From contig NZ_VCBA01000013.1 in the NCBI RefSeq assembly GCF_007995245.1, forward strand, positions 1-64,000: a stretch of 64,000 nucleotides of DNA, read 5' to 3'. Under the pieces are notes generated by a model. It ran no database searches. It had not been told where the DNA came from and saw only the letters and a list, made by a program, of their open reading frames with translations. Shown piece by piece: positions 1 to 64,000 of this stretch; the first letter of the stretch is position 1; each line of letters begins with the position of its first letter. A program made the position numbers and the translations under genes. This stretch comes from Tateyamaria sp. syn59 (GTDB lineage: Bacteria > Pseudomonadota > Alphaproteobacteria > Rhodobacterales > Rhodobacteraceae).

Positions 1-330
1 TCTGCCAAACATGATCTAAGTCCGAATGCGGCGCCTGTTGTATCGGAAAGGTATCTCGCGCTCTTTGCGACCTGGAATGCACGCCCGTTCCCTCCTCCAA
101 AACAACGTAGTCAAAACGACCACACCGTCGCCGTGATGCGCCAAATGCCGCCGCAGCAATCATTCAAACGCGATCAGCGAGCCCAAAGCGGAACTAACGT
201 TTCCTGTTTGCTTGCGAACGCTAACATGTCATGCGCAATGCAGCCCCGGCTAAAGCTGCACACCTTTGGTCAAGGCTCCATCAATCACAAGATTTGTTCC
301 TGTGGTGAAACTGGAACAAGGCGCAGATAA
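1..330 (+). other. Open frame of uncertain status at the left edge
   Basis: This frame is open from the first base to a TAA at 328-330. It could be the 3' end of a gene that starts outside the window. The translation has no motif I recognise, and its last 80 bases overlap the end of the oppositely oriented SDR gene. Positions 1-249 otherwise show no convincing gene. It may equally be chance or decayed sequence. Confidence 0.15.
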
Positions 331-1011
331 GAACACAACTCCGGCAGCGACCTCTTCGGGCGTACCCATGCGACCCGTTGGGTTGAGCGACATGGCCTCG
401 GCAAAAAGCTCGGGATTGCCTTCTTCGATCTGCTGCCAGATGCCCCCTGGGAAGTAGGTGTTGCCTGGTGAGACCGTGTTGGCACGGATCCCTTTCCTCG
501 CCAATTTGTATGCTAAACCCTGCGCGTAATGCACTAACGCGGCTTTGAATGCCCCGTAACTCGGCCCGGTAAAATCTATCTCGCGCCCCGACACTGACGA
601 GATCAGGGTAATTGCTGCATGATTTGACTTTTCCAACCAAGGCATCGCGGCGTTCACCAGGCGGACGGAGTGCATCATGTCGGTGTCGAAACCGGCATTC
701 CAAGCGGCTTCATCGTCGCCGACGGCCAACGCAGACACATTGGCGATGATGATGTCGATGCCTCCGAGCGCTGCGGCGCTTTCGGTAACCCAGCCCTCCA
801 GCGCGCTCTTGTCGGACACGTCCACCGGCGCACCAGAACACAAGGTGCCGTGGGCCTTCAGGTCGGCTACCGCGGCCGCGACCTCGGTCGCGCTGCGTGC
901 GCAGATCGACACATTGGCCCCTTCCCGCACCATCAAATCGGCGCAGCGTTGGCCTATGCCCTTGCTGCCGCCGGTTATCAGAACATTCAGCCCTTTCAAT
1001 CCCAGATCCAT
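250..1011 (-). CDS. SDR family NAD(P)-dependent oxidoreductase
   Basis: A classical short-chain dehydrogenase/reductase of 253 aa, the usual family length, predicted to be cytosolic. The N-terminal Rossmann glycine motif TGGSKGIG lies near residues 14-21. The structural motif is the variant IIANVSA rather than NNAG. The catalytic Ser and the Tyr/Lys pair (SSVSG, then YGAFK) are present, and the C-terminal TTGTNLVIDGA is typical. It begins 13 bases after the acetamidase/formamidase gene on the same strand, so it is probably the last gene of the nitrile/amide operon. The substrate is unknown; oxidation of an alcohol or reduction of a carbonyl linked to the nitrile-derived carbon skeleton is an inference from context only. 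Confidence 0.85.
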   Translation of the reverse strand: MDLGLKGLNVLITGGSKGIGQRCADLMVREGANVSICARSATEVAAAVADLKAHGTLCSGAPVDVSDKSALEGWVTESAAALGGIDIIIANVSALAVGDDEAAWNAGFDTDMMHSVRLVNAAMPWLEKSNHAAITLISSVSGREIDFTGPSYGAFKAALVHYAQGLAYKLARKGIRANTVSPGNTYFPGGIWQQIEEGNPELFAEAMSLNPTGRMGTPEEVAAGVVFLSAPCSSFTTGTNLVIDGALTKGVQL

Positions 1012-1024
1012 GGCCGTCTCCTTC

Positions 1025-2011
1025 TCAAACCAAGTAGCGTTTCAGGATCGAAGCCCCGACCGAGTATTTCGGATCGACCATATTGCCCAAGCGCACCTTG
1101 CCGCACATCGTCAACAGCATATAGGCTTCCTCTTCCGACTGCCTGGTCTGCGCAGCAACCCAGCGGACCAATTCGCGATAAGCAATCCGCGAGGCGTCCT
1201 CCAGCGGGCGGGCGCTGCCGACGAACATCATGGCGTCTTCGGTCTCCAGCTGGGGCCAAGCATTGCCATGCCCCTTTATCAGATCAATCTGCAGCTCCAC
1301 CGTCGCAGGGATTTCAAGCGCCACACCGCAAAGCTCACCATCGCCCTGAATAGCATGGCAATCCCCGACATAGAGATACCCGCCCGGCGTATTGACGGGC
1401 AGATAGATGATCGCCCCCGGTGCCACATCGGGCAGGTCCATGTTACCGCCGTAGTAATCCGGCTGCAGCGACGAAATCGCCTCGATCTCGGGCGCGGTCC
1501 CAATAGTGCCGATGAAGGGCTCATAGGGGAGTGTCAGCGTGTCGGACCAATGCACGCCCTCTTCATCCACCACCACTTTCTTAACGATCTCGGGTAAGGG
1601 CGCGTTCAGCATTGCGGTCTGACCAGTTGAGACCAGGCCCCCGAATTCTGGGATAAGACATGTTGTGCCCACAGGTTGCGGCCCACGTGGCGTGATCGAG
1701 ATAATTCGCACCGCCAAGGCATCGCCCTTTTCCGCACCGCGCACATGGATCGGGCCGGATTGCGGGTTGAGGAAAGGGAATTGCAGGATCTCGGACGGTT
1801 TATCCGCCTCGCTCAGGATCTTGCCCTCAAAGGCGTCATGGGTTTCGACTGTGACGACAGCACCCGGCTCGATCTCCAGCACCGGATCGGCATAGGGCCC
1901 ATAGACGTAGTGAAAGGTTTTCTGATCTTCGACGGTCAGCTTGTACGCCGCACCAGCGATACCGCCAGCCACCCCCTTTTGTCCCATGATCGACCGTTTC
2001 AACCACTCCAT
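1025..2011 (-). CDS. Acetamidase/formamidase family protein
   Basis: A 328-aa member of the FmdA/AmdA family, which hydrolyses formamide or acetamide to the acid plus ammonia in the cytosol. Family features seen are IEPGAVVTVETHDAF near the N-terminus, the segment GPIHVRGAEKGD, and GDCHAIQGDGELCG in the C-terminal half. I placed the start at 2011 (MEWLKRS) because a GGGAG ribosome site lies just upstream; a longer frame to 2062 would run into the intergenic spacer after the preceding gene. It sits 31 bases after the NTF2-like gene and 13 before the SDR gene. With the amidases and the amide/urea-type importer nearby, release of ammonia from a short amide is the likely role. Exact substrate preference cannot be read from sequence. 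Confidence 0.88.
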   Translation of the reverse strand: MEWLKRSIMGQKGVAGGIAGAAYKLTVEDQKTFHYVYGPYADPVLEIEPGAVVTVETHDAFEGKILSEADKPSEILQFPFLNPQSGPIHVRGAEKGDALAVRIISITPRGPQPVGTTCLIPEFGGLVSTGQTAMLNAPLPEIVKKVVVDEEGVHWSDTLTLPYEPFIGTIGTAPEIEAISSLQPDYYGGNMDLPDVAPGAIIYLPVNTPGGYLYVGDCHAIQGDGELCGVALEIPATVELQIDLIKGHGNAWPQLETEDAMMFVGSARPLEDASRIAYRELVRWVAAQTRQSEEEAYMLLTMCGKVRLGNMVDPKYSVGASILKRYLV

Positions 2012-2042
2012 ACGCGCGTCTCCCTCTTGCTGTTGGTCACGT

Positions 2043-2567
2043 TCAGATATGCACTCCACCATCTTTGGACCAAGATGGCAGCGCAGCTAAGGCCGCTGTC
2101 GATGCGCTTTGCGTCTGGGGGAAGCGCTCACCGGCCACCGGGGCTAGCCCAGGCATCCAGGTCTCATGAATAAAGGACCAGGCCACACCCAACGGTGCAG
2201 AGGCGGCCGCGGTGTAGAGGACCGTCGACAGCCGGGCCGAGCTTTGACCATCGAGATCATGCCATTCCTCATAACTGACCAACGCGTGATCTTTCCAACG
2301 CCGCAGAACGCTTGCGTTTTCAACCCTGATCACAAACACCTCGCCCTGCGCAGACAGCGAGCCATGGATGGCCTCGAACTCCGTGAGCAAAGCGGCACGT
2401 TCCGTAATGGTGCCCAACGGGCTCACCACGCGGCAGGGATCGCCGAGCGCGTCGGCGAAGGGGGCAAAGCCCGCTGGCGTCCGCGGCAACGTCCCGCGCA
2501 GCCAGTCTTGCAGGACCACATGTAGCCTGTGCGCCTCTTCGATACAGGCGCTTGCGAACCTATCCAT
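2043..2567 (-). CDS. SnoaL/NTF2-like (DUF4440-type) protein
   Basis: A 174-aa soluble protein with an NTF2-like fold pattern: an N-terminal helical part, then alternating strands (VFVIRVENASVLRRW, HALVSYEEWHDL, RLSTVLYT) and a C-terminal HETWMPG. Such proteins are small isomerases, hydrolases, or non-catalytic ligand binders, and no catalytic set can be assigned here. I chose the ATG at 2567 (MDRFAS), one base beyond the stop of the ABM-fold gene; the longer frame to 2606 lies inside that gene. It is embedded in the amide operon between the ABM-fold protein and the formamidase, so co-expression is nearly certain. What it contributes to nitrile or amide metabolism is unknown. Confidence 0.7.
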   Translation of the reverse strand: MDRFASACIEEAHRLHVVLQDWLRGTLPRTPAGFAPFADALGDPCRVVSPLGTITERAALLTEFEAIHGSLSAQGEVFVIRVENASVLRRWKDHALVSYEEWHDLDGQSSARLSTVLYTAAASAPLGVAWSFIHETWMPGLAPVAGERFPQTQSASTAALAALPSWSKDGGVHI

Positions 2568-2568
2568 C

Positions 2569-2859
2569 TTATGTGACTTCGCGACAGGTGTGCAGCACCA
2601 CGTCACCCTCGATCAAACCCGGGGCCTTGGCAAAAAACTGTGCGACAGCCTCCGACCCATTGTGCGTATCCTTGGCGGCCTCATCCACGAACCGTTCGTA
2701 GGTTGTGAAGATTGCTGTGTCCTCAAGGCTTTGCGCCACGTGGAAGCCAAGAGTACCGGGCTCATGCGCGGCCACATACGCAGCAACTTCCAAGAGGGCA
2801 TCCTGCAAGGCTGTCTCTTGTCCGGGCTTAGACTGGATAATGGCCGTAATCGTGATCAT
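2569..2859 (-). CDS. ABM-domain (antibiotic biosynthesis monooxygenase-like) protein
   Basis: A 96-aa protein matching the dimeric alpha/beta-barrel ABM fold. It starts MITITAIIQSKPGQE, followed by ALLEVAAYVAAHEPGTLGFHVAQS and TTYERFVDEAAKDTH, the standard strand-helix-strand order. ABM proteins include cofactor-free monooxygenases, heme-degrading enzymes and simple ligand binders. The start at 2859 matches the family N-terminus; the frame upstream to 2901 does not. It lies 63 bases after the first amidase gene and directly abuts the NTF2-like gene. The pairing of two small-fold proteins in an amide operon suggests a shared accessory step, but the substrate cannot be inferred. Confidence 0.8.
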   Translation of the reverse strand: MITITAIIQSKPGQETALQDALLEVAAYVAAHEPGTLGFHVAQSLEDTAIFTTYERFVDEAAKDTHNGSEAVAQFFAKAPGLIEGDVVLHTCREVT

Positions 2860-2922
2860 GTGGCCCTCCGATGACTGGAGAAACCGGGGCCGACACAGCA
2901 CAGGATCAGCCCCGGATCATGG

Positions 2923-4482
2923 TTACTCTGCGGGGGTCAGCTCAGGTTCGGGCGTGACCGCCTTGGGTGCGGTCGCCGCTACACCCACCGTTGCCTCATA
3001 TGCGGCAGCCGCGGCATAGACGGTGCTTTCGGTGTAATCCGCCCCAGTCAACATCAGACCGACAGGCAGGCCATCGACCTCACCGCAGGGGATCGACATA
3101 GACGGATGACCGGTCACGTCGAATTGCGACGTATTGGCGATCATCTCAAACGCCCGCGCGATAACTTCAGAGATCGGTGCGCCGGGCTCGGGCAGTTTCG
3201 ATGCAGTGATCGGCAGCGTCGGCATCAACAGCAGGTCGTAGTCAGCAAAGACGGCATCATAGGCCGCCTTGACCTTGCGCGACAGGTTCTGCGCCTTGGC
3301 GTAGTAGCGGCCATTGTAGTGGTCGATGCCGTATTGCCCGATCAACATACAGATCTTCAGGCTTTCGGACAGATCATCCGCCTTGCCGCGCCAGTTTGCA
3401 TGATAGTCCATCAGCCCGACGTCGTAGGCCCCTTTCCAGTTCATGCCCATGCCGTTGCCCTGCATCATCTGCCACTGCAGGCCTTCAATCGCAATTGGCC
3501 CCCAGACGGCGGCGGCCAAGAGATGCTCGGGGATCGAAATCTCTTCGACCGTGGCCCCCAGACCGCGATAGGTCTCTGCTGCCTCTTTCACGGCATCCGC
3601 GACGCCGGGCATCATGTTGCCTGCCACAAAGCCCTCTTTCAGAACGCCGATTTTCATGCCGGTTACACCGCGATCGAGCGCGCTTGTGTAGCCGTCGACC
3701 TTCGGTGCGTATTGGCGCGGATCCAGGCCATCAGCGCCTGCCAAAACCTCAAGCATCAGGGCGTTGTCGGCCACGGACATGGTCATCGGGCCAGTGTGGT
3801 CAATCGTGCTCTCGATGGGCATGACGCCGGTGTAGGGCACCAGACCATGCGTTGGTTTCATGCCTGAGATCCCGCAGTAGGACGCAGGCATCCGGATCGA
3901 CCCGCCCTGGTCGCCACCGATGGCCATATCGACCTCGCCTGCGGCCACAAGCGCTGCGCTGCCGGAGGACGACCCACCCGCCGAGTAGCCCATTTTGCGC
4001 GGGTTATGCACCATCGACGGCTTGGAGGTGTGGCTGCCGCCCGACAGGCAAAAGTATTCGCAAACTGCCTTGCCCTTGATCGTGGCTCCGGCATTCAAAA
4101 GCCGCGTGACGATGGTTGCATCAGCGACCGGCACAAAGCCCTCCAGCGTCGAGGCACCATTTGTCATCGGCACGCCAGCCAAGGCCACGTTATCCTTAAG
4201 AGCCACGGTCTTGCCTTTAAGCTTTCCGCTTGCCGCCCCTTCAACGTCAACTTTGCGGGCCCAGGCACCGAATGGATTTTCAGGCGCCGAGGGCGCATAG
4301 CCTGACGTGCGTGGATACATCACAGGTGGCGTAAAGTCCGGCTCTGCATCAACCACATCATAAGCGTCGAGGTTTGGCTGCATCAGCGTGTGATACTCTT
4401 CGGCCTCGGCCCGGGTCAGGCTCATTCCCAGCCCTTCCGCAATCTCTAGCACCTTGTCGACTGTAGGTCGTGTGATGGTCAT
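2923..4482 (-). CDS. Nitrile-associated amidase (amidase signature family), copy 1
   Basis: A 519-aa amidase signature enzyme that hydrolyses amides to carboxylic acid and ammonia. The Ser-cisSer-Lys triad is visible: Lys96 in VALKDNV, Ser171 in [10 protein letters not shown] and Ser195 in GGDQGGSIR. These are the same residue numbers reported for the Rhodococcus nitrile-operon amidase, as I recall, which supports both the family call and the start at 4482 (AGAGGAG ribosome site just upstream). The stretch [13 protein letters not shown] is also typical of nitrile-linked amidases rather than GatA. It lies 65 bases after the last importer gene. A second copy at 9229-10749 flanks the other side of the transporter, so the two may split substrates by size or stereochemistry. 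Confidence 0.92.
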
Positions 4483-4547
4483 GGGTTGTCTCCTCTGGGT
4501 CAGTTGAGTTGTGCAAATGCGGCCTCCCCGCCGCATCGCTTAGATGG

Positions 4548-5255
4548 TCAGGCCGTTGTCATTCCAACGAATTCAGCAACGGTTTCGGGGTTTTTCAGAT
4601 CCTGCGGGGAAAGCTCACCGGTGATCGCGCCTTTCTGAATGATCAGTACGCGGCCCGACAGCGCCGCAATGAAATCAAGGTTTTGCTCCACCAGCACCAG
4701 CGACAGGCCCCGGTCCCGAAGCGCCTTCAGCGTGTCCACGATTTCCTCAAGGATAGACGGCTGGATGCCTTCTGTAGGCTCATCCAAAAGCATCAGTTTG
4801 GGCCGGGCGCAGAGGCACCTGGCCAGTGCTAGCAATTGCTGTTCCCCGCCCGAAAGCGCACCCCCGCGGCGGTCGAGCAAGCGATGCAGGCGCGGTAAGA
4901 GATCCAGAATGTCGCCTAACAGGTCAGCGTCTTCGGCCTTGCTGCCCGCCATCCCCATGCGTAGGTTTTCGTGCACGGTGAGGTCTGGAAAAATCTGGCG
5001 ACCCTGCGGAACCAGGCCCAAACCGGCGAGCGCGCGCTTGTGCGCAGGCTGCCGGGTCACATCCTCGCCGTTGAAGCGGACGGTGCCACCGGTGGCGGGC
5101 AAATGCCCCATCAACGTGTTCATCAGCGTCGTCTTGCCCATGCCGTTATGGCCAAGGATGCCAAGAAACTCGCCTTCTTCGACATTGAGCGTGACACCGG
5201 CGAGGATCGGAATCCGGCCGTAGCCGGAGCGCAGCGCATCGACTTCGAGGATCAT
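4548..5255 (-). CDS. Urea/amide-type ABC transporter ATP-binding protein (UrtE/LivF-like)
   Basis: A 235-aa ATPase of the branched-chain-amino-acid importer superfamily. Walker A is GHNGMGKTT, the signature LSGGEQQLLALARCL, and Walker B LMLLDEPTEGIQPS. The sequence EPTEGIQPS is characteristic of UrtE rather than LivF. The start codon overlaps the stop of the UrtD-like gene by four bases, showing translational coupling. It energises import together with the UrtD-like ATPase on the cytosolic face of the two permeases. The amidase and formamidase neighbours suggest the substrate is a short amide or urea-like compound rather than an amino acid. Confidence 0.9.
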   Translation of the reverse strand: MILEVDALRSGYGRIPILAGVTLNVEEGEFLGILGHNGMGKTTLMNTLMGHLPATGGTVRFNGEDVTRQPAHKRALAGLGLVPQGRQIFPDLTVHENLRMGMAGSKAEDADLLGDILDLLPRLHRLLDRRGGALSGGEQQLLALARCLCARPKLMLLDEPTEGIQPSILEEIVDTLKALRDRGLSLVLVEQNLDFIAALSGRVLIIQKGAITGELSPQDLKNPETVAEFVGMTTA

Positions 5256-5974
5256 GCCGCAAGCCCTTTGCCGAGATAGACATCGCGCACGCGGGCATCT
5301 TCTAGCACGCGTGATACATCATCCTCGATCAGCACGGCCCCCTGATGCAACACAGTCACCGTCTTGGCGATCATCTTGATGAATTGCATGTCATGTTCCA
5401 CGACGACCAAAGCACGCGACCGATTGATATCCTGTATAAGTTCTGCGGTGCGCTCGACCTCCTCGTGGGTCATGCCCGCTGCCGGCTCATCCAGGAGGAT
5501 CAGCTCAGGTTCACCCGCCAGTACGGTGCCGATCTCGACCCATTGCCGCTGTCCGTGGGCCAATTGGCCAACTTCCTTGTGGGCAATGGCGGTGAGGCGC
5601 AATTCCGACAAGATCTGGTCGGTCAATTCTGTTGCATAGGCAGGCGTGTGTTTGTGCCGCGCGGCAATCCAGAGGTTTTCCTGAACCGTCATTGCATTGA
5701 AAACGTTTGGAACTTGCGTCTTGATGCCCACGCCCAGCCGCGCAATTTCATGTGGCCGGGCACCCGAGATGTCTTGGCCCCGCAGATGCACGTGCCCTTC
5801 GGTCGGGTGCAATTGGCCCGTCAGCAGCTTGAAAAAGGTGGACTTGCCAGCGCCATTGGGCCCGATCAGACAGCGCAGTTCAGCCTCCTTGAGGGTGAAG
5901 TCGACCTGATCGACCGCCGTGACCCCGCCAAAGCGGATCGTCAGGCCACCGGTTTGCAGCAAGGGCACGCTCAT
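5252..5974 (-). CDS. Urea/amide-type ABC transporter ATP-binding protein (UrtD/LivG-like)
   Basis: A 240-aa ATPase with Walker A GPNGAGKST, an unusual signature region LAHGQRQWVEIG, Walker B LILLDEPAAGMTHEE, and a switch His in VVEHDMQFI. The HGQ(R/K)QW form of the signature is typical of UrtD subunits. The gene overlaps both the permease upstream and the UrtE-like gene downstream by four bases each. It pairs with the UrtE-like ATPase as a heterodimer. The missing classical LSGGQ is normal for UrtD and is not a sign of inactivation. Confidence 0.9.
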   Translation of the reverse strand: MSVPLLQTGGLTIRFGGVTAVDQVDFTLKEAELRCLIGPNGAGKSTFFKLLTGQLHPTEGHVHLRGQDISGARPHEIARLGVGIKTQVPNVFNAMTVQENLWIAARHKHTPAYATELTDQILSELRLTAIAHKEVGQLAHGQRQWVEIGTVLAGEPELILLDEPAAGMTHEEVERTAELIQDINRSRALVVVEHDMQFIKMIAKTVTVLHQGAVLIEDDVSRVLEDARVRDVYLGKGLAA

Positions 5975-7008
5975 GTCTTCACCTTTGCGGTTGCGTCGGC
6001 TGTTGGTGCCGGTGCTGTGTCACGCGACAACCGTGACATCGCCAGATCGCGCAGCGTGGGAGCGATGCCTTTGGGCACCAACAGGACAAAGACGATAAGG
6101 ATCGCGCCGAGCACAAAATTGGCGTCCATCGCCTGTTGCGCGCCGATTTCTGTGACCAGCCATTGCAGCAGTAGGCAGCCGATGACTGGTCCGATCAGCG
6201 TGCCACGCCCGCCAATAATGACCCAGATGATGATCTGCGCCGACAGGCCCAGTGCAAAGATCGTCGGGCTGACGAAGGCCCCCCAGTTGACATAGAGAGC
6301 GCCCGCCAACCCGGCGATTGCGCCACCGATCATGAAGGTGATGAGCTTGTAGATGCGCGGGTCGTAGCCCAGCAGGGCGGCCCGTGTTTCGTTCTCGCGG
6401 ATGGCGACGATGATGCGCCCGAACGAGCTAGCGATCAGCACGCGCAGACCTAGATAGACCAGGATAAGCGCCATGCCGGTCACCATCCACGCCTGTTCTG
6501 GTGTCAGGATGTAGCTGGGATCGCCCGGCAGGTTGAAGGTCGGCACTCCCGGGATGCCGTTAAAACCGCCAAGGCGCGCCTCTCCGATCTTGTAGAAATC
6601 GCCTGCGGTGGAGTTCACCAGATTGAACAGGATCAACGAGACGGTGAGCGTGATCACCCCCAGATACACATCGCTGATCCCGCCATAAATCATGAAATAT
6701 CCCAGCAAAGTGGCGAAGATCACTGGGACAAGGATGGCCAGCGCGATGGCGGGGGTGCTGTCGCCAAAGTTGATCGCCGCGACCGCATAGGCATAGGCAC
6801 CCAGCCCGAAAAACGATGTCTGGCCAAAGCAGAGGATCCCCCCATAGCCCCAAATGAACCCAAGGCTCAGCGCCAGCACTGCCATCGCGGCAAAGACAGT
6901 CAGCTGCATGATCTGGAAGAGATCGATGTAAAGCGGTGCGGTCAGGATCGCGACGGCGGCAATGGCCGCCCCGATCAGCGCGCCCCTCATTCCGTTCAAA
7001 AGGTGCAT
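5971..7008 (-). CDS. Urea/amide-type ABC transporter permease (UrtC/LivM-like)
   Basis: A 345-aa inner-membrane permease with about nine or ten hydrophobic segments. The motifs LALSLGFIWGYGGILCFGQTSFFGLGAYAY (in pieces) and VIIGGRGTLIGPVIGC match the LivM/UrtC family; the FWGYGG-type loop is common in UrtC. It overlaps the downstream ATPase gene by four bases, and its ATG shares a base with the stop of the UrtB-like gene. It should form the heterodimeric channel with the UrtB-like permease. Substrate assignment rests on context only. Confidence 0.9.
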   Translation of the reverse strand: MHLLNGMRGALIGAAIAAVAILTAPLYIDLFQIMQLTVFAAMAVLALSLGFIWGYGGILCFGQTSFFGLGAYAYAVAAINFGDSTPAIALAILVPVIFATLLGYFMIYGGISDVYLGVITLTVSLILFNLVNSTAGDFYKIGEARLGGFNGIPGVPTFNLPGDPSYILTPEQAWMVTGMALILVYLGLRVLIASSFGRIIVAIRENETRAALLGYDPRIYKLITFMIGGAIAGLAGALYVNWGAFVSPTIFALGLSAQIIIWVIIGGRGTLIGPVIGCLLLQWLVTEIGAQQAMDANFVLGAILIVFVLLVPKGIAPTLRDLAMSRLSRDTAPAPTADATAKVKT

Positions 7009-7874
7009 TACAAACGTCCCTTGAAAAACCGACCAGAGATGCCCGTAGGCAGCAACCGGATCAGGATGATGGCAGCGATGAAGAGGATCACCTCACCAAA
7101 GACCGGCGTGGTCAGGAAGGCCGCGATCTGGTTGATGAAGCCAAAAAGGCCCGAGGCGGAAATCAGGCCCCAGAGGATTGAGGTGCCGCCGCCCACCACA
7201 GTGATAAAAGCCTTGGCGATAAACGCGGCCCCCATTGTCGGGACAACCCCGGCAATCGGCGCCAACAACCCGCCCGCAAGGCCCGACATTGCCGCCCCCA
7301 ACCCGAAGGTGGCCATATAGACCCGCGCCGGGTTGACACCGAGGGTGGCAGCCATGTCGGGGTTCTGCATGACCGCTCGCGCTATGAGACCAGCGCGAGT
7401 GAAACGCATCACCCCAAACACCGCCGTCATAAGCAATAGTGCCATGAGCGCCAGAAATGGCGTGTAAAGGCTGGACTGATACGCCCCGACCTGAAATCCG
7501 CCCAGAGGCGAGGATACCCCCACAATCGTATTGCCAAAGATCATCGTGGTGCCGCCGACGATGACGAGGCTGAGCCCCCAAGTAGCCAGCATCGAATCCA
7601 CCAGCCGCCCGTAAAGAAACTGGATCAGGCAACGCTCGACGATCATGCCGACGAGACCCACGAACACGGGCGCAATGACCAGCATGGCAAACCAGATGTT
7701 CACACCAGCCGACACCGACAGCACCGTGGCGTAAGCCCCGAGCATGAGGAATTCCCCGTGCGCTAGGTTGATGATTTTCATCATGCCGAAGATCACCGCA
7801 AGACCGGCGCTGATCAGCACCAGCGAGGCGATGCCGCTTACAACGTCCAGCCCTACAATGATCGCGATGTCCAT
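7008..7874 (-). CDS. Urea/amide-type ABC transporter permease (UrtB/LivH-like)
   Basis: A 288-aa inner-membrane permease. The N-terminal GLAVIFGMMKIINLAHGEF is the hallmark of the LivH/UrtB family, and the protein has about eight hydrophobic segments. I chose the ATG at 7874 (MDIAIIVG), ten bases after the binding-protein gene; a longer frame upstream to 7973 lies inside that gene. Proteobacterial UrtB proteins often have a long N-terminal periplasmic extension that is absent here, so this transporter is closer to amide transporters such as the Fmd type than to a dedicated urea importer. That distinction is inference. Confidence 0.9.
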   Translation of the reverse strand: MDIAIIVGLDVVSGIASLVLISAGLAVIFGMMKIINLAHGEFLMLGAYATVLSVSAGVNIWFAMLVIAPVFVGLVGMIVERCLIQFLYGRLVDSMLATWGLSLVIVGGTTMIFGNTIVGVSSPLGGFQVGAYQSSLYTPFLALMALLLMTAVFGVMRFTRAGLIARAVMQNPDMAATLGVNPARVYMATFGLGAAMSGLAGGLLAPIAGVVPTMGAAFIAKAFITVVGGGTSILWGLISASGLFGFINQIAAFLTTPVFGEVILFIAAIILIRLLPTGISGRFFKGRL

Positions 7875-7884
7875 GTGCCTGCCC

Positions 7885-9123
7885 TTAGATATCGATGATG
7901 TAGTGGGTGGTGTCGTTCGGGTTCGCTTCGAGATCGCAAACGGCCGCCGTATCCAGCGGTTGTTGCTGCTCAAAGGTTTCCAGCACTTTCCACGCCCGAT
8001 TTTCGACCTCTGCCAGGAAGGTGTTGCGGGTCACGTGGTGGGTCTTGGGATCAACCACCACCTTGCCGCTCGGCCCTTCAAAGGACAGGCCAGTCTCCAG
8101 CGCTTCGATCACCTCCATCCGGTCGACCGATCCCGCCTGTCTGACGCCTTCGGCCCAGAGGTGGACGCCTTCGTAGCTGGCCGCAGCAAGTTCGCTGACG
8201 TAAGGGGTCTGTGCCCCGTGCCGGTCCTTGATCGCTTTGACAAAGGCGACGCTGGCTGGCGTGTCGAGCTCTTCGAAGTAGCCGTAGCTGCCCAGAACGC
8301 CGGTACTTTCCGCATCCTCCAACGTGGCCGGTTCGTTCACCAGACCGAATGTCGTCGAAGCGATCGGGATTTCGTCCTTCAAACCGGCTGCGGCCCACTG
8401 CCGGTAGAAGGCGGTGTGGTTCCCGCCGACCATGGCTGACAGAAGCAAATCGGGCTCCGCCGCCTGAATGCGCGAAATCGACGGGCCGAAATTTGTCACA
8501 TCCAGCGGGAAGAAGTCGATGGAGGCCACTTCGCCGCCATTGTCTTCAACGTATTTGCGCATCCATTTGGCGGTGATCTGTCCGTAATTGTAATCCGCCG
8601 CGATGATGTACGCCTTCTTGCCCCAAAGGTTCATGGCGTGGGGCACCAATTTCTCGACCGTTTGCGCAGGTGTAGTTCCCGTATTGAACGTGTTGCGGTC
8701 GCAAACGCCGCCCTCATAGAGCGTGTTGTAGAAATAGAGAGTTCTGAACCGGCTAAAGATCGGCCGGATCGCCTCGCGTGATGCCGAAGTGATACCCCCA
8801 TGGATCACGTCCACCCTGTCCCGCACAGCCAGTTGCTGGGCAAACTGGGAATAGAGTTGGATGTTGGACTGGGTGTCATAGTTGATCAACTCGACCTCAC
8901 GCCCCAGCAATCCGCCTGCCGCGTTGATCTCTTCCACAGCCAGCATGATCGCATAAACCATGGGCTCTCCGGTGGCAGCCAGCGGTCCGGCCAAGTCATG
9001 CAAGCTACCCAGCTTGATCGGACCATCCTGCGCTCGCGCCACGCTGCCGATAAGCGCAGGCGCGGCCAACGTCGCCCCGCCTGCTGCGGTGTTGCGAATG
9101 AACTTACGGCGTGAAAGTGTCAT
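7885..9123 (-). CDS. Urea/amide-type ABC transporter substrate-binding protein (UrtA/FmdD-like)
   Basis: A 412-aa periplasmic binding protein. The N-terminus MTLSRRKFIRNTAAGG followed by a hydrophobic stretch and ARAQ is a twin-arginine (Tat) signal. The mature protein begins with GPIKLGSLHDLAGPLAATG and contains VDVIHGGITSASREA, the layout of the UrtA/AmiC periplasmic-binding family. The ATG at 9123 follows a strong AAGGAG site. It would capture the amide or urea-like ligand and deliver it to the two permeases encoded downstream. It is related in fold to the leaderless AmiC-like sensor at 13450-14583, suggesting that importer and regulator see similar ligands. Confidence 0.92.
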   Translation of the reverse strand: MTLSRRKFIRNTAAGGATLAAPALIGSVARAQDGPIKLGSLHDLAGPLAATGEPMVYAIMLAVEEINAAGGLLGREVELINYDTQSNIQLYSQFAQQLAVRDRVDVIHGGITSASREAIRPIFSRFRTLYFYNTLYEGGVCDRNTFNTGTTPAQTVEKLVPHAMNLWGKKAYIIAADYNYGQITAKWMRKYVEDNGGEVASIDFFPLDVTNFGPSISRIQAAEPDLLLSAMVGGNHTAFYRQWAAAGLKDEIPIASTTFGLVNEPATLEDAESTGVLGSYGYFEELDTPASVAFVKAIKDRHGAQTPYVSELAAASYEGVHLWAEGVRQAGSVDRMEVIEALETGLSFEGPSGKVVVDPKTHHVTRNTFLAEVENRAWKVLETFEQQQPLDTAAVCDLEANPNDTTHYIIDI

Positions 9124-9148
9124 GGAAATACTCCTTCTGTTGGTCTTA

Positions 9149-9170
9149 GGTCGCGTGCAGTGCCGCGACC
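9149..9170 (-). promoter_or_regulatory. Intercistronic hairpin between amidase 2 and binding-protein gene
   Basis: An inverted repeat GGTCGCG (9149-9155) and CGCGACC (9164-9170) encloses an 8-base loop in the 105-base gap before the binding-protein gene. There is no T-run, so it is more likely an RNA-stabilising or processing element than a terminator. Such elements often separate binding-protein cistrons that need higher expression. Confidence 0.4.
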
Positions 9171-9228
9171 GTTTGGTGCGCCGTGCGCCAGGGCAAATCG
9201 CGTCGCGCAAGACGGGGTTGCGGCAACG

Positions 9229-10749
9229 TCACTCGACCGCTGCATTCTCAAACGAAAGCTGTTCAACTGCTGCCGCCGCGCGGTAGAGCGTCTTTTCATC
9301 CAGCTTGGCGGCGATAAACATGGCCCCAATCGGTCGGCCATCGCCAGTCGTGCCGGCGGGGACTGAAATGCTGGGGTGGCCCGAGGCACAGGAGGGCGCG
9401 GTGTTGGGGATCATGGCAAAGGCACGCTCGACAATCGTCTCGCGGCTGACCTCCGGTCCGGGCAGCGGGTGCGTTGCCATCGGCGTAGTGGGCATCAACA
9501 GCACATCAAATCTGGCCAGCAGATCGTCATAGGCCGCCGTCAACAAACGGTTCAGATTCTGCGCCTTGCCGTAATAGCGCCCTTTATGGCGCGACGACAT
9601 GTAATGGCCCATCAAAAGGCCAAGCTTCAGCGTCTCCGACATATCGTCGGCCTGCTCTTTCCATCTGGATTGCTTGTCCAGCAGGCTTTCGAGAAAGACG
9701 CCCTTCATGTTGGTGCCATAGGCGTTTTGGCGCATCATCAATTCGGTGGCACCTTCAAGGAAGATCGGCGTCCAGATCGCAGCACCCGCGGCATGCAGCG
9801 GCATCGAGACCTCCTCGACCTCAGCCCCTTGCGTGCTCAACCTGTCGGCCACCTCGCGAATGCGGACATCGACCTCAGTCTCTGCCCCTGGATGCTCAAA
9901 CCCCTCCGCAAGCAGGCCTACCTTTAGTCCACGCGGCGGCGAACCGAGGTGTTTGGAGTAGTCCTGCGATGGCGCACCCGTCTGGCGCGGGTCAAGCCCG
10001 TCCGGTCCGGCCATGACCTCCAGCATCAGTGCATTGTCCGCCACGGTTCGCGTGATCGGCCCGACGTGGTCAACGGTCAATTCGACAGGGAAAACGCCTG
10101 TATACGGCACAAGCCCGTGGGTCGGTTTCAGACCGACGACGCCACAAAACGCGGCCGGAATGCGGATCGAACCACCCTGGTCGCCACCCGTCGCCATGTC
10201 GACGATGCCCGCCGCCACCAAGGCCGCAGAGCCGGAGGATGACCCGCCCGCGTTGTGCCCCGGAACAACGGGGTTCTCCACAGGACCGCTTGCCGACGTA
10301 TGGCTGCCGCCGGAGGCACAATAGTACTCACAGACCGACTTGCCGTGGATGTCAGCACCGGCATCAAGCAGGCGTGTGACGATTGTCGCGTCAGTTTCCG
10401 GGACATAACCGCCAAGAATGGTCGAACCATTCTCCATCGTGACGCCCGCCACATTGACGTTGTCCTTGATCGCGACGGTCTTGCCCGACAGCTTGCCGTT
10501 GGCAGCGCCCTTAATCGTGGTTTTGACGGCCCAGGCATTGAACGGGTTGTCATTCGGGTCGGGCCGGACTCCCGGCGACCGGTCGTATTTGACCTCTGGA
10601 AGCGGAGTGTGCATGCCCGCCACAAGGTCATATGCCTCAAAGAGACCTTCCATAAGGCCTAGAAAAGAGGCACTGTCTTGCGAACTAAGATGCAAGCCCA
10701 ACTCGGCCCCTGCGGCACGCACAGCCTCTGCGTCTGGACGGTCTATCAT
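9229..10749 (-). CDS. Nitrile-associated amidase (amidase signature family), copy 2
   Basis: A 506-aa paralogue of the amidase at 2923-4482, close in sequence along its whole length. The triad is Lys95 (AIKDNV), Ser170 ([10 protein letters not shown]) and Ser194 (GGDQGGSIR), and [15 protein letters not shown] follows. It is the first gene of the leftward operon, starting at 10749 next to a 430-base spacer shared with the rightward nitrile hydratase genes. It should hydrolyse the amide made by the nitrile hydratase to acid and ammonia. Having two such enzymes on either side of one importer suggests duplication with functional divergence. Identity to the other copy is high but was not computed. 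Confidence 0.92.
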   Translation of the reverse strand: MIDRPDAEAVRAAGAELGLHLSSQDSASFLGLMEGLFEAYDLVAGMHTPLPEVKYDRSPGVRPDPNDNPFNAWAVKTTIKGAANGKLSGKTVAIKDNVNVAGVTMENGSTILGGYVPETDATIVTRLLDAGADIHGKSVCEYYCASGGSHTSASGPVENPVVPGHNAGGSSSGSAALVAAGIVDMATGGDQGGSIRIPAAFCGVVGLKPTHGLVPYTGVFPVELTVDHVGPITRTVADNALMLEVMAGPDGLDPRQTGAPSQDYSKHLGSPPRGLKVGLLAEGFEHPGAETEVDVRIREVADRLSTQGAEVEEVSMPLHAAGAAIWTPIFLEGATELMMRQNAYGTNMKGVFLESLLDKQSRWKEQADDMSETLKLGLLMGHYMSSRHKGRYYGKAQNLNRLLTAAYDDLLARFDVLLMPTTPMATHPLPGPEVSRETIVERAFAMIPNTAPSCASGHPSISVPAGTTGDGRPIGAMFIAAKLDEKTLYRAAAAVEQLSFENAAVE

Positions 10750-11178
10750 CTTGGTGGCCCCATCTGTTCAGGCCCGCCCGGGTGCGCGTCCGGGCAGTTA
10801 ATTGCTGTTTCGCTGCGTCCAAATAGTCAGCATCAGACGCGTAACACGCTGTCTCTACTAAATAAAATGAAGCAGTCGCGTCTTGCCGCACGACGGGGCC
10901 TCATGTACTCCCGCTGTCCTTACCCAACCACTAACTGAAAATTAGTTGAATTGGAAAGTTAATTTCGGTTAACCTCTCGATAGCCACACTGCAACAGATC
11001 GCAAAAGGAATTTCGACGATTTTTGCAGCCTCTCGACAAGGTGCCCGGTTTTTAATCAGCGACACTCCAGGTTTTGCGCCACCATTAACAGCTTCTCTGG
11101 ACTGATCGGACTGTGACCAAGCCGCGTCAGTGTGCACCGCAGTTGAGGCGCACCAACATTGCCAAGGAGACGATAAAC
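10750..11178. promoter_or_regulatory. Divergent control region between amidase operon and nitrile hydratase genes
   Basis: No credible gene lies here. The segment around 10925-10985 is AT-rich against the GC-rich background and contains several short overlapping inverted and direct repeats. It is the obvious place for two back-to-back promoters and for binding of the MarR-type regulator encoded at 12936-13358. An AAGGAG ribosome site at about 11163-11168 serves the nitrile hydratase alpha gene. Confidence 0.55.
10933..10947. promoter_or_regulatory. Candidate operator, imperfect inverted repeat
   Basis: AACTGA-AAA-TTAGTT is an imperfect inverted repeat matching at five of six positions per arm, inside the AT-rich core of the divergent spacer. 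Its size suits a MarR-family dimer. A related string, TTGGAAAGTTAA, follows at about 10951-10962, and a similar TTGAAAAGTTGA occurs in the marR/amiC-like intergenic gap near 13381. The assignment is a guess from position and symmetry. Confidence 0.3.
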
Positions 11179-11787
11179 ATGCCTCATGACCATCCCCACG
11201 CGCACAACAAACCGCTGTCGGATGTGGAATTGCGCGTCAAGGCGCTGGAATCCGTGCTGAGCGATAAGGGGTTGATCGATCCAGAAGCCATCGATCTGAT
11301 CGTCGAAACCTATGAGACGAAGATAGGGCCGCGCAACGGCGCGCGTGTCGTTGCAAAGGCATGGTGCGATCCGGCCTACAAAGATCGGCTGCTAACCGAT
11401 GCCACGGCTGCAATCAGCGAACTCGGCTTTTCCGGCGTGCAGGGCGAGGACATGGTGGTGGTTGAGAACACCGAAACCGTCCATAACATCGTCGTCTGCA
11501 CCCTGTGCTCTTGCTATCCTTGGCCGACGCTGGGCCTGCCGCCGGTGTGGTACAGGGCTGCACCCTACCGCGCAAAAGTGGTGAAGGACCCGCGCGGCGT
11601 TCTCGAAGAATTCGGCGTCACCCTGCCAGAAGATACTGAAATCCGCGTTTGGGACAGCAATGCCGAGTTGCGCTATCTTGTTCTGCCCAAACGACCTGCT
11701 GGCACCGACGGGCTGACCGAAGAGCAACTGTCCGAGCTTGTGACCCGCGATGCGATGATCGGAACAGATGTGCTCGCTGCGCGCTGA
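11179..11787 (+). CDS. Nitrile hydratase alpha subunit, cobalt type
   Basis: A 202-aa nitrile hydratase alpha subunit that hydrates nitriles to amides in the cytosol. The metal-claw motif VCTLCSCY lies at residues 106-113 with Cys107, Cys110 and Cys112. The Thr at 108, instead of Ser, is the usual marker of a non-corrin cobalt centre. Other family features are [21 protein letters not shown] (in pieces) and the downstream [15 protein letters not shown]. The ATG at 11179 follows AAGGAG; a GTG-initiated longer frame from 11113 is unlikely. It heads a tightly spaced rightward operon. Thiocyanate hydrolase gamma has the same claw, but the amidase neighbours favour a nitrile hydratase. Confidence 0.93.
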
Positions 11788-11817
11788 ACGGCCCAACATG
11801 ACAGAAAGGACAGTCGG

Positions 11818-12129
11818 ATGAATGGCATACATGACCTGGGCGGCATGGACGGGCTTGGACCGATCAACCCCGTCAAAGAAGAGCCTTGTTTCAAGGATGA
11901 ATGGGAGCGCCGGATGTTCGGCCTCTTTGTCTCCTGCTTTGCGGGCGGGCATTACAACGTGGATGAGTTCCGACATGCTATCGAACGCATGGGCCCGGCG
12001 CATTATCTTGAGACTAGTTACTACGAGCATTGGCTCGCCTCGCTTGAGACGCTGCTGACGGAAAAGGGCGTTGTCACCCAGGATGAGTTGGAAGCGCGCA
12101 AGAAATTCATCGCGATGGAGGACGCCTGA
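11818..12129 (+). CDS. Nitrile hydratase beta subunit, N-terminal half (split beta)
   Basis: A 103-aa protein corresponding to the helical N-terminal half of the nitrile hydratase beta subunit. It begins MNGIHDLGGMDGLGPINP, the standard beta N-terminus, and has the conserved DEWERRMFGL with the Arg that contacts the alpha-subunit metal claw in known structures. It continues through HYLETSYYEHWLASLETLL. It stops at TGA 12127-12129, whose last base is the A of the next ATG, so the two halves are translationally coupled and in different frames. Separate beta halves are known in thiocyanate hydrolase and toyocamycin nitrile hydratase. A sequencing frameshift is the alternative explanation, but the second half has its own proper start. 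Confidence 0.85.
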   Translation: MNGIHDLGGMDGLGPINPVKEEPCFKDEWERRMFGLFVSCFAGGHYNVDEFRHAIERMGPAHYLETSYYEHWLASLETLLTEKGVVTQDELEARKKFIAMEDA

Positions 12130-12482
12130 TGCCCACTTTGACCCCAGACATTGTGCCTGGCCTGATTGCCACAGGCGCGTCGGCGCGCCTCGACGAAGAC
12201 GTGGCCCCTAAATTCAAAGTCGGCGACAGGGTGGAGATGAAGAACATCAACCCTGTGACGCATACCCGCCTGCCACGGTATGTGCGTGGCAAGACCGGCG
12301 TTGTGCAGCGCGCTCACGGCGTCTTTGCCTTTCCCGACACCGCAGCCCACGGTCATGGCCACAAAGCGCAACACGTCTATTCCGTCAAGTTCTCGTTCCG
12401 TGAGCTTTGGGGCGAGGATCACGCCGAAAACATGTTTCTCTATATCGACATGTTCGACGACTACATGAGGCCGGCACCATGA
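12129..12482 (+). CDS. Nitrile hydratase beta subunit, C-terminal half (SH3-like, split beta)
   Basis: A 117-aa protein matching the SH3-like C-terminal barrel of the nitrile hydratase beta subunit. Features are FKVGDRVEMKNINP, PRYVRGKTGVVQRAHGVFAFPD (in pieces), and YSVKFSFRELWGED near the end. The RGKTGVV segment holds the second conserved Arg that contacts the claw sulfenates in known enzymes. Its first ATG overlaps the preceding stop by one base, and its TGA overlaps the ATG of the accessory gene. It should associate with the N-terminal half and the alpha subunit to give a three-chain enzyme. The additional N-terminal residues MPTLTPDIVPGLIATG suggest it is a natural gene rather than a broken one. 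Confidence 0.85.
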   Translation: MPTLTPDIVPGLIATGASARLDEDVAPKFKVGDRVEMKNINPVTHTRLPRYVRGKTGVVQRAHGVFAFPDTAAHGHGHKAQHVYSVKFSFRELWGEDHAENMFLYIDMFDDYMRPAP

Positions 12483-12865
12483 ACGATCAGATCAAGGGGT
12501 CCGACTTGAAGCATACGCCGCACCTGCCTCACGACGAAGGCGGCCCGGTGTTCAACGCGCCATGGGAAGCCAAAGCTTTCGCCATAACTGTCGACTTGCA
12601 CAAGCGCGGTGTCTTTGACTGGTCAGAGTGGTGCGACACCCTCGCGGATGAAATCCGGTCGGCTCAGGCCGCAGGCGATCCAGATCTGGGTGACACTTAT
12701 TACGCGCACTGGCTCAACGCGTTGGAGACGCTGATCACCGCCAAGAAAGTGAGCACCGCCGAGAGCCTTCTAGCGGCTAAAGATGATTGGCGCGCTGCCG
12801 ATGAACATCGTGGGTTCGGTGAGGCCCCTGTATTTGTGAAAGGTGCGGCGCAACCCGGTGCCTAA
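12479..12865 (+). CDS. Nitrile hydratase accessory/activator protein
   Basis: A 128-aa protein of the nitrile hydratase accessory family, small proteins resembling the beta N-terminal half that help load the metal. Visible features are GGPVFNAPWEAKAFAITVDLH and YYAHWLNALETLITAKK, the latter closely parallel to the YYEHWLASLETLL of the split beta gene. The ATG at 12479 overlaps the upstream stop as ATGA. It completes the four-gene rightward operon. For cobalt enzymes, self-subunit swapping by such an activator is the known maturation route. No cobalt transporter gene was found in the window. Confidence 0.87.
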   Translation: MNDQIKGSDLKHTPHLPHDEGGPVFNAPWEAKAFAITVDLHKRGVFDWSEWCDTLADEIRSAQAAGDPDLGDTYYAHWLNALETLITAKKVSTAESLLAAKDDWRAADEHRGFGEAPVFVKGAAQPGA

Positions 12866-12935
12866 GCGATTGTGAGCTGACCAATACAACGGCTGCATGC
12901 ACCCCGATGGGTCCCGCAGGCTCGCTTGCCATGGA

Positions 12936-13358
12936 TCATGTCAGCGTTTGAAGTGCTTCGCGCAGTAGCTGCGCCTTTTCCGAACCGATCGTCTCAATGA
13001 TCCGGTCGTTTTGCTCTTCGACATGCAATACGATCTCGTCAGACAGTTTGACCCCGAGGTCCGTCAACGCCAAGTAGACCCGACGTTGATCATGCGGCGA
13101 CAGCTGCCGTTGCACCAAACCATCGGCAACCATTCTGTCCACCAGCTTAGTCAGTGTCGGGGGATTCATCAGAACACTATCCGCGAGTTCACGCATTGTG
13201 ATACCCTTGGTAACACGCAATGACTGCAGCACACGCCACGTCTCGACCTGCACGTTGAGCGTCTTCAATTTGTCGCTCAATTCGACGTGAAGCTTACGAT
13301 GCGCCGCAGCAAGTGCGTAAGAAATGTACGAGTCTATGGATTTCTGTGGCTTTGTCAT
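12936..13358 (-). CDS. MarR family transcriptional regulator
   Basis: A 140-aa winged-helix regulator. The helix-turn-helix region spans GITMRELADSVLMNPPTLTKLVDRMVADGLV (in pieces, about residues 52-83), and the wing contains SPHDQRRVYLALTDLG, as expected for MarR proteins. It is convergent with the nitrile hydratase operon and divergent from the AmiC-like gene, leaving a 91-base spacer between starts. In Rhodococcus rhodochrous J1 a MarR-like protein (NhhD) and an AmiC-like protein (NhhC) together control a cobalt nitrile hydratase. This locus has the same pair, so control of nitrile hydratase expression is the likely role. Confidence 0.9.
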   Translation of the reverse strand: MTKPQKSIDSYISYALAAAHRKLHVELSDKLKTLNVQVETWRVLQSLRVTKGITMRELADSVLMNPPTLTKLVDRMVADGLVQRQLSPHDQRRVYLALTDLGVKLSDEIVLHVEEQNDRIIETIGSEKAQLLREALQTLT

Positions 13359-13449
13359 CCTGAGACCAGCAGTACACTCGTTGAAAAGTTGACGTTGGAC
13401 ACACCACGTACCACCGTCTTGAATGCAAAACTAGCAGAGAAACAGATCG
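13359..13449. promoter_or_regulatory. Divergent promoter region between marR-type and amiC-like genes
   Basis: This 91-base spacer separates two divergent regulator genes. It contains TTGAAAAGTTGA at about 13381-13392, which resembles TTGGAAAGTTAA in the nitrile hydratase control region. Autoregulation by the MarR protein is plausible. No clear -10/-35 pair could be fixed by eye. Confidence 0.35.
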
Positions 13450-14583
13450 ATGGCTTCGACGCGCGTGCATCTCTGGCGAGCCAACGAAAAGGCGGATCTT
13501 TCAACGGACCGACCGGATATACGCACAGACCAAAGGAACGAGCATGCCTACCGCGTCGCCTTGTTAATCCCGATGTGTGGCGCGGCAGGCATGTGGGCGC
13601 CGTCCTGCATTGCAAGCGCCGAGGTTGCCTTGCAAGAACTCAACGCACAGTCAGGTATCTGCGGACGTTACGTCGAACTTGTGCTGATCAATGCCGCCAT
13701 CGAAGCGGAAACACCAGCCGAAACCCTGATTGACGACCTGATCATACAGGGGCAAATCGATGCCATCGTAGGGATGCACATCAGCGCCGTGCGCCAGAGG
13801 GTCATCGCAGCCGTCCGCGGCAGAATTCCATTTATCTACACCCCGCTCTACGAGGGTGGTGAGGCGGCACCCGGCGTCTTTGCAATCGGTGATACCCCCG
13901 CCCGTCAGCTAGGTCCGGCTATTCGGTACATGAGCGCGCGGTTTCGGCTGAAGAAGTGGGCACTGATCGGAAACGACTACATATGGCCTCGCGTATCGCA
14001 TGCCCACGCCAAAAAAGAACTGCGCTGCCAGCATCTCGATCTGGCTTCAGAGACTTACTTGCCGTTCAGCTCCAACAAGATCAGTGAGGCCGTGGAGGCC
14101 ATTGGGGCTTCCGGAGCAGACGCAGTGCTGATTTCACTGGTGGGTCAGGACGCGGTTGTATTCAACCGCATTTTCGGCGCGATGAAGTTGCATGACAGGA
14201 TGTTCCGCCTGTCCTGCGCCATCGAGGAAAACGGTCTGTTGGCAAGTGGCGTACGAAACCTTGATCGCTTGTTCTCTTCTGCATCCTATTTTGCTCGGCT
14301 CGAGACGGCGGAGAATGCTGAATTTCGTGCAAAATACCACAACCTTCATCAAGAGCGCGCGCCGATGCTGAACGCCTTGGGCCAATCGACATATGAGGGG
14401 CTTCACTTTCTGGCCAGCTTGGTGAGCCAACCTGGCCAAGACTGGCGGATGCGTGCATCCGAACCAGTTTTATATAAGAGCGCGCGGCGTGGCTTCTATA
14501 CAACCAATGCCTCCAACACGTCGCCTGTATTTGTCGCACGTGCGAATGGATTTGTTTTCGACGATTTACGAAGGCTTCCCTGA
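13450..14583 (+). CDS. AmiC/NhhC-like cytosolic amide sensor (periplasmic-binding fold without signal peptide)
   Basis: A 377-aa protein with the bilobed fold of the UrtA/AmiC family. Signature stretches are YRVALLIPMCGAAGMWAPS, ASAEVALQELNAQSGICGR, IPFIYTPLYEGGE and WALIGNDYIWP. The N-terminus is charged and lacks a signal peptide, so it should stay in the cytosol as a ligand sensor, as do AmiC of Pseudomonas and NhhC of Rhodococcus. No AmiR-type antiterminator is encoded nearby; the adjacent MarR-type gene is the likely partner. The start at 13450 has only a weak ribosome site, so the true start could be slightly downstream. It has somewhat lower GC content than the operon genes, continuing into the mobile region on its right. 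Confidence 0.85.
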   Translation: MASTRVHLWRANEKADLSTDRPDIRTDQRNEHAYRVALLIPMCGAAGMWAPSCIASAEVALQELNAQSGICGRYVELVLINAAIEAETPAETLIDDLIIQGQIDAIVGMHISAVRQRVIAAVRGRIPFIYTPLYEGGEAAPGVFAIGDTPARQLGPAIRYMSARFRLKKWALIGNDYIWPRVSHAHAKKELRCQHLDLASETYLPFSSNKISEAVEAIGASGADAVLISLVGQDAVVFNRIFGAMKLHDRMFRLSCAIEENGLLASGVRNLDRLFSSASYFARLETAENAEFRAKYHNLHQERAPMLNALGQSTYEGLHFLASLVSQPGQDWRMRASEPVLYKSARRGFYTTNASNTSPVFVARANGFVFDDLRRLP

Positions 14584-15201
14584 CGCAGCCTGAAGTGCAC
14601 TTGTAACGTAAGCGATAATGCCTCTGGCCCCTGGGCTTATGATGGGTAAGTACGTTTGGGCGATCGGCGTTTTTGTTCGTATCCCAGTCTGCAACTATGC
14701 ACGGCAAGAAGAATCCGTTTGCGTGGCTAGTTCAACCACGACCACATGACCCGCGCGGAAGATGTTTCTTGTCGTCCCATGCGTCGCCGATTTGGTCGAG
14801 GCTCATCAGATCATAGTCCTGCGCGTTGTTGTGGGTGCATCTTTGGCCTAGCAATTGCTGGTCTCTGGAAGGCTCGGGATACTGCGTCCTCAGCAAAATG
14901 TGCATCCTAAGATGCTTCAGATAGTTGCTGAACCGGCCCAAACCTGCCATCCAACTAGCGCCTTCGGCGCTGCGGCGCAGCCCGCCAAAGACACCATTCG
15001 CTACCATCGCGAAATCCAATTGTGCTGAGAGGTCAGCTAAGCAGGACCAAGCGCTTACTCGCTGCGTAGTTACCAGCTGAGAAGTGTTGTGCTCGTTGAC
15101 GGAAGCCAACTGCTGAGCGCCACTCTACGTTGTTGTTCGAATGCAAAAACAGTGATCGTGGTTGGCGCGGCCTGACGGAGGTTGGCTGGGAGGTGATCTA
15201 G
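14584..15201. other. Gene-poor spacer left of the IS element
   Basis: About 620 bases without a supportable gene. A 125-codon frame on the minus strand (14732-15109) has no recognisable motif and no good ribosome site. Base composition is less GC-rich than the neighbouring operons, as in many decayed or transferred segments. I see no tRNA and no clear terminator. Confidence 0.5.
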
Positions 15202-15226
15202 TGGGGTGTATCCCCTCTGCATACGT
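15202..15226 (+). repeat. Left terminal inverted repeat of the IS1595-family element
   Basis: TGGGGTGTATCCCCT is followed by CTG and CATACG. It matches the right end in about 21 of the first 24 positions. The core GGGGTGTATCCCC is itself nearly palindromic, which probably matters for transposase binding. Confidence 0.85.
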
Positions 15227-15266
15227 TGTTCTCGACTCTCGCGGGGGTTCGTGAGATGAGAGGTTC

Positions 15267-15860
15267 ATGCTCAAACGAATTGCGATTTGGCTTTGGAATG
15301 CTGGCGGATGGCTTTGGCTGGCCGTCAATGCGGCAACAACCTATGCGACACTGCCCGAGGATATTGAAGAATTCTGGAGGGAGAACATGATGGGTGAGCC
15401 GCTCCTGCCATGGCTTGTTGTCGGTACAGGTGCACTTCTTATGCTGTGGGTCTATTACCCAGCATTTCGAGCATGGGGTACCGTCAAAAATGAGCGGGGC
15501 GCAGTGGACCGGAGTGTCAGTATTGGCCGCGACAACCTAGCACCAATTTTAACTGGTGACGTTCATATCAACCCAAGGCTTGAGGTCACCGATCACCTCG
15601 TTTCAGAACTGGTCCAAGCAATAGACTTGAGTAAACCAGTGGTAGTCGCCTCCGCCATGGACGGTAGGTCCCAGACTTTAAGTTCGGAACTTCGCGAGAG
15701 ACTGAAAAGCGCCGGTTGCAACGTTTCAAGCGCGACGCTGCAAATTGGCTCTAGTACTGCTATGGTGTACGATAAGCCCGTTACAATCTGGCCTAATGGC
15801 TTGCCACTCTTTGGCGGGCAAGAACAGACAGTATTCATTGATGCGGGCGTCCCTCTATGA
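15267..15860 (+). CDS. IS cargo protein, two-TM hypothetical membrane protein
   Basis: A 197-aa protein I do not recognise. Two hydrophobic segments are seen, about residues 5-27 (WLWNAGGWLWLAVNAATTY) and 45-68 (LPWLVVGTGALLMLWVYY), with a soluble C-terminal two thirds. After the membrane part comes SVSIGRDNLAPILTGDVHI, then an alternating pattern (KPVVVASAMDG, LRERLKSAGCNVSSATLQIG) that suggests a small alpha/beta fold. It lies entirely between the IS ends and its stop overlaps the ATG of the next ORF as ATGA, so the two are a coupled pair of passengers. Function is unknown; a role in host interaction or control of the element is only a guess. Confidence 0.7.
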   Translation: MLKRIAIWLWNAGGWLWLAVNAATTYATLPEDIEEFWRENMMGEPLLPWLVVGTGALLMLWVYYPAFRAWGTVKNERGAVDRSVSIGRDNLAPILTGDVHINPRLEVTDHLVSELVQAIDLSKPVVVASAMDGRSQTLSSELRERLKSAGCNVSSATLQIGSSTAMVYDKPVTIWPNGLPLFGGQEQTVFIDAGVPL

Positions 15861-16030
15861 CCAATCTTAAGCAGGCTAGAAACAAAGGCAAAATTGAAGC
15901 CTTCATCAAGGAACACGAGGCCGACCCAGACGGCGACCTCGACAAGCTAGACGCCTTGATTAAGCGTCCAGTTCAGGAAAGCGGGAAAGCAACTCATCCA
16001 GCATCGTCTCAGGACGCATCCGACGATTGA
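15857..16030 (+). CDS. IS cargo small protein (57 aa)
   Basis: A short ORF beginning MTNLKQARNKGKIEAFIKEH and ending in a polar ASSQDASDD tail. Composition is highly charged with no hydrophobic segment. Its start overlaps the upstream stop (ATGA), which is good evidence for translation. The last 71 bases run antisense over the 3' end of the transposase gene. Similar small, charged, Asp-tailed proteins occur beside IS1595-type transposases in related bacteria as far as I recall; this was not searched. It could be an accessory factor of the element. Confidence 0.55.
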   Translation: MTNLKQARNKGKIEAFIKEHEADPDGDLDKLDALIKRPVQESGKATHPASSQDASDD

Positions 16031-16838
16031 AGCGGTACTCAAACTCTTTGACGTAACGCTCTAGGTACTTTGGCGAAACGCTGGTGTGCGTGCCTGCAAT
16101 CGACTTCTTTAAATGGTTGAAGAAGCTCTCAATCTGGTTCGTGCTGGTCCCGTCTGGCGTGGCGTACTCGCCCTTGCCGTGGTTGACCGTCTCGTGGGTG
16201 TAGTCGGTGACGGGAAGCGCCTTCTGATAGGCACGCAGTTCGTCCGTGTGAACCTCTGAGCCGGGCTTCACGTGCTCTATAATCTCTGGCACCAATGACC
16301 AGCGCGTCTGGTCAGGGACAACTTGCAGGATCGCGTCACCGCCGCGCTCAACCATACCCATGACAACGGTCTTACGTTTACGCCAGTCCATCCCGGTAGT
16401 CTTGCCACCCACAAAGGTTTCATCAACCTCTACGACCTCACCAGCGCCGCCCAGAGGCGCATCACCATCGACTGCCGCCATGTGTTCGCGGATCAGCTTC
16501 GCCATGCGCCATGCGGTCTTGTACGTCACGCCAAGCTGGCGCTGCAATTCCTTGCCGCTCACGCCGTGCTTTGACGTGGTGAAAAGGAAGATAGCGTAGA
16601 ACCAGAGTTGCAGCGGTGTGCGCGACTTTTCAAAGATGCTGCCAACCATCGGGTGGATGTGGTGGCCGCACCACTGGCACGAATAGGCCTGCTCATTGGT
16701 CAGGCGATACCACTTCGCCTCGCGCTCACACTTGGGGCATTCGTGGCCCTGACCAAAGCGGACGTTGAACAAATGCTCAAGACAGGCTTCATCGTTGGGG
16801 AATTGTGTGAAGAACTGGCGTACGTTGGTCTGTTTCAT
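15960..16838 (-). CDS. IS1595 family transposase
   Basis: A 292-aa DDE-type transposase of the IS1595/ISXO2 family. An N-terminal zinc ribbon (CPKCEREAKWYRL then CQWCGHHIHPMVGSIFEKSRTPL, in pieces) covers about residues 34-75. The catalytic domain begins with EVDETFVGGK (first Asp) and continues through HTDELRAY (second Asp) and the conserved NQIESFFNHLKKSIAGTH region. The gene appears full length and intact. Its start is 49 bases inside the right inverted repeat. It is divergent to the cargo genes and overlaps the second one at its 3' end. Intact motifs suggest the element may still be active. Confidence 0.93.
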   Translation of the reverse strand: MKQTNVRQFFTQFPNDEACLEHLFNVRFGQGHECPKCEREAKWYRLTNEQAYSCQWCGHHIHPMVGSIFEKSRTPLQLWFYAIFLFTTSKHGVSGKELQRQLGVTYKTAWRMAKLIREHMAAVDGDAPLGGAGEVVEVDETFVGGKTTGMDWRKRKTVVMGMVERGGDAILQVVPDQTRWSLVPEIIEHVKPGSEVHTDELRAYQKALPVTDYTHETVNHGKGEYATPDGTSTNQIESFFNHLKKSIAGTHTSVSPKYLERYVKEFEYRFNRRMRPETMLDELLSRFPELDA

Positions 16839-16862
16839 ACCCTTTACGTGGGTATTGGTCTA

Positions 16863-16887
16863 CCGTATGTCAAGGGGATACACCCCA
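16863..16887 (-). repeat. Right terminal inverted repeat of the IS1595-family element
   Basis: Read on the minus strand this gives TGGGGTGTATCCCCT, then TGA and CATACG, mirroring the left end. The flanking sequence beyond 16887 is GATAATCT, which does not match the left flank. Confidence 0.85.
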
Positions 16888-17328
16888 GATAATCTATAGT
16901 AATCGCTATCCTGAAAGCTTGGATTACAGGCAGGCAGGCTGGTTGCGCATCAGTACGCGGGATTATCCGTTCCCTAGAGCAACGCAAAGGAAACGGCAAA
17001 AAAAGGGCAAGCCATCCAACGTTTTTGTCGTTTTGGGAACTGCCGAATACGTGTCGTGACAAGCTGGTTCGGGGGAGCTTTCGTGAGATTGCTCCCAATT
17101 ACGACGGAGCCGGTTTGTGTGTTTATCGGCAGTGCGCTGACGGTCGTCGGTCGTTTTGACCTCAACGTGGCAACGCCGAGGCGTCGTTACTAGTCTTTTT
17201 CGCCCTTGACGCCAATGCTGCCGGTCGCACGTCTTTGCGCGAGGCGGGATGGCTTATCATACACTACCTGCGTATCGTGCACGGAATAGGTCCCACCTGA
17301 AAACTTTTGAACCTTTGGAGAGTGTTCA
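16888..17328. other. Gene-poor spacer right of the IS element
   Basis: About 440 bases with only short frames, none with a motif I recognise. The composition resembles the spacer on the left side of the IS. It probably contains the promoter of the dusA-type gene; a GGAGAG ribosome site lies just before 17329. Decayed remnants of a gene interrupted by the IS are possible but could not be reconstructed. Confidence 0.5.
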
Positions 17329-18339
17329 ATGCCCAAGAACGCAGCCACTAAGGCAGCGAGACTATCGACTGCCCCCATGATGGATTGGACGGATCGGCAT
17401 TGCCGCTACCTCCACCGGCAGCTGAGCACGCATGCGCTGCTATACACGGAAATGGTGACGGCGCCTGCGTTGGTGCGTGGCGGCGCATTGCATCTGTTAG
17501 ACCACGATCCAGCTGAACATCCAGTGGCGCTGCAGCTTGGCGGCTCTGATCCCGCCGAATTGGCACAGGCGGCGCGATTGGGGGCGGTCGCGGGTTATGA
17601 CGAGATCAACCTGAATTGCGGCTGCCCATCGGATCGTGTCCAGTCGGGGACATTCGGTGCGATCCTTATGCGCCATCCGGCAACTGTCGCCGCTTGCGTG
17701 GCCGAAATGCAGGCCGCAGTGGACGTGCCTGTCACCGTAAAGTGCCGCATCGGTGTGGATGACCAGGATCCCGAAGAGGTGTTGCCAGAGTTCCTGTCCC
17801 GTATCGTTGCCGCCGGTTGCGAGCGGGTCACAATTCATGCCCGCAAGGCCTGGCTCAAGGGGCTGAGCCCCAAGGAAAATCGCGATATTCCCCCGCTGGA
17901 CTATGACCTCGTTCAAAGAATGAAGGGGCTCTTTCCCAATCTGCACATTTCCATCAACGGCGGTGTCACTTCGTTGGAGCAGGCGGAAGCGTTGCTGGAC
18001 AGTGGGCTTGACGGCGTCATGATCGGGCGGACAGCCTACCACCAGCCAACAGATATCCTCGCACAAGCGGATCGCAGAATCTTTGGCGCGGGCGAGGACC
18101 GATCAGCCGAAACCGCCGTTTTTGCCATGCTGCCCTATATCGAGGCGCATGTGAGTGCGGGCGGACGTCTGCATCAGGTCACACGGCATATGCTGGGCCT
18201 GTTTGCCGGACGTCCCGGCGCGCGTGCATGGCGCCGTGTCATCAGCGAGGGTGCCACCAAAGATGGCGCGGGACCGGAACTGGTCGAAGCGGCACTTGCC
18301 CACGTCACTGCACTGGTCCCGGACGCCAAAGCGGTGTAG
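17329..18339 (+). CDS. dusA: tRNA-dihydrouridine synthase, DusA type
   Basis: A 336-aa FMN-dependent enzyme that reduces uridines in the tRNA D-loop. It starts with the barrel strand LSTAPMMDWTDRHCRYLHR, and the catalytic Cys lies in NLNCGCPSDRVQ (about residues 95-107). Further FMN/RNA-binding residues appear in VKCRIGVDD and TIHARKAWLKGLSPKENRD (in pieces); the latter insertion is typical of DusA. It is full length and follows GGAG. The next gene begins 28 bases downstream on the same strand. Confidence 0.93.
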   Translation: MPKNAATKAARLSTAPMMDWTDRHCRYLHRQLSTHALLYTEMVTAPALVRGGALHLLDHDPAEHPVALQLGGSDPAELAQAARLGAVAGYDEINLNCGCPSDRVQSGTFGAILMRHPATVAACVAEMQAAVDVPVTVKCRIGVDDQDPEEVLPEFLSRIVAAGCERVTIHARKAWLKGLSPKENRDIPPLDYDLVQRMKGLFPNLHISINGGVTSLEQAEALLDSGLDGVMIGRTAYHQPTDILAQADRRIFGAGEDRSAETAVFAMLPYIEAHVSAGGRLHQVTRHMLGLFAGRPGARAWRRVISEGATKDGAGPELVEAALAHVTALVPDAKAV

Positions 18340-18367
18340 CAGCACGCGACATTCGGCGGAGCCGCTT

Positions 18368-19189
18368 ATGCCGGACACCACTCTTTTCATCCATATGTCG
18401 CTGCTGCTTGCGGGCATCGGTGCGTTTGCAGGCGTGTTTGCGGGTCTTCTGGGTGTAGGCGGCGGCATTGTTCTGGTGCCAGCATTCTTCTACGCATTCC
18501 AGACCCTCGGCTATGACGGACCCGACGTGATGCAGATGTGTCTGGCCACTTCGCTGGCGACGATCATGGTCACATCCGCGCGCTCTGTTCTCAGTCACCA
18601 CAAAAAAGAGGCCATTGACTGGGACATTCTGAAAGGCTGGGCGCCGGGTATTATCATCGGCGCTGTGCTGGGGATGCTGTTGGTCGCGCAATTGCGCTCG
18701 ACGACGCTGCAAGCAACTTTTGGCATCCTGGCCCTTCTCATCGGCCTCTACATGGCGTTTGGCCGGGAAAGCTGGCGGCTGGGCGCGTCCATGCCCGTGG
18801 GCGCGCGGCGCGCCGCTGTGTCGCCTGCCATGGGCTTTCTGTCGGTCCTTATGGGGATTGGTGGCGGCAGCTTTGGCGTGCCGTTGATGAGCCTCTTTTC
18901 CGTACCGATCCACCGCGCCGTCGCGACGGCCGCAGGCTTTGGCGTGCTGATCGCTGTACCCTCGGTTATCGGCTTTCTAACGGTTGGGATCGAAGGGCCG
19001 GTGCCACCTCTGACAATTGGTGCGGTGAACCTGATCGCCTTTGGCATCGTCATCACCATTACATTGATCACGGCGCCCTGGGGCGTGAGGTTGGCACATG
19101 CGATGGATCCGGGCCCGCTAAAACGGATTTTTGCGGTTTTTCTGGTGCTGGTTGCCCTGAACATGCTGCGCAAGGTTGTCCTCGGATGA
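18368..19189 (+). CDS. TauE/SafE family sulfite/organosulfonate exporter-like membrane protein
   Basis: A 273-aa inner-membrane protein with about eight hydrophobic segments. The family repeat GVGGGIVLVPAFF occurs in the first half and GIGGGSFGVPLMSLF in the second. The ATG at 18368 (MPDTTLF) begins just after a GGAG-like site; the much longer frame upstream overlaps dusA and is not used. Members export sulfite, sulfoacetate or other small anions, and the cargo here is unknown. The stop overlaps the next start (ATGATG). It is one of three TauE/SafE proteins in the window. Confidence 0.88.
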   Translation: MPDTTLFIHMSLLLAGIGAFAGVFAGLLGVGGGIVLVPAFFYAFQTLGYDGPDVMQMCLATSLATIMVTSARSVLSHHKKEAIDWDILKGWAPGIIIGAVLGMLLVAQLRSTTLQATFGILALLIGLYMAFGRESWRLGASMPVGARRAAVSPAMGFLSVLMGIGGGSFGVPLMSLFSVPIHRAVATAAGFGVLIAVPSVIGFLTVGIEGPVPPLTIGAVNLIAFGIVITITLITAPWGVRLAHAMDPGPLKRIFAVFLVLVALNMLRKVVLG

Positions 19190-19923
19190 TGTCCCGTGAT
19201 GGCTTTGTCGTGTTCGACCACGATCCACGCACGGCGCGGTGGGCTCATGCCGCGCACAACGTCGCCGCAAGACTGGCAACGGATCCGCAGGTCCGAGCGC
19301 AGAACTTGCGTCATGGCGACACCTGGTTCGTGGGTGTCGATCTGCTCCCGAATGACCGCCAAGGCGCTGTCGAAAACGTCCCGCTTGCCGGTCCGTGGCA
19401 AACGGATGTGCCCGATCTGCTACTTCATCCGGCACAAGTGTCGATTGTGTATCCCGGCTATCCCGCGCGCGACCCTGATCAGTCCGAGGCAAATCATCGG
19501 TACCGCGTGACGCGCATGGCTGCTCATGTGGACGGATTGCTGCCAGAGGGGAAAGACCGGCGGCGCTTTCCACGTGAGTTTCATGCATACATCCTGGGCT
19601 TGCCCCTGAAGGACGTGTCCGCATCGCCGACCGTCGTGTGGAAAGGGAGCCACATCATCATGCAGGCTGCCCTTGCCGACGTAATCGGGGGGCGTGACCC
19701 CAAGACTGTAGACGTGACAGAGGCCTACCACGCCGCCCGCCGAGAGGTTTTTGAACGCTGCGATGCCGTGCCGATGGCCGCAAGGCCGGGCCAGGCTTTC
19801 CTGATCCACCGCATGGCGCTGCACGGGACCGCACCTTGGACCGGGCCGCCAGGTGCAGGGCGTATGATCGCGTTTTTCCGCCCGGAGTTTGCAGACCCTC
19901 GAGATTGGCTAAACGATCTTTGA
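19186..19923 (+). CDS. Phytanoyl-CoA dioxygenase-like protein
   Basis: A 245-aa protein resembling non-haem Fe(II)/2-oxoglutarate oxygenases. The iron-binding HxD appears as AAHVDG near residue 112, and the distal His is probably in LIHRMALHGTAPW near residues 207-215, followed by an Arg in GRMIAFFRPE that could hold 2-oxoglutarate. It overlaps the TauE/SafE gene by four bases, so the two are co-translated. The substrate is unknown. The assignment rests on spaced motifs and overall length rather than strong similarity that I can recall. Confidence 0.6.
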   Translation: MMSRDGFVVFDHDPRTARWAHAAHNVAARLATDPQVRAQNLRHGDTWFVGVDLLPNDRQGAVENVPLAGPWQTDVPDLLLHPAQVSIVYPGYPARDPDQSEANHRYRVTRMAAHVDGLLPEGKDRRRFPREFHAYILGLPLKDVSASPTVVWKGSHIIMQAALADVIGGRDPKTVDVTEAYHAARREVFERCDAVPMAARPGQAFLIHRMALHGTAPWTGPPGAGRMIAFFRPEFADPRDWLNDL

Positions 19924-19954
19924 AGGGTCTTGTCGGGTCCCGAGGTGGTCCACG

Positions 19955-20197
19955 CTACCGTTTCAGCCGGGCCGCCCGTCCGCCGCGCCGTCCCTTGGGG
20001 GCTGCCTCCCGGTTCGGCAAGTCCGCCATGATCGCACGACGCTCTTCGGGCGCCATCCGGCTCCACCCGCCAATCTCGTCAATGGAACGGGCGCATCCCG
20101 TGCACAGACGCGTCTCGGGATGAATCACGCAGATCTGCACGCAGGGGCTTTCCATCTCGTTGCGTTTCCACACCACTGAACTGGGAACGTCGGTCAT
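19955..20197 (-). CDS. DUF1289 small Cys-containing protein
   Basis: An 80-aa protein with the DUF1289 core ESPCVQICVIHPETRLCTGCARSIDEI, a compact four-Cys cluster that could bind metal. The C-terminal tail is Arg/Gly/Lys-rich, suggesting nucleic-acid contact. The translated start could also be the internal Met at ESPC. It overlaps ruvX by four bases on the same strand. Function of the family is not established. Confidence 0.85.
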   Translation of the reverse strand: MTDVPSSVVWKRNEMESPCVQICVIHPETRLCTGCARSIDEIGGWSRMAPEERRAIMADLPNREAAPKGRRGGRAARLKR

Positions 20198-20670
20198 GCC
20201 TGCCTCTTCATAACTGCCAGCCTGTCCAGCAGTCCCTGCAAGATATAACCGGCGGCCACATGATCAATCACCTCGGCGCGACGTTTCCGTGTCGTATCCG
20301 CCTCAAGCAGCGCTTTTTCCGCTGCAACCGTGCTGAGCCGCTCGTCCCAAAAGGTGATGGGGCCGTCCCAAAGCCGCTCGAAATTCCGCGCAAAGGCGCG
20401 TGTAGACTGGCAACGCGGCCCCTCGGATCCATCCATGTTGCGCGGCAGGCCGAGGATCAGGCCTCCGACCCGCCGTTCTGCGATGATTTCTTGCAAACGG
20501 GCGGCATCCACACCGAATTTCTTTCGGCGCACAGTCTCAAGCGGTGTGGCCACAGACCAGAACGTATCCGATACCGCGACACCAATGGTCTTGTCGCCCA
20601 GGTCCAGGCCCATCAGCGCCTGCATCGGCGGCAGGGCGTTCACAAAAGACGCAGTGTCGTCTGTGATCAT
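20194..20670 (-). CDS. ruvX: Putative pre-16S rRNA nuclease / Holliday junction resolvase RuvX (YqgF)
   Basis: A 158-aa RNase H-fold nuclease. Acidic active-site residues lie in LMGLDLGDKTIGVAVSD (near residue 20), WDERLSTVAAEKALLEA and EVIDHVAAGYILQG. The motif LILGLPRNMDGSEG is family-specific. It is involved in pre-16S rRNA 5' end processing and possibly recombination. It overlaps the ccmI-type gene upstream by four bases and the DUF1289 gene downstream by four, forming a ccmI-ruvX-DUF1289 operon. Confidence 0.93.
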   Translation of the reverse strand: MITDDTASFVNALPPMQALMGLDLGDKTIGVAVSDTFWSVATPLETVRRKKFGVDAARLQEIIAERRVGGLILGLPRNMDGSEGPRCQSTRAFARNFERLWDGPITFWDERLSTVAAEKALLEADTTRKRRAEVIDHVAAGYILQGLLDRLAVMKRQA

Positions 20671-21899
20671 TCGAGGCCCACGCGGTCGGCCACTTCGCTC
20701 AGGATGTCACCGGCGCGAGGGTCGTCGCCGAACACCTCGCGGGCGTTGATCAGAATGGCGCGGGCCTGATCCATCTGACCCAATACGCCAAGGGCAGAAA
20801 TCAACTGGGCCCAATCCTCTACCGGGCCACCCTCGGTCGCAAGCCTGTCGGACAAGCCCGAAACCATGCCCTGGATCATATCCATACGCTCTGACGGGCT
20901 CAGATTTTCGGCTGCCGCGATCTGGTCGGCGTTGGGGCCACGGCCTGTGCCAATGGCAGGCAGGGCGTAGTTGACCCCGGCGCGTATGGCGATGTCCTCG
21001 ATCTGAGCCGACACGGGGCCGATCCATGGCGCTTCTGCCGGACCTTCCCGCAGCAGTTGGTCCCAGATGCGCAGCGCCGTATCCGGGCGCCCGGTTTGGG
21101 CATTCATCAAGCCATAGTAGTAACGGGATGGTCCGTCGGTCGGATCCATCGACAAGGCGCGTTCAAGCACGCCCTCTGCCTCGGGCGACACATATCCGCC
21201 AGCCGCGAGGATCAGCAGGTCGGCATATTCCGAAAAGTCGGATGCGGTCGCGTCTGCACCTTTCAGGCTGATCACCTGCGCCTTGGCGGCATGGGCGCGT
21301 GCAAAGTTACCAAGCCGCCCCTCGGCTCGGCTTAGTAATTCGTGCCCTTCAATGTCGCCTGGGCGGGTGACGACGGCCTGCCGCAACTGCTCGACCAGCG
21401 CGATGTAATCAGGATCGACATCCGCCGGCGGTGGGCGTTGGTCCAGGCTCGCCTCGGCCGTCTCCTGGCTGGGGCGTTCTTCGCGAAGGATTTGTGCAGC
21501 CTCGATCCGATCCGCCAGCGCGAGATCGCCGTATCCGGGCGCGCCCAACGCGTCATAGATCACATATGTGCCCACCACGATCGAACCGATGGTTAGCCCA
21601 AGCGTGATATACCCGCCGGAGCCTTCCAGCTTCTGCTCTTGCTTTTGCAGTGCGGCATCGGCGGCCAGGATGCGACGCGACACTTCGGTGCGCACCCGGT
21701 CGGCATCAGCCTCGGACACCACGCCGCGCGCCAGATCGCGATCCACCTCGCGCAATTGGTCGCGGTACACGTCCAGATCATACGCCGCCGGTGGGCGGTC
21801 TCCGACCGAGCCACGCAGCATCGCGCGGGCCAGCGTTGCCAGAACCGCAAGGGTCAAAAGTGCTGTCACAATCCAGAAATACATGCGCCTCACATCCAA
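20667..21899 (-). CDS. ccmI: c-type cytochrome biogenesis protein CcmI
   Basis: A 410-aa (or about 405-aa from Met6) membrane-anchored chaperone for apocytochrome c. The N-terminal TM segment WIVTALLTLAVLATLARAML is followed by the cytoplasmic signature YRDQLREVDRDLARGVVSEAEA-like helix (about residues 45-66), a second TM (GGYITLGLTIGSIVVGTYVIY, in pieces) and a periplasmic TPR region. It presents apocytochrome to the haem ligation complex. It is encoded more than 30 kb from ccmABCDG, a separation common in this group. It heads a leftward operon with ruvX. Confidence 0.92.
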   Translation of the reverse strand: MDVRRMYFWIVTALLTLAVLATLARAMLRGSVGDRPPAAYDLDVYRDQLREVDRDLARGVVSEADADRVRTEVSRRILAADAALQKQEQKLEGSGGYITLGLTIGSIVVGTYVIYDALGAPGYGDLALADRIEAAQILREERPSQETAEASLDQRPPPADVDPDYIALVEQLRQAVVTRPGDIEGHELLSRAEGRLGNFARAHAAKAQVISLKGADATASDFSEYADLLILAAGGYVSPEAEGVLERALSMDPTDGPSRYYYGLMNAQTGRPDTALRIWDQLLREGPAEAPWIGPVSAQIEDIAIRAGVNYALPAIGTGRGPNADQIAAAENLSPSERMDMIQGMVSGLSDRLATEGGPVEDWAQLISALGVLGQMDQARAILINAREVFGDDPRAGDILSEVADRVGLE

Positions 21900-22090
21900 G
21901 CCTTCACGTCATGTAACCCCTGCATGCGCCACGCAAAAGGGGCCATGCCGGACCCGTTATGTCGCAGGGCTGATGGACGTGTCGCAAATCCGTCAAAAAG
22001 CGACGCGGGTGCGGCCCCTTTTTTCGGGCGCAAAGGCGATTAAAACGTGAGAAATCCGCATCGCGATTCCAAGGTTCCAGACGGCTGCAC
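21900..22090. promoter_or_regulatory. Divergent spacer between ccmI and soxB
   Basis: The two genes are transcribed away from each other, so both promoters must lie here. I cannot fix -10/-35 elements by eye, and no clear operator palindrome is visible. Confidence 0.35.
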
Positions 22091-23335
22091 ATGAAAAAAT
22101 ACTCTGCCTTTGCCATCGCCCGAGAGGCCGCGCGCTACCACACCGGCTGGGAACGGGCCTGGCGTGCGCCAGAACCGAAGAAGAAATATGATGTGATCAT
22201 CGTCGGTGCCGGCGGCCACGGGCTCGCGACCGCGTATTATCTGGGCAAGAATTTCGGCATCACGAACGTGGCGATCCTGGAAAAAGGGTGGCTCGGTGGC
22301 GGCAATACGGGCCGCAATACGACGATCATCCGCTCGAACTATCTGCAGGATCCCTCGGCCGCCATCTACGAAAAGGCGCGCAGCCTGTATGAGACGATGA
22401 GCCAGGATCTGAATTACAACGTCATGTTCAGTCCCCGCGGTGTGATCATGCTGGCGCAGACCCATCACGAGGTTCGCGGTTATCAGCGCACGGCCCACGC
22501 CAATGCGCTTCAAGGCGTCAAAACCGAATTCATCGGCCCGGAAAAGGTCAAGGAACTGGTCCCGATCATCCATTTGGACGGCCCACGCTACCCGGTCATG
22601 GGAGGTCTGTGGCAAGCGCGCGGCGGCACCGCGCGGCACGACGCGGTCGCCTGGGGCTACGCGCGCGCGTGTTCGGACATGGGCATGGACGTCATCCAGA
22701 AATGCGAAGTCACCGCCATCCGGCGCGAGGGCAACAAGGTTGTTGGTGTCGATACCTCCAAGGGTGCCATCGACTGCGACAAGCTGGGCATCGTCGTGGC
22801 AGGGCATTCCGGCCACCTGGCCGACATGGCGGGCTTCCGTCTGCCCATTGAGTCCGTCGCCCTTCAGGCGCTGGTGTCAGAGCCGATCAAACCCTGCATG
22901 GACGTGGTGGTGATGGCCAACACGGTGCACGGCTACATGAGCCAGTCCGACAAGGGAGAGATGGTGATCGGTGGCGGCACCGACGGGTACAACAATTACA
23001 CGCAGCGAGGCTCGTTCCACCATATCGAGGAAACAGTGCGTGCCCTGATCGAAACCTTCCCCATGATCTCGCGGCTCAAGATGCTGCGTCAATGGGGCGG
23101 TATTGTGGATGTGACGGGTGACCGCTCTCCCATCCTGTCGAAGACACCGGTGGATGGCGTATTCATCAATTGCGGCTGGGGGACTGGCGGGTTCAAGGCG
23201 ATACCCGGATCCGGCTGGGCCATGGCAGAATTAATCGCCAAGGGTCGGTCACCACTGACCGACGAATTTGGTCTCAACCGCTTCCGCGAGGGGCGGTTCA
23301 TCGACGAAAGCGTTGCGGCAGGGGTCGCACACTGA
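22091..23335 (+). CDS. soxB: Sarcosine oxidase beta subunit
   Basis: A 414-aa flavoprotein subunit of heterotetrameric sarcosine oxidase, which demethylates sarcosine to glycine with tetrahydrofolate as the methylene acceptor. The FAD Rossmann motif is VIIVGAGGHGLATAYYLG near residues 35-52. The His in GGTARHDAVAWG (about residue 178) matches the covalent FMN attachment site known in this enzyme family. The C-terminal NCGWGTGGFKAIPGSG is typical. The other subunits follow after a 0.7-kb gap that holds two small genes, which is unusual. It feeds one-carbon metabolism from glycine betaine or choline breakdown. Confidence 0.95.
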   Translation: MKKYSAFAIAREAARYHTGWERAWRAPEPKKKYDVIIVGAGGHGLATAYYLGKNFGITNVAILEKGWLGGGNTGRNTTIIRSNYLQDPSAAIYEKARSLYETMSQDLNYNVMFSPRGVIMLAQTHHEVRGYQRTAHANALQGVKTEFIGPEKVKELVPIIHLDGPRYPVMGGLWQARGGTARHDAVAWGYARACSDMGMDVIQKCEVTAIRREGNKVVGVDTSKGAIDCDKLGIVVAGHSGHLADMAGFRLPIESVALQALVSEPIKPCMDVVVMANTVHGYMSQSDKGEMVIGGGTDGYNNYTQRGSFHHIEETVRALIETFPMISRLKMLRQWGGIVDVTGDRSPILSKTPVDGVFINCGWGTGGFKAIPGSGWAMAELIAKGRSPLTDEFGLNRFREGRFIDESVAAGVAH

Positions 23336-23337
23336 TG

Positions 23338-23523
23338 TCAGTCGTGCGTCTTTTCTCCTTCGCCCGCGGCAGAGCCAAAGGCGATCAGGCTGGCGACATC
23401 CACTTCGCGCCCGCCACGGGCTTCGAGCCGCTTGGCCGCCGCGCGCCGTTCGAGCATAAACATGATGACCGCACCTACTGCGATCGCGCCAAAGACCAGG
23501 ATGGCGCCGGTTGTGTGATCCAT
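23338..23523 (-). CDS. Small single-TM membrane protein (61 aa)
   Basis: A small protein starting MDHTTGAILVFGAIAVGAVIMFML, one TM segment, followed by a basic patch ERRAAAKRLEARGG and a polar tail. A strong AGGAG ribosome site lies about six bases upstream of the ATG. It is on the opposite strand to the sox genes and ends two bases after the soxB stop, so it is a convergent insertion in the operon. No function can be assigned. Confidence 0.65.
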   Translation of the reverse strand: MDHTTGAILVFGAIAVGAVIMFMLERRAAAKRLEARGGREVDVASLIAFGSAAGEGEKTHD

Positions 23524-23723
23524 GGTGATCTCCTGTCAACTTTGGTTGACAGTGGCACAGAATCGCCGGTCAGGTCACGCAAAATCACCAAACAAGCGGA
23601 ACGTGGCCACCTGAAACCGGCTAAACCGGCTGCCCTCGGCCCGTTTCCGGGCCATTGCCGCGTACCAATTGCGCTAGGCCGTTCCAGTGCTGACATGAGG
23701 CTTCAGAAATCGGAGGCTTACTC

Positions 23724-23942
23724 ATGTCAGACTATCCTAACCCGAATATCTATCGTGGCGACGGCGTGTCCGGCCGCGGGCTTCTTATCTCATTCGCCGT
23801 CGTCGTTGCCGTTGTCGCGCTGCTTGCCCTTCTGGGCTCTGTCGGCTCGGGCGGTCGCGAAGGCGCGCCAACCCAGGATGCCGTTGCGCCAGCAGTCATT
23901 GACTCGACCGGCGCTGCAGGCATCGCGGTGCCAACCGAATAA
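23724..23942 (+). CDS. Small membrane-anchored protein (72 aa)
   Basis: A small protein with N-terminal MSDYPNPNIYRGDG, one TM segment (LLISFAVVVAVVALLALLG) and a Gly/Ala-rich tail probably in the periplasm. A CGGAGG ribosome site lies upstream of the ATG. It is followed directly by a strong terminator, so it appears to be a monocistronic unit. The family is unknown to me. Confidence 0.7.
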   Translation: MSDYPNPNIYRGDGVSGRGLLISFAVVVAVVALLALLGSVGSGGREGAPTQDAVAPAVIDSTGAAGIAVPTE

Positions 23943-23970
23943 CTCCTCCCCAACTATTCGGACCGCATTA

Positions 23971-23998
23971 GGCGGGCGTCTTCGGGCGCCCGCCTTTT
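23971..23998 (+). terminator. Rho-independent terminator after the 72-aa gene
   Basis: The stem GGCGGGCG (23971-23978) pairs with CGCCCGCC (23987-23994) around an 8-base loop, followed by TTTT. It ends 31 bases before soxD, implying that soxD-A-G has its own promoter or depends on read-through. Confidence 0.8.
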
Positions 23999-24029
23999 GC
24001 GTGTCCGCACCAACCATCGGACCACGCGC

Positions 24030-24359
24030 ATGCTGATGCTGACTTGTCCCGTATGCGGCGTCACAGCCGAAGAGACCGAGTTTCACGCAGGGGGTGAGGC
24101 ACACCTGACCCGCTTCGGACCCGGATCATCTGACGATGACTTTGAGACCTACCTGTTCATGCGCGAAAACCCTAAGGGCGTGCATTTCGAACGCTGGCGG
24201 CATGTCTATGGATGCGGCAAGTGGTTTCATGCGGCGCGCTGCACAACGACGCTTGAGGTGTTCGGGACGTATTCGGCCCAAGTGACAGAACCGCCAAAAG
24301 AGATCCTCGACGCAATCTCTGAAAAGCGCCCCGGCTGGACGTGGAGGGACCTCGCGTGA
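24030..24359 (+). CDS. soxD: Sarcosine oxidase delta subunit
   Basis: A 109-aa zinc-binding subunit. It begins MLMLTCPVCGVTAEETEF, and the downstream GCGKWFHAARC supplies the other likely zinc ligands. The length is normal for SoxD. The ATG at 24030 or the in-frame ATG at 24036 could be used. It lies 67 bases before soxA with a REP-like element between them. Confidence 0.92.
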   Translation: MLMLTCPVCGVTAEETEFHAGGEAHLTRFGPGSSDDDFETYLFMRENPKGVHFERWRHVYGCGKWFHAARCTTTLEVFGTYSAQVTEPPKEILDAISEKRPGWTWRDLA

Positions 24360-24360
24360 T

Positions 24361-24381
24361 GTTTCTTCTGCCCAAAAATAC
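24361..24381. repeat. REP-like intergenic element, copy A
   Basis: GTTTCTTCTG followed by CCCAAAAATAC and a C/G-rich tail between soxD and soxA. It matches 18 of 21 bases of the element at 56417-56437. Similar short strings are scattered in intergenic DNA of this bacterial group, from memory. Confidence 0.45.
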
Positions 24382-24426
24382 CACCGCCGGGGGCTCCCAC
24401 GCCAGCCGCAGCGATGAGGCCCAAAC

Positions 24427-27400
24427 ATGAGCACACGTCTTGCCACGGGTGGCCGCCTACTCAACAAGGAAAAGGCGGTGCGCTTTACCTTCAACGGCCA
24501 GCACATGCGTGGGTTCGAGGGGGACACGCTCGCCTCTGCCCTGCTTGCCAATGACCAGATGCTGGTGGGCCGGTCGTTCAAATACCATCGCCCGCGCGGC
24601 ATCGTCGCTGCCGGAGCGGAAGAGCCCAACGCCTTGGTCAACCTCGGGGTCGAGGGCAAGTTCGAGCCGAACCAGCGCGCCACCACGACCGAGCTGTTTG
24701 AAGGTCTGCTTGCCACATCGCAGAACCACTGGCCGAGCCTGGAATTCGATGTGGGTGCCATCAACGCCAAGCTGTCGCGGTTCATGCCCGCAGGCTTCTA
24801 CTACAAGATGTTCATCCACCCGCGGCCCTTGTGGAAGCACGTGTACGAGCCGTTCATCCGGCAAGCCGCCGGCCTGGGCCAAGCGCCCAAGGGACGGGAC
24901 GCGGACACGTATGAGCATTTCCATGCGTTTTGCGATGTACTGGTGATCGGCGGTGGCATTGCCGGTCTTTTGGCCGCGCGCTCAGCGGCTCAGGCTGGTG
25001 CGCGGGTTCTGATCCTAGAACAAACGGCCCATTGGGGCGGTCGTGCGCCCGTTGACGGCGGCGAAGTTGACGGCAAGCCTGTGGATAAGATCGTGGACGA
25101 ACTGGTGTCAGAGCTCGCTGACATGGCAAATGTCACGATGCGCACACGCACGATGGGGGCAGGTTTGTATGACCACGGCTATGTCCTCGGGTATGAGCGC
25201 CTGACGGACCACGCACCCGAAACAGACGGTCCGCGCCATCGCCTGTGGCGTATCCGTGCCGGGCACATCATCACCGCAACAGGCGCCATTGAACGTCCGT
25301 TGTCCTTTGCAGGCAATGACATACCGGGCGTGATGCTCGCCTCTGCCGTCCGGGATTACGTGGTGAACTACGGTGTCAGCGCGGGCGACCGAACCGTCAT
25401 CGTGACCAACAATGACGACGCATACCGCACTGCAACCGCTTTGAAAGCGGCGGGGCTGGATGTTCCGGTCATTCTGGACGCACGTGTGTTGCCCGTCGAC
25501 AGCCCGCTTATGGCCGAAGCGAAAGCCGCAGGCATTCGGGTGATGATGGGCCACGGCGTTGCCAAGGTTCTGGGCGGTAAGCGCGTGACCGGCGTGGCCG
25601 TCTGCGCGCAGGCGGGCGAGGGCGCAGTTCTGGAAGAGATCGCCTGCGACGCGGTTGCCATGTCAGGCGGCTGGTCTCCGGTCGTCCACCTGTGGTCGCA
25701 TTGCGGTGGCAAGCTGCTCTGGGACAGTGATTTCGCCATGTTCCGCCCCGATGTGGATAAAGCGCCGACAGGCGCGGATGGTTCACCCTTCGTCAGCTGC
25801 GCTGGCGCTGCAAACGGCCATTTCGGTCTGACCGAGATTGTCGGTGACGCACACGCCATGGGTCACGCAGCGGCCCGAGCGACTGGACATGAGGCCATAC
25901 CCAAGCCCGCACCCGACGCCGCCAGCACCGAAGAGGCGCCGATGGCCCCTGTCTGGCTCATGCCGCAGGCGGCAGGGACGGCGTTGCGTGGCAAGGCGTG
26001 GCTCGACTACCAGAACGACGTCAAGGTGTCGGATGTGCAGCTTGCCGCGCAGGAAGGGTTTGAAAGCGTCGAACATGCCAAACGCTACACGACCCTCGGC
26101 ATGGCGACGGATCAGGGCAAGCTCAGCAACATCAACGGGCTCGCGATCCTGTCGGACGCCTTGAACCAGCCGATCCCGCAGACCGGCACGACTACCTTCC
26201 GTCCGCCCTATACGCCTATTTCCATGGGCGCCATCGCGGGCGAAGCGCGTGGCAAGGTGTTCCAACCCGTCCGCCAAACCCCGATGCATGCCTGGCATCA
26301 CGAAAACGGCGCAAACTGGGAACCCGTGGGCCACTGGCGCCGTCCCTACGCCTATGTTCGCAGCGGCGAGACCGTGCACGACGCTGTTATGCGCGAGACC
26401 AGAAACGTTCGTGAAAACCTTGGGCTGCTCGACGCCTCAACGCTCGGCAAGCTGGTTGTCAAAGGGCCGGATGCGGGCAAGTTCCTCGACCTGCTCTACA
26501 CCAACATGATGAGCACGCTGAAGCCTGGCAAATGCCGCTACGGCCTGATGTGCAGCGAAAACGGTTTTCTGATCGACGACGGCGTGGTGGCCCGGATCGA
26601 CGAGGACACGTTCCTCTGCCACACCACCACCGGAGGGGCCGAGCGCATCCACCAACACATGGAAGAATGGCTGCAGACCGAATGGTGGGACATGAAGGTC
26701 TATGTCGCCAACGTGACGGAGCAATACGCCCAGATCGCCGTGGTCGGCCCCAAAGCGCGCAAGGCTCTGGAAGCGCTGGGCGGCATGGATGTCTCTGCTG
26801 AGGCGCTTGGGTTCATGGAATGGGCCGATGGCACGCTGGGCGGGTTCGACGTCCGCGCCTACCGCATCTCGTTCTCGGGAGAGCTCAGCTACGAGATTGC
26901 CGTCAAAGCCTCCGAAGGGCAGGCGTTCTGGGATGCGCTGATGACCGTCGGCGATGCGCTTGGTGTCATGCCCTATGGCACAGAGGCGCTGCATATCCTG
27001 CGCGCCGAAAAGGGCTTCATCATGATCGGCGACGAAACCGATGGCACCGTGATCCCCCAGGATCTTGGCCTGCACTGGGCGCTGTCGAAGAAGAAGGACG
27101 ACTACCTAGGCAAACGGGCGCAGGAGCGCACGCATATGATCGATCCCGAGCGCTGGCAGCTTGTCGGGCTGGAAACCGTCGATGGTTCGGTCCTGCCTGA
27201 CGGGGCCTATGCTGTGGCAGCTGGAACCAACGAAAACGGTCAACGCAACATGCAGGGGCGGGTGACGTCGTCCTATCACTCACCAAACCTGAACAGGGGG
27301 ATCGCCATGGGCCTCGTGCTACACGGTCCTGATCGCATGGGTGAGGTGATCGACTTTCCCGGCACTGATGGCACCACCTATACGGCCAAGATCGTGAGCC

Positions 27401-27441
27401 CCGTCTTTTTTGATCCCGAAGGGGAGAAGCAGAATGTCTAA
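24427..27441 (+). CDS. soxA: Sarcosine oxidase alpha subunit
   Basis: A 1004-aa subunit of heterotetrameric sarcosine oxidase. The N-terminal domain (about 1-100) resembles a 2Fe-2S fold without iron ligands and contains FNGQHMRGFEGDTLASALLA. The central FAD/NAD-binding domain starts at CDVLVIGGGIAGLLAARSA (about residues 170-190). The C-terminal 380 residues are a GcvT-like tetrahydrofolate-binding domain, with ENLGLLDASTLGKLVVKGPDA (in pieces) as its start. It is full length. The soxG start codon overlaps its 3' end by eight bases. Confidence 0.96.
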   Translation: MSTRLATGGRLLNKEKAVRFTFNGQHMRGFEGDTLASALLANDQMLVGRSFKYHRPRGIVAAGAEEPNALVNLGVEGKFEPNQRATTTELFEGLLATSQNHWPSLEFDVGAINAKLSRFMPAGFYYKMFIHPRPLWKHVYEPFIRQAAGLGQAPKGRDADTYEHFHAFCDVLVIGGGIAGLLAARSAAQAGARVLILEQTAHWGGRAPVDGGEVDGKPVDKIVDELVSELADMANVTMRTRTMGAGLYDHGYVLGYERLTDHAPETDGPRHRLWRIRAGHIITATGAIERPLSFAGNDIPGVMLASAVRDYVVNYGVSAGDRTVIVTNNDDAYRTATALKAAGLDVPVILDARVLPVDSPLMAEAKAAGIRVMMGHGVAKVLGGKRVTGVAVCAQAGEGAVLEEIACDAVAMSGGWSPVVHLWSHCGGKLLWDSDFAMFRPDVDKAPTGADGSPFVSCAGAANGHFGLTEIVGDAHAMGHAAARATGHEAIPKPAPDAASTEEAPMAPVWLMPQAAGTALRGKAWLDYQNDVKVSDVQLAAQEGFESVEHAKRYTTLGMATDQGKLSNINGLAILSDALNQPIPQTGTTTFRPPYTPISMGAIAGEARGKVFQPVRQTPMHAWHHENGANWEPVGHWRRPYAYVRSGETVHDAVMRETRNVRENLGLLDASTLGKLVVKGPDAGKFLDLLYTNMMSTLKPGKCRYGLMCSENGFLIDDGVVARIDEDTFLCHTTTGGAERIHQHMEEWLQTEWWDMKVYVANVTEQYAQIAVVGPKARKALEALGGMDVSAEALGFMEWADGTLGGFDVRAYRISFSGELSYEIAVKASEGQAFWDALMTVGDALGVMPYGTEALHILRAEKGFIMIGDETDGTVIPQDLGLHWALSKKKDDYLGKRAQERTHMIDPERWQLVGLETVDGSVLPDGAYAVAAGTNENGQRNMQGRVTSSYHSPNLNRGIAMGLVLHGPDRMGEVIDFPGTDGTTYTAKIVSPVFFDPEGEKQNV

Positions 27442-28003
27442 GGCAGTCAGTGCGCTGAACGGCGCCACGTGGTCCGACGGGATCGCAACGATCAGCGAAG
27501 TGACACTGCAGGGCATGATCACTCTGCGCGGCGACCTAAGCGATCCGGCCATACGAAGTGCCGCGACTGGCGTTGCCGCGGTGGATATGCCCGATCAGGG
27601 ACAGGCGCAGTGCACAGACGACCGCGGTCTCTGCTGGATGTCGCCGGACGAATTGCTGGTGCTGTGCCCATATGATGAGGTCGCGGCAAACATCGAAAAG
27701 ATGCAGACGGCTCTCAAGGGCATTCACAGCCTGTGCTTCAACGTCTCTGACGCGCGCGCGGTCTTTGACCTGTCCGGCCCGAACGCGCGGGATGTTCTGG
27801 CCAAGCTCGTACCGGTTGATCTGGCGCCGGAGCGTTTCACGAAAGGTATGTTCCGACGCACTCGGATGGCGCAAGTGCCTGCTGCCTTTTGGCTGCACGA
27901 CACGGACCACTTCCGCATCATCTGTTTCCGCAGCCAGGCGCAGTATGTTTACGATTTGCTAAAGACCGCATCTGCCTGTGGCTCAACTGTGAGTTACTTT
28001 TAG
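27434..28003 (+). CDS. soxG: Sarcosine oxidase gamma subunit
   Basis: A 189-aa subunit related to the GcvT fold, needed for assembly of the tetramer. Visible features are CWMSPDELLVLCPYDE and VFDLSGPNARDVLAKL, followed by RTRMAQVPAAFWLHD. The ATG at 27434 lies inside the end of soxA in another frame, showing coupling. It completes soxDAG. Confidence 0.93.
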   Translation: MSKAVSALNGATWSDGIATISEVTLQGMITLRGDLSDPAIRSAATGVAAVDMPDQGQAQCTDDRGLCWMSPDELLVLCPYDEVAANIEKMQTALKGIHSLCFNVSDARAVFDLSGPNARDVLAKLVPVDLAPERFTKGMFRRTRMAQVPAAFWLHDTDHFRIICFRSQAQYVYDLLKTASACGSTVSYF

Positions 28004-28067
28004 TCTGGAAATCGGCATAGGTTTCGTGTTTGGGTGCAATAGCAACAACCAGATCTATGAGTATCGA

Positions 28068-28460
28068 GTGAAAACAGTATTGTTGGGCGCAGCCTCCGCA
28101 ATCGTAATGTCCACAGCTGCCTTTGCGGAACAGTATGTTTGCAACATCAAGGCAGCGAAGGACTCGTTCGTGTCGCCCGTTCTGGCATTCGAACTTGTGC
28201 CAGGCCAGGACAGCGCCCTGGTTTACGACGTCTTTGTGCACGAGGTGCATGGCGAACCGGTCGCGGCCAAGGTAAAGAAGATGGGTGGCGACAAGTACCG
28301 CTTGCAATGGGTTGTGAACGGTATCCCGACAACGACCACACCGGCCAGGGTCAGCTACCGCGCCACAATTGATATCGCCACGAAGCAGGTTTTTGTGCGC
28401 GGCAACATCTTTGCTGCTGACAACACCGTGCAGGGGCGCGGCGCTTGCGTTATCGAATAG
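28068..28460 (+). CDS. Secreted hypothetical protein, paralogue pair member 1
   Basis: A 130-aa protein with a signal peptide (KTVLLGAASAIVMSTAAFAE, cleavage after AFA) and a mature part predicted to be beta-rich. Two cysteines, in YVCNI and GACVIE, could form a disulfide. It shares its layout with the next gene: Cys near the mature N-terminus, YRLQWVVN/YRLKWEVN, and a C-terminal GxGxC. The GTG start at 28068 fits the signal peptide better than the ATG at 28026, but its ribosome site is weak. Function is unknown. Confidence 0.65.
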   Translation: MKTVLLGAASAIVMSTAAFAEQYVCNIKAAKDSFVSPVLAFELVPGQDSALVYDVFVHEVHGEPVAAKVKKMGGDKYRLQWVVNGIPTTTTPARVSYRATIDIATKQVFVRGNIFAADNTVQGRGACVIE

Positions 28461-28598
28461 CGTGCTAGGCAAGCATGAGAGTTAGCCGACCACCTGCGCA
28501 CGCAGTATAAGAAATCAACTTACACCGCACGCAAAACAGCGCTGCATGTGCTTTGCGAAAACTCCGCGATTGTATTTCTCTGAAAATGGGCCCGATCA

Positions 28599-29024
28599 AT
28601 GAAACGTAATATTCTGAAACTGGCGACTGCTGCTTTAATGCTGACCGCACCAGCGGCTTTTGCACAAACCACGACCTATGATTGTAAGGTGGCTTCCCTG
28701 GAAGGACGCGGGTTCATTCAAGACCGCGTCATCTTCTCGGTCAATCCGAACACGGGTCAGGCGGCTGTCGTCGATGGAGTCGTCATGTATGTCTACGAAA
28801 AACCTATCGCCGCTGACTTCCAACTGCTTGGCAACGGACAGTACCGGCTGAAGTGGGAAGTGAACAACCTCAAGTCGGGCTCACAAAGTTTCAACGTCGA
28901 CTACACTTTGCAGTATCGCCCAAACGACAAGGGGTTCACCATGCGCGGTTGGCTCAGCGGGTTTGCCAACCGTCCTTTCGGCAGCGGCACCTGTGCTGTT
29001 TCCTCTGGCCGAGCGCTGTTCTGA
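28599..29024 (+). CDS. Secreted hypothetical protein, paralogue pair member 2
   Basis: A 141-aa protein with a clear signal peptide (MKRNILKLATAALMLTAPA, then AFAQ) and a beta-rich mature part. It has YDCKV near the mature start and GSGTCAV near the end, the same two-Cys plan as its neighbour, and YRLKWEVNN in the middle. The pair probably arose by duplication. It may be a periplasmic structural or inhibitor-like protein. No family name is known to me. Confidence 0.7.
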   Translation: MKRNILKLATAALMLTAPAAFAQTTTYDCKVASLEGRGFIQDRVIFSVNPNTGQAAVVDGVVMYVYEKPIAADFQLLGNGQYRLKWEVNNLKSGSQSFNVDYTLQYRPNDKGFTMRGWLSGFANRPFGSGTCAVSSGRALF

Positions 29025-29125
29025 TCCTCAGACACAGTGACATTTCGTACGGCTTCGCCTTGATCTTGCAGCGTAACGCACGATCTGTCAGGAGCGGACT
29101 GTAATACGAAAATGAGGTGGCCCCA

Positions 29126-29725
29126 ATGGCTTTTGAACTTCCTGACCTTCCCTATGCCCACGACGCTCTGGCGGACAACGGCATGTCGAAAGAGACGCTG
29201 GAATATCACCACGACCTGCACCACAACGCCTATGTCACGAACGGCAACAAGGCGATTGAAGGCACCGAGTGGGAGGGCAAGTCGCTCGAAGAGATCATCG
29301 TCGGCACCTACGATGCCAGCGCCGTGGCCCAGAACGGCATCTTCAACAACATCAGCCAGTTGTGGAACCACAACCAGTTCTGGGAAATGATGGGCCCGGG
29401 CGACAGCGCAATACCCGGTGAGTTGGAGAAGGCCCTGACCGAAAGCTTTGGTTCGGTCGACACGTTCAAAGAACAGTTTTCCGCGGCAGGTGCAGGCCAG
29501 TTCGGCTCCGGCTGGGCGTGGCTGGTCAAGGACACCGACGGTAGCCTCAAAGTCACCAAGACCGAAAATGGCGTGAACCCGCTCTGCTTCGGTCAGACGG
29601 CACTGCTGGGATGCGACGTGTGGGAGCATTCCTACTACATCGACTTCCGCAACAAGCGGCCTGCCTATCTGACGAACTTCCTCGACAATCTCGTGAACTG
29701 GGAAAACGTCGCCAGCCGCATGTAA
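29126..29725 (+). CDS. sodB: Superoxide dismutase, Fe type
   Basis: A 199-aa Fe/Mn superoxide dismutase that disproportionates superoxide in the cytosol. Metal ligands are His28 (LEYHHDLHHNAYV), His in LWNHNQFWEMM, and Asp and His in DVWEHSYYIDF. The FGSGWAWLV strand is present. The AAGxGGGFNN-type details fit the Fe-dependent class, though Fe versus Mn use is not certain from sequence. ATG at 29126 follows GGTGG. A terminator follows 34 bases after the stop. Confidence 0.94.
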   Translation: MAFELPDLPYAHDALADNGMSKETLEYHHDLHHNAYVTNGNKAIEGTEWEGKSLEEIIVGTYDASAVAQNGIFNNISQLWNHNQFWEMMGPGDSAIPGELEKALTESFGSVDTFKEQFSAAGAGQFGSGWAWLVKDTDGSLKVTKTENGVNPLCFGQTALLGCDVWEHSYYIDFRNKRPAYLTNFLDNLVNWENVASRM

Positions 29726-29758
29726 TCGGTCTGGCCAAGCTTAATACAGCTTTGTGGG

Positions 29759-29786
29759 GGCTGGCAGCGCTGCTGCCGGCCCTTTT
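29759..29786 (+). terminator. Rho-independent terminator of sodB
   Basis: The stem GGCTGGCAGC (29759-29768) pairs with GCTGCCGGCC (29772-29781), including one G-T pair, around the loop GCT, followed by CTTTT. Confidence 0.8.
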
Positions 29787-29880
29787 CATTTGTGTTTGAT
29801 GGAACGAAGCAGCGAGGTTGAGGCGGTGTCGGACATCACCGGAATCGCGTTTTGCGGATTGCCAATGCCGCAGCCGGTGC

Positions 29881-30420
29881 CTAACCCAGCGCGGCCAGTG
29901 CCTCAGCCGCGCACTCGACAACCGAGTAGTAGTCCAGCAGTGACTTGTCGGCGAACCCCTTTGTCACAACGTGCTGCAAAAGGTCGACCAGCGGGTCCCA
30001 ATACCCTTCGACATTCATCAGAACGACCTGCTTCTCATGCAGACCCAGTTGCCGCCATGTCAGCACCTCGAACAGCTCATCAAGTGATCCGGCACCGCCC
30101 GGCATGACAACCACCGCATCACAATTCATGAACATGACCTTCTTGCGCTCGTGCATGGTCTCGGTCACGACGTAGCGGGTCAGGTCGGTCTTTCCGACCT
30201 CCCAGTCCACCAGGTGACGCGGAATGACACCGAACGTATCGCCGCCCTCGGCCTGTGCGGCCCGTGCGACTGATCCCATCAGGCCCACATCCCCCGCGCC
30301 ATAAACCAGTCGCCAACCGCGCGCTGCAATGCCTGCGCCAAGGGCCTCGGCCTCAACGCTGAATGCGGGCGAAACACCCGGGCGCGAGCCGCAATATACG
30401 CAGACGGACAGATAGGACAT
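29881..30420 (-). CDS. LOG family protein (cytokinin riboside 5'-monophosphate phosphoribohydrolase type)
   Basis: A 179-aa Rossmann-like protein of the TIGR00730/LOG family, which cleaves nucleoside 5'-monophosphates to base and ribose 5-phosphate. It starts with SVCVYCGSRPGVSPAF, and the catalytic motif is PGGAGSLDELFEVLTW (near residues 108-123). It is full length and convergent with sodB. Bacterial members may act in purine nucleotide housekeeping, and a cytokinin role is not implied by sequence. Confidence 0.92.
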   Translation of the reverse strand: MSYLSVCVYCGSRPGVSPAFSVEAEALGAGIAARGWRLVYGAGDVGLMGSVARAAQAEGGDTFGVIPRHLVDWEVGKTDLTRYVVTETMHERKKVMFMNCDAVVVMPGGAGSLDELFEVLTWRQLGLHEKQVVLMNVEGYWDPLVDLLQHVVTKGFADKSLLDYYSVVECAAEALAALG

Positions 30421-30473
30421 GTGGTGCTCCTGTAACGGGCGCGCGAAAGTGATGGTTTTGTGACGCCGTTCTT

Positions 30474-30502
30474 TTGACCGCTATAGCGCCGCCTGTTATT
30501 GA
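30474..30502 (+). promoter_or_regulatory. Candidate sigma-70 type promoter of the LysM gene
   Basis: TTGACC (30474-30479) is followed after 17 bases by TATTGA (30497-30502), 45 bases before the start codon. The spacing is ideal; the -10 is imperfect. Confidence 0.35.
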
Positions 30503-30546
30503 AGCGCAACGAAACCGGGAAAACCGGTGCGGTGGAAAGGGTCTAC

Positions 30547-31893
30547 ATGTCCAAATGGGCGGCATTTGCCGGGTCAAACGGTGCCTTGGTCGGGACGGTC
30601 GCGGTTGTGGCGGCAGTGGCCGTTGGCGCTGGGCTGTACTTCAACGCCAACCAGTCCGGTCCAGTCCCGGTCGCACAACCGACCGAGGTTGCGACCGCGC
30701 CGCAAGTGACCGCCGCCGCGCCTGATGCTGAAGCTACACCTGACGTCGCTGTGCCGCTTGATCCGCCCTCGATCGACGAGGTGCGCGTGGAACCCGATGG
30801 CCTGACCGTGATCGCTGGCCGCGCAGCGCCAGGCAGCAAGGTGTCGGTGCTGCTGGACGGCGCGCAGAATGCAGAAACAACCACCGACAACGGCGGAAGC
30901 TTTGCCGCAATCACCAAATTGCCGCCCAGCCAAAAGGCGCAGGTCCTGACCGTCGTGCAGCGCGTCGGCATTGACGAGATTGCATCGGTGGATGAGGTGA
31001 TCCTTGCACCGCAACGTCAGCCCGAGCCGAATGCCGTTGCCACAGCCCCGGCCGAACCCCAACAAACGGAAGCGGTGGCTATGGCCATACCGGAAGATGC
31101 GATAGAGGAGCCGCGCCTGCCTGCAGACGCGGGCTCCGCACAAGCGACCCCGGAGGCTGCGACACCGGACGCTCAATCAGTCGCTGCAGCATCCGACGCT
31201 ACGGCGCCGACTGACCCTGTTGCACCCGAGCGGCACGCCGAGGACACCGCCGCCGCGAAAACAGCGCCCGACCCGGCAGGGGCTGCGGTCACGCAAGCGC
31301 CGGTTGCCGAAGCTGACGCACCGCAAGCAGACCCGGTACAAACCGCACAGGTCGACAGCGCGCAGCAGGTCACAGTGCTCAAATCCACCGAAGACGGCGT
31401 TGAAGTGCTGGGCAACACAGCCCCCGAGGCGTTGGACAATATTGCCCTCGACAGCATCAGCTATTCCGACGCAGGCGAGGTTGAGCTTGCAGGCCGGGCG
31501 CAGGCCGACGCCGATGCCGTGCGCGTCTACGTGAACAACGCGCCCGTCGCCGACATCGACGTGGCATCCGACGGCCGCTGGAAGGGCGAACTGCCCGACA
31601 TCGACACAGGCACCTACACCCTGCGCGTAGACGAACTGGACACCGCGGGGCAGGTCACCAGCCGTGTCGAAACACCATTCCGACGCGAAGACCCACAAGT
31701 GCTGGCCCAGACAGAGGGGGTCGCAGCCCCCGCTACACAGATCACGGTTCAGGCCGGAAACACCCTCTGGGCCATTGCACGCGACCGCTACGGTGAGGGG
31801 ACGCTCTATGTGCAGGTGTTCGAGGCCAACCGCGACCGCATCCGCAATCCGGACCTGATCTTTCCCGGCCAGATCTTTGCCCTACCAAACTGA
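30547..31893 (+). CDS. LysM domain-containing envelope protein
   Basis: A 448-aa protein with one N-terminal TM segment (about residues 12-30), then a long Ala/Pro/Glu/Thr-rich, probably disordered region with Ig-like patches (for example VEPDGLTVIAGRAAPGSKV and VRVYVNNAPVADIDVASDG, in pieces). A C-terminal LysM domain spans ITVQAGNTLWAIARDRYGEG to the end. LysM binds peptidoglycan, so the protein should tether the inner membrane to the wall. The ATG at 30547 follows AAAGG; an upstream in-frame ATG at 30499 lacks a site. The repeat-rich middle makes length prone to variation. Confidence 0.9.
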   Translation: MSKWAAFAGSNGALVGTVAVVAAVAVGAGLYFNANQSGPVPVAQPTEVATAPQVTAAAPDAEATPDVAVPLDPPSIDEVRVEPDGLTVIAGRAAPGSKVSVLLDGAQNAETTTDNGGSFAAITKLPPSQKAQVLTVVQRVGIDEIASVDEVILAPQRQPEPNAVATAPAEPQQTEAVAMAIPEDAIEEPRLPADAGSAQATPEAATPDAQSVAAASDATAPTDPVAPERHAEDTAAAKTAPDPAGAAVTQAPVAEADAPQADPVQTAQVDSAQQVTVLKSTEDGVEVLGNTAPEALDNIALDSISYSDAGEVELAGRAQADADAVRVYVNNAPVADIDVASDGRWKGELPDIDTGTYTLRVDELDTAGQVTSRVETPFRREDPQVLAQTEGVAAPATQITVQAGNTLWAIARDRYGEGTLYVQVFEANRDRIRNPDLIFPGQIFALPN

Positions 31894-31973
31894 CGTGTAA
31901 ATCGACCGGCGCGCTGGCAACTCACCCACCGCTGCCTTAGATAGTGGCACCTGAACGTCAGGAACCTACCCGC

Positions 31974-33827
31974 ATGCCCGCAGACAGCTCAGCGTCGTCA
32001 GCACCCGCTGATCAAGCGCCCCACTCCAATGACCCCAGCGACAAGGTGGCAGAAGCCGAACGCAAATCCGGCCTGCGCACGATCCGTAAGGTCGCGCCAT
32101 ATCTCTGGCCTGACGACAAACCGTGGGTCAAGAAACGGGTCGTTCTGGCGATGCTGGCGCTGGTCCTGTCCAAGGTCGTGTCGGTCTACACGCCCATCCT
32201 ATACCGCGACGCCGTCAACGTCCTGAGCGGCGAAGGTGTCTCGGACCTCGCCCTTGGGGCTATCGGCCTCACCGTTGCCTATGGGGTGGCGCGGCTCATG
32301 AACGTGGGCTTTCAGCAACTGCGCGACGCCATCTTTGCCCGTGTCGCGCAGCGCGCGCTGCGGATGCTGGCGCTTGAAACCTTCCAGCACATCCACCGCC
32401 TGTCCATGCGCTACCACATCACGCGCAAGACCGGTGGGCTGAGCCGCATCATCGAACGCGGGGTAAAGGGCGTCGAATTCCTGCTGCGCTTCCTTCTGTT
32501 CTCCATCGGGCCGCTGGTGCTCGAGCTTTTGATGATCGGGGTCGTGCTCACGATCCTTTTCGACATCTGGTATCTGGTCGTCGTGGCCGTCACCATTGGG
32601 CTTTATGTCTGGTTCACCTTTGCCGTCACCGAATGGCGGGTAAAGCTGCGACGGGTCATGAACGACCAGGACACGGACGCCAACCAAAAGGCCATCGACA
32701 GCCTGCTCAATTACGAAACGGTCAAGTATTTCGGCGCCGAGGCGCGCGAAGCCGGGCGCTATGACAAGGCGATGGAAGGGTACGAGGCGGCGGCGCTCAA
32801 GACCAGCTATTCGCTGGCCTTCCTCAATTTCGGCCAGTCGCTGATCATCACCGCGGGCCTTGTGGGTGTCATGGTTATGGCGGCCATCGGCGTGCAGAAC
32901 GGGTCGCTGACCGTAGGCGATTTTGTCATGGTCAACGCCTACATGATCCAGATCACTATGCCGCTCAATTTCCTCGGCACCGTCTACCGTGAGATCCGGC
33001 AGGCGCTGGTGGATATGGGCGAAATGTTCGATCTGCTCGAACAACCGGCCGAGGTGGTGGACGCTCCGAACGCCAAGGCACTGGATGTGACCGGCGGACG
33101 GATCGAACTGGATAACGTGCATTTCGGCTATGACGCGGCCCGACCGATCCTCAAGGGCGTATCGGTCGTGGCTGAACCCGGCCAGCAGGTGGCCATCGTC
33201 GGCTCGACCGGGTCGGGTAAGTCCACAATCGGGCGACTTCTTTTCCGGTTCTATGATGTGGCGTCGGGTGCGCTGCGCATCGACGGGCAGGACGTGCGCG
33301 AGGTCACCCAAGACAGCCTGCATGCAGCCATTGGCGTCGTGCCGCAGGACACGGTGCTGTTCAACGATACGATCCGCTACAACATCGCTTATGGACGCGA
33401 TGACGCCACTTACGCGGATATCGAACGGGCGGCCAAGGCGGCTCAGATCCACGATTTCATCATGGGCCTGCCGGACGGGTATGACACCGCAGTGGGCGAG
33501 CGCGGGCTGAAGCTGTCGGGCGGTGAAAAGCAGCGCGTCGGCATTGCACGCACGCTTCTGAAGAACCCGCCCATCCTCCTGCTGGACGAAGCCACCAGCG
33601 CGCTCGACACCGAGACAGAGCAGGAGATCAAGGAAGCACTGAACGCCGCCGGTCAGGGGCGCACAGTCCTGACCATTGCGCACCGGCTCAGCACGATCGC
33701 AGAGGCGGACCGCATCGTTGTGCTTGAACAGGGTGAAATCGTCGAAACCGGAACCCACGATGAATTGCTGGCCAACGATGGGCGCTACGCCCAACTGTGG
33801 CAGCGGCAGCAAGCGGACGAGTTGTGA
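31974..33827 (+). CDS. Atm1-type ABC exporter (fused permease and ATPase)
   Basis: A 617-aa half-transporter that works as a homodimer in the inner membrane. The permease has about six TM segments (residues 60-330) with the family segment FQHIHRLSMRYHITRKTGGL. The ATPase shows Walker A GSTGSGKST, signature LSGGEKQRVGIARTLL and Walker B ILLLDEATSALD. The layout and sequence match the mitochondrial Atm1/bacterial NaAtm1 group, which exports glutathione-linked metals or sulfur species. The ATG at 31974 is chosen over 31944 because the extra residues are atypical. It is convergent with the RND operon. Confidence 0.92.
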   Translation: MPADSSASSAPADQAPHSNDPSDKVAEAERKSGLRTIRKVAPYLWPDDKPWVKKRVVLAMLALVLSKVVSVYTPILYRDAVNVLSGEGVSDLALGAIGLTVAYGVARLMNVGFQQLRDAIFARVAQRALRMLALETFQHIHRLSMRYHITRKTGGLSRIIERGVKGVEFLLRFLLFSIGPLVLELLMIGVVLTILFDIWYLVVVAVTIGLYVWFTFAVTEWRVKLRRVMNDQDTDANQKAIDSLLNYETVKYFGAEAREAGRYDKAMEGYEAAALKTSYSLAFLNFGQSLIITAGLVGVMVMAAIGVQNGSLTVGDFVMVNAYMIQITMPLNFLGTVYREIRQALVDMGEMFDLLEQPAEVVDAPNAKALDVTGGRIELDNVHFGYDAARPILKGVSVVAEPGQQVAIVGSTGSGKSTIGRLLFRFYDVASGALRIDGQDVREVTQDSLHAAIGVVPQDTVLFNDTIRYNIAYGRDDATYADIERAAKAAQIHDFIMGLPDGYDTAVGERGLKLSGGEKQRVGIARTLLKNPPILLLDEATSALDTETEQEIKEALNAAGQGRTVLTIAHRLSTIAEADRIVVLEQGEIVETGTHDELLANDGRYAQLWQRQQADEL

Positions 33828-34061
33828 CGCGCCGCGCGGCCTTGTCTTGCCGTCAAACGGACTCCGCCTGCCATCCCGTAGCCGTTTCATAAAGCACGCG
33901 TTTTAATAAACGCAGACAAGATGCGGCCTTGTCTCAAGGCAAAAGTCTGCGCTGTAGGAAGCTCCTGGCGAGGTAACGCAGAACGTGGGTTCTACCTTTA
34001 TGCCGCGTGGTCGCAGGCAGGTGTGCCAGATTGACAGGCGGTTCGTGGACCCGGAACGAAT
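33828..34061. other. Intergenic region between the Atm1 gene and the RND operon
   Basis: About 235 bases with no convincing reading frame. The segment 33950-34050 could fold into several short hairpins and ends at a strong terminator that also reads on the plus strand, so a small RNA is possible. It could equally be the 3' untranslated region of the exporter gene. It does not match SRP RNA, tmRNA or RNase P motifs that I know. Confidence 0.35.
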
Positions 34062-34093
34062 AAAGCGCCGGTCGGAAGACCGGCGCTTTTGCT
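34062..34093. terminator. Bidirectional rho-independent terminator
   Basis: AAAGCGCCGGTC (34062-34073) pairs perfectly over 12 bases with GACCGGCGCTTT (34078-34089) around GGAA. It has T-rich tails on both strands, suiting the convergent Atm1-type and RND genes. Confidence 0.9.
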
Positions 34094-34118
34094 TTTCGGC
34101 GCGGCAGCGCTCGTGCGC

Positions 34119-37100
34119 CTATTCCGCCGCTTTAAGCGGTGCCGCCGTGAGTGGTTTGGGCAGTGGCGCCTCAGCATGGGCGGGTTCTTCGCCGAAGTCC
34201 CAGACCAGTTCCTCGGTTGCCACGGTCTTGCAATCGCGCGACAGCGCCCAGTCCTGTGCCGCGCGGCTGGCGCGGCCCATGGAAAGTTTGGCAAAGAGCT
34301 GGCTGAGCCAACCGGCATAGGTCACGATCCAGACCCGCAGCGCCAGCAAGGATGGCGTCACCATCAGTGTCAGCACCGTGGCAATCCCCAGGCCAAATAC
34401 GACCGCCGTCGCCAACTGCTTCCACCAAAGTGCCGTGGGGCTGTCGACGGTGTAACCGCCATTGCCGAAGTCCAGAGACAGGCCGAACATCATCGGCGCA
34501 AGGCCCGCCATCGTCGTGATCGTGGTCAGCAGCACGGGGCGGATACGGTCCTGCGCCGTGCGGATGATCGCCTCGATCCGGGGCATGTATTTTTCGTATT
34601 CCTGGTAGGTGTCGATCAGCACGATGTTGTTGTTCACCACGATGCCCGCCAACGCGACGATGCCCGTACCCGTCATGATGATCGAGAACGCCTGTCCCAT
34701 GACAAGCATCCCGATCAGCACACCGGTCGTGGACAGCACGACCGCACCTAGCACGAGGAGCGCGTTGTAGATCGAATTGAACTGGGCCAGCAGGATGATG
34801 AACATCAGGAACAGGGCCCCGGCAAAGGCTTGCCCCAGGAACGCACTGGATTCGGCCTGATCCTCCTGGTCGCCGGTCCATTCGGTTTCGACGCCTGCGG
34901 GGAACGGGTTCGTTTCGACCCATTTTGTGATCTCAGCGATGCGCTCGTTGGCGTTTACGGGGATCATCCGCAACTCACCCGCATTCAATTCTGCCTGTAG
35001 GTCCACGCCCCGGCCCTCGGGCGCGAGGTTGAAGAGGGCGTATCCCTGCCCATCGACAGTGACAACGGCATCCGTTGAGGGGCGCACGGTGGCGACGATC
35101 TGCTCGACATCTGTGGTGCCATTGACCCGCTCGGTCCGCACCAGTTTATGCAGGCCGTCGAGGACATCCGCCTTCACATCGAAATACCGCTTCTGATCGA
35201 CCCGGCTGATCTGCGCCAACTCGGCCACGGGGATGCGGGTGATGAAGTTGGCCAGCGGCACCAGACCATCCGCCGTGCGCACCTTCAGCGTGTCGAGCGT
35301 GGACAACACCCGGTCATCTTCCGGCAGGCGCACGCGGATTTCGATTTCCTCGTCCGACGTGTCCACCCGCATCGTGTCCAGCAGCAGACCGCGCGTCACC
35401 AGTTGCACCATCGCGCCAACGGTCGCCACATCAGCGCCGAAACGGCCCGCTTTTTCGACATCCACGTCGATCTGCCAGTCGATGCCGGGCAGGGGGCGCG
35501 TGTCCTCGATCCGGGTCAGGCCCGGCGTGCTGTCGAACTGGGCTCGGGCGAGGGATGCCGATTGCAACAGGTCTTCCCAATTGTCGCCCTTGATGCGCAG
35601 ATGCACAGGCTTGGCCGATGCCGGGCCCTGCGCCAGCGCTAGAACCTCGGTCCGGATGCCCGGGATCTGCGACAGCTCCGCCGTCAGCTCATCCAGGATG
35701 GTGTTGCCGTCAAAATCAGATGCCTTGACTTGCCGCATGACCGTCCGATCGGTGAAGGGGATCGTGAACCATGGCTCGGACGTGTCGGGCCGGTCCTCCC
35801 ATGCGATGGTCTCCAACTGGATCTGACCAATGGTGTCGCGCGGGCTTTGCGCACCGCCGGTGTTGGCGTTCAGACCACCGGCACCGGCAAAGGCAAAGGC
35901 GCTTTTGATGCCGGGATGCGCCAGCACGATCTCTTCGGCCTGACGCAGCAACGTGTCCTTTTCGTCCAGCGACATGTTTCCGCGGGCCAGCACATAGACA
36001 ATCGACTGCTCCGGCTCCGTCTCGACAAAGAACTCCACACCGCGATTGTTGTTGATGAAGAAGATCATCGTGGTGCCGACAAAGACAAAGACGCAGCCGA
36101 TCATGACCAGTGGCATGATCGGATTGCCGACAATGCCCTGAATGACATAGCCGAAGGTCGACCGCTGATAGCCCGCATTCACACGGCGATTGCGCGTGCC
36201 AAACACTTTGCGCCAGCCCCAGGTGAGGCCAAACCCAAGGCGCAGAAACAGGGCGGTCACCGACAATGCTGCCATGATAGCCCCTGCAAAGGCGAGCGCG
36301 GCCAGCACCAGCATGGTCAGGCCGAACATGAACACGTCAATGAAGGTGGGCAGGACGGATCCAAACACGTTTTGTTGATCCATCACCGCAAAGGCGCCGG
36401 TAACACGGTCGAGCAGAAACGGCACCGCCATGAGGCCAAGCATCATTACGCCGGACAGCACGAACAATCCCGCATGGGCCAGGATCGGCATCGTGGCGAT
36501 GCGCTGGTTGCCGTTGCTCAGCGCCTGAATGAACCGCCCCAGCACACCGCCCATCACAGGCAGGTAGACCAGCGCAACGATCAGCGACGCGGACAGAACA
36601 AAGATCAGCGTGACGGGCAACATGCCCATAAACTCGCCCGGCACACCGGGCCAGAACAGCATGGGTAGGAACGCGCAGAGCGTGGTCGCGGTCGACGACA
36701 CGACCGGCCAGAACATACGCTTGGCCGCATCCACATAGGATTGCATGGGGCCGACCCCCGCCTGTTGCCGCTTGTCGGCATATTCCACGACCACGATGGC
36801 CCCATCCACCAGCATACCCACCGACAGGATCAGGCCGAACATCACGATGTTCGACACCGAAATGCCCATGATTGCCAACAGGACAAAGCACAGCAGGAAC
36901 GATGTCGGGATGGCAAAGCCCACGAGGGCAGAGGCCCGCGGCCCCAGAAACGCCAGTGACACGATCATCACCAGCGCGATGGCGGTCAGGACAGAGCCTT
37001 CGAGCTGACGCACCATCGACGCCACTTCGCGGCTCTGGTCGTTCGATGTGCCGACGTTGACAACCGCTTTCAGCCCATCGGGCCACAATGCACTACGCTC

Positions 37101-38009
37101 GGCGACCAGTTCCTTCACCTCGGTGGCGGTGTCGATCAGGTTGAAACCCTTGCGTTTGACAACCTGCAGGGCGACGGTGTCCGCCCCGTTGAAACGGGCG
37201 GTCGAGACGCGGTCCTCAAAGGTCAGATTGATCTGCGCCAGATCGCCCAGCGTGATGACGCGGTCGCCATTGGTCTTGACCGGCAACTCATAAATGTCGC
37301 GCACGTCGTCAAAAGAGGAGGGGATCTTGACGGCAAAGGCACCCTGCGCCGTCTCCACCTCACCTGCTGCGATCAGTTGGTTGTTGTTCTGGACAACCGT
37401 GATCAACTCGCCTGCGGTGACATTGTAGGCCTCAAGGCGCAGCGGGTCGATGACCACCTCGACCATCTCGTCCCGGTTGCCGACAAGGCTCGCCTCCAGC
37501 ACCGCGTCCAGCGCTTCGATATCGTCCTGCAGGTTCTTGGCCACGCGGGCAATCGTGCGTTCGGGGACGGGGCCCGAGAGGTTGACGATCACGATGGGGA
37601 ATTCGGAAAAGTTGAACTCTTCAACCGTGTATTGCTCGAACCCGTCAGGGAAATCGGCTTCAGCCTTGTCCATGGCATCCCGCACATCGGCCATGACCTG
37701 GGTCTTGTCCCAACCAAACTCGAACTCCAGCACCACGTTGGCATAGCCTTCGGCGGCGGTCGTCGACATGCGGTCCAGTCCGTCCAGGTCGGCCAGTTCG
37801 GTTTCCATCGGCTTGATCAGCAGGGTCTCGGAATCCGAAGCCGAAATGCCGGGGAACGGCACCGAGATCACCAGTGTCGGGATTTCGATGTCCGGCTCGC
37901 CTTCCTTGGGCAACACGATATAGGCCAGTGCCCCCGCCGCGATAGACAGAAAGACAAAGGCCACGACCATCCGCGCGCGGGAGGCGGCCCAGTCAACGAT
38001 ACCGGTCAT
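34119..38009 (-). CDS. RND efflux transporter permease, extended form
   Basis: A 1296-aa inner-membrane proton-driven efflux pump, longer than the usual 1020-1050 aa. The N-terminal TM (MVVAFVFLSIAAGALAYI) and the periplasmic porter domain begin normally (PKEGEPDIEIPTLVISVPFPG, in pieces). TM4 carries GLILSVGMLVDGAIVVVEYAD with the proton-relay Asp. The extra length lies largely between the two halves (about residues 490-660), where several added hydrophobic segments occur. The second half has GIVALAGIVVNNNIVLIDTYQEYEK. Its start overlaps the adaptor stop by four bases. Substrates are unknown. Confidence 0.92.
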   Translation of the reverse strand: MTGIVDWAASRARMVVAFVFLSIAAGALAYIVLPKEGEPDIEIPTLVISVPFPGISASDSETLLIKPMETELADLDGLDRMSTTAAEGYANVVLEFEFGWDKTQVMADVRDAMDKAEADFPDGFEQYTVEEFNFSEFPIVIVNLSGPVPERTIARVAKNLQDDIEALDAVLEASLVGNRDEMVEVVIDPLRLEAYNVTAGELITVVQNNNQLIAAGEVETAQGAFAVKIPSSFDDVRDIYELPVKTNGDRVITLGDLAQINLTFEDRVSTARFNGADTVALQVVKRKGFNLIDTATEVKELVAERSALWPDGLKAVVNVGTSNDQSREVASMVRQLEGSVLTAIALVMIVSLAFLGPRASALVGFAIPTSFLLCFVLLAIMGISVSNIVMFGLILSVGMLVDGAIVVVEYADKRQQAGVGPMQSYVDAAKRMFWPVVSSTATTLCAFLPMLFWPGVPGEFMGMLPVTLIFVLSASLIVALVYLPVMGGVLGRFIQALSNGNQRIATMPILAHAGLFVLSGVMMLGLMAVPFLLDRVTGAFAVMDQQNVFGSVLPTFIDVFMFGLTMLVLAALAFAGAIMAALSVTALFLRLGFGLTWGWRKVFGTRNRRVNAGYQRSTFGYVIQGIVGNPIMPLVMIGCVFVFVGTTMIFFINNNRGVEFFVETEPEQSIVYVLARGNMSLDEKDTLLRQAEEIVLAHPGIKSAFAFAGAGGLNANTGGAQSPRDTIGQIQLETIAWEDRPDTSEPWFTIPFTDRTVMRQVKASDFDGNTILDELTAELSQIPGIRTEVLALAQGPASAKPVHLRIKGDNWEDLLQSASLARAQFDSTPGLTRIEDTRPLPGIDWQIDVDVEKAGRFGADVATVGAMVQLVTRGLLLDTMRVDTSDEEIEIRVRLPEDDRVLSTLDTLKVRTADGLVPLANFITRIPVAELAQISRVDQKRYFDVKADVLDGLHKLVRTERVNGTTDVEQIVATVRPSTDAVVTVDGQGYALFNLAPEGRGVDLQAELNAGELRMIPVNANERIAEITKWVETNPFPAGVETEWTGDQEDQAESSAFLGQAFAGALFLMFIILLAQFNSIYNALLVLGAVVLSTTGVLIGMLVMGQAFSIIMTGTGIVALAGIVVNNNIVLIDTYQEYEKYMPRIEAIIRTAQDRIRPVLLTTITTMAGLAPMMFGLSLDFGNGGYTVDSPTALWWKQLATAVVFGLGIATVLTLMVTPSLLALRVWIVTYAGWLSQLFAKLSMGRASRAAQDWALSRDCKTVATEELVWDFGEEPAHAEAPLPKPLTAAPLKAAE

Positions 38010-39301
38010 TGTGTCTGCTCCTGGAAGGTCGGCGCGACAGTGACACCTGCGGTCACGAATTCCTGTCCCACCACGATCACGTTGATCTCATCGGGTAGAT
38101 CGGCCAGCCAGATGCCCTGTGCGGTGTCCCGGACGACCGTCGCCGAATTGAATGCGACAATGCCGTCTTCGTCCACGGTGCGCAGGCCCAGGGCCCCATC
38201 CTCGTTCAGTGTTAGTGCCGATGATGGAAGGAAATGCGCCTTCGCGCCTGCTGCGGAAATGGCGATTTCAGCCGTCTGGCCGTCGCTGATCTTCAGATCG
38301 GCATTGGGCACTTCAATCTCGACGCGGAAGGTACGTGTGGTCGGGTCAGCCGCACGGCTGAGGAAGGTGACTTCACCCGAAACCTCCTGCCCGCCTGCCG
38401 CGAGGCGGGCACCGGCGGTCGCGCCCGGTGTGATACGTGCGACCTCGGTTTCCGGGGCGTAGGCCACCAGCTTGATCGGATCAAGCTGGATCACGGTGGC
38501 GCAGAGTGAACCGGGCTGCAGCAATGTGCCCAGTTCTGCCGTGTCGCTTTCCAACAACCCGGCAAAGGGCGCGCGAATCTCCAGCCGCTCCAGTTCCTTT
38601 TCCGCCGTGGCAATAGCTGCGCTGGCGCTTTCGATCGTGGCGTCTGCGGCCTGCAAGCCGGATCTGGACGCGGTCACGCTGGCCTTTGCTGCTTCGAGCG
38701 AGGCTTGCGCTGCTGCTACCGCCGCATCGGCGTTCTTGACGCGGGTTTCTGCCGCAAAACCGTCTTCGCTCAGGCGGCGGGCCGCGTTCTGGTTCACAAG
38801 CGCTTCGTCGATACGGGCCTGCGCCTCGATGACCCGGCTCTCGGCTTCCGGCACCCGACTTTCTGCTTCGGTCTTGTTGGCGATGGCTTCGGCCAGCCGC
38901 GCGCGCGCCTCTGCGAGGGTTGATGCACGCGTGCCAGGGTCCAGCTCGCACATCAGCTGACCTGCTTCGACAAATGTCCCCTTGCGCAGCGGCGGAGAAA
39001 TGACGGTTGAGGATGTCTCGGCCCGCACTTCGACTTCGCGTGCGGCCTCTGTCTGGCCGCGCAAGACCACGGCATTGTCTATTTCCCGCGCAACCGATGC
39101 ACGGGCAACCACTCGGATCAAGGCTTGGGTGTCAGGGTCGCCCGAAGCCTCTGCAGCCCCGTTCAACGGCGCATCCGCGGTGTCACCTTCGGCGGTTTCA
39201 GCCCCGCCCGCAAGAAACGCGAGGGTTCGTTCCCGCTCGATAATCCAAAAATACAGCCCTGCGCCCACAACAATGGCCAAGATCAACGACACAATCCGCA
39301 T
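38006..39301 (-). CDS. RND efflux periplasmic adaptor subunit (membrane fusion protein)
   Basis: A 431-aa adaptor linking the RND pump to an outer-membrane channel. The N-terminal anchor is IVSLILAIVVGAGLYFWII, the lipoyl part has EVRAETSSTVISPPLRKGTFVEAGQ (in pieces), and a long Ala/Glu-rich helical hairpin covers about residues 125-220. The closing lipoyl half is LEIRAPFAGLLESDTAELG. The ATG at 39301 follows AGGAAAG; the longer frame to 39358 is unlikely. It forms a two-gene operon with the permease. No outer-membrane channel gene is nearby, so a shared TolC-like protein is implied. Confidence 0.92.
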   Translation of the reverse strand: MRIVSLILAIVVGAGLYFWIIERERTLAFLAGGAETAEGDTADAPLNGAAEASGDPDTQALIRVVARASVAREIDNAVVLRGQTEAAREVEVRAETSSTVISPPLRKGTFVEAGQLMCELDPGTRASTLAEARARLAEAIANKTEAESRVPEAESRVIEAQARIDEALVNQNAARRLSEDGFAAETRVKNADAAVAAAQASLEAAKASVTASRSGLQAADATIESASAAIATAEKELERLEIRAPFAGLLESDTAELGTLLQPGSLCATVIQLDPIKLVAYAPETEVARITPGATAGARLAAGGQEVSGEVTFLSRAADPTTRTFRVEIEVPNADLKISDGQTAEIAISAAGAKAHFLPSSALTLNEDGALGLRTVDEDGIVAFNSATVVRDTAQGIWLADLPDEINVIVVGQEFVTAGVTVAPTFQEQTQ

Positions 39302-39544
39302 TTCGTATTCTTTCCTGATAGACGGCACTTCGCAAACTGACGAAGCGTCACGCGGCATATAAGAGCTTACGTCTAAACTAACCAGTTCAGATTAAAAAAA
39401 TTGAGACACAATCGCAAGCTTGGCCAAATGCCGCAGATTTGAGCACGATTACCCGCTCTTGGCTTGGGCGCGCCATCACGATAAGACAGCCGCGAAAACA
39501 AACACGGGGTGGCCAGATCCACCACGGGAACTGGGAGCGCGGGC
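39302..39544. promoter_or_regulatory. Divergent spacer between the RND operon and yfgM-type gene
   Basis: This spacer must hold the promoter for the leftward efflux operon and one for the rightward yfgM-bamB-der group. An AT-rich stretch at about 39380-39410 is the best candidate. No efflux regulator gene is next to it. Confidence 0.35.
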
Positions 39545-40216
39545 GTGAGCGATACCGACAGCTTTATTGATGAAGTCACCGAAGAGGTGCGCCGCGACCG
39601 CCTGTTTGGCTATGTCAAACGCTACGGTTGGATTGCCGGGTTGGTCATCCTGCTGATCGTCGGCGCCGCTGGCTTCAACGAATACCGCCGGGCCCAGGAA
39701 CAAGCGCGGGCTCAAGCGCTCGGTGACGCGATGCTGGCCGCTCTCGCGTCCAATGAAGACGCCGCACGGGCCGAAGCGCTGGCAGGTGTCACCGCTGAAA
39801 CGCCCGAGGGTGCCGCCGTGCTGGCTTTCATGACCGCGGGCGCGCAGGCCCAGGCAGGCCAGGACGCGGAGGCCATTGCCACGCTGGCACCGGTCGCGCA
39901 ATCCTCTGACCTGCCGCTGATCTACCGCCAGATCGCCACGTTCAAATCGCTCATGCTGCAATCGACAACCGAGGATGCCGACACCCGCCGCCAGGGCTTT
40001 GCGGCCCTCGCTGTTCCCGGCGTCCGCCTCCGTCTGCACGCCGAAGAGCAACTGGCGCTCATCGATATCGAGACCGGCGACACAGACGCGGCAATCGCCC
40101 GCTTTCAAAGCATAATGGACGACGCCGAAGCGACCCCGGGCTTGCAACGCCGTGCCCTACAGGCAATGGTGGCGCTGGGCGGCGCGCCAGAGGCCACAGA
40201 GACCGCCGGAGAATAA
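39545..40216 (+). CDS. YfgM-like tetratricopeptide membrane protein
   Basis: A 223-aa (or 235 aa from 39509) protein with an N-terminal cytosolic part, one TM (YGWIAGLVILLIVGAAGF, about residues 25-43) and a periplasmic Ala-rich helical part resembling the YfgM/Anc TPR domain. YfgM interacts with SecYEG and periplasmic chaperones. The GTG at 39545 (SDTDSFIDEV) with an upstream GGGAG is preferred over the ATG at 39509. It is directly upstream of bamB and der, a conserved order. Confidence 0.85.
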   Translation: MSDTDSFIDEVTEEVRRDRLFGYVKRYGWIAGLVILLIVGAAGFNEYRRAQEQARAQALGDAMLAALASNEDAARAEALAGVTAETPEGAAVLAFMTAGAQAQAGQDAEAIATLAPVAQSSDLPLIYRQIATFKSLMLQSTTEDADTRRQGFAALAVPGVRLRLHAEEQLALIDIETGDTDAAIARFQSIMDDAEATPGLQRRALQAMVALGGAPEATETAGE

Positions 40217-40217
40217 G

Positions 40218-41573
40218 ATGGGTCGGACGATGAGGGATCGGGGCATGGGACTTTACGCGCAGCGCCGTGCCGTGTTGGGGATTGTAGCACTTGCTGTCCT
40301 GGCCGGGTGCGCCGAACGGGAAACCATCCTGCCCGGCAAACGCGAACCGGTCTCGGCCGCGCTGTCCGGCGAAGCGACCGAAGCCGTGGTCCTAACGGAC
40401 GCGGCCCGCGACATCACACTGCCACCTCAGGTCGCCAATGCCGACGCGGCGCAAAGCTTTGGCACACCGGCCTTCCGCACCGATCACCCGCAACTGAACC
40501 AGACACTCACACCAATCTGGTCCGTGAATATTGGCGAAGGCGACAGCCGGAAACACCGCATCGTGGCGGATCCGGTCGTGGCGGGCGGGCGCGTCTTCAC
40601 GCTGGACGCTGAAACGACCGTTTCTGCCGTCTCCACTTCCGGCCAGCTGCTATGGCAACGCGATATCCTGCCCGCCCGCGCCGAACAGGGCGATGGCACC
40701 GGTGGCGGGCTCGCCGTTGATGGCGATGTGCTTTATGTCTCAAGCGGCCTCGGCACGCTCACCGCGCTTGACACCAGCACTGGCGGCACCCTGTGGACGC
40801 AAGAACTGGAGGCGATCGGCGTCGGGCGCCCTACAGTGTTCGAAAACCTCGTTTACGTCATGGCTGGCGACGACACCGGCTGGGCTATCGAAAAAGACGA
40901 CGGGCGTATCGCCTGGCAAGTCACAAGTTCCGAAGCACGCACGAACGTGCTGGGTGGCCCCGCGCCCATCGTGACGGACGGGCTCACGGTCTTCTCCTTC
41001 GGCTCGGGCGAGTTGCAGGCCGTGTTCCGGCAGGGCGGGCTCCGGCGCTGGGACGCCTCTGTTCTGGGGGAACGGCAGGGGCGTGCATTGTCCAAGGTCG
41101 ATGATGTCACCGGTCGGCCCATCGCCAAGGATGGTGTCATCTATGCCGGAAACCAGTCCGGGCGCACCGTGGCCGTGAACGCAGGCTCCGGCACCCCGAT
41201 CTGGACCGCGGGCGAGGGGGCGATCGACACCGTTCTGCCGGTGGGCAACAGTGTCTTCCTGATCTCCGACCGCAACGAACTGCTTCGTCTCGATGCCGCA
41301 GATGGCAGCCGGGTCTGGGGCACGCGCCTGCCCAACTTTGTTCAGAACCGGCCAAATCGCCAGTCCGAGGTCTTTGCCCATCACGGCCCCGTTTTGGCTG
41401 GCGGCCGCCTGCTGGTTGCCTCGTCGGATGAAGTGCTGCGCAGTTTTGACCCTACAACGGGCGCGCTGGCCGGTTCGGCAGATATTCCCGGTGGTGCATC
41501 CACGGCCCCCGTGGTTGCGGGGCAAACACTGTATGTCGTGTCGCGCAACGGGCAATTGCTGGCCTACCGATAA
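40218..41573 (+). CDS. bamB: Outer-membrane assembly lipoprotein BamB-like beta-propeller
   Basis: A 451-aa PQQ-repeat beta-propeller lipoprotein. The lipobox LAGC follows VLGIVALAV, giving lipidation near residue 34. Repeated blade motifs include GRVFTLDAETTVSAVSTSGQLLWQ (in pieces), TALDTSTGGTLWTQEL and AVNAGSGTPIWTAGEG. BamB supports the BamA complex that inserts outer-membrane barrels. The start could be 40218, 40230 or 40245, all upstream of the signal. It starts one base after the yfgM-type stop. Confidence 0.9.
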   Translation: MGRTMRDRGMGLYAQRRAVLGIVALAVLAGCAERETILPGKREPVSAALSGEATEAVVLTDAARDITLPPQVANADAAQSFGTPAFRTDHPQLNQTLTPIWSVNIGEGDSRKHRIVADPVVAGGRVFTLDAETTVSAVSTSGQLLWQRDILPARAEQGDGTGGGLAVDGDVLYVSSGLGTLTALDTSTGGTLWTQELEAIGVGRPTVFENLVYVMAGDDTGWAIEKDDGRIAWQVTSSEARTNVLGGPAPIVTDGLTVFSFGSGELQAVFRQGGLRRWDASVLGERQGRALSKVDDVTGRPIAKDGVIYAGNQSGRTVAVNAGSGTPIWTAGEGAIDTVLPVGNSVFLISDRNELLRLDAADGSRVWGTRLPNFVQNRPNRQSEVFAHHGPVLAGGRLLVASSDEVLRSFDPTTGALAGSADIPGGASTAPVVAGQTLYVVSRNGQLLAYR

Positions 41574-41613
41574 ACGGTAGGTGCCCCTTGGACCGGCGCG
41601 CGTGCATAGGGCC

Positions 41614-42126
41614 TCAAACGGGACCTTTGCGTGCAGTCTTGGCATAGATCACCTGCTCCGCACCAAACCGTTGAACCCGCGTGATCGCTACCATGCCCAG
41701 CTGTTCAAGCAGGCGGCAGGACGCCCCATTCGCGGTCTGGGTTTCCGCGATCACCCGCTTCAGTGCGCCAGTGCAAAGGGCTTCGGCAACGACAGCGCCA
41801 ACGGCTTCGCGGGCATATCCATGCCCCCACACGGCGGGATCGAACTGGTACGACACCTCTGTATCTGCCCCGTCCTTGTGCCGCCCCAGCTCCACCATCC
41901 CAAGCGATTGGGCGTCTGCAGCACGACAGACCAGCCAGGCCGCCGCACCATCGGGCAAGGACAGGTATTCCCAAAACCGGCGCATCGCATGTTGCCTTGA
42001 TACGGGGCCGCCCAGATACCGTCGCGTGTCGGCATTGCCCAGCAAGCGTACGAAGAACCGGCAGTCCTGCAGGGCCAGCGGACGCAAAACCAGCCGCTGT
42101 GTCCGTATCTCTTGTGCAAGCCTCAT
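41614..42126 (-). CDS. GNAT family N-acetyltransferase
   Basis: A 170-aa acetyltransferase of the RimJ/RimL-like group. It begins [21 protein letters not shown], has a GxG-type acetyl-CoA loop in [18 protein letters not shown] (near residues 97-114) and a typical [12 protein letters not shown] near the end. The start at 42126 matches the family N-terminus; the longer open frame overlaps der in antisense and is an artefact. It is convergent with bamB and divergent from der. The acceptor is unknown. Confidence 0.88.
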
Positions 42127-42241
42127 GGAACCAGCAAAGGCAGAGCCGTGGGACAACGCAAGGTTCGTGTGCGTCGGACCCCCTTTAAGTGACCGTCCGC
42201 ATAGTCTATGTGCACGGCTTGATCTGTCGGATACGCACCCC

Positions 42242-43693
42242 ATGACCATGACCCTCGCCATTGTCGGACGGCCCAATGTGGGCAAGTCGACGCTGTTCAA
42301 CCGCCTTGTGGGCAAGCGCCTGGCGCTGGTCGACGACCAGCCCGGCGTGACGCGCGACCTGCGCGAGGGACTCGGGAAGCTCGCTGACCTGCGCTTTACC
42401 GTGATCGACACGGCCGGGCTTGAGGAAGCCAACGATGACAGCCTGCAGGGCCGCATGCGCCGCCTGACCGAACGTGCCGTCGACATGGCCGATGTGTGCC
42501 TCTTCATGATCGACGCCCGCACCGGCGTGACGCCGACGGACGAGGTCTTTGCCGACATCCTGCGCAAGCGCGCCGATCACGTGCTGCTCGCCGCCAACAA
42601 GGGCGAAGGGTCCGCCGCCGATGCTGGCGTGCTCGAAGCCTTCTCGCTCGGTCTGGGCGAGCCGATCCGACTGTCTGCAGAACATGGTGAGGGGCTCAAC
42701 GACCTCTATGCCCAACTGCAGCCTCTTGCCGATCTCTTCGCAGAGAAAAACGCGCAGGAAGATCCCGAAACCGACGTGAGCGTGGACGGGGAGGACACCG
42801 ACGAGGTCCCCCAACCCACAGCCTCGAAACCCCTGCAAGTGGCTGTCGTGGGCCGTCCGAACGCGGGCAAATCCACCCTCATCAACCGCATCATCGGCGA
42901 AGACCGCCTGTTGACCGGCCCCGAAGCCGGGATCACCCGCGACGCAATCTCCCTGCGTACCGACTGGGACGGCACGCCCATGCGCATCTTTGACACCGCA
43001 GGCATGCGCAAGCGGGCCAAGGTGCAGGAAAAGTTGGAAAAGCTGTCCGTCTCTGACGGCCTGCGTGCCGTGAAATTCGCCGAGGTGGTTGTCGTGCTCC
43101 TTGATGCCGCCATCCCCTTTGAACAGCAGGACCTGCGGATCGCAGACCTCGCCGAACGCGAAGGGCGCGCTGTCGTCATCGCCATCAACAAATGGGATGT
43201 CGAAGACGACAAGCAGGCCAAGCTGAGGGAGCTGAAAGAGAGCTTTGAACGGCTTCTGCCCCAACTCAAGGGCGCGCCGCTTGTGACCGTCTCGGCCAAG
43301 ACCGGTCGCGGCCTCGACCGTCTGCACGGCGCGATCCTGCGCGCCTATGACGTCTGGAACCGCCGGGTTCCCACCGCTGCTCTGAACCGCTGGCTGACCG
43401 GTATGCTCGAACAGCACCCGCCGCCGGCACCGCAAGGAAAGCGGATCAAGCTGCGCTACATGACCCAGGCCAAGACCCGGCCACCGGGTTTCGTTGTCAT
43501 GTGCTCGCACCCCGACAAGGTGCCGGAAAGCTACAACCGCTATCTGGTGAACGGCCTGCGCCTCGACTTCGACATGCCGGGCACGCCAATCCGCCTGTTC
43601 ATGCGTGGGCAAAGCGATGCCAATCCCTACAAGGGCCGCAAAAAGGCGGGGCCCTCCAAGCTGCGCAAACACACCGAAGGACGGCGCGGTTAA
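42242..43693 (+). CDS. der: Ribosome biogenesis GTPase Der (EngA)
   Basis: A 483-aa tandem GTPase needed for 50S subunit assembly. The first G domain begins [19 protein letters not shown] (near residue 6) with switch residues DTAGLEE. The second begins [19 protein letters not shown] (near residue 201) with DTAGMRK and NKWD. A C-terminal KH-like domain follows. The start at 42242 (MTMTLAIVG) gives the standard N-terminus. The position after yfgM and bamB is conserved. Confidence 0.96.
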
Positions 43694-43731
43694 CCTTGGT
43701 TAACGGAATTTAACAGAAAAAGCGTTTGAAA

Positions 43732-44448
43732 TCAGAGTTGTCCCCGCGGGGACAGATTTTCGCCGCGTATGGCGCTTACCGTGGGTCGGATCATGACGAC
43801 CGCTCCCAGCACCGCCAGCGCCCCGACCGAGCGTGGATCAAAGCCGTTCTGAACGCCAATGGCCACCAGCGCCCAGATGACCGCGACCCCATAGGTCGGC
43901 GCGCGCCCGAGGCCTCGTTGGATCAGCAGCGCGAGGATCACCGCCGCGGTCACCATCAGCCAGGCCGCCGTCCGCTCGGATGTCCAGCCATATCCACCGA
44001 GCATCAGCCCAAGCGCCACACAGCTCGCCGCACTCAGCCACCCAGCATAAAGGCCAACCGGCCAAGCCGCCGCCCAGGGATCGAGCCGCGGACTACGCCA
44101 AAGAGCGATGAGCGCGCTGATCAGCATCACCCAGATCAGGACGGTCGCCCAGACTGGGCTCTGCACGGCGACCGGCAACCAAACGCTGCCCACCGCCAGC
44201 GACACCGCCAACGGGACGCGCATCGGAGCCCAATCCGGTGCCGACCAGCGCTTAACCACGCCAAAGCCCGCGCCGACCACCAGCCAAAGGTAGATCGGCC
44301 CCCAGATCGCAAACGCGTATCCTTCGGGCTGCACGGGCGGGTTGATCTGCGGAACGGGGAACTGGTCGCCTTCGAACCCACCGAAATCCGGCACCCAGAA
44401 GGGCGACGCGGCAAAGGTCAGGGCGAGGATCAGCACGAGCGCAGGCAT
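43732..44448 (-). CDS. TspO/MBR-like tryptophan-rich membrane protein
   Basis: A 238-aa protein with about seven hydrophobic segments. INPPVQPEGYAFAIWGPIY near the N-terminus is the family hallmark, and Trp-rich helices follow (VWLPVAVQSPVWATVLIWVM, then LYAGWLSAAS). It is longer than the 160-aa TspO itself and fits the extended TspO/MBR-related group, whose function is unclear; porphyrin or tetrapyrrole handling is known for TspO. It ends 38 bases from the convergent der gene. Confidence 0.72.
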   Translation of the reverse strand: MPALVLILALTFAASPFWVPDFGGFEGDQFPVPQINPPVQPEGYAFAIWGPIYLWLVVGAGFGVVKRWSAPDWAPMRVPLAVSLAVGSVWLPVAVQSPVWATVLIWVMLISALIALWRSPRLDPWAAAWPVGLYAGWLSAASCVALGLMLGGYGWTSERTAAWLMVTAAVILALLIQRGLGRAPTYGVAVIWALVAIGVQNGFDPRSVGALAVLGAVVMIRPTVSAIRGENLSPRGQL

Positions 44449-44560
44449 GGTTTTCCACCGTTTACAAAATTTCTACCGCAGATCATCTTTGTGACGAAAC
44501 CACGAATTTCAGCCAGTCAGAACCTAGTCTGGCGCATTGCATTTCAAGGACTTGCCTACC

Positions 44561-45634
44561 ATGACACGTATTGCTGTTTTCTGCGACGGAACCTGGAATT
44601 CGCCCGATATTCCTGAACCGACAAGCGTACACAAACTCGCCCAGGCGCTTGTCAACGATCCGGCCAAAGGGCAGGTCGTCGCCTACTTCAAGGGGATCGG
44701 CACGGACAGGCGGTTTGACGGGCCGGTCATGAAAGCCTTGAACAAATACGCGGGTGGGGCGTTCGGCTGGGGGCTCGATGCAAAGGTCAAGCAGGCGTAC
44801 CAGTTTCTCGCACAAGCCTATCAAAACGGGGACGAGATCTATCTCTTCGGTTTCTCGCGCGGAGCCTACACCGCCCGGTCCGTCGCGGGGATGATCCGCA
44901 AATGCGGGATCGTTCAGGACACCAGCACCGACGGGATCAACAAAGCCTTTCAACTTTACCGAAAACGCGGTGCGCGAAACCATCCGGACGCCCCGCATAT
45001 TCGCGAGGCGCGACGTGAGATGTCGCCGAATTTTGGCACATCTGTCAGTGACTTGGCCTGGCGAAACGATACATCCCGCATGGTCGCCATCCCATATCTA
45101 GGAGTGTGGGACACGGTGGGTGCGCGGGGCATCCCGCCATCGCTTCTGGGGCCGGTCGCAAGCCTATGGAACAGGCAATACGCATTCCATGACATGGCGC
45201 TGTCGAGCCTTGTGCAATCTGCCCGTCATGCGCTGGCGCTGGACGAATTGCGTGTCATGTACAAACCCGCCAAATGGGACAATCTGGACGGGGACAAAGG
45301 GTTGAACAACGGCGATGTAGGGCCGCTGCGCCCGTATCAGCAGATGTGGTTTGTCGGAAATCACGGCATTGTAGGCGGGTCGGGCACGTCGCAAGGTTTG
45401 TCTGCGATCACTCTGGACTGGGTCGTGCAGGGGGCTGGCCGTTTGACGATTGAGCCAGAGAAAACCTTCCCGCCCACCTCGCCGGACCCGCTTGCGGACG
45501 CAGAGATGGACATCAGCCTGTCGTGGTTGCGGAAATGGCGGCAAGGGCCCGGGTCAGATTTGGAACTCCACCCGTCGGTCACAGAACGCAAAACGGGGCG
45601 GCCTGAATACCGCCCCGGGTCTTTGCGGTTCTAA
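44561..45634 (+). CDS. DUF2235 alpha/beta hydrolase (Tle1-like)
   Basis: A 357-aa protein of the DUF2235 family. It begins [14 protein letters not shown], has the nucleophile elbow [15 protein letters not shown] (near residues 95-109) and later [12 protein letters not shown] and [13 protein letters not shown], the expected Asp and His regions. Some relatives are phospholipase effectors of type VI secretion, but most alphaproteobacterial copies stand alone, as here. No VgrG or immunity gene is nearby, so an effector role is not supported. The gene's 3' end overlaps the serS stop by four bases and contains the serS terminator. Confidence 0.88.
45595..45616 (-). terminator. Terminator of serS embedded in the end of the DUF2235 gene
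   Basis: On the minus strand GGGGCGG pairs with CCGCCCC around TATTCAGG, followed by GTTTTGCG. It lies 15 bases beyond the serS stop and within coding sequence of the convergent gene. Confidence 0.65.
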
Positions 45635-46923
45635 ACCAGCGCGCCGTCCGCGCCGAGTGTTGTCCTGCCCCCGAGGTAAGGTGCCAACGCCTTGGGCAGA
45701 GTGACAGACCCGTCGGCTTGCTGGCCATTTTCCAGCACCGCGATCAGGCAGCGGCCCACGGCGAGGCCCGAGCCATTAAGTGTGTGAACGAATTGCGGTT
45801 TTCCGCCGTCTGCGGGTTTGAACCGGGCGTTCATGCGGCGGGCCTGGAAGTCACCCGTGGTCGAGACTGAGCTGATCTCGCGGTAGGTGTTCTGACCCGG
45901 TAGCCATGCCTCGATATCATAGGTGCGGCGTGCGCCAAAGCCCATGTCACCCGTGCAGAGAACGACGGTTCTGTAAGGGATTTCAAGAACTTCCAGGAGG
46001 CCCTGGGCGCAGCCAAGCATCCGCTTCTGTTCGTCCTCGGAGGCGTCGGGGTGGGTGATCGACACCATCTCGACCTTTTCGAACTGGTGCTGACGCAGCA
46101 TACCTGCCGTGTCGCGTCCCGCGCTGCCCGCTTCGGAGCGGAAGCAGAGCGTGTGGGCCGTCATGCGGATGGGTAGGGCCGCCTCGTCGAGAACGTCGCC
46201 GGCGACGGTGTAGGTCAGGGGCACTTCGGAGGTGGGAACAAGCCACATACCGTCTTCGGTCCGGTAGCTGTCTTCGCCAAATTTTGGAAGTTTATCAGTC
46301 CCATACATGGCATCGTCGCGCACGAGCACGGGGCTGTTCACTTCCGTGAGCCCATTCTGATCGACATGGGTGTCGATCATGAATTGGGCGAGGGCGCGGT
46401 GGATGCGGGCAACGGCGCCCTTGAGCATGACAAAACGGCTGCCCGAGGTCTTGGCAGCGGTCTCAAAGTCCATGGAGGCGGCGACGCCTGCGATCTCGAA
46501 ATGCTCTTTTGCATCGAAATCAAAGGTTTGCGGGTCGCCCCACTTGTGGATTTCGACGTTGTCATCCTCGTCCGCGCCTTCCGGCACGTCCTCGGAGGGC
46601 AGGTTGGCGATGCGCGCGAGGGCGTCGGTCAGCTCGGCGTCGAGCGCCTTTGCCTCCTCCTGCATCTGCGCGATTTCCGCTTTCTTTTCAGCGACTAAGG
46701 CGCGGAGGCGTTGGAATTCATCCTCGTCCCCGCGGCCCTTGGCGGCGCCCACTTCCTTGCTGGCCTTGTTCTGGTCTGCCTGCGCGGTTTCGGCCGCGAG
46801 GATCTTGGCACGGCGCGCTTCGTCGAGGGCCAGAAGGGACGACGACATCGCAGCGTCCCCACGGCGCGCGAGGGCGGCGTCGAAAGCGGCGGGATTGGCG
46901 CGGATGGCGCGGATGTCGTGCAT
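45631..46923 (-). CDS. serS: Seryl-tRNA synthetase
   Basis: A 430-aa class II synthetase that charges tRNA-Ser. The N-terminal coiled-coil arm (about residues 30-105) is Ala/Glu/Lys-rich. Motif 2 is [22 protein letters not shown] (in pieces) and motif 3 [20 protein letters not shown]. It is full length, and the ATG at 46923 is the standard N-terminus ([11 protein letters not shown]). Its promoter must lie in the unusual G-rich region upstream. Confidence 0.96.
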
Positions 46924-47030
46924 TGGTCTAATCCTCGGGACAGATTTTACAGTGCCGCCCCTATGCCCGATCAGGGGGCAGGGGCCAAGAGGTTAAGGCA
47001 GCGTACGGTGGGGCTGTGGCAGGGTGTTGC

Positions 47031-47145
47031 GGGCAAACTGCGATGTTTGGGGGTGAAACTGCGTGTTTTGGCGGGGTGGAAATGTGGGGTTTTGAGAGGG
47101 GATTGGGGAAACTGCACATTTTGCAGGGGAAACTGCGTGTTTTGG
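47031..47145. repeat. Four helically phased 16-20-bp repeats
   Basis: The core AAACTGC occurs at 47035, 47056, 47109 and 47130, each preceded by G-rich sequence and followed by a T-rich word (two copies read GAAACTGCGTGTTTTGG). Spacings are 21, 53 and 21 bases, close to two, five and two helical turns. The pattern suggests protein binding on one face of DNA, but no known operator matches. Confidence 0.55.
47073..47108 (+). other. Potential G-quadruplex
   Basis: Four GGGG runs at 47073, 47086, 47098 and 47105 are separated by loops of 9, 8 and 3 bases. This meets the loose pattern for a quadruplex on the plus strand, which is the template strand for serS. Confidence 0.4.
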
Positions 47146-47238
47146 GCGGTGGTGGGGTGGTGAGGTTTGGTTAACTTTTGGGGGGCGTTAAGGTTTGGGG
47201 TGGGAGGTTAGGGATTGGGTAGGGTTTGGGGTGTGAGA

Positions 47239-48486
47239 CTAGTCAGCCGAGGTGTCCCAACCAACCGGTAGGCTGGACTGCCACATGCGCCAAGCGTCAT
47301 CGAATTCACCTTCGCGTAAGACATCACTACTCCAGTGCGGTGGCCGTTTAAGATAGTGCGGCAGCGTTACGGAACCGTCTGCAAAGGTCGCGTTGAGATG
47401 CCCTTGCTTTATGCCTACCTGAGAGAAGTCGATCTCGCGAAAGGCGCAGCCGAGAAATTGTGACTTGGTGAAGGTAGTGTGTCGGTCGAAAACGAGTTTT
47501 CGCAGCAGACACCCGACAAAAACGCTGCCGTGAAAGAGTGTCGATCGGCAGTCCGCTGCACGGATATGGCATTTTTCGAAACGACATCCGTGCAAGCTTG
47601 ATTGGCCAAACTGTGCGAGGTTTAAACGCGCGTTGCGGAAGGTTCCGTCAAGTAGCCTTTCTCGTGAGAAGTTCACTCGTCTTAGATCAACAAAGAGGTC
47701 GCTTCCAAAGAAACCAGTTGAGGGAAACATTGCGCAAACGCAAGCGGCTGATTTGAGCGCCGCTCTGATGTCGCCGCTCACGCTGGGTTTCTTGGTTGAT
47801 TGCGTTGTTCTCTTGCTGGAGCCTGTTGCATGTTCTTGGATGTAGTAGGCCAGCAGTTGTAAGATCTGAACTTTTATGGACATCGAGTGTGCCTCGGATG
47901 CGATACGTTCAAGTGACATGATCGCCGCTATTCTGACAGCAGTGTTTGGTCTTGTACCGTTTGGATCCGAGATTGTTTCGCCAAGCGCTTTGGTCGCCGT
48001 GTTCAATTTTTCAACTAGTAGCCCGTCTTCTGTCGCTTCTGTTTGACGCGAGGCTAGTCTGAGCCGGATCAGCGTGACCGGCAGAGCGATGGCAGCGCCC
48101 AATACTGTCGTGAGCGCGGTGAGCTGCACCAGTTTGAAACGAAATTCCCAGATGGCAGCGATCTTCTGGCTCTGCGTTGCCGGGCTGTCGGTGGGCGCTG
48201 TTCGCTGAGGGACATGATCAGTGGCAACATCCAGTATTAATCCGAAGAGCCCCACCACCAATACAAGGGTAAGACCGGTCCAAAGGACGATGCAAGTGAG
48301 GAAAACGATGGGGTGCAGGCCCTCCGCGCCGAAACGGGATTGTAGGCCGACCGGGCCAGTTGTGTCGTTGGCTTTAGGTAGGCTGATGTAAACCAAGCCT
48401 GAAGCTGCAATCACGCCTGCCAGGGTTATCAAGCCCCAAAAGAATGTCGCGGGAAGGGTTATCAGGATAGTAATTGTATTCTCCAT
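47239..48486 (-). CDS. Pentapeptide-repeat membrane protein
   Basis: A 415-aa protein. Three hydrophobic segments occur in the first 160 residues (for example FFWGLITLAGVIAASGLVYI and IVLWTGLTLVLVVGLFGLIL). A soluble helical region (about 165-270) with SLERIASEAHSM follows, then degenerate pentapeptide repeats (VDLRRVNFSRERLLDGTFRNARL and later LFHGSVFVGCLL, in pieces). The C-terminus VTLPHYLKRPPHWSSD is a common tail in such proteins of this group. I chose ATG 48486 (MENTITIL). Codon use is less GC-rich than its neighbours, suggesting an insertion between serS and yajC. Function is unknown. Confidence 0.8.
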   Translation of the reverse strand: MENTITILITLPATFFWGLITLAGVIAASGLVYISLPKANDTTGPVGLQSRFGAEGLHPIVFLTCIVLWTGLTLVLVVGLFGLILDVATDHVPQRTAPTDSPATQSQKIAAIWEFRFKLVQLTALTTVLGAAIALPVTLIRLRLASRQTEATEDGLLVEKLNTATKALGETISDPNGTRPNTAVRIAAIMSLERIASEAHSMSIKVQILQLLAYYIQEHATGSSKRTTQSTKKPSVSGDIRAALKSAACVCAMFPSTGFFGSDLFVDLRRVNFSRERLLDGTFRNARLNLAQFGQSSLHGCRFEKCHIRAADCRSTLFHGSVFVGCLLRKLVFDRHTTFTKSQFLGCAFREIDFSQVGIKQGHLNATFADGSVTLPHYLKRPPHWSSDVLREGEFDDAWRMWQSSLPVGWDTSAD

Positions 48487-48668
48487 CCCACCATTCTGAC
48501 GCGAATGTGCGTCGGGCAAAAGGTCTTTGATCCGGCCCGTGTGATCTGTGACCTATCAATCCCCCGTTTTGTGCCCCCTTTGTGCCTTGCGCTAACACCT
48601 CCCCGCCCATAGGTTCTGCCAAACTCTGAAGCGGGCCAGTTGCCGCCCCAAGACCAAGGACAATTCCC

Positions 48669-48947
48669 ATGGAAGCCATCGGCCAGTTCATTCCCCTGAT
48701 CCTGATCTTTGCGATCATGTATTTCCTGCTGATCCGGCCTCAGCAAAAGAAGGTCAAGGAGCATGCCGCCATGGTTGAAGCCCTGCGCCGGGGTGATCAG
48801 GTGGTGACCCAAGGGGGGCTGATCGGCAAGGTGTCGAAGGTCAAGGAAGACAATGAGGTCGAGGTGGAAGTGGCCGAGGGCGTGAAAGTCCGCGTCGTGA
48901 AGTCCACCATCGCGCAGGTGCTCAATAAAACCGAGCCTGCGAAGTAA
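48669..48947 (+). CDS. yajC: Preprotein translocase subunit YajC
   Basis: A 92-aa single-TM protein. The TM covers FIPLILIFAIMYFLLIRPQQ near residues 8-27, followed by KKVKEHAAMVEALRRGDQVVT and a basic/acidic tail typical of YajC. It associates with SecDF and SecYEG. Its stop overlaps the secD start by one base, TAATG. Confidence 0.94.
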   Translation: MEAIGQFIPLILIFAIMYFLLIRPQQKKVKEHAAMVEALRRGDQVVTQGGLIGKVSKVKEDNEVEVEVAEGVKVRVVKSTIAQVLNKTEPAK

Positions 48948-50611
48948 TGCTTCAGATCGATGCGTGGAAACGGGTACTGATTTGGTCCTTATGTGCGCTG
49001 GGCCTGATCCTTGCCCTGCCCAACGGGTTCTATACCCGCGTTGAGCAGCACAATGATGCGGCCCAGGCCATAGAGCTGGGTGCTGATACGCCTGAGAACC
49101 AGGCGCTGTTTGCACAGTGGCCGGATTTCATGCCCTCTGCATTGGTGAACCTTGGCTTGGACCTGCGCGGGGGTGCGCATCTGCTGGCCGAGGTGCAGGT
49201 CGAGGATGTCTATGCCAGCCGGATCGAGGCGATGTGGCCCGAGGTGCGTGATACCTTGCGCGCGGAGCGTGCGACCATTGGCACCATTCGGTTGCAGCCT
49301 TCGGATGCGGATGTGCTGCGTATCCGGATTGGCGAGCCTGCGGGGATGCAGCGGGCTTTGCAGTTGGTGCGGACGTTGCAGCAACCCGTGCAGACGCTGA
49401 CCGGTGTGGGCGCGAATGACATTGTTGTCAGTGCCGATGGGCCGGATGTTGTCGTTGTTCAGTTGAGTGACGAAGAGAAGTTGGCCTCGGACGAGCGGAC
49501 GGTGCAGCAGTCGCTTGAGATCGTGCGACGTCGGATTGACGAGGTGGGCACGCGGGAGCCGACCATTCAGCGGCAGGGCGCGCAGCGGATTCTCATTCAG
49601 GTGCCGGGCATTGGGTCGGCGGCCGAGTTGAAGGAGATCATTGGGACGACGGCGCAGTTGACCTTTAATCCGGTTGTGAACCGGACGTCGGACGAGAACG
49701 CCTCGGCCGGTGTGGGCAACAAGCTGGTCCCATCACTGGATGAACCGGGCCTGTTTTATGTCATCGAGAGCGCGCCGGTGGTGACGGGCGAGGACCTTGT
49801 CGATGCGCAGCCGAGCTTTGACCAGAATGGCAATCCGGCTGTGTCGTTCCGGTTCAATACGACGGGCGCACGGCGGTTTGGGGATTATACGGCTGAGAAC
49901 ATTGGCTCGCCCTTTGCCATTGTGCTGGATGATGAGGTGGTGTCTGCACCCGTGATCCAGAGCCATATTCCGGGCGGGTCGGGGATTATTACCGGTCGTT
50001 TCTCAGTCGAGGAATCCACGAACCTCGCGGTGCTGTTGCGGGCGGGGGCGTTGCCTGCGGAGCTGACATTCCTTGAGGAACGGACCATCGGGCCGGAACT
50101 GGGGCAGGACAGCATTGATGCGGGCAAGGTGGCGACCATGGTCGCCTTTGCCGCGGTGCTGGTGTTCATGGGGCTGAGTTACGGTCTGTTCGGGATCTTT
50201 GCCAACATTGCGCTGATCATCAATATCGGGCTGATCTTTGGTTTGCTCAGCATGATCGGGGCGACGCTGACCTTGCCGGGGATTGCGGGGATTGTGCTGA
50301 CGGTTGGTATGGCGGTGGACGCCAATGTGCTGGTGTTTGAGCGCATCCGCGAGGAGCTGAAGTCGTCGCGGGGGCCTGCGCGGGCCATTGAGCTTGGCTA
50401 TGAAAAGGCGTTGTCGGCTATTCTGGATGCCAACATCACGACCTTCATTACCGCTGTGATCCTGTTTGCCATGGGGTCGGGCCCCGTACGCGGGTTTGCG
50501 ATCACGCTGGGTCTGGGCATTTTGACGTCCGTGTTTACCGCGATCTTCGTGACGCGGCTGATGGTGGTGATGTGGTTCGAACGCCGCCGCCCCAAGACAA
50601 TCGAGGTGTAA
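48947..50611 (+). CDS. secD: Protein translocase subunit SecD
   Basis: A 554-aa inner-membrane protein using proton motive force to assist export. It has one N-terminal TM, the D1 motif LGLDLRGGAHLLAEV (near residue 66), a large periplasmic P1 domain, and five further TM segments from about residue 390, with GMAVDANVLVFERIREE. It is full length and followed after one base by secF. Confidence 0.95.
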   Translation: MLQIDAWKRVLIWSLCALGLILALPNGFYTRVEQHNDAAQAIELGADTPENQALFAQWPDFMPSALVNLGLDLRGGAHLLAEVQVEDVYASRIEAMWPEVRDTLRAERATIGTIRLQPSDADVLRIRIGEPAGMQRALQLVRTLQQPVQTLTGVGANDIVVSADGPDVVVVQLSDEEKLASDERTVQQSLEIVRRRIDEVGTREPTIQRQGAQRILIQVPGIGSAAELKEIIGTTAQLTFNPVVNRTSDENASAGVGNKLVPSLDEPGLFYVIESAPVVTGEDLVDAQPSFDQNGNPAVSFRFNTTGARRFGDYTAENIGSPFAIVLDDEVVSAPVIQSHIPGGSGIITGRFSVEESTNLAVLLRAGALPAELTFLEERTIGPELGQDSIDAGKVATMVAFAAVLVFMGLSYGLFGIFANIALIINIGLIFGLLSMIGATLTLPGIAGIVLTVGMAVDANVLVFERIREELKSSRGPARAIELGYEKALSAILDANITTFITAVILFAMGSGPVRGFAITLGLGILTSVFTAIFVTRLMVVMWFERRRPKTIEV

Positions 50612-50612
50612 G

Positions 50613-51581
50613 ATGCGACTGAAGCTGGTCAAACAGGGCACCAATTTCGATTTCTTCAGCCGGTGGAAGATCTGGTTGGGCATTTCCGGTCTGCTGATCG
50701 TGCTGGCGGCGGTGTCGTTCCTGTTGCAGGGGCTGAACTATGGCATCGACTTCCGGGGCGGGACGACCGTGCGGACGGAAAGCACGCAGCCGGTGGATAT
50801 TGGTCTCTACCGTGATGCGCTGACGCCGCTGGAGTTGGGCGATATCTCGATCACCGAGGTCTTCGATCCGACCTTTGACGCAGATCAGAACGTCGCGATG
50901 ATCCGCATTCAGGCCCAGGAAGGGCAGGAGGCGGTGACGCCCGAGACCATCCGCGCGGTGCAGGCGGCGATGAGTGCCGCCGTGCCGGATATTCAGTTCG
51001 TATCGGTGGAGTCGGTGGGTCCGAAAGTTTCGGGCGAGTTGATCATGACGGCCGCGATTGCGGTGCTTTTGGCCATCGGGGCGGTGCTGATCTACATCTG
51101 GCTCCGCTTTGAGTGGCAGTTTGCGTTGGGGGCCGTTGCGGCCCTTGTCCATGACGTGATCCTGACCATCGGGGTGTTTTCCGAGCTGCAGATCAAGTTT
51201 GATCTGGCCATCATCGCGGCCCTTCTGACCATTGTGGGCTATTCGCTGAACGACACGGTTGTGGTGTTCGACCGGGTGCGGGAGAACTTGCGGAAGTACA
51301 AGAAGAAGCCGCTGAACGAGGTGCTGAACATCTCGATCAACGAGACGTTGAGCCGGACGGTCATGACCTCGGTGACGACGCTGCTGGCGCTGATTTCGCT
51401 TTATGTGCTGGGCGGCGACGTGATCCGTGGCTTCGTCTTTGCGATGATCTGGGGCGTGATCGTGGGGACGTATTCTTCGGTCTTTGTCGCCTCGACCATC
51501 CTGTTGTGGCTGGGCGTGAAGCGTGACTGGTCGAAACCGGATGCGAATGCGGGCAACCAGTTTGCCAATGTGGATGCCTGA
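50613..51581 (+). CDS. secF: Protein translocase subunit SecF
   Basis: A 322-aa inner-membrane protein with six TM segments. The signature LNYGIDFRGGTTVRTES lies near residue 44, and GYSLNDTVVVFDRVRENLRKY in the second half (in pieces). It functions in complex with SecD and YajC, which precede it directly. A hairpin and two TauE/SafE genes follow. Confidence 0.95.
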   Translation: MRLKLVKQGTNFDFFSRWKIWLGISGLLIVLAAVSFLLQGLNYGIDFRGGTTVRTESTQPVDIGLYRDALTPLELGDISITEVFDPTFDADQNVAMIRIQAQEGQEAVTPETIRAVQAAMSAAVPDIQFVSVESVGPKVSGELIMTAAIAVLLAIGAVLIYIWLRFEWQFALGAVAALVHDVILTIGVFSELQIKFDLAIIAALLTIVGYSLNDTVVVFDRVRENLRKYKKKPLNEVLNISINETLSRTVMTSVTTLLALISLYVLGGDVIRGFVFAMIWGVIVGTYSSVFVASTILLWLGVKRDWSKPDANAGNQFANVDA

Positions 51582-51616
51582 CGCGCTGGCCTAGCGCTGG
51601 CGCTGAACTGGCCCTT

Positions 51617-51641
51617 GCTTGCAGGCCGTGAGCCTGCAAGC
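51617..51641 (+). promoter_or_regulatory. Hairpin after secF
   Basis: GCTTGCAGGC (51617-51626) pairs perfectly with GCCTGCAAGC (51632-51641) around CGTGA. It lacks a T-run, so it may be a stabilising or attenuating structure, or a rho-dependent 3' end, just ten bases before the next start codon. Confidence 0.5.
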
Positions 51642-51651
51642 TGGGCGCATC

Positions 51652-52407
51652 ATGACAGCAATGATTGCGGATACGCTGGCGTTGCCGGGCTTTGTCTGGG
51701 TGCTGCTCGTCACGGTGGTGGCGGGTGTCGTCTATGGCTTTGCGGGCTTTGGGGCGGCGCTGGTCTATATGCCGGTGGCGACAGTGTTCTTGCCGGTGGA
51801 GACGGCGATTGCAGCTTTTGGCGTGACGGCGTTGGCGTCGCTAGTGTCTGTTGTGCCGAGGGCATGGAAGCAGGCGGACCGGCCGAATGTGGTGTTGATG
51901 ATTGTCTTGGCTACCCTTGCGCTGCCGCTTGGGATCGCGATCTTGCGGGTGAATGATGTGACGACCATGCGTTGGGCGGTGCTGGGCGTCACGACGCTGA
52001 CCCTGATCGCGTTGGTGCTGGGCTGGCGGTATCAGGCTGCCCCGACCCGGGCGGCGCGCATGTCTGTCGCCGCGGCGACTGGGGTCGTGGGTGGCGCGAC
52101 GGGCCTAGTGGGGCCGATCATGGTTCTGTTCCAGTTGAGCGGGCAGGAAGGTGTGGCGCGGGCGCGGGCCAATACTCTGGTGTTTCTGACCATCACCGGG
52201 CTTTTGACGGTGCCGTTGATGGCGATGCAGGGGCTCCTGACCGTTGAGGCTGTGGTGCTGGGGTTGATCTTGATCGTGCCCTATGGTGTCGCCTCGCGCA
52301 TCGGGCAGGCACTGTTCGATCCGGCGCGGCAAGTGCTGTATCGGCGGGTGGCTTATGTGATCATCGCGGTGGCGATTGTCATGGGGCTGCCGGTGTTCGG
52401 GGAATGA
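51652..52407 (+). CDS. TauE/SafE family membrane protein, tandem copy 1
   Basis: A 251-aa protein with about eight hydrophobic segments. GFAGFGAALVYMPVATVF at the N-terminal repeat and GGATGLVGPIMVLF at the second repeat mark the family. It is likely an exporter of a small anion such as sulfite. Start 51652 (MTAMIAD) lies just after the hairpin, which could limit its translation. The stop overlaps the next start by four bases. Confidence 0.85.
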   Translation: MTAMIADTLALPGFVWVLLVTVVAGVVYGFAGFGAALVYMPVATVFLPVETAIAAFGVTALASLVSVVPRAWKQADRPNVVLMIVLATLALPLGIAILRVNDVTTMRWAVLGVTTLTLIALVLGWRYQAAPTRAARMSVAAATGVVGGATGLVGPIMVLFQLSGQEGVARARANTLVFLTITGLLTVPLMAMQGLLTVEAVVLGLILIVPYGVASRIGQALFDPARQVLYRRVAYVIIAVAIVMGLPVFGE

Positions 52408-53174
52408 GCGCGGCAGTCGTTGAGGCGCTGGCGTTGCCGGGGATCTGGTGGCTCGTCACTGCGATCCTCGCGGCCGGGCTGGTGCGTGGTTTTGCGGGGT
52501 TCGGGTCGGGCATGATCATCATGGCGGCGGCAAGCTCGGTTCTGTCGCCCTTTGCTGCGCTTGCCTTTCTGACCGTGGTGGAGCTGTGGGGGCCGCTTCC
52601 GAACCTGCGTCCGGCCTTGCGTAATGGGAATTTGCGGGAGACCGGTTGGCTGTTGCTGGGCGTCGCGATTGGTTTGCCTGTGGGGCTATGGACGTTGTCC
52701 TTTGTCAATCCAGTGGCCTTTGGCTGGGGGGTGTCGATTGCCATCCTGATCTTGCTAGGCGCGCTCATGTCCGGCTGGCGCTACCGGGGGCCTATGGGGC
52801 CGCGCACCACCGTGGGCGTGGGCACGTTTGGCGGCTTTCTTGGTGGTTTGGCGGGTATTCCCGGGCCGCCGGTCATTCTGCTGTATATGGCGTCGGCCAA
52901 GGCCATTGCGGTGATCCGTGCGAATTTCCTGCTGTATCTGTTAGGTGTCGATATGATGAAGCTGGGGATCTTCCTGGTCTTCGGTCTGCTGGATGCGCAA
53001 GCGGTCATCATTGGGCTGGTGATGGTGCCGCTTTACATGGTTGCGAATGTGGTGGGGGCGTGGTTGTTCGACCCGCAGGCGGAGCGACTTTTTCGCATAG
53101 TGGCCTATATCGTCATTGCGGCATCCGCTATTCTGGGCCTGCCGATTTGGGAGATGGGTCATGCGCCTGAATGA
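52404..53174 (+). CDS. TauE/SafE family membrane protein, tandem copy 2
   Basis: A 256-aa protein, about eight hydrophobic segments, family repeats RGFAGFGSGMIIMAAASSVL and GGFLGGLAGIPGPPVILLYM. It is probably a heteromeric partner or duplicate of the previous protein, to which it is translationally coupled. Its 3' end overlaps the Mth938-like gene by 14 bases. The substrate is unknown. Confidence 0.85.
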   Translation: MSAAVVEALALPGIWWLVTAILAAGLVRGFAGFGSGMIIMAAASSVLSPFAALAFLTVVELWGPLPNLRPALRNGNLRETGWLLLGVAIGLPVGLWTLSFVNPVAFGWGVSIAILILLGALMSGWRYRGPMGPRTTVGVGTFGGFLGGLAGIPGPPVILLYMASAKAIAVIRANFLLYLLGVDMMKLGIFLVFGLLDAQAVIIGLVMVPLYMVANVVGAWLFDPQAERLFRIVAYIVIAASAILGLPIWEMGHAPE

Positions 53175-53514
53175 GATCACTTACACCGATGCGCAGCCGG
53201 TCGAGGGCTATGGGCCGGGGTTTTTCCGCATTGGCGGAGAGGTGGTTGAAGGTGGTTTGCTGACCGGTCCTGCGGGTACGGGCGGTTGGGGTGGTTATGA
53301 AGACCGTGCGCCCCTTTTGGCGCTGGCAGGACAGGTGGATGTGCTGTTTATGGGCACGGGCGCTGATGTCGCACATATCCCTGCCGATCTGCGGTCTGTG
53401 CTGGAAGAGGCTGGCTTGGGTGTTGAGGTGATGTCGTCGCCGTCTGCTGCGCGGACCTACAATGTGCTTTTGAGCGAAGGGCGGCGCATTGCGTTGGCGG
53501 TGCTGCCTGTTTGA
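53161..53514 (+). CDS. Mth938-like domain-containing protein
   Basis: A 117-aa protein of the Mth938/NDUFAF3-like fold. It begins MRLNEITYTDAQPVEGYG and has VDVLFMGTGADVAHIPADLR and the conserved MSSPSAARTYNVLLSEGRRI (in pieces). Relatives assist complex I assembly in mitochondria; bacterial copies commonly sit beside secDF, as here. The ATG at 53161 overlaps the end of the upstream gene in another frame. Confidence 0.9.
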   Translation: MRLNEITYTDAQPVEGYGPGFFRIGGEVVEGGLLTGPAGTGGWGGYEDRAPLLALAGQVDVLFMGTGADVAHIPADLRSVLEEAGLGVEVMSSPSAARTYNVLLSEGRRIALAVLPV

Positions 53515-53519
53515 GAGGG

Positions 53520-53585
53520 TGGAGGGGGCCAGCCCCCCGCGCGTTGCGCGTCCCCCGCGGTTTATTTGGCGAAATGAAGTTGGAT
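53520..53585. repeat. REP-like GC-rich intergenic element
   Basis: GGGGGC/GCCCCC and CGCGC/GCGCG small hairpins are followed by CCCCCGCGGTTTATTTGGCG and AAATGAAG. This composition, C-rich hairpins then an AT-rich word, recurs in intergenic DNA of Rhodobacteraceae as I recall. It may terminate the secDF-TauE transcript. Confidence 0.4.
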
Positions 53586-53627
53586 CGGGGGCTTTTGGCA
53601 GGCCGCTCAATCGGTTAGCCATGTTCC

Positions 53628-54242
53628 ATGGAATTGACTGTCACTGATCTGGCCGTGGGCCGTGGTGGGGTGCCCGTTCTGGCTGGTGTGACGTTTGTGC
53701 TGGGGCCTGGTCGGGCGCTGGTGCTGCGGGGGCCGAACGGCTCGGGCAAGACGACGCTGTTGCGCACGGTGGCGGGGTTGCAGCTGCCGATGGCCGGGAC
53801 CGTGGCGGGGGCTGATGACCGGATTGCCTATGCTGCACATGCGGATGGGTTGAAGGCGGCGTTGACCGTGGCGGAGAATTTGCGGTTCTGGGCGTCGGTG
53901 TTTGGGCAGTCGGATATTGCGCCTGCGCTGGCGGCCTTTGATCTGGAGGATTTGGTGGATCGGCCTGCGGGTCGGTTGTCGGCGGGGCAGAAGCGTCGGT
54001 TGGGCCTTGCGCGGTTGATGGTCACGGGGCGCGATGTGTGGGTGCTGGACGAGCCGACCGTGTCGCTGGATGCGGCGTCGGTTGCGCTCTTTGCCGAGGC
54101 CGTGAAGGGGCATTTGGCGCGCGGTGGGTCGGCGTTGATGGCGACGCATATCGATCTTGGGATTGAGGCCGAGACGCTGGATGTGTCGGGCTTTCGCGCG
54201 GCGGCGGCTGAGATGGATGCCGCGGACGAGGCGTTTCTATGA
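53628..54242 (+). CDS. ccmA: Cytochrome c biogenesis ATP-binding export protein CcmA
   Basis: A 204-aa ATPase of the CcmABCD haem-handling complex. Walker A is GPNGSGKTT, signature [14 protein letters not shown] and Walker [13 protein letters not shown]. It drives release of holo-CcmE. The stop overlaps the ccmB start by four bases. Length is normal. Confidence 0.95.
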
Positions 54243-54895
54243 GGGCGTTGTTTTTCCGTGATCTGGCGTTGGCCTTGCGGGCCGGGGGTGGGTTTGGCCT
54301 GGGGCTCGCGTTTTTCCTGATTGTCGTCGTGCTGGTGCCCTTCAGTGTGGGGCCGCAATCGGCGCTGTTGACCCAGATTGCGCCGGGGGTGTTGTGGTTG
54401 GGGGCACTGCTGGCGTGTCTTCTGTCGCTGGATCGGCTCTTGGCCGTCGATTGGGAGGATGGCGCGCTGGATTTGCTGGCGACATCGCCCCTGCCGCTGG
54501 AGGGGATCGTGGCGGTGAAGGCGGCGGCGCATTGGGTGACCACGGGTTTGCCGTTGGTGTTGGCGGCGCCTGTTTTGGGGGTGCTTTTGAACCTTGCGCC
54601 GTCTGGATATGGCGTGCTCGTGTTGAGCCTTGCCCTCGGGACGCCTGCGCTGTCGATGATCGGGGCCTTTGGGGCTGCGTTGACGGTTGGGATTAAGCGC
54701 GGGGGGCTTCTGCTGTCGCTCTTGGTTTTGCCGCTTTACGTGCCGACGCTGATCTTTGGGGCGGAGGCGGCGCGGCGGGCGGCGGAGGGATTGGACTCCG
54801 GTACGCCCTTACTGCTTTTGGCGGGGATCACGCTGGCCGTGCTGGCGGCGATGCCATTTGCCGCAGGGGCTGTGCTTCGGGTGAACCTGAGATAA
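54239..54895 (+). CDS. ccmB: Haem exporter membrane protein CcmB
   Basis: A 218-aa inner-membrane protein with six TM segments. It starts [18 protein letters not shown], and the segment [18 protein letters not shown] is a conserved CcmB feature. It partners CcmA and CcmC. It is followed by a 47-base gap before ccmC. Confidence 0.95.
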
Positions 54896-54942
54896 CGCGG
54901 ATGTCGATTGAGATGGGGCCTGCGAGGGGTTAGATATCAAAT

Positions 54943-55695
54943 ATGTCACTTTGGGAATACGCCAACCCTGTCAAGTTTCTGCGTCTGAGCGAACGCGTAC
55001 AGCCGTGGCTGTGGTGGGGGTCCGGGGTATGTCTGGTCGTGGGGCTGATCTGGGGGTTCTTCTTTACCCCGGATGACTTCCGGCAAGGATCGACCGTCAA
55101 GATCATATACCTGCACGTGCCGTCGGCGCTGATGGCGATCAATGCGTGGTTCATGATGCTGGTGGCCTCGCTGATCTGGATCGTGCGGCGGCATCATGTG
55201 TCGGCGCTGGCGGCGCGGGCGGCGGCGCCTGTGGGGATCGTGATGACGTTGATTGCGCTCTTTACCGGCGCGATCTGGGGGCAGCCGATGTGGGGGACCT
55301 GGTGGGCGTGGGATCCGCGGCTGACCTCGTTCCTGATCCTGTTTCTGTTTTATCTGGGCTACGTGGCCTTGTGGGAGGCGATTGAGGATCCCGATACGGC
55401 GGCGGATTTGACCTCGATCCTGTGTCTGGTGGGCACCGTCTTTGCTGTGCTCAGCCGCTATGCGGTGCTGTTCTGGAACCAGGGGCTGCATCAGGGGGCG
55501 TCGCTGAGCCTCGATAAGGAAGAGAATGTGGCGGACGTGTTCTACTTCCCGCTGCTGGTCTGCATTGCCGGGTTTGTCCTGCTGTTCCTGGCGCTGGTTC
55601 TGTACCGGACGGGGACCGAGATACGGGTGCGTCGGACGCGGGCGTTGATGGCGCGTGAGACGCGGGGCGCGGGCTTGCGGGCGGAGGAGGCGTGA
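54943..55695 (+). CDS. ccmC: Haem-handling protein CcmC
   Basis: A 250-aa, six-TM protein. The Trp-rich WWD motif is GQPMWGTWWAWDPRLTSF near residues 113-130, flanked by conserved His (YLHVPSALMA and LHQGAS) that bind haem. It transfers haem to CcmE. The stop overlaps the ccmD start as TGATG. Confidence 0.96.
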   Translation: MSLWEYANPVKFLRLSERVQPWLWWGSGVCLVVGLIWGFFFTPDDFRQGSTVKIIYLHVPSALMAINAWFMMLVASLIWIVRRHHVSALAARAAAPVGIVMTLIALFTGAIWGQPMWGTWWAWDPRLTSFLILFLFYLGYVALWEAIEDPDTAADLTSILCLVGTVFAVLSRYAVLFWNQGLHQGASLSLDKEENVADVFYFPLLVCIAGFVLLFLALVLYRTGTEIRVRRTRALMARETRGAGLRAEEA

Positions 55696-55850
55696 TGCCT
55701 GATCTTGGAAAATATGCCGAAGCGGTGCTGTCGGCCTATGCGGTGTCGATTGTACTGCTGGTGGCCATCGTTGTGCTGACCGTCTGGCGTGGGCGTAAGG
55801 TGCGCGCCGAGATGGAGGCAGTGGAGCGGCGGAGTGGTCGCAATGGCTAA
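55695..55850 (+). CDS. ccmD: Haem exporter small subunit CcmD
   Basis: A 51-aa protein, MPDLGKYAEAVLSAYAVS and a TM up to VVLTVW, then a basic tail RGRKVRAEMEAVERRSGRNG. Position between ccmC and ccmG, length, single TM and basic tail all fit CcmD. The start overlaps the ccmC stop by one base and the stop lies within ccmG. It helps release haem-loaded CcmE. Confidence 0.9.
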   Translation: MPDLGKYAEAVLSAYAVSIVLLVAIVVLTVWRGRKVRAEMEAVERRSGRNG

Positions 55851-56382
55851 GCTGTCGCCGTTGATGCTGGCCCCCATCGGGATTTTTGCGGGCTTCGTGG
55901 CGCTGGCAGCCGTGGGCATGTTTCGCGAGAACCCTGATGAGTTGCCCTCGACCCGGATTGGTGCGCCTGCGCCGCCGCTGACGGATGCCCAGCTTGCTGA
56001 TTATACCCCTGTGGCTGAGGGCGATCTTGTGCGGGGTGAGGTGACGCTGGTGAACTTCTGGGCGTCGTGGTGCCCGCCGTGCCGGGCCGAACATCCCAAG
56101 CTTTTGGAGATGGCCGCAGAGGGCATGCCGATCATTGGGGTGAATTTCCGCGACACCGAAGGCCCAGCGTCGAAATATCTGGATGAGGACGGCAATCCGT
56201 TTGTCGCGGTCGCTTTTGATCCCGGTGCCCGGTCCGCCATCGACTGGGGGGTGACGGCGCCGCCCGAGACGTTCATTCTGGATGCGGATGGCACGGTTCT
56301 TTATCGGTTTCAGGGGCCGCTTGTCGGGTCGGATTACGAGAACCGGTTTCTGCCCGAGCTGGAAAAGGCGCTGTCAAATTGA
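55843..56382 (+). CDS. ccmG: Thiol:disulfide interchange protein CcmG (DsbE)
   Basis: A 179-aa membrane-tethered thioredoxin. The N-terminal TM (LMLAPIGIFAGFVALAAVGMF) is followed by a periplasmic thioredoxin fold with the CPPC active site in WASWCPPCRAEHP (near residues 75-87) and the conserved VTAPPETFILDADG. It reduces apocytochrome CXXCH. The ATG at 55843 overlaps the ccmD end by eight bases. Confidence 0.94.
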   Translation: MAKLSPLMLAPIGIFAGFVALAAVGMFRENPDELPSTRIGAPAPPLTDAQLADYTPVAEGDLVRGEVTLVNFWASWCPPCRAEHPKLLEMAAEGMPIIGVNFRDTEGPASKYLDEDGNPFVAVAFDPGARSAIDWGVTAPPETFILDADGTVLYRFQGPLVGSDYENRFLPELEKALSN

Positions 56383-56541
56383 GCGCCTTGCGGCGCACTA
56401 CACTTTGATCCGCGTGGTTTCTTCTGGCTGAAAATACTGCCGCCCATTGCCCGACAGGTGGGTTCCCCACCGAGAGGGGAGGCTCCCGCCGCTGATGTCT
56501 GGAGCCTCCGGCGGGGATTTTTTTGAAACAGGGAATTCGAA
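56383..56541. other. Spacer after ccmG with REP-like and terminator-like sequence
   Basis: This spacer contains the REP-like copy B at 56417-56437, C/G-rich small inverted repeats, and GCCTCCGGCGGGG followed by ATTTTTTTG at about 56506-56525, which looks like a terminator for the ccm genes. No gene is seen. Confidence 0.5.
56417..56437. repeat. REP-like intergenic element, copy B
   Basis: GTTTCTTCTG followed by GCTGAAAATAC. It matches 18 of 21 bases of the element at 24361-24381. Confidence 0.45.
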
Positions 56542-56807
56542 CCGGTCCGCGCAGCGGCAAACACTCCGGGGGAGTGTTTGAGGTTCGAATGGGCGGAGCC
56601 CCAGCCCGGTCCGCGCAGCGGCAAACACTCTGGGAGAGTGTTTGAGGTTCGAATGGGCGGAGCCCCAGACCGGTCCGCGCAGCGGCAAACACTCTGGGAG
56701 AGTGTTTGAGGTCCGAATGGGCGGAGCCCCAGCCCGGTCCGCGCAGCGGCAAACACTCTGGGAGAGTGTTTGAGGTCCGAATGGGCGGAGCCCCAGCCCG
56801 GTCCGCG
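56542..56807. repeat. Four tandem 64-bp repeats, each with a hairpin
   Basis: Exact period 64: units start at 56542, 56606, 56670 and 56734, and a 10-base partial unit at 56798. Each unit runs from CCGGTCCGCGCAGCGGC through a hairpin to GGGCGGAGCCCC. The hairpin is AAACACTCT-GGG-AGAGTGTTT in units 2-4 and AAACACTCC-GGG-GGAGTGTTT in unit 1, so the stem is conserved by a compensatory change. Units 1-2 have GGTTCGAAT where 3-4 have GGTCCGAAT. The array lies between two convergent genes. It is not CRISPR because there are no spacers. Confidence 0.95.
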
Positions 56808-56811
56808 CTGT

Positions 56812-57513
56812 TTACAGGCGGTAGCCTGCGTTGACGTCGAGTATCGCGCCGCTGATTGCGCCTGCCGCGTCGGAGGCGAGGAAGCGGACGGCGGTGGCGA
56901 TGTCTTCGGGTGTGGCCATGCGGCGCAGGGCGCTGTCGTTGATGATCATGTCGGTGATGTCATCGGGGCGGGTGGCTTCGGGCGTGTTGACCGCGCCGGG
57001 GGCGACGGCGTTGACGCGGATGCCTTTGGGGCCGAGCGTTTTGGCCGCGATTTTTGTCCAGGTGTCGAGGGCGGCTTTGCTGGCCGAATAGCTGTGCGCG
57101 ACCATGGCGGGCAGGCGCGCGTTCTGGGATGAGATGTTGACGATGGCGGCCCCCGGTTGCAGGTGCGGCAGCGCTGCTGCGACGAGGCCCATTGGGGCGT
57201 TTACGTTGACGTTGAAGTTGGTGGCGACGGCCTGGGCGTCGTAGTTTTCCGCGTCATCGGTGAGGATGCTGCCCGCGTTGTTAACGATGATGTCGAGACT
57301 GCCGAACTGGTCGATCACACGTTTGGGCAGGTCGGCTGTTGCGTCAGGATTGGCAAGGTCGATCTGGAAGTCTGCAATATTGGGGTGATCGGTGAGCATG
57401 CCGGTCGGTGCGGTGCTGCGCCATGTGATGGCGACGTTGTGGTCCTGGGCCAGATTGAGGGCGATGGCGTGTCCGAGGCCGCGGGCTGCTCCGGTGACGA
57501 GTGCGGTTTTCAT
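56812..57513 (-). CDS. SDR family oxidoreductase (3-oxoacyl-ACP reductase-like)
   Basis: A 233-aa short-chain dehydrogenase. Motifs are TGAARGLG near residue 7, NNAGS near residue 78, Ser in NISSQNAR and Tyr/Lys in SYSASKAAL. C-terminal SGAILDVNAGYRL is typical. It begins after the acnA terminator, with a GGGAG ribosome site overlapping the tail of that terminator region. Its 3' end touches the 64-bp repeat array. The substrate is unknown. Confidence 0.88.
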   Translation of the reverse strand: MKTALVTGAARGLGHAIALNLAQDHNVAITWRSTAPTGMLTDHPNIADFQIDLANPDATADLPKRVIDQFGSLDIIVNNAGSILTDDAENYDAQAVATNFNVNVNAPMGLVAAALPHLQPGAAIVNISSQNARLPAMVAHSYSASKAALDTWTKIAAKTLGPKGIRVNAVAPGAVNTPEATRPDDITDMIINDSALRRMATPEDIATAVRFLASDAAGAISGAILDVNAGYRL

Positions 57514-57527
57514 GGCATTCTCCCAAC

Positions 57528-57553
57528 AAAAATGGGCGCCCCGAGGGGCGCCC
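57528..57553 (-). terminator. Rho-independent terminator of acnA
   Basis: On the minus strand GGGCGCCCC (57553-57545) pairs with GGGGCGCCC (57542-57534) around a very short loop, followed by ATTTTTG. It separates acnA from the SDR gene, which then needs its own promoter or read-through. Confidence 0.8.
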
Positions 57554-57576
57554 GTTCTGGTGGTATCACATCCGCT

Positions 57577-60264
<2,688 letters not shown>

Positions 60265-60366
60265 GGGGTTTTTCCTTTCCTGAAGCGGATGGGGCAAATC
60301 TTTGGGTGCGTCATGCCCCAAATGTGCGGGTGCGATCAACCGCATTTGGGGTGCCTGCGACGATTT

Positions 60367-60384
60367 TGTATACTATTGCATACA
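60367..60384. promoter_or_regulatory. Candidate operator upstream of acnA (GntR-like palindrome)
   Basis: TGTATAC-TATT-GCATACA is an inverted repeat matching six of seven positions per arm. Its TGTAT...ATACA form resembles operators of GntR-family repressors. It lies between the divergent acnA and DUF1223 genes. Confidence 0.5.
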
Positions 60385-60516
60385 GTTTTAGTGCGCAATG
60401 CCGTGATCCGGCTGTCACATACGCTCAACAAACATTGATTGGCTCTTTGCGACAGGCTTTCCTAGTTACGCTGCATGGTTAAAAACCACTCCCGACGCAA
60501 TGAGTGTGCTTCTTTT

Positions 60517-61209
60517 ATGAAACGTCTGATCCCCCTTGTCTTTGCGGCTGTTGCAAGCCTTGTCACCCCTGCAGCCGCGCAGTCCCCGGTCGTGGTGGAG
60601 CTGTTCACATCGCAGGGCTGCTCGTCCTGCCCGCCGGCAGACAAGCTGATGCACGAGTTGGCCAAGCGGGATGACGTGATCGCACTGGCGCTGCATGTGG
60701 ATTATTGGGATTACATTGGCTGGAAAGATGAGTTTGCCGATCCGGCCTACGCCAAACGTCAGCGCGGTTATGCGGTCGCCGCAGGGCGCCGGTCCATCTA
60801 TACCCCGCAGATGATCATCAACGGGCAGGCTGACATTGTGGGTGCGCGCCCGATGGAGTTGTCGAGGCTCATTTCGGACTATTCCGACAAGTCCAGCCCG
60901 ATCACGCTGGCGGTCACACGGTCAGGCGATCAGGTTAAAATCGTCGCGCAGAGTGCAGAACCGAGCGGCCCGTTGGTTGTGCAAATTCTGCGGTACACGC
61001 CCGAACGGACATCGCGGATCACGCGGGGCGAGAATGCGGGTCATACGATCACCTATGCCAACGTTACCGAAGGGTGGAAAATCCTGCAGCAATGGGACGG
61101 CGCGACCGATCTGACCATTGACGCAGACGCGCCGGGCGACAAGCCGGTTGTTGTGATGGTGCAACAGGGCGTCGATGGCCCGATCCTTGCGGCCGCCCAG
61201 ATCAGGTAG
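60517..61209 (+). CDS. DUF1223 secreted thioredoxin-like protein
   Basis: A 230-aa protein with a signal peptide (KRLIPLVFAAVASLVTPAAAQ). The mature part starts SPVVVELFTSQGCSSCPPADKL with a CSSC pair in a thioredoxin-like position. The segments LHVDYWDYIGWKDEFADP and YTPQMIINGQADIVGA are characteristic of DUF1223. It is expected to be periplasmic with a redox or disulfide role. The start at 60517 fits the signal peptide. It overlaps the convergent acyltransferase gene by eight bases. Confidence 0.9.
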   Translation: MKRLIPLVFAAVASLVTPAAAQSPVVVELFTSQGCSSCPPADKLMHELAKRDDVIALALHVDYWDYIGWKDEFADPAYAKRQRGYAVAAGRRSIYTPQMIINGQADIVGARPMELSRLISDYSDKSSPITLAVTRSGDQVKIVAQSAEPSGPLVVQILRYTPERTSRITRGENAGHTITYANVTEGWKILQQWDGATDLTIDADAPGDKPVVVMVQQGVDGPILAAAQIR

Positions 61210-62116
61210 CAGCGTCGGGATAGCATTCGTCGATACGCCAGCGTCTTGCGACCCAAAGCCACTGTTCGGGGTTCGCCAGGATACGCGCGCCAATGCTGTC
61301 GTTCATGGCTTGTGTCATTTTCTCGGGATCTGAGGGCGTTATGGGTGCCTCCATCACGCAGTCAAAGCCCAGTCCGTCGGGTTTGCGGATACCGTAGAAG
61401 GGGATCAGCAGCGCGTTGTAGCGCAGAGCCAGCTCGGCTGCGGACACGGCGGTTCGGGCCGGGTGGCCGAGAAAATCGAGGATAGGCGCACGCTGGACGT
61501 GCTGGTCAAAGAGCAGGACCAGCTGTCCGCCCGCCTTGAGGTGGCGGACGAACCCGGCAGTCCCCTTGCGTCCCTGAGCAAAAACCGGGCCGCCGAAGGC
61601 CTGCATTGTGCGGACGTAATGCGCGTTGAAATAGGGGTTCGACATGTCCCGGTAGAGCCCGCCGACATCGTAACCGCGCCCCACGAGGGTGGCGCGCAGG
61701 GCCTCGTAATTGCCGAAATGGCCGGTAACAAGGATGACCGGCTGGCCCGTTTGTGCCGCCTGTTCCAGCGCGTCGATGCCGGGGCCGTCGATCTTTGCAT
61801 CCTTCTGGCGGGCGAGAAGGGCGCCCGTTGAATAATTTTCGATCAGCGTACGCCCAGCGTTGTCCAAGCTTTCGCGTGCGATGCGTTCGTGTTCGGCCGC
61901 TGGCAAGTCGGGCAAGACAAAAGCGATGTGCTCGACCGCGCGTTTTTTAAACCCTGCGACCGGACCGACGATGTGGGACAGAATCCACCCCATGAACGGA
62001 ACACGCCAAGCATAGGGTAGGGCAAGGGCGGCGCCGATGCACCCAACTGCGATGGCATTGGTGGCCAGATAGGCCAGCTTGGTCCGCCATGGCAGGTCTT
62101 CGGGGTCGTGTCGCAT
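61202..62116 (-). CDS. Lipid A biosynthesis lauroyl acyltransferase, LpxL/HtrB-like
   Basis: A 304-aa membrane-associated acyltransferase that adds a secondary acyl chain to lipid A. The catalytic HX4E is in VTGHFGNYEALRATL (near residues 120-134). GLYRDMSNPYFN and LVLLFDQHVQRAPILDFLG are typical of the family. The ATG at 62116 (MRHDPEDL) is preferred; the frame extends to 62173 without support. Confidence 0.9.
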   Translation of the reverse strand: MRHDPEDLPWRTKLAYLATNAIAVGCIGAALALPYAWRVPFMGWILSHIVGPVAGFKKRAVEHIAFVLPDLPAAEHERIARESLDNAGRTLIENYSTGALLARQKDAKIDGPGIDALEQAAQTGQPVILVTGHFGNYEALRATLVGRGYDVGGLYRDMSNPYFNAHYVRTMQAFGGPVFAQGRKGTAGFVRHLKAGGQLVLLFDQHVQRAPILDFLGHPARTAVSAAELALRYNALLIPFYGIRKPDGLGFDCVMEAPITPSDPEKMTQAMNDSIGARILANPEQWLWVARRWRIDECYPDAAT

Positions 62117-62386
62117 TCGGGTCCAGGTCCTGGTCGCGCCTTGTGTCTGCACGCAGAGTGTCGGGCCAGACATAAATCCCCCCTGGACGGTTCACAAGCA
62201 GACGGTGTCGCGTCGCAAACGCAAGCGGTGTCTTTGCCGTTTCAGGAATTTGGATGCGGCCCGCCATTTTTGATGCCGCGTGGTGCCTGTCATCACCCAT
62301 TCAGCAGTGCGCGTTCAATGATCTGTTTAGGCGCGTTGCCCAAAACCCCATGCATGATACGCACGGAGCCTTACCGATGCCGGGCA

Positions 62387-63481
62387 TCAGTTTTCGTCGT
62401 CCTGCGTGATGAGCATCAAGTCGCCGCTGGCCTCCATGTCGCGGATAGCTCTGACAATATTGCCCATCGCGTCCTCGATTTCCGCGGGCTTTTGCTTGCC
62501 CGCTTCCTGCACCTCTTCCCGCAGTTGGTCGGCCATCCGTGCTGACATGTTGTTCAGCACGAACTCTACCGATGTATCGAGCCCCATGTCCGGGGCGCCC
62601 GCGAATGCGGTGACCAGGTCCTCTTGCTCGACATTGCGGAGGATGCGGGGGATGTCCCGCGGTGCAATGCGCGTTGGGATGTTTGCGAAGGTGAAAATGG
62701 CTTTGCGGACCGCCGTTGCGAAGCCTTCGTCCGTTTCCTCAAGCCCGGCGAGCATGTCGTCGCGCGTATGTGACGTGGACGAGTTCAGAATCGCGCCCAC
62801 GCGTTCGACCGGGCCATTGTCGAAGGCGCGCAGCGGTTGTGCATCCATCTGGCTGGCCAGCGACAGACCGATGCGTTCCACCGCTTCGGGTGTGACAGCC
62901 CCGGTTTGGGATACGGCGTAGGTGATCGCACGGGCGCGTGGGCCGGGCAGCAGGCCCAGCAGCTCAGCCGCCTTGGCCACGTCGAGTTTCGACAGCATCA
63001 CAGCGGCAATCTCAATGCTTTCCTCTTCGAGGATCGGCACCAGTTTGTCGGCGCCCATGTCGCGAATACGCTGCCAGGGATCGCCGCCCCGTTTCACGCC
63101 TGCTTCTTTCCTGAGCCGCGCCGCCGTCTGCGCACTGATCTTGCCATCAAGCGCGTCGAGCGCGCCTGCCATGCTGCCCGGCAGGCTGAGGCCGATCCGT
63201 TCCACTTCCTCGGCGAATTCCGCTGCTACAGCCTGCAACGTGTCGCGGTCCACGACGCGCATGGATCCCATTGCTTTTGTTAGGTCGGCCTGCAGGTCTT
63301 CGGGGAGGTCCTCAAGTGGGATGTCGGCCCCTTCATTCAGGAGAAGCCGCACAACAATGGCCGCCTTGGCCCGGCGGGACAGGTTCGCGGGCGGGCGTGG
63401 TGCTGGTGCAGGGGTCAAAGAAACGCCGCCGCCCGGCTGCACAGGTGCAGGGGCGGCGGACATGGGTACCAAGTCTGTCAT
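62387..63481 (-). CDS. fliG: Flagellar motor switch protein FliG-like
   Basis: A 364-aa protein with FliG middle and C-terminal domains. Features are LSRRAKAAIVVRLLLNEG, KLVPILEEESIEIAAVMLSKLD and IFTFANIPTRIAPRDIPRILRNVE (in pieces), then the torque-helix region with MSARMADQLREEV. The N-terminal 30 residues are Pro/Ala-rich. FliG couples stator force to rotor turning at the cytoplasmic face. Other flagellar genes are not in the window. Confidence 0.9.
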   Translation of the reverse strand: MTDLVPMSAAPAPVQPGGGVSLTPAPAPRPPANLSRRAKAAIVVRLLLNEGADIPLEDLPEDLQADLTKAMGSMRVVDRDTLQAVAAEFAEEVERIGLSLPGSMAGALDALDGKISAQTAARLRKEAGVKRGGDPWQRIRDMGADKLVPILEEESIEIAAVMLSKLDVAKAAELLGLLPGPRARAITYAVSQTGAVTPEAVERIGLSLASQMDAQPLRAFDNGPVERVGAILNSSTSHTRDDMLAGLEETDEGFATAVRKAIFTFANIPTRIAPRDIPRILRNVEQEDLVTAFAGAPDMGLDTSVEFVLNNMSARMADQLREEVQEAGKQKPAEIEDAMGNIVRAIRDMEASGDLMLITQDDEN

Positions 63482-63551
63482 GTCCTGCCTCGAAACGATT
63501 TGGCGTCGTTGTGGCAGGCAAAGGTTGAGAATCCCTCAACCCGTCAGGGCG

Positions 63552-64000
63552 TTAGTAGTTGTAGGTGGTGCCGGTTTCGATGGCGTCGCGCAGGCTCGCT
63601 TCGGCCCAGGTACCAGCACCGCCGCGCTCTTGGATCTCGCGCAGTTGGATCATTGCGGCGACTGTGTCGCCCTCGACCACCTTGCCCTGGCCCATGTAGG
63701 AGCGGGCGAGGATGTTGTCGGGGTTCGCGTCGATGGCTTGCTGGTAAAAGACGTTGGCCAGTTCCAGTTGACCGGTCTTGCGGGCGGTGAAGCCACGATA
63801 GGTCAGCACGCGGTCTTCGGCCTGGTCGGGCATCTGGTCGAGCACGGTGTTGGCTTCGTTGTAGCGCCCGGCATAGGCCAGTTCGCGCACGGCTTTATAA
63901 AGCTCATCGGCATCCAGGTAGGACGTTTTGTCTGGGCGCACGCATTTGCCGATTTTGGCGTCCCAGACGCCATTCACGGGCTGCGAGAAGCGGACATAGG
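63552..64000 (-). CDS. TPR-containing secreted protein, truncated at window edge
   Basis: The open frame runs to the last base, so the start is beyond the window; the visible 149 residues include FSQPVNGVWDAKIGKCVRP and at least three TPR helices (YKAVRELAYAGRYNEANTVLDQM and ELANVFYQQAIDANPDNILARSYMGQGK, in pieces). The C-terminus DAIETGTTYNY is intact. Solo Cys in GKCV suggests a periplasmic location with a disulfide, but this is not certain. Confidence 0.7.
   Translation of the reverse strand, partial: YVRFSQPVNGVWDAKIGKCVRPDKTSYLDADELYKAVRELAYAGRYNEANTVLDQMPDQAEDRVLTYRGFTARKTGQLELANVFYQQAIDANPDNILARSYMGQGKVVEGDTVAAMIQLREIQERGGAGTWAEASLRDAIETGTTYNY

Follow-up and report, generated by a model that had tools for sequence, protein, structure and literature searches.

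The window analyzed here is a whole stretch of 64,000 nucleotides from Tateyamaria sp. syn59 (contig C13 of genome G000, which has 4.57 Mb in 56 contigs). Four plus-strand genes were packed into 1.7 kb of this window. They encode the alpha subunit of a nitrile hydratase (NHase), the N-terminal and C-terminal halves of an NHase beta subunit (betaN and betaC, respectively), and an accessory protein. The original prediction had assigned positions 11179 to 12865 to three NHase chains; all three were found there, and the fourth gene, for the accessory protein, also lies inside the range. The features of the locus and its neighborhood are as follows.

2923-4536, minus strand: second amidase, 537 aa (NF005565, 805.4 bits)
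4548-9210, minus strand: ABC importer genes, five genes between the two amidases
5252-5974 and 4548-5255, minus strand: ABC ATPases (named from sequence alone, without a model search)
7008-7973 and 5971-7008, minus strand: ABC permeases (named in the same way)
7885-9210, minus strand: ABC binding protein, urea/amide type (Peripla_BP_6, 283.5 bits)
9229-10749, minus strand: amidase, divergent neighbor, 506 aa (NF005565, 702.2 bits; cut-off, 545)
11179-11787, plus strand: NHase alpha subunit, ATG at 11179, 202 aa, claw VCTLCSCY
11818-12129, plus strand: betaN, N-terminal half of NHase beta, 103 aa (PF21006 match)
12117-12122, plus strand: Shine-Dalgarno-like GGAGGA, six bases 5' of the betaC ATG
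12127-12131, plus strand: TGATG stop-start overlap of betaN and betaC, one shared base (read from the sequence)
12129-12482, plus strand: betaC, C-terminal SH3-like half of NHase beta, 117 aa (PF02211 match)
12479-12865, plus strand: P14K-type NHase accessory protein, 128 aa (TIGR03889), four-base ATGA overlap with betaC
12936-13358, minus strand: MarR-family regulator (PF01047, 46.8 bits)
13450-14583, plus strand: AmiC-like amide-binding protein (PF13458, 175.7 bits)

The NHase genes had been predicted to lie inside an amidase operon. Because both amidase genes are on the opposite strand and face away from the NHase genes, the arrangement is a divergent cluster and not a single operon. Homologs of the flanking amidase, importer genes, MarR gene, and AmiC-like gene were present in all four Roseobacter loci that we inspected, and the end of the second amidase was visible at the edge of each. 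The neighborhoods of the other split loci varied; many of them included an amidase belonging to that family. Loci L194 to L196, on Agrobacterium and Rhizobium plasmids, contained a split NHase with a same-family amidase, a transporter, and a MarR gene; CbtAB cobalt-uptake genes were present in L194 and L196, and an aldoxime dehydratase gene was present in L194 and L195. The aldoxime dehydratase gene adjoined the NHase in these two loci and in L049, which has a fused beta. A search of the window's genome for aldoxime dehydratase gave no match, but the control genomes likewise gave none, so absence was not shown. The natural reading of this context is that the locus would function in the uptake and degradation of nitriles, from nitrile to amide to acid, with the AmiC-like protein as a possible sensor.

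Several other features were observed in and around these loci. An acetamidase/formamidase-family protein (PF03069, 127 bits) was encoded at 1025-2062, toward the distal end of the run of amidase genes on the minus strand. Just past the NHase cluster, a 292-aa minus-strand frame (15960-16838) resembled an IS1595-type transposase by eye, and the lowest-GC 4-kb bin of the window (12001-16000, 0.552) lies beside this putative transposase frame. A second NHase, with a fused beta, was found elsewhere in the genome (G000:C1:157387). Plasmid pUSP2 of Aminobacter sp. MSH1, a dichlorobenzamide (BAM) degrader, carried a split NHase (L198) that was recorded as a pair of SH3-like proteins, with an amidase gene and CbtAB genes next to it.

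Subunits and active-site residues

The reading frames were intact and the alpha subunit and both beta halves matched family models, in agreement with the prediction of a three-chain, cobalt-type NHase. The alpha subunit scored 309.6 bits against TIGR01323 (cut-off, 249.85) and 300 bits against PF02979 (cut-off, 27.2). BetaN scored 141.7 bits against PF21006, aligning to positions 1 to 97 of the 115 in the profile, and betaC scored 120.3 bits against PF02211. Against TIGR03888, the model for complete beta subunits, the two halves scored 141.8 and 130.6 bits, each below the cut-off of 152.2, and aligned to positions 1 to 97 and 119 to 226 of 226, respectively. Hence, both halves of the model were encoded, but not on one chain. 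The accessory protein scored 91.1 bits against TIGR03889 (cut-off, 46). The best matches of betaN and betaC were residues 1 to 94 and 104 to 219, respectively, of the Pseudomonas putida beta subunit; since one match ends at residue 94 and the other begins at residue 104, the cut is in the linker.

A CTLCSC claw followed by a tyrosine marks cobalt-type NHases, in which betaArg52, Glu56, Tyr68, His147, and Arg149 have catalytic roles and the two arginines bind the claw. The claw and tyrosine were present in the window alpha subunit in the predicted form (VCTLCSCY). In P. putida numbering, betaN contained Arg52, Glu56, Tyr68, and His71, and betaC contained His147 and Arg149. The expected conserved arginine was thus found in each beta half and, with Arg52 in betaN and Arg149 in betaC, each half would supply one claw-binding arginine. 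The claw cysteines, betaArg52, Glu56, Tyr68, and Arg149 were kept in 40 of 40 split rows of our alignment, and His147 was kept in 39 of 40. The AlphaFold2 model of betaC alone was mostly confident (mean pLDDT, 83.5), with a loop near residues 73 to 76 below 50. The best structure match of this model was the P. putida beta subunit (3qxe_B; E value, 1.8e-12), and the alpha subunit of thiocyanate hydrolase (2dd4_A) ranked lower (E value, 9.8e-7).

The junction between the beta halves

As had been claimed, beta was encoded by two intact genes joined by the one-base TGATG overlap. A scan of genome contigs with betaC yielded 38 related loci, and the split recurred in named isolates (Roseobacter sp. 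H9 and WL0113) and in MAGs, at 61 to 91% betaC identity. All of the loci with unbroken frames and at least 61% betaC identity were split (L032 to L048, L053, and L054; L042 and L054 were cut by contig ends), including the four Roseobacter loci, which shared 91% betaC identity with the window. L055 (71%) had breaks in several of its genes and was excluded. Close relatives with one uninterrupted beta gene, which would have counted against the prediction, were absent from the 38 loci in the sense that fused genes were found only from 60% betaC identity down: L049 (60%), L052 (57%), and L056 to L069 (45 to 55%) were fused, and L050 (58%) and L051 (59%) were split. In comparisons with six relatives, dN/dS was 0.027 to 0.085 for betaN (five of six comparisons defined) and 0.021 to 0.102 for betaC (six of six defined), with many dS values close to saturation. 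The beta split is real and conserved, and both halves are under purifying selection.

The GGAGGA sequence upstream of betaC had a predicted duplex of -9.3 kcal/mol with the 16S tail, a value that 10% of 200 shuffles of the same 20 bases reached; the shuffled duplexes averaged -5.4 kcal/mol because the bases are G-rich. We analyzed the junctions of 39 split loci, near-copies included. The anti-Shine-Dalgarno duplex between the 20 upstream bases and the 16S tail was -6 kcal/mol or lower in 35 of these 39 loci versus 10 of 118 fused homologs, in which the matching place was approximate, and it was weaker than -6 kcal/mol in the other 4 split loci. The difference in strength between split and fused genes had a Mann-Whitney P value of 6e-17, with near-copies counted. 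The offset of the betaC start was -1 in 29 loci, -4 in 4 loci, +2 in 3 loci, and +1 and -8 in 1 locus each; in 1 further locus, the start was 20 bases past the betaN stop. The last of these, L197, is on a cyanobacterial plasmid, has its annotated start further downstream, and lacked a Shine-Dalgarno site at the start that was tested. In L269 and L278, the betaC ATG was 20 bases inside betaN, in the other frame.

If the beta gene were really a single gene that had lost one base, through a sequencing error or as a decaying pseudogene, the -1 frame relation would be the one expected of a one-base change, and the PLSDB tables of three split plasmids omit beta, as would happen had it been scored as a pseudogene. 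However, the identical junction was found in many independent genomes (including L035, which has 'cov_106.8' in its record title), a Shine-Dalgarno site precedes betaC, and both halves are under purifying selection. On these grounds of recurrence, Shine-Dalgarno site, and dN/dS, we rejected this explanation as extremely improbable, and the single-base error fusing the two frames that could have overturned the prediction is excluded with it. It is also very improbable that programmed -1 frameshifting fuses the halves into one beta chain and that the split product is a by-product. In 37 of the 39 split loci, betaC occupied the -1 frame, as this idea would have it, but the offsets vary (-1, -4, +1, +2, -8, and a gap), the L269 and L278 starts lie well inside betaN, and a start codon with a Shine-Dalgarno site is retained before betaC. 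Only 2 of the 39 split loci had a slippery heptamer (X XXY YYZ, where Y is A or T) no more than 60 bases away, and programmed frameshifting was rejected for this reason. We read the junction as a putative site of coupled re-initiation that would yield two separate chains.

Split and fused beta genes among relatives

Split clusters fell into two types: type A, with the order betaN-betaC-alpha, and type B, the type found in the window, with the order alpha-betaN-betaC-accessory and the sequence CYPW. In type A, the claw was followed by CYPR in 23 of 24 rows (Arg two positions past the last claw Cys plus Tyr-Pro), and no accessory gene was found in the type A loci that were fetched. Type A NHases recurred in the window's family (L070 to L080, L082 to L088, and L182 to L185), with 18 clusters among the family-sample loci fetched; of six type A alpha subunits scanned, three passed the NHase model cut-off and none passed that for thiocyanate hydrolase (SCNase).

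The gene order of the P. putida cobalt NHase, which we take to be alpha-beta-accessory, is that of the window. The P. putida enzyme (PDB 3qxe, with a P14K activator) shared 71% identity with the window in alpha (195 residues), 55% in betaN (93 residues), and 53% in betaC, and it has the same catalytic residues at the positions checked, but its beta is one chain, whereas the window beta is two chains cut in the linker. Judged by these likenesses, the predicted window enzyme belongs with the P. putida cobalt NHase type. One report (PMC7329996) describes a three-subunit Streptomyces canus enzyme (AnhD-AnhE-AnhA), an active cobalt NHase that acts on acetamiprid. Like the window enzyme, it has a beta subunit split into N and C parts; unlike the alpha-betaN-betaC-accessory cluster of the window, its genes have the order betaN-betaC-alpha without an activator gene. 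The same report cites TNHase, with alpha subunit ToyJ, as a three-subunit NHase. Three-chain NHases are therefore already in print.

To place the window enzyme, near-copies were thinned from 177 clusters to 131 and then to 103 plus P. putida. A 61-row set was chosen by hand, and removing seven of these rows and adding 18 gave the main set of 72 rows (60 type B, 8 type A, and 4 SCNase), from which a tree with no inferred root was built on 389 columns of alpha, betaN, and betaC. Left out of the trees were L055, L081, and L089 (broken frames), L042 (no alpha), and L090 and L193 (duplicates); L178 was only in the tree of 103 rows plus P. putida. The 60 type B rows, split and fused, formed one group with 100/100 support, which excluded the eight type A rows (the S. 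canus enzyme itself is not among these). Four SCNase rows, of the six above the cut-off, grouped apart at 100/100.

The 33 split type B rows needed four changes of the split label in the 72-row tree, and four were forced by starred branches; the changes needed and forced were five and three in the tree of 103 rows plus P. putida and four and three in the 61-row tree. A main lineage (support, 82/78) held 35 rows, 30 split and 5 fused. The five fused rows (the P. putida-type 3qxe, L049, L136, L137, and L200) grouped with the split Agrobacterium and Rhizobium plasmids at 100/91. An AU test rejected a separation of the 30 split rows from the five fused ones (P = 0.0016, and P = 0.02 in the 61-row set), and AU tests also rejected placing all 33 type B split rows on one side (P = 2.6e-43) and all 27 fused type B rows on one side (P = 1e-5); the groups tested were named after seeing a tree. 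The branch uniting split and P. putida-type rows had 63/93 support in the 61-row set, and L148 was outside the main lineage in the tree of 103 rows plus P. putida and inside it in the 72-row tree. L171 (the offset of -8) grouped with fused genes, and L269 and L278 were also among fused genes. A quick, poorly resolved tree of alpha alone needed eight changes, four of them forced; in this tree, a 9-row set (5 fused and 4 split) held P. putida and L194 (support, 98), and a 35-row set (28 split and 7 fused) held the window, P. putida, and L194 (support, 97).

These trees indicate that the beta split arose more than once within the ordinary two-chain, P. putida-type line and not out of the three-chain enzymes already known. 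Because fused P. putida-type enzymes are nested among split ones, beta would have been re-fused or split repeatedly: either the P. putida beta re-fused, or its plasmid sisters split anew. We do not claim a direction, since the backbone is moderately supported and the root was not inferred. A tentative scenario, which we hold to be possible but doubtful, is that beta splitting is reversible and repeated and that the beta subunits of P. putida and of enterobacterial plasmids re-fused from three-chain ancestors. Under this scenario, the ancestral enzyme may have been three-chain, because SCNase and the betaN-betaC-alpha enzymes are also split, and the fused beta would be derived; having beta in two pieces would allow betaN to change places on alpha with its homolog, the accessory protein, while cobalt is being loaded.

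The split clusters also showed some variation in gene content. The accessory protein of L115, L116, L117, L119, and L166 (and, more widely, L167 to L170) had an extra C-terminal betaC-like domain, which scored 76 to 86 bits against PF02211 in the three scanned and had a His in place of the claw-binding Arg149 in the four aligned. L170 had a further accessory-like frame behind the accessory gene, and L178 (G295:C18:50000-57000) was a type B cluster with two tandem betaN genes followed by a frame-broken betaC. L165 (G411:C283:1-6000) had a split cluster with a fused beta gene immediately upstream.

A thiocyanate hydrolase, or a betaN-betaC-alpha three-chain NHase of the S. canus or toyocamycin type, would be cut at the same point, and the betaC model also matched 2dd4_A. 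The original prediction had likened the window's architecture to those of SCNase and the toyocamycin enzyme (presumably the TNHase of ToyJ). The shared cut at the domain border was borne out and, in thiocyanate hydrolase (PDB 2dd4), the folds are shared as well, but the kinship was not. The window scored 186.9 bits against TIGR03887 (SCNase gamma subunit; cut-off, 291.45), whereas six genomes above the cut-off, found among 303 searched in the class of G709, scored 381.6 to 396.8 bits; among 249 genomes searched at the phylum level, none scored above it. The window alpha shared 71% identity with P. putida, 47% with an SCNase locus, and 53% with a betaN-betaC-alpha locus. For SCNase locus L264, identities in alpha, betaN, and betaC were 47, 30, and 32%. 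Gene order and the accessory gene also differ, as SCNase loci have the order betaN-betaC-alpha, and the betaN-betaC-alpha loci mostly have CYPR against the CYPW of the window and lie elsewhere in the tree, which does not include the S. canus and ToyJKL sequences. Thiocyanate hydrolase was rejected on the basis of the TIGR03887 score and the 100/100 separation in the tree, and we consider either identity highly improbable. The prediction further proposed a distinct family with different specificity. A large, mostly split lineage does exist, and six genomes have both a split and a fused type B copy, so the first part holds loosely; however, fused enzymes, including that of P. putida, lie within the lineage, and splits arose at other points in the tree as well (L171; L269 and L278). 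We found no support for a different specificity, as the catalytic positions checked are unchanged from P. putida. We therefore consider it unlikely that the split defines a separate family with a substrate range of its own, and assignment to the P. putida type remains the preferred reading.

Among the matches listed, the loci fetched placed a type B split cluster in 13 of 385 sampled genomes of the class and a fused type B cluster in 74 of 385; the 13 include the window's genome and G295, with its frame-broken betaC. L081, in which betaC is broken inside and not at the junction, was apparently mislabeled as 'Bsplit' in this count, and the split cluster of L165 as 'Afused'; the figure of 13 is unaffected. 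Split and fused type B copies occurred together in G000, G402, G423, G496, G552, and G573. A betaC match was found in 102 of 198 genomes of the family, and the window's cluster was the only type B split among the 30 plus 20 family loci fetched (L081 and L089 were frame-broken). No type B split was found in 19 other genomes of the genus, of which 9 were read and had fused genes and 10 were classed from score and frame length only; 3 of the 19 had a short, weak match (45 to 52 bits), as seen in type A. Given the lack of a type B split in these 19 congeners, the cluster occurs sporadically, may seldom be used, and was probably acquired.

Proposed working of the enzyme and its meaning

We think it very likely (probability, roughly 0.88) that the locus makes a working three-chain, cobalt-containing NHase of the P. 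putida type (alpha, betaN, and betaC) with an accessory protein and coupled translation of the beta halves. The junction suggests that ribosomes ending betaN at TGATG would restart immediately on betaC, guided by GGAGGA, and that betaN and betaC would be made in step. By analogy with P14K systems, the accessory protein, which is related to betaN, would help load cobalt into alpha and would then be swapped on alpha for the beta pieces. As in known NHases, Arg52 of betaN and Arg149 of betaC would reach the oxidized cysteines of the alpha claw, completing the active site. The genomic context suggests that the amide product would pass to the neighboring amidases and yield nitrogen and carbon.

No alpha-betaN-betaC-accessory lineage was found in the literature searched, which was mostly open access, with longer result sets covered in part. 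According to PMC3323583, the NHase beta of Roseobacter sp. CCS2 'appeared truncated', and the beta of another strain was used in its place; this truncated beta may be an unrecognized sighting of the split beta. An expressed Roseobacter NHase was made from two listed proteins, according to PMC7321127, and the accessible parts of PMC10098168, PMC2603476, and PMC7193024 contain no mention of a split beta of this kind. The beta halves are easily missed, as each half of the window's beta falls below the cut-off of the beta model. In plasmid records, split halves were named 'SH3-like domain-containing protein' (L197 and L198) or were absent from the table (L194 to L196). In the latter three, the PLSDB tables give alpha and the accessory gene, with a gap in the locus tags at the split beta, as if it were a pseudogene.

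The three-chain state alone does not imply kinship with thiocyanate hydrolase. The window enzyme would represent a naturally occurring and widespread three-chain form within a family of industrial enzymes, a form that seems to have escaped notice in the literature searched. Naturally paired split and fused enzymes, such as those of the Agrobacterium and Rhizobium plasmids versus the P. putida type, would allow the role of the beta linker in assembly, cobalt loading, and stability to be tested.
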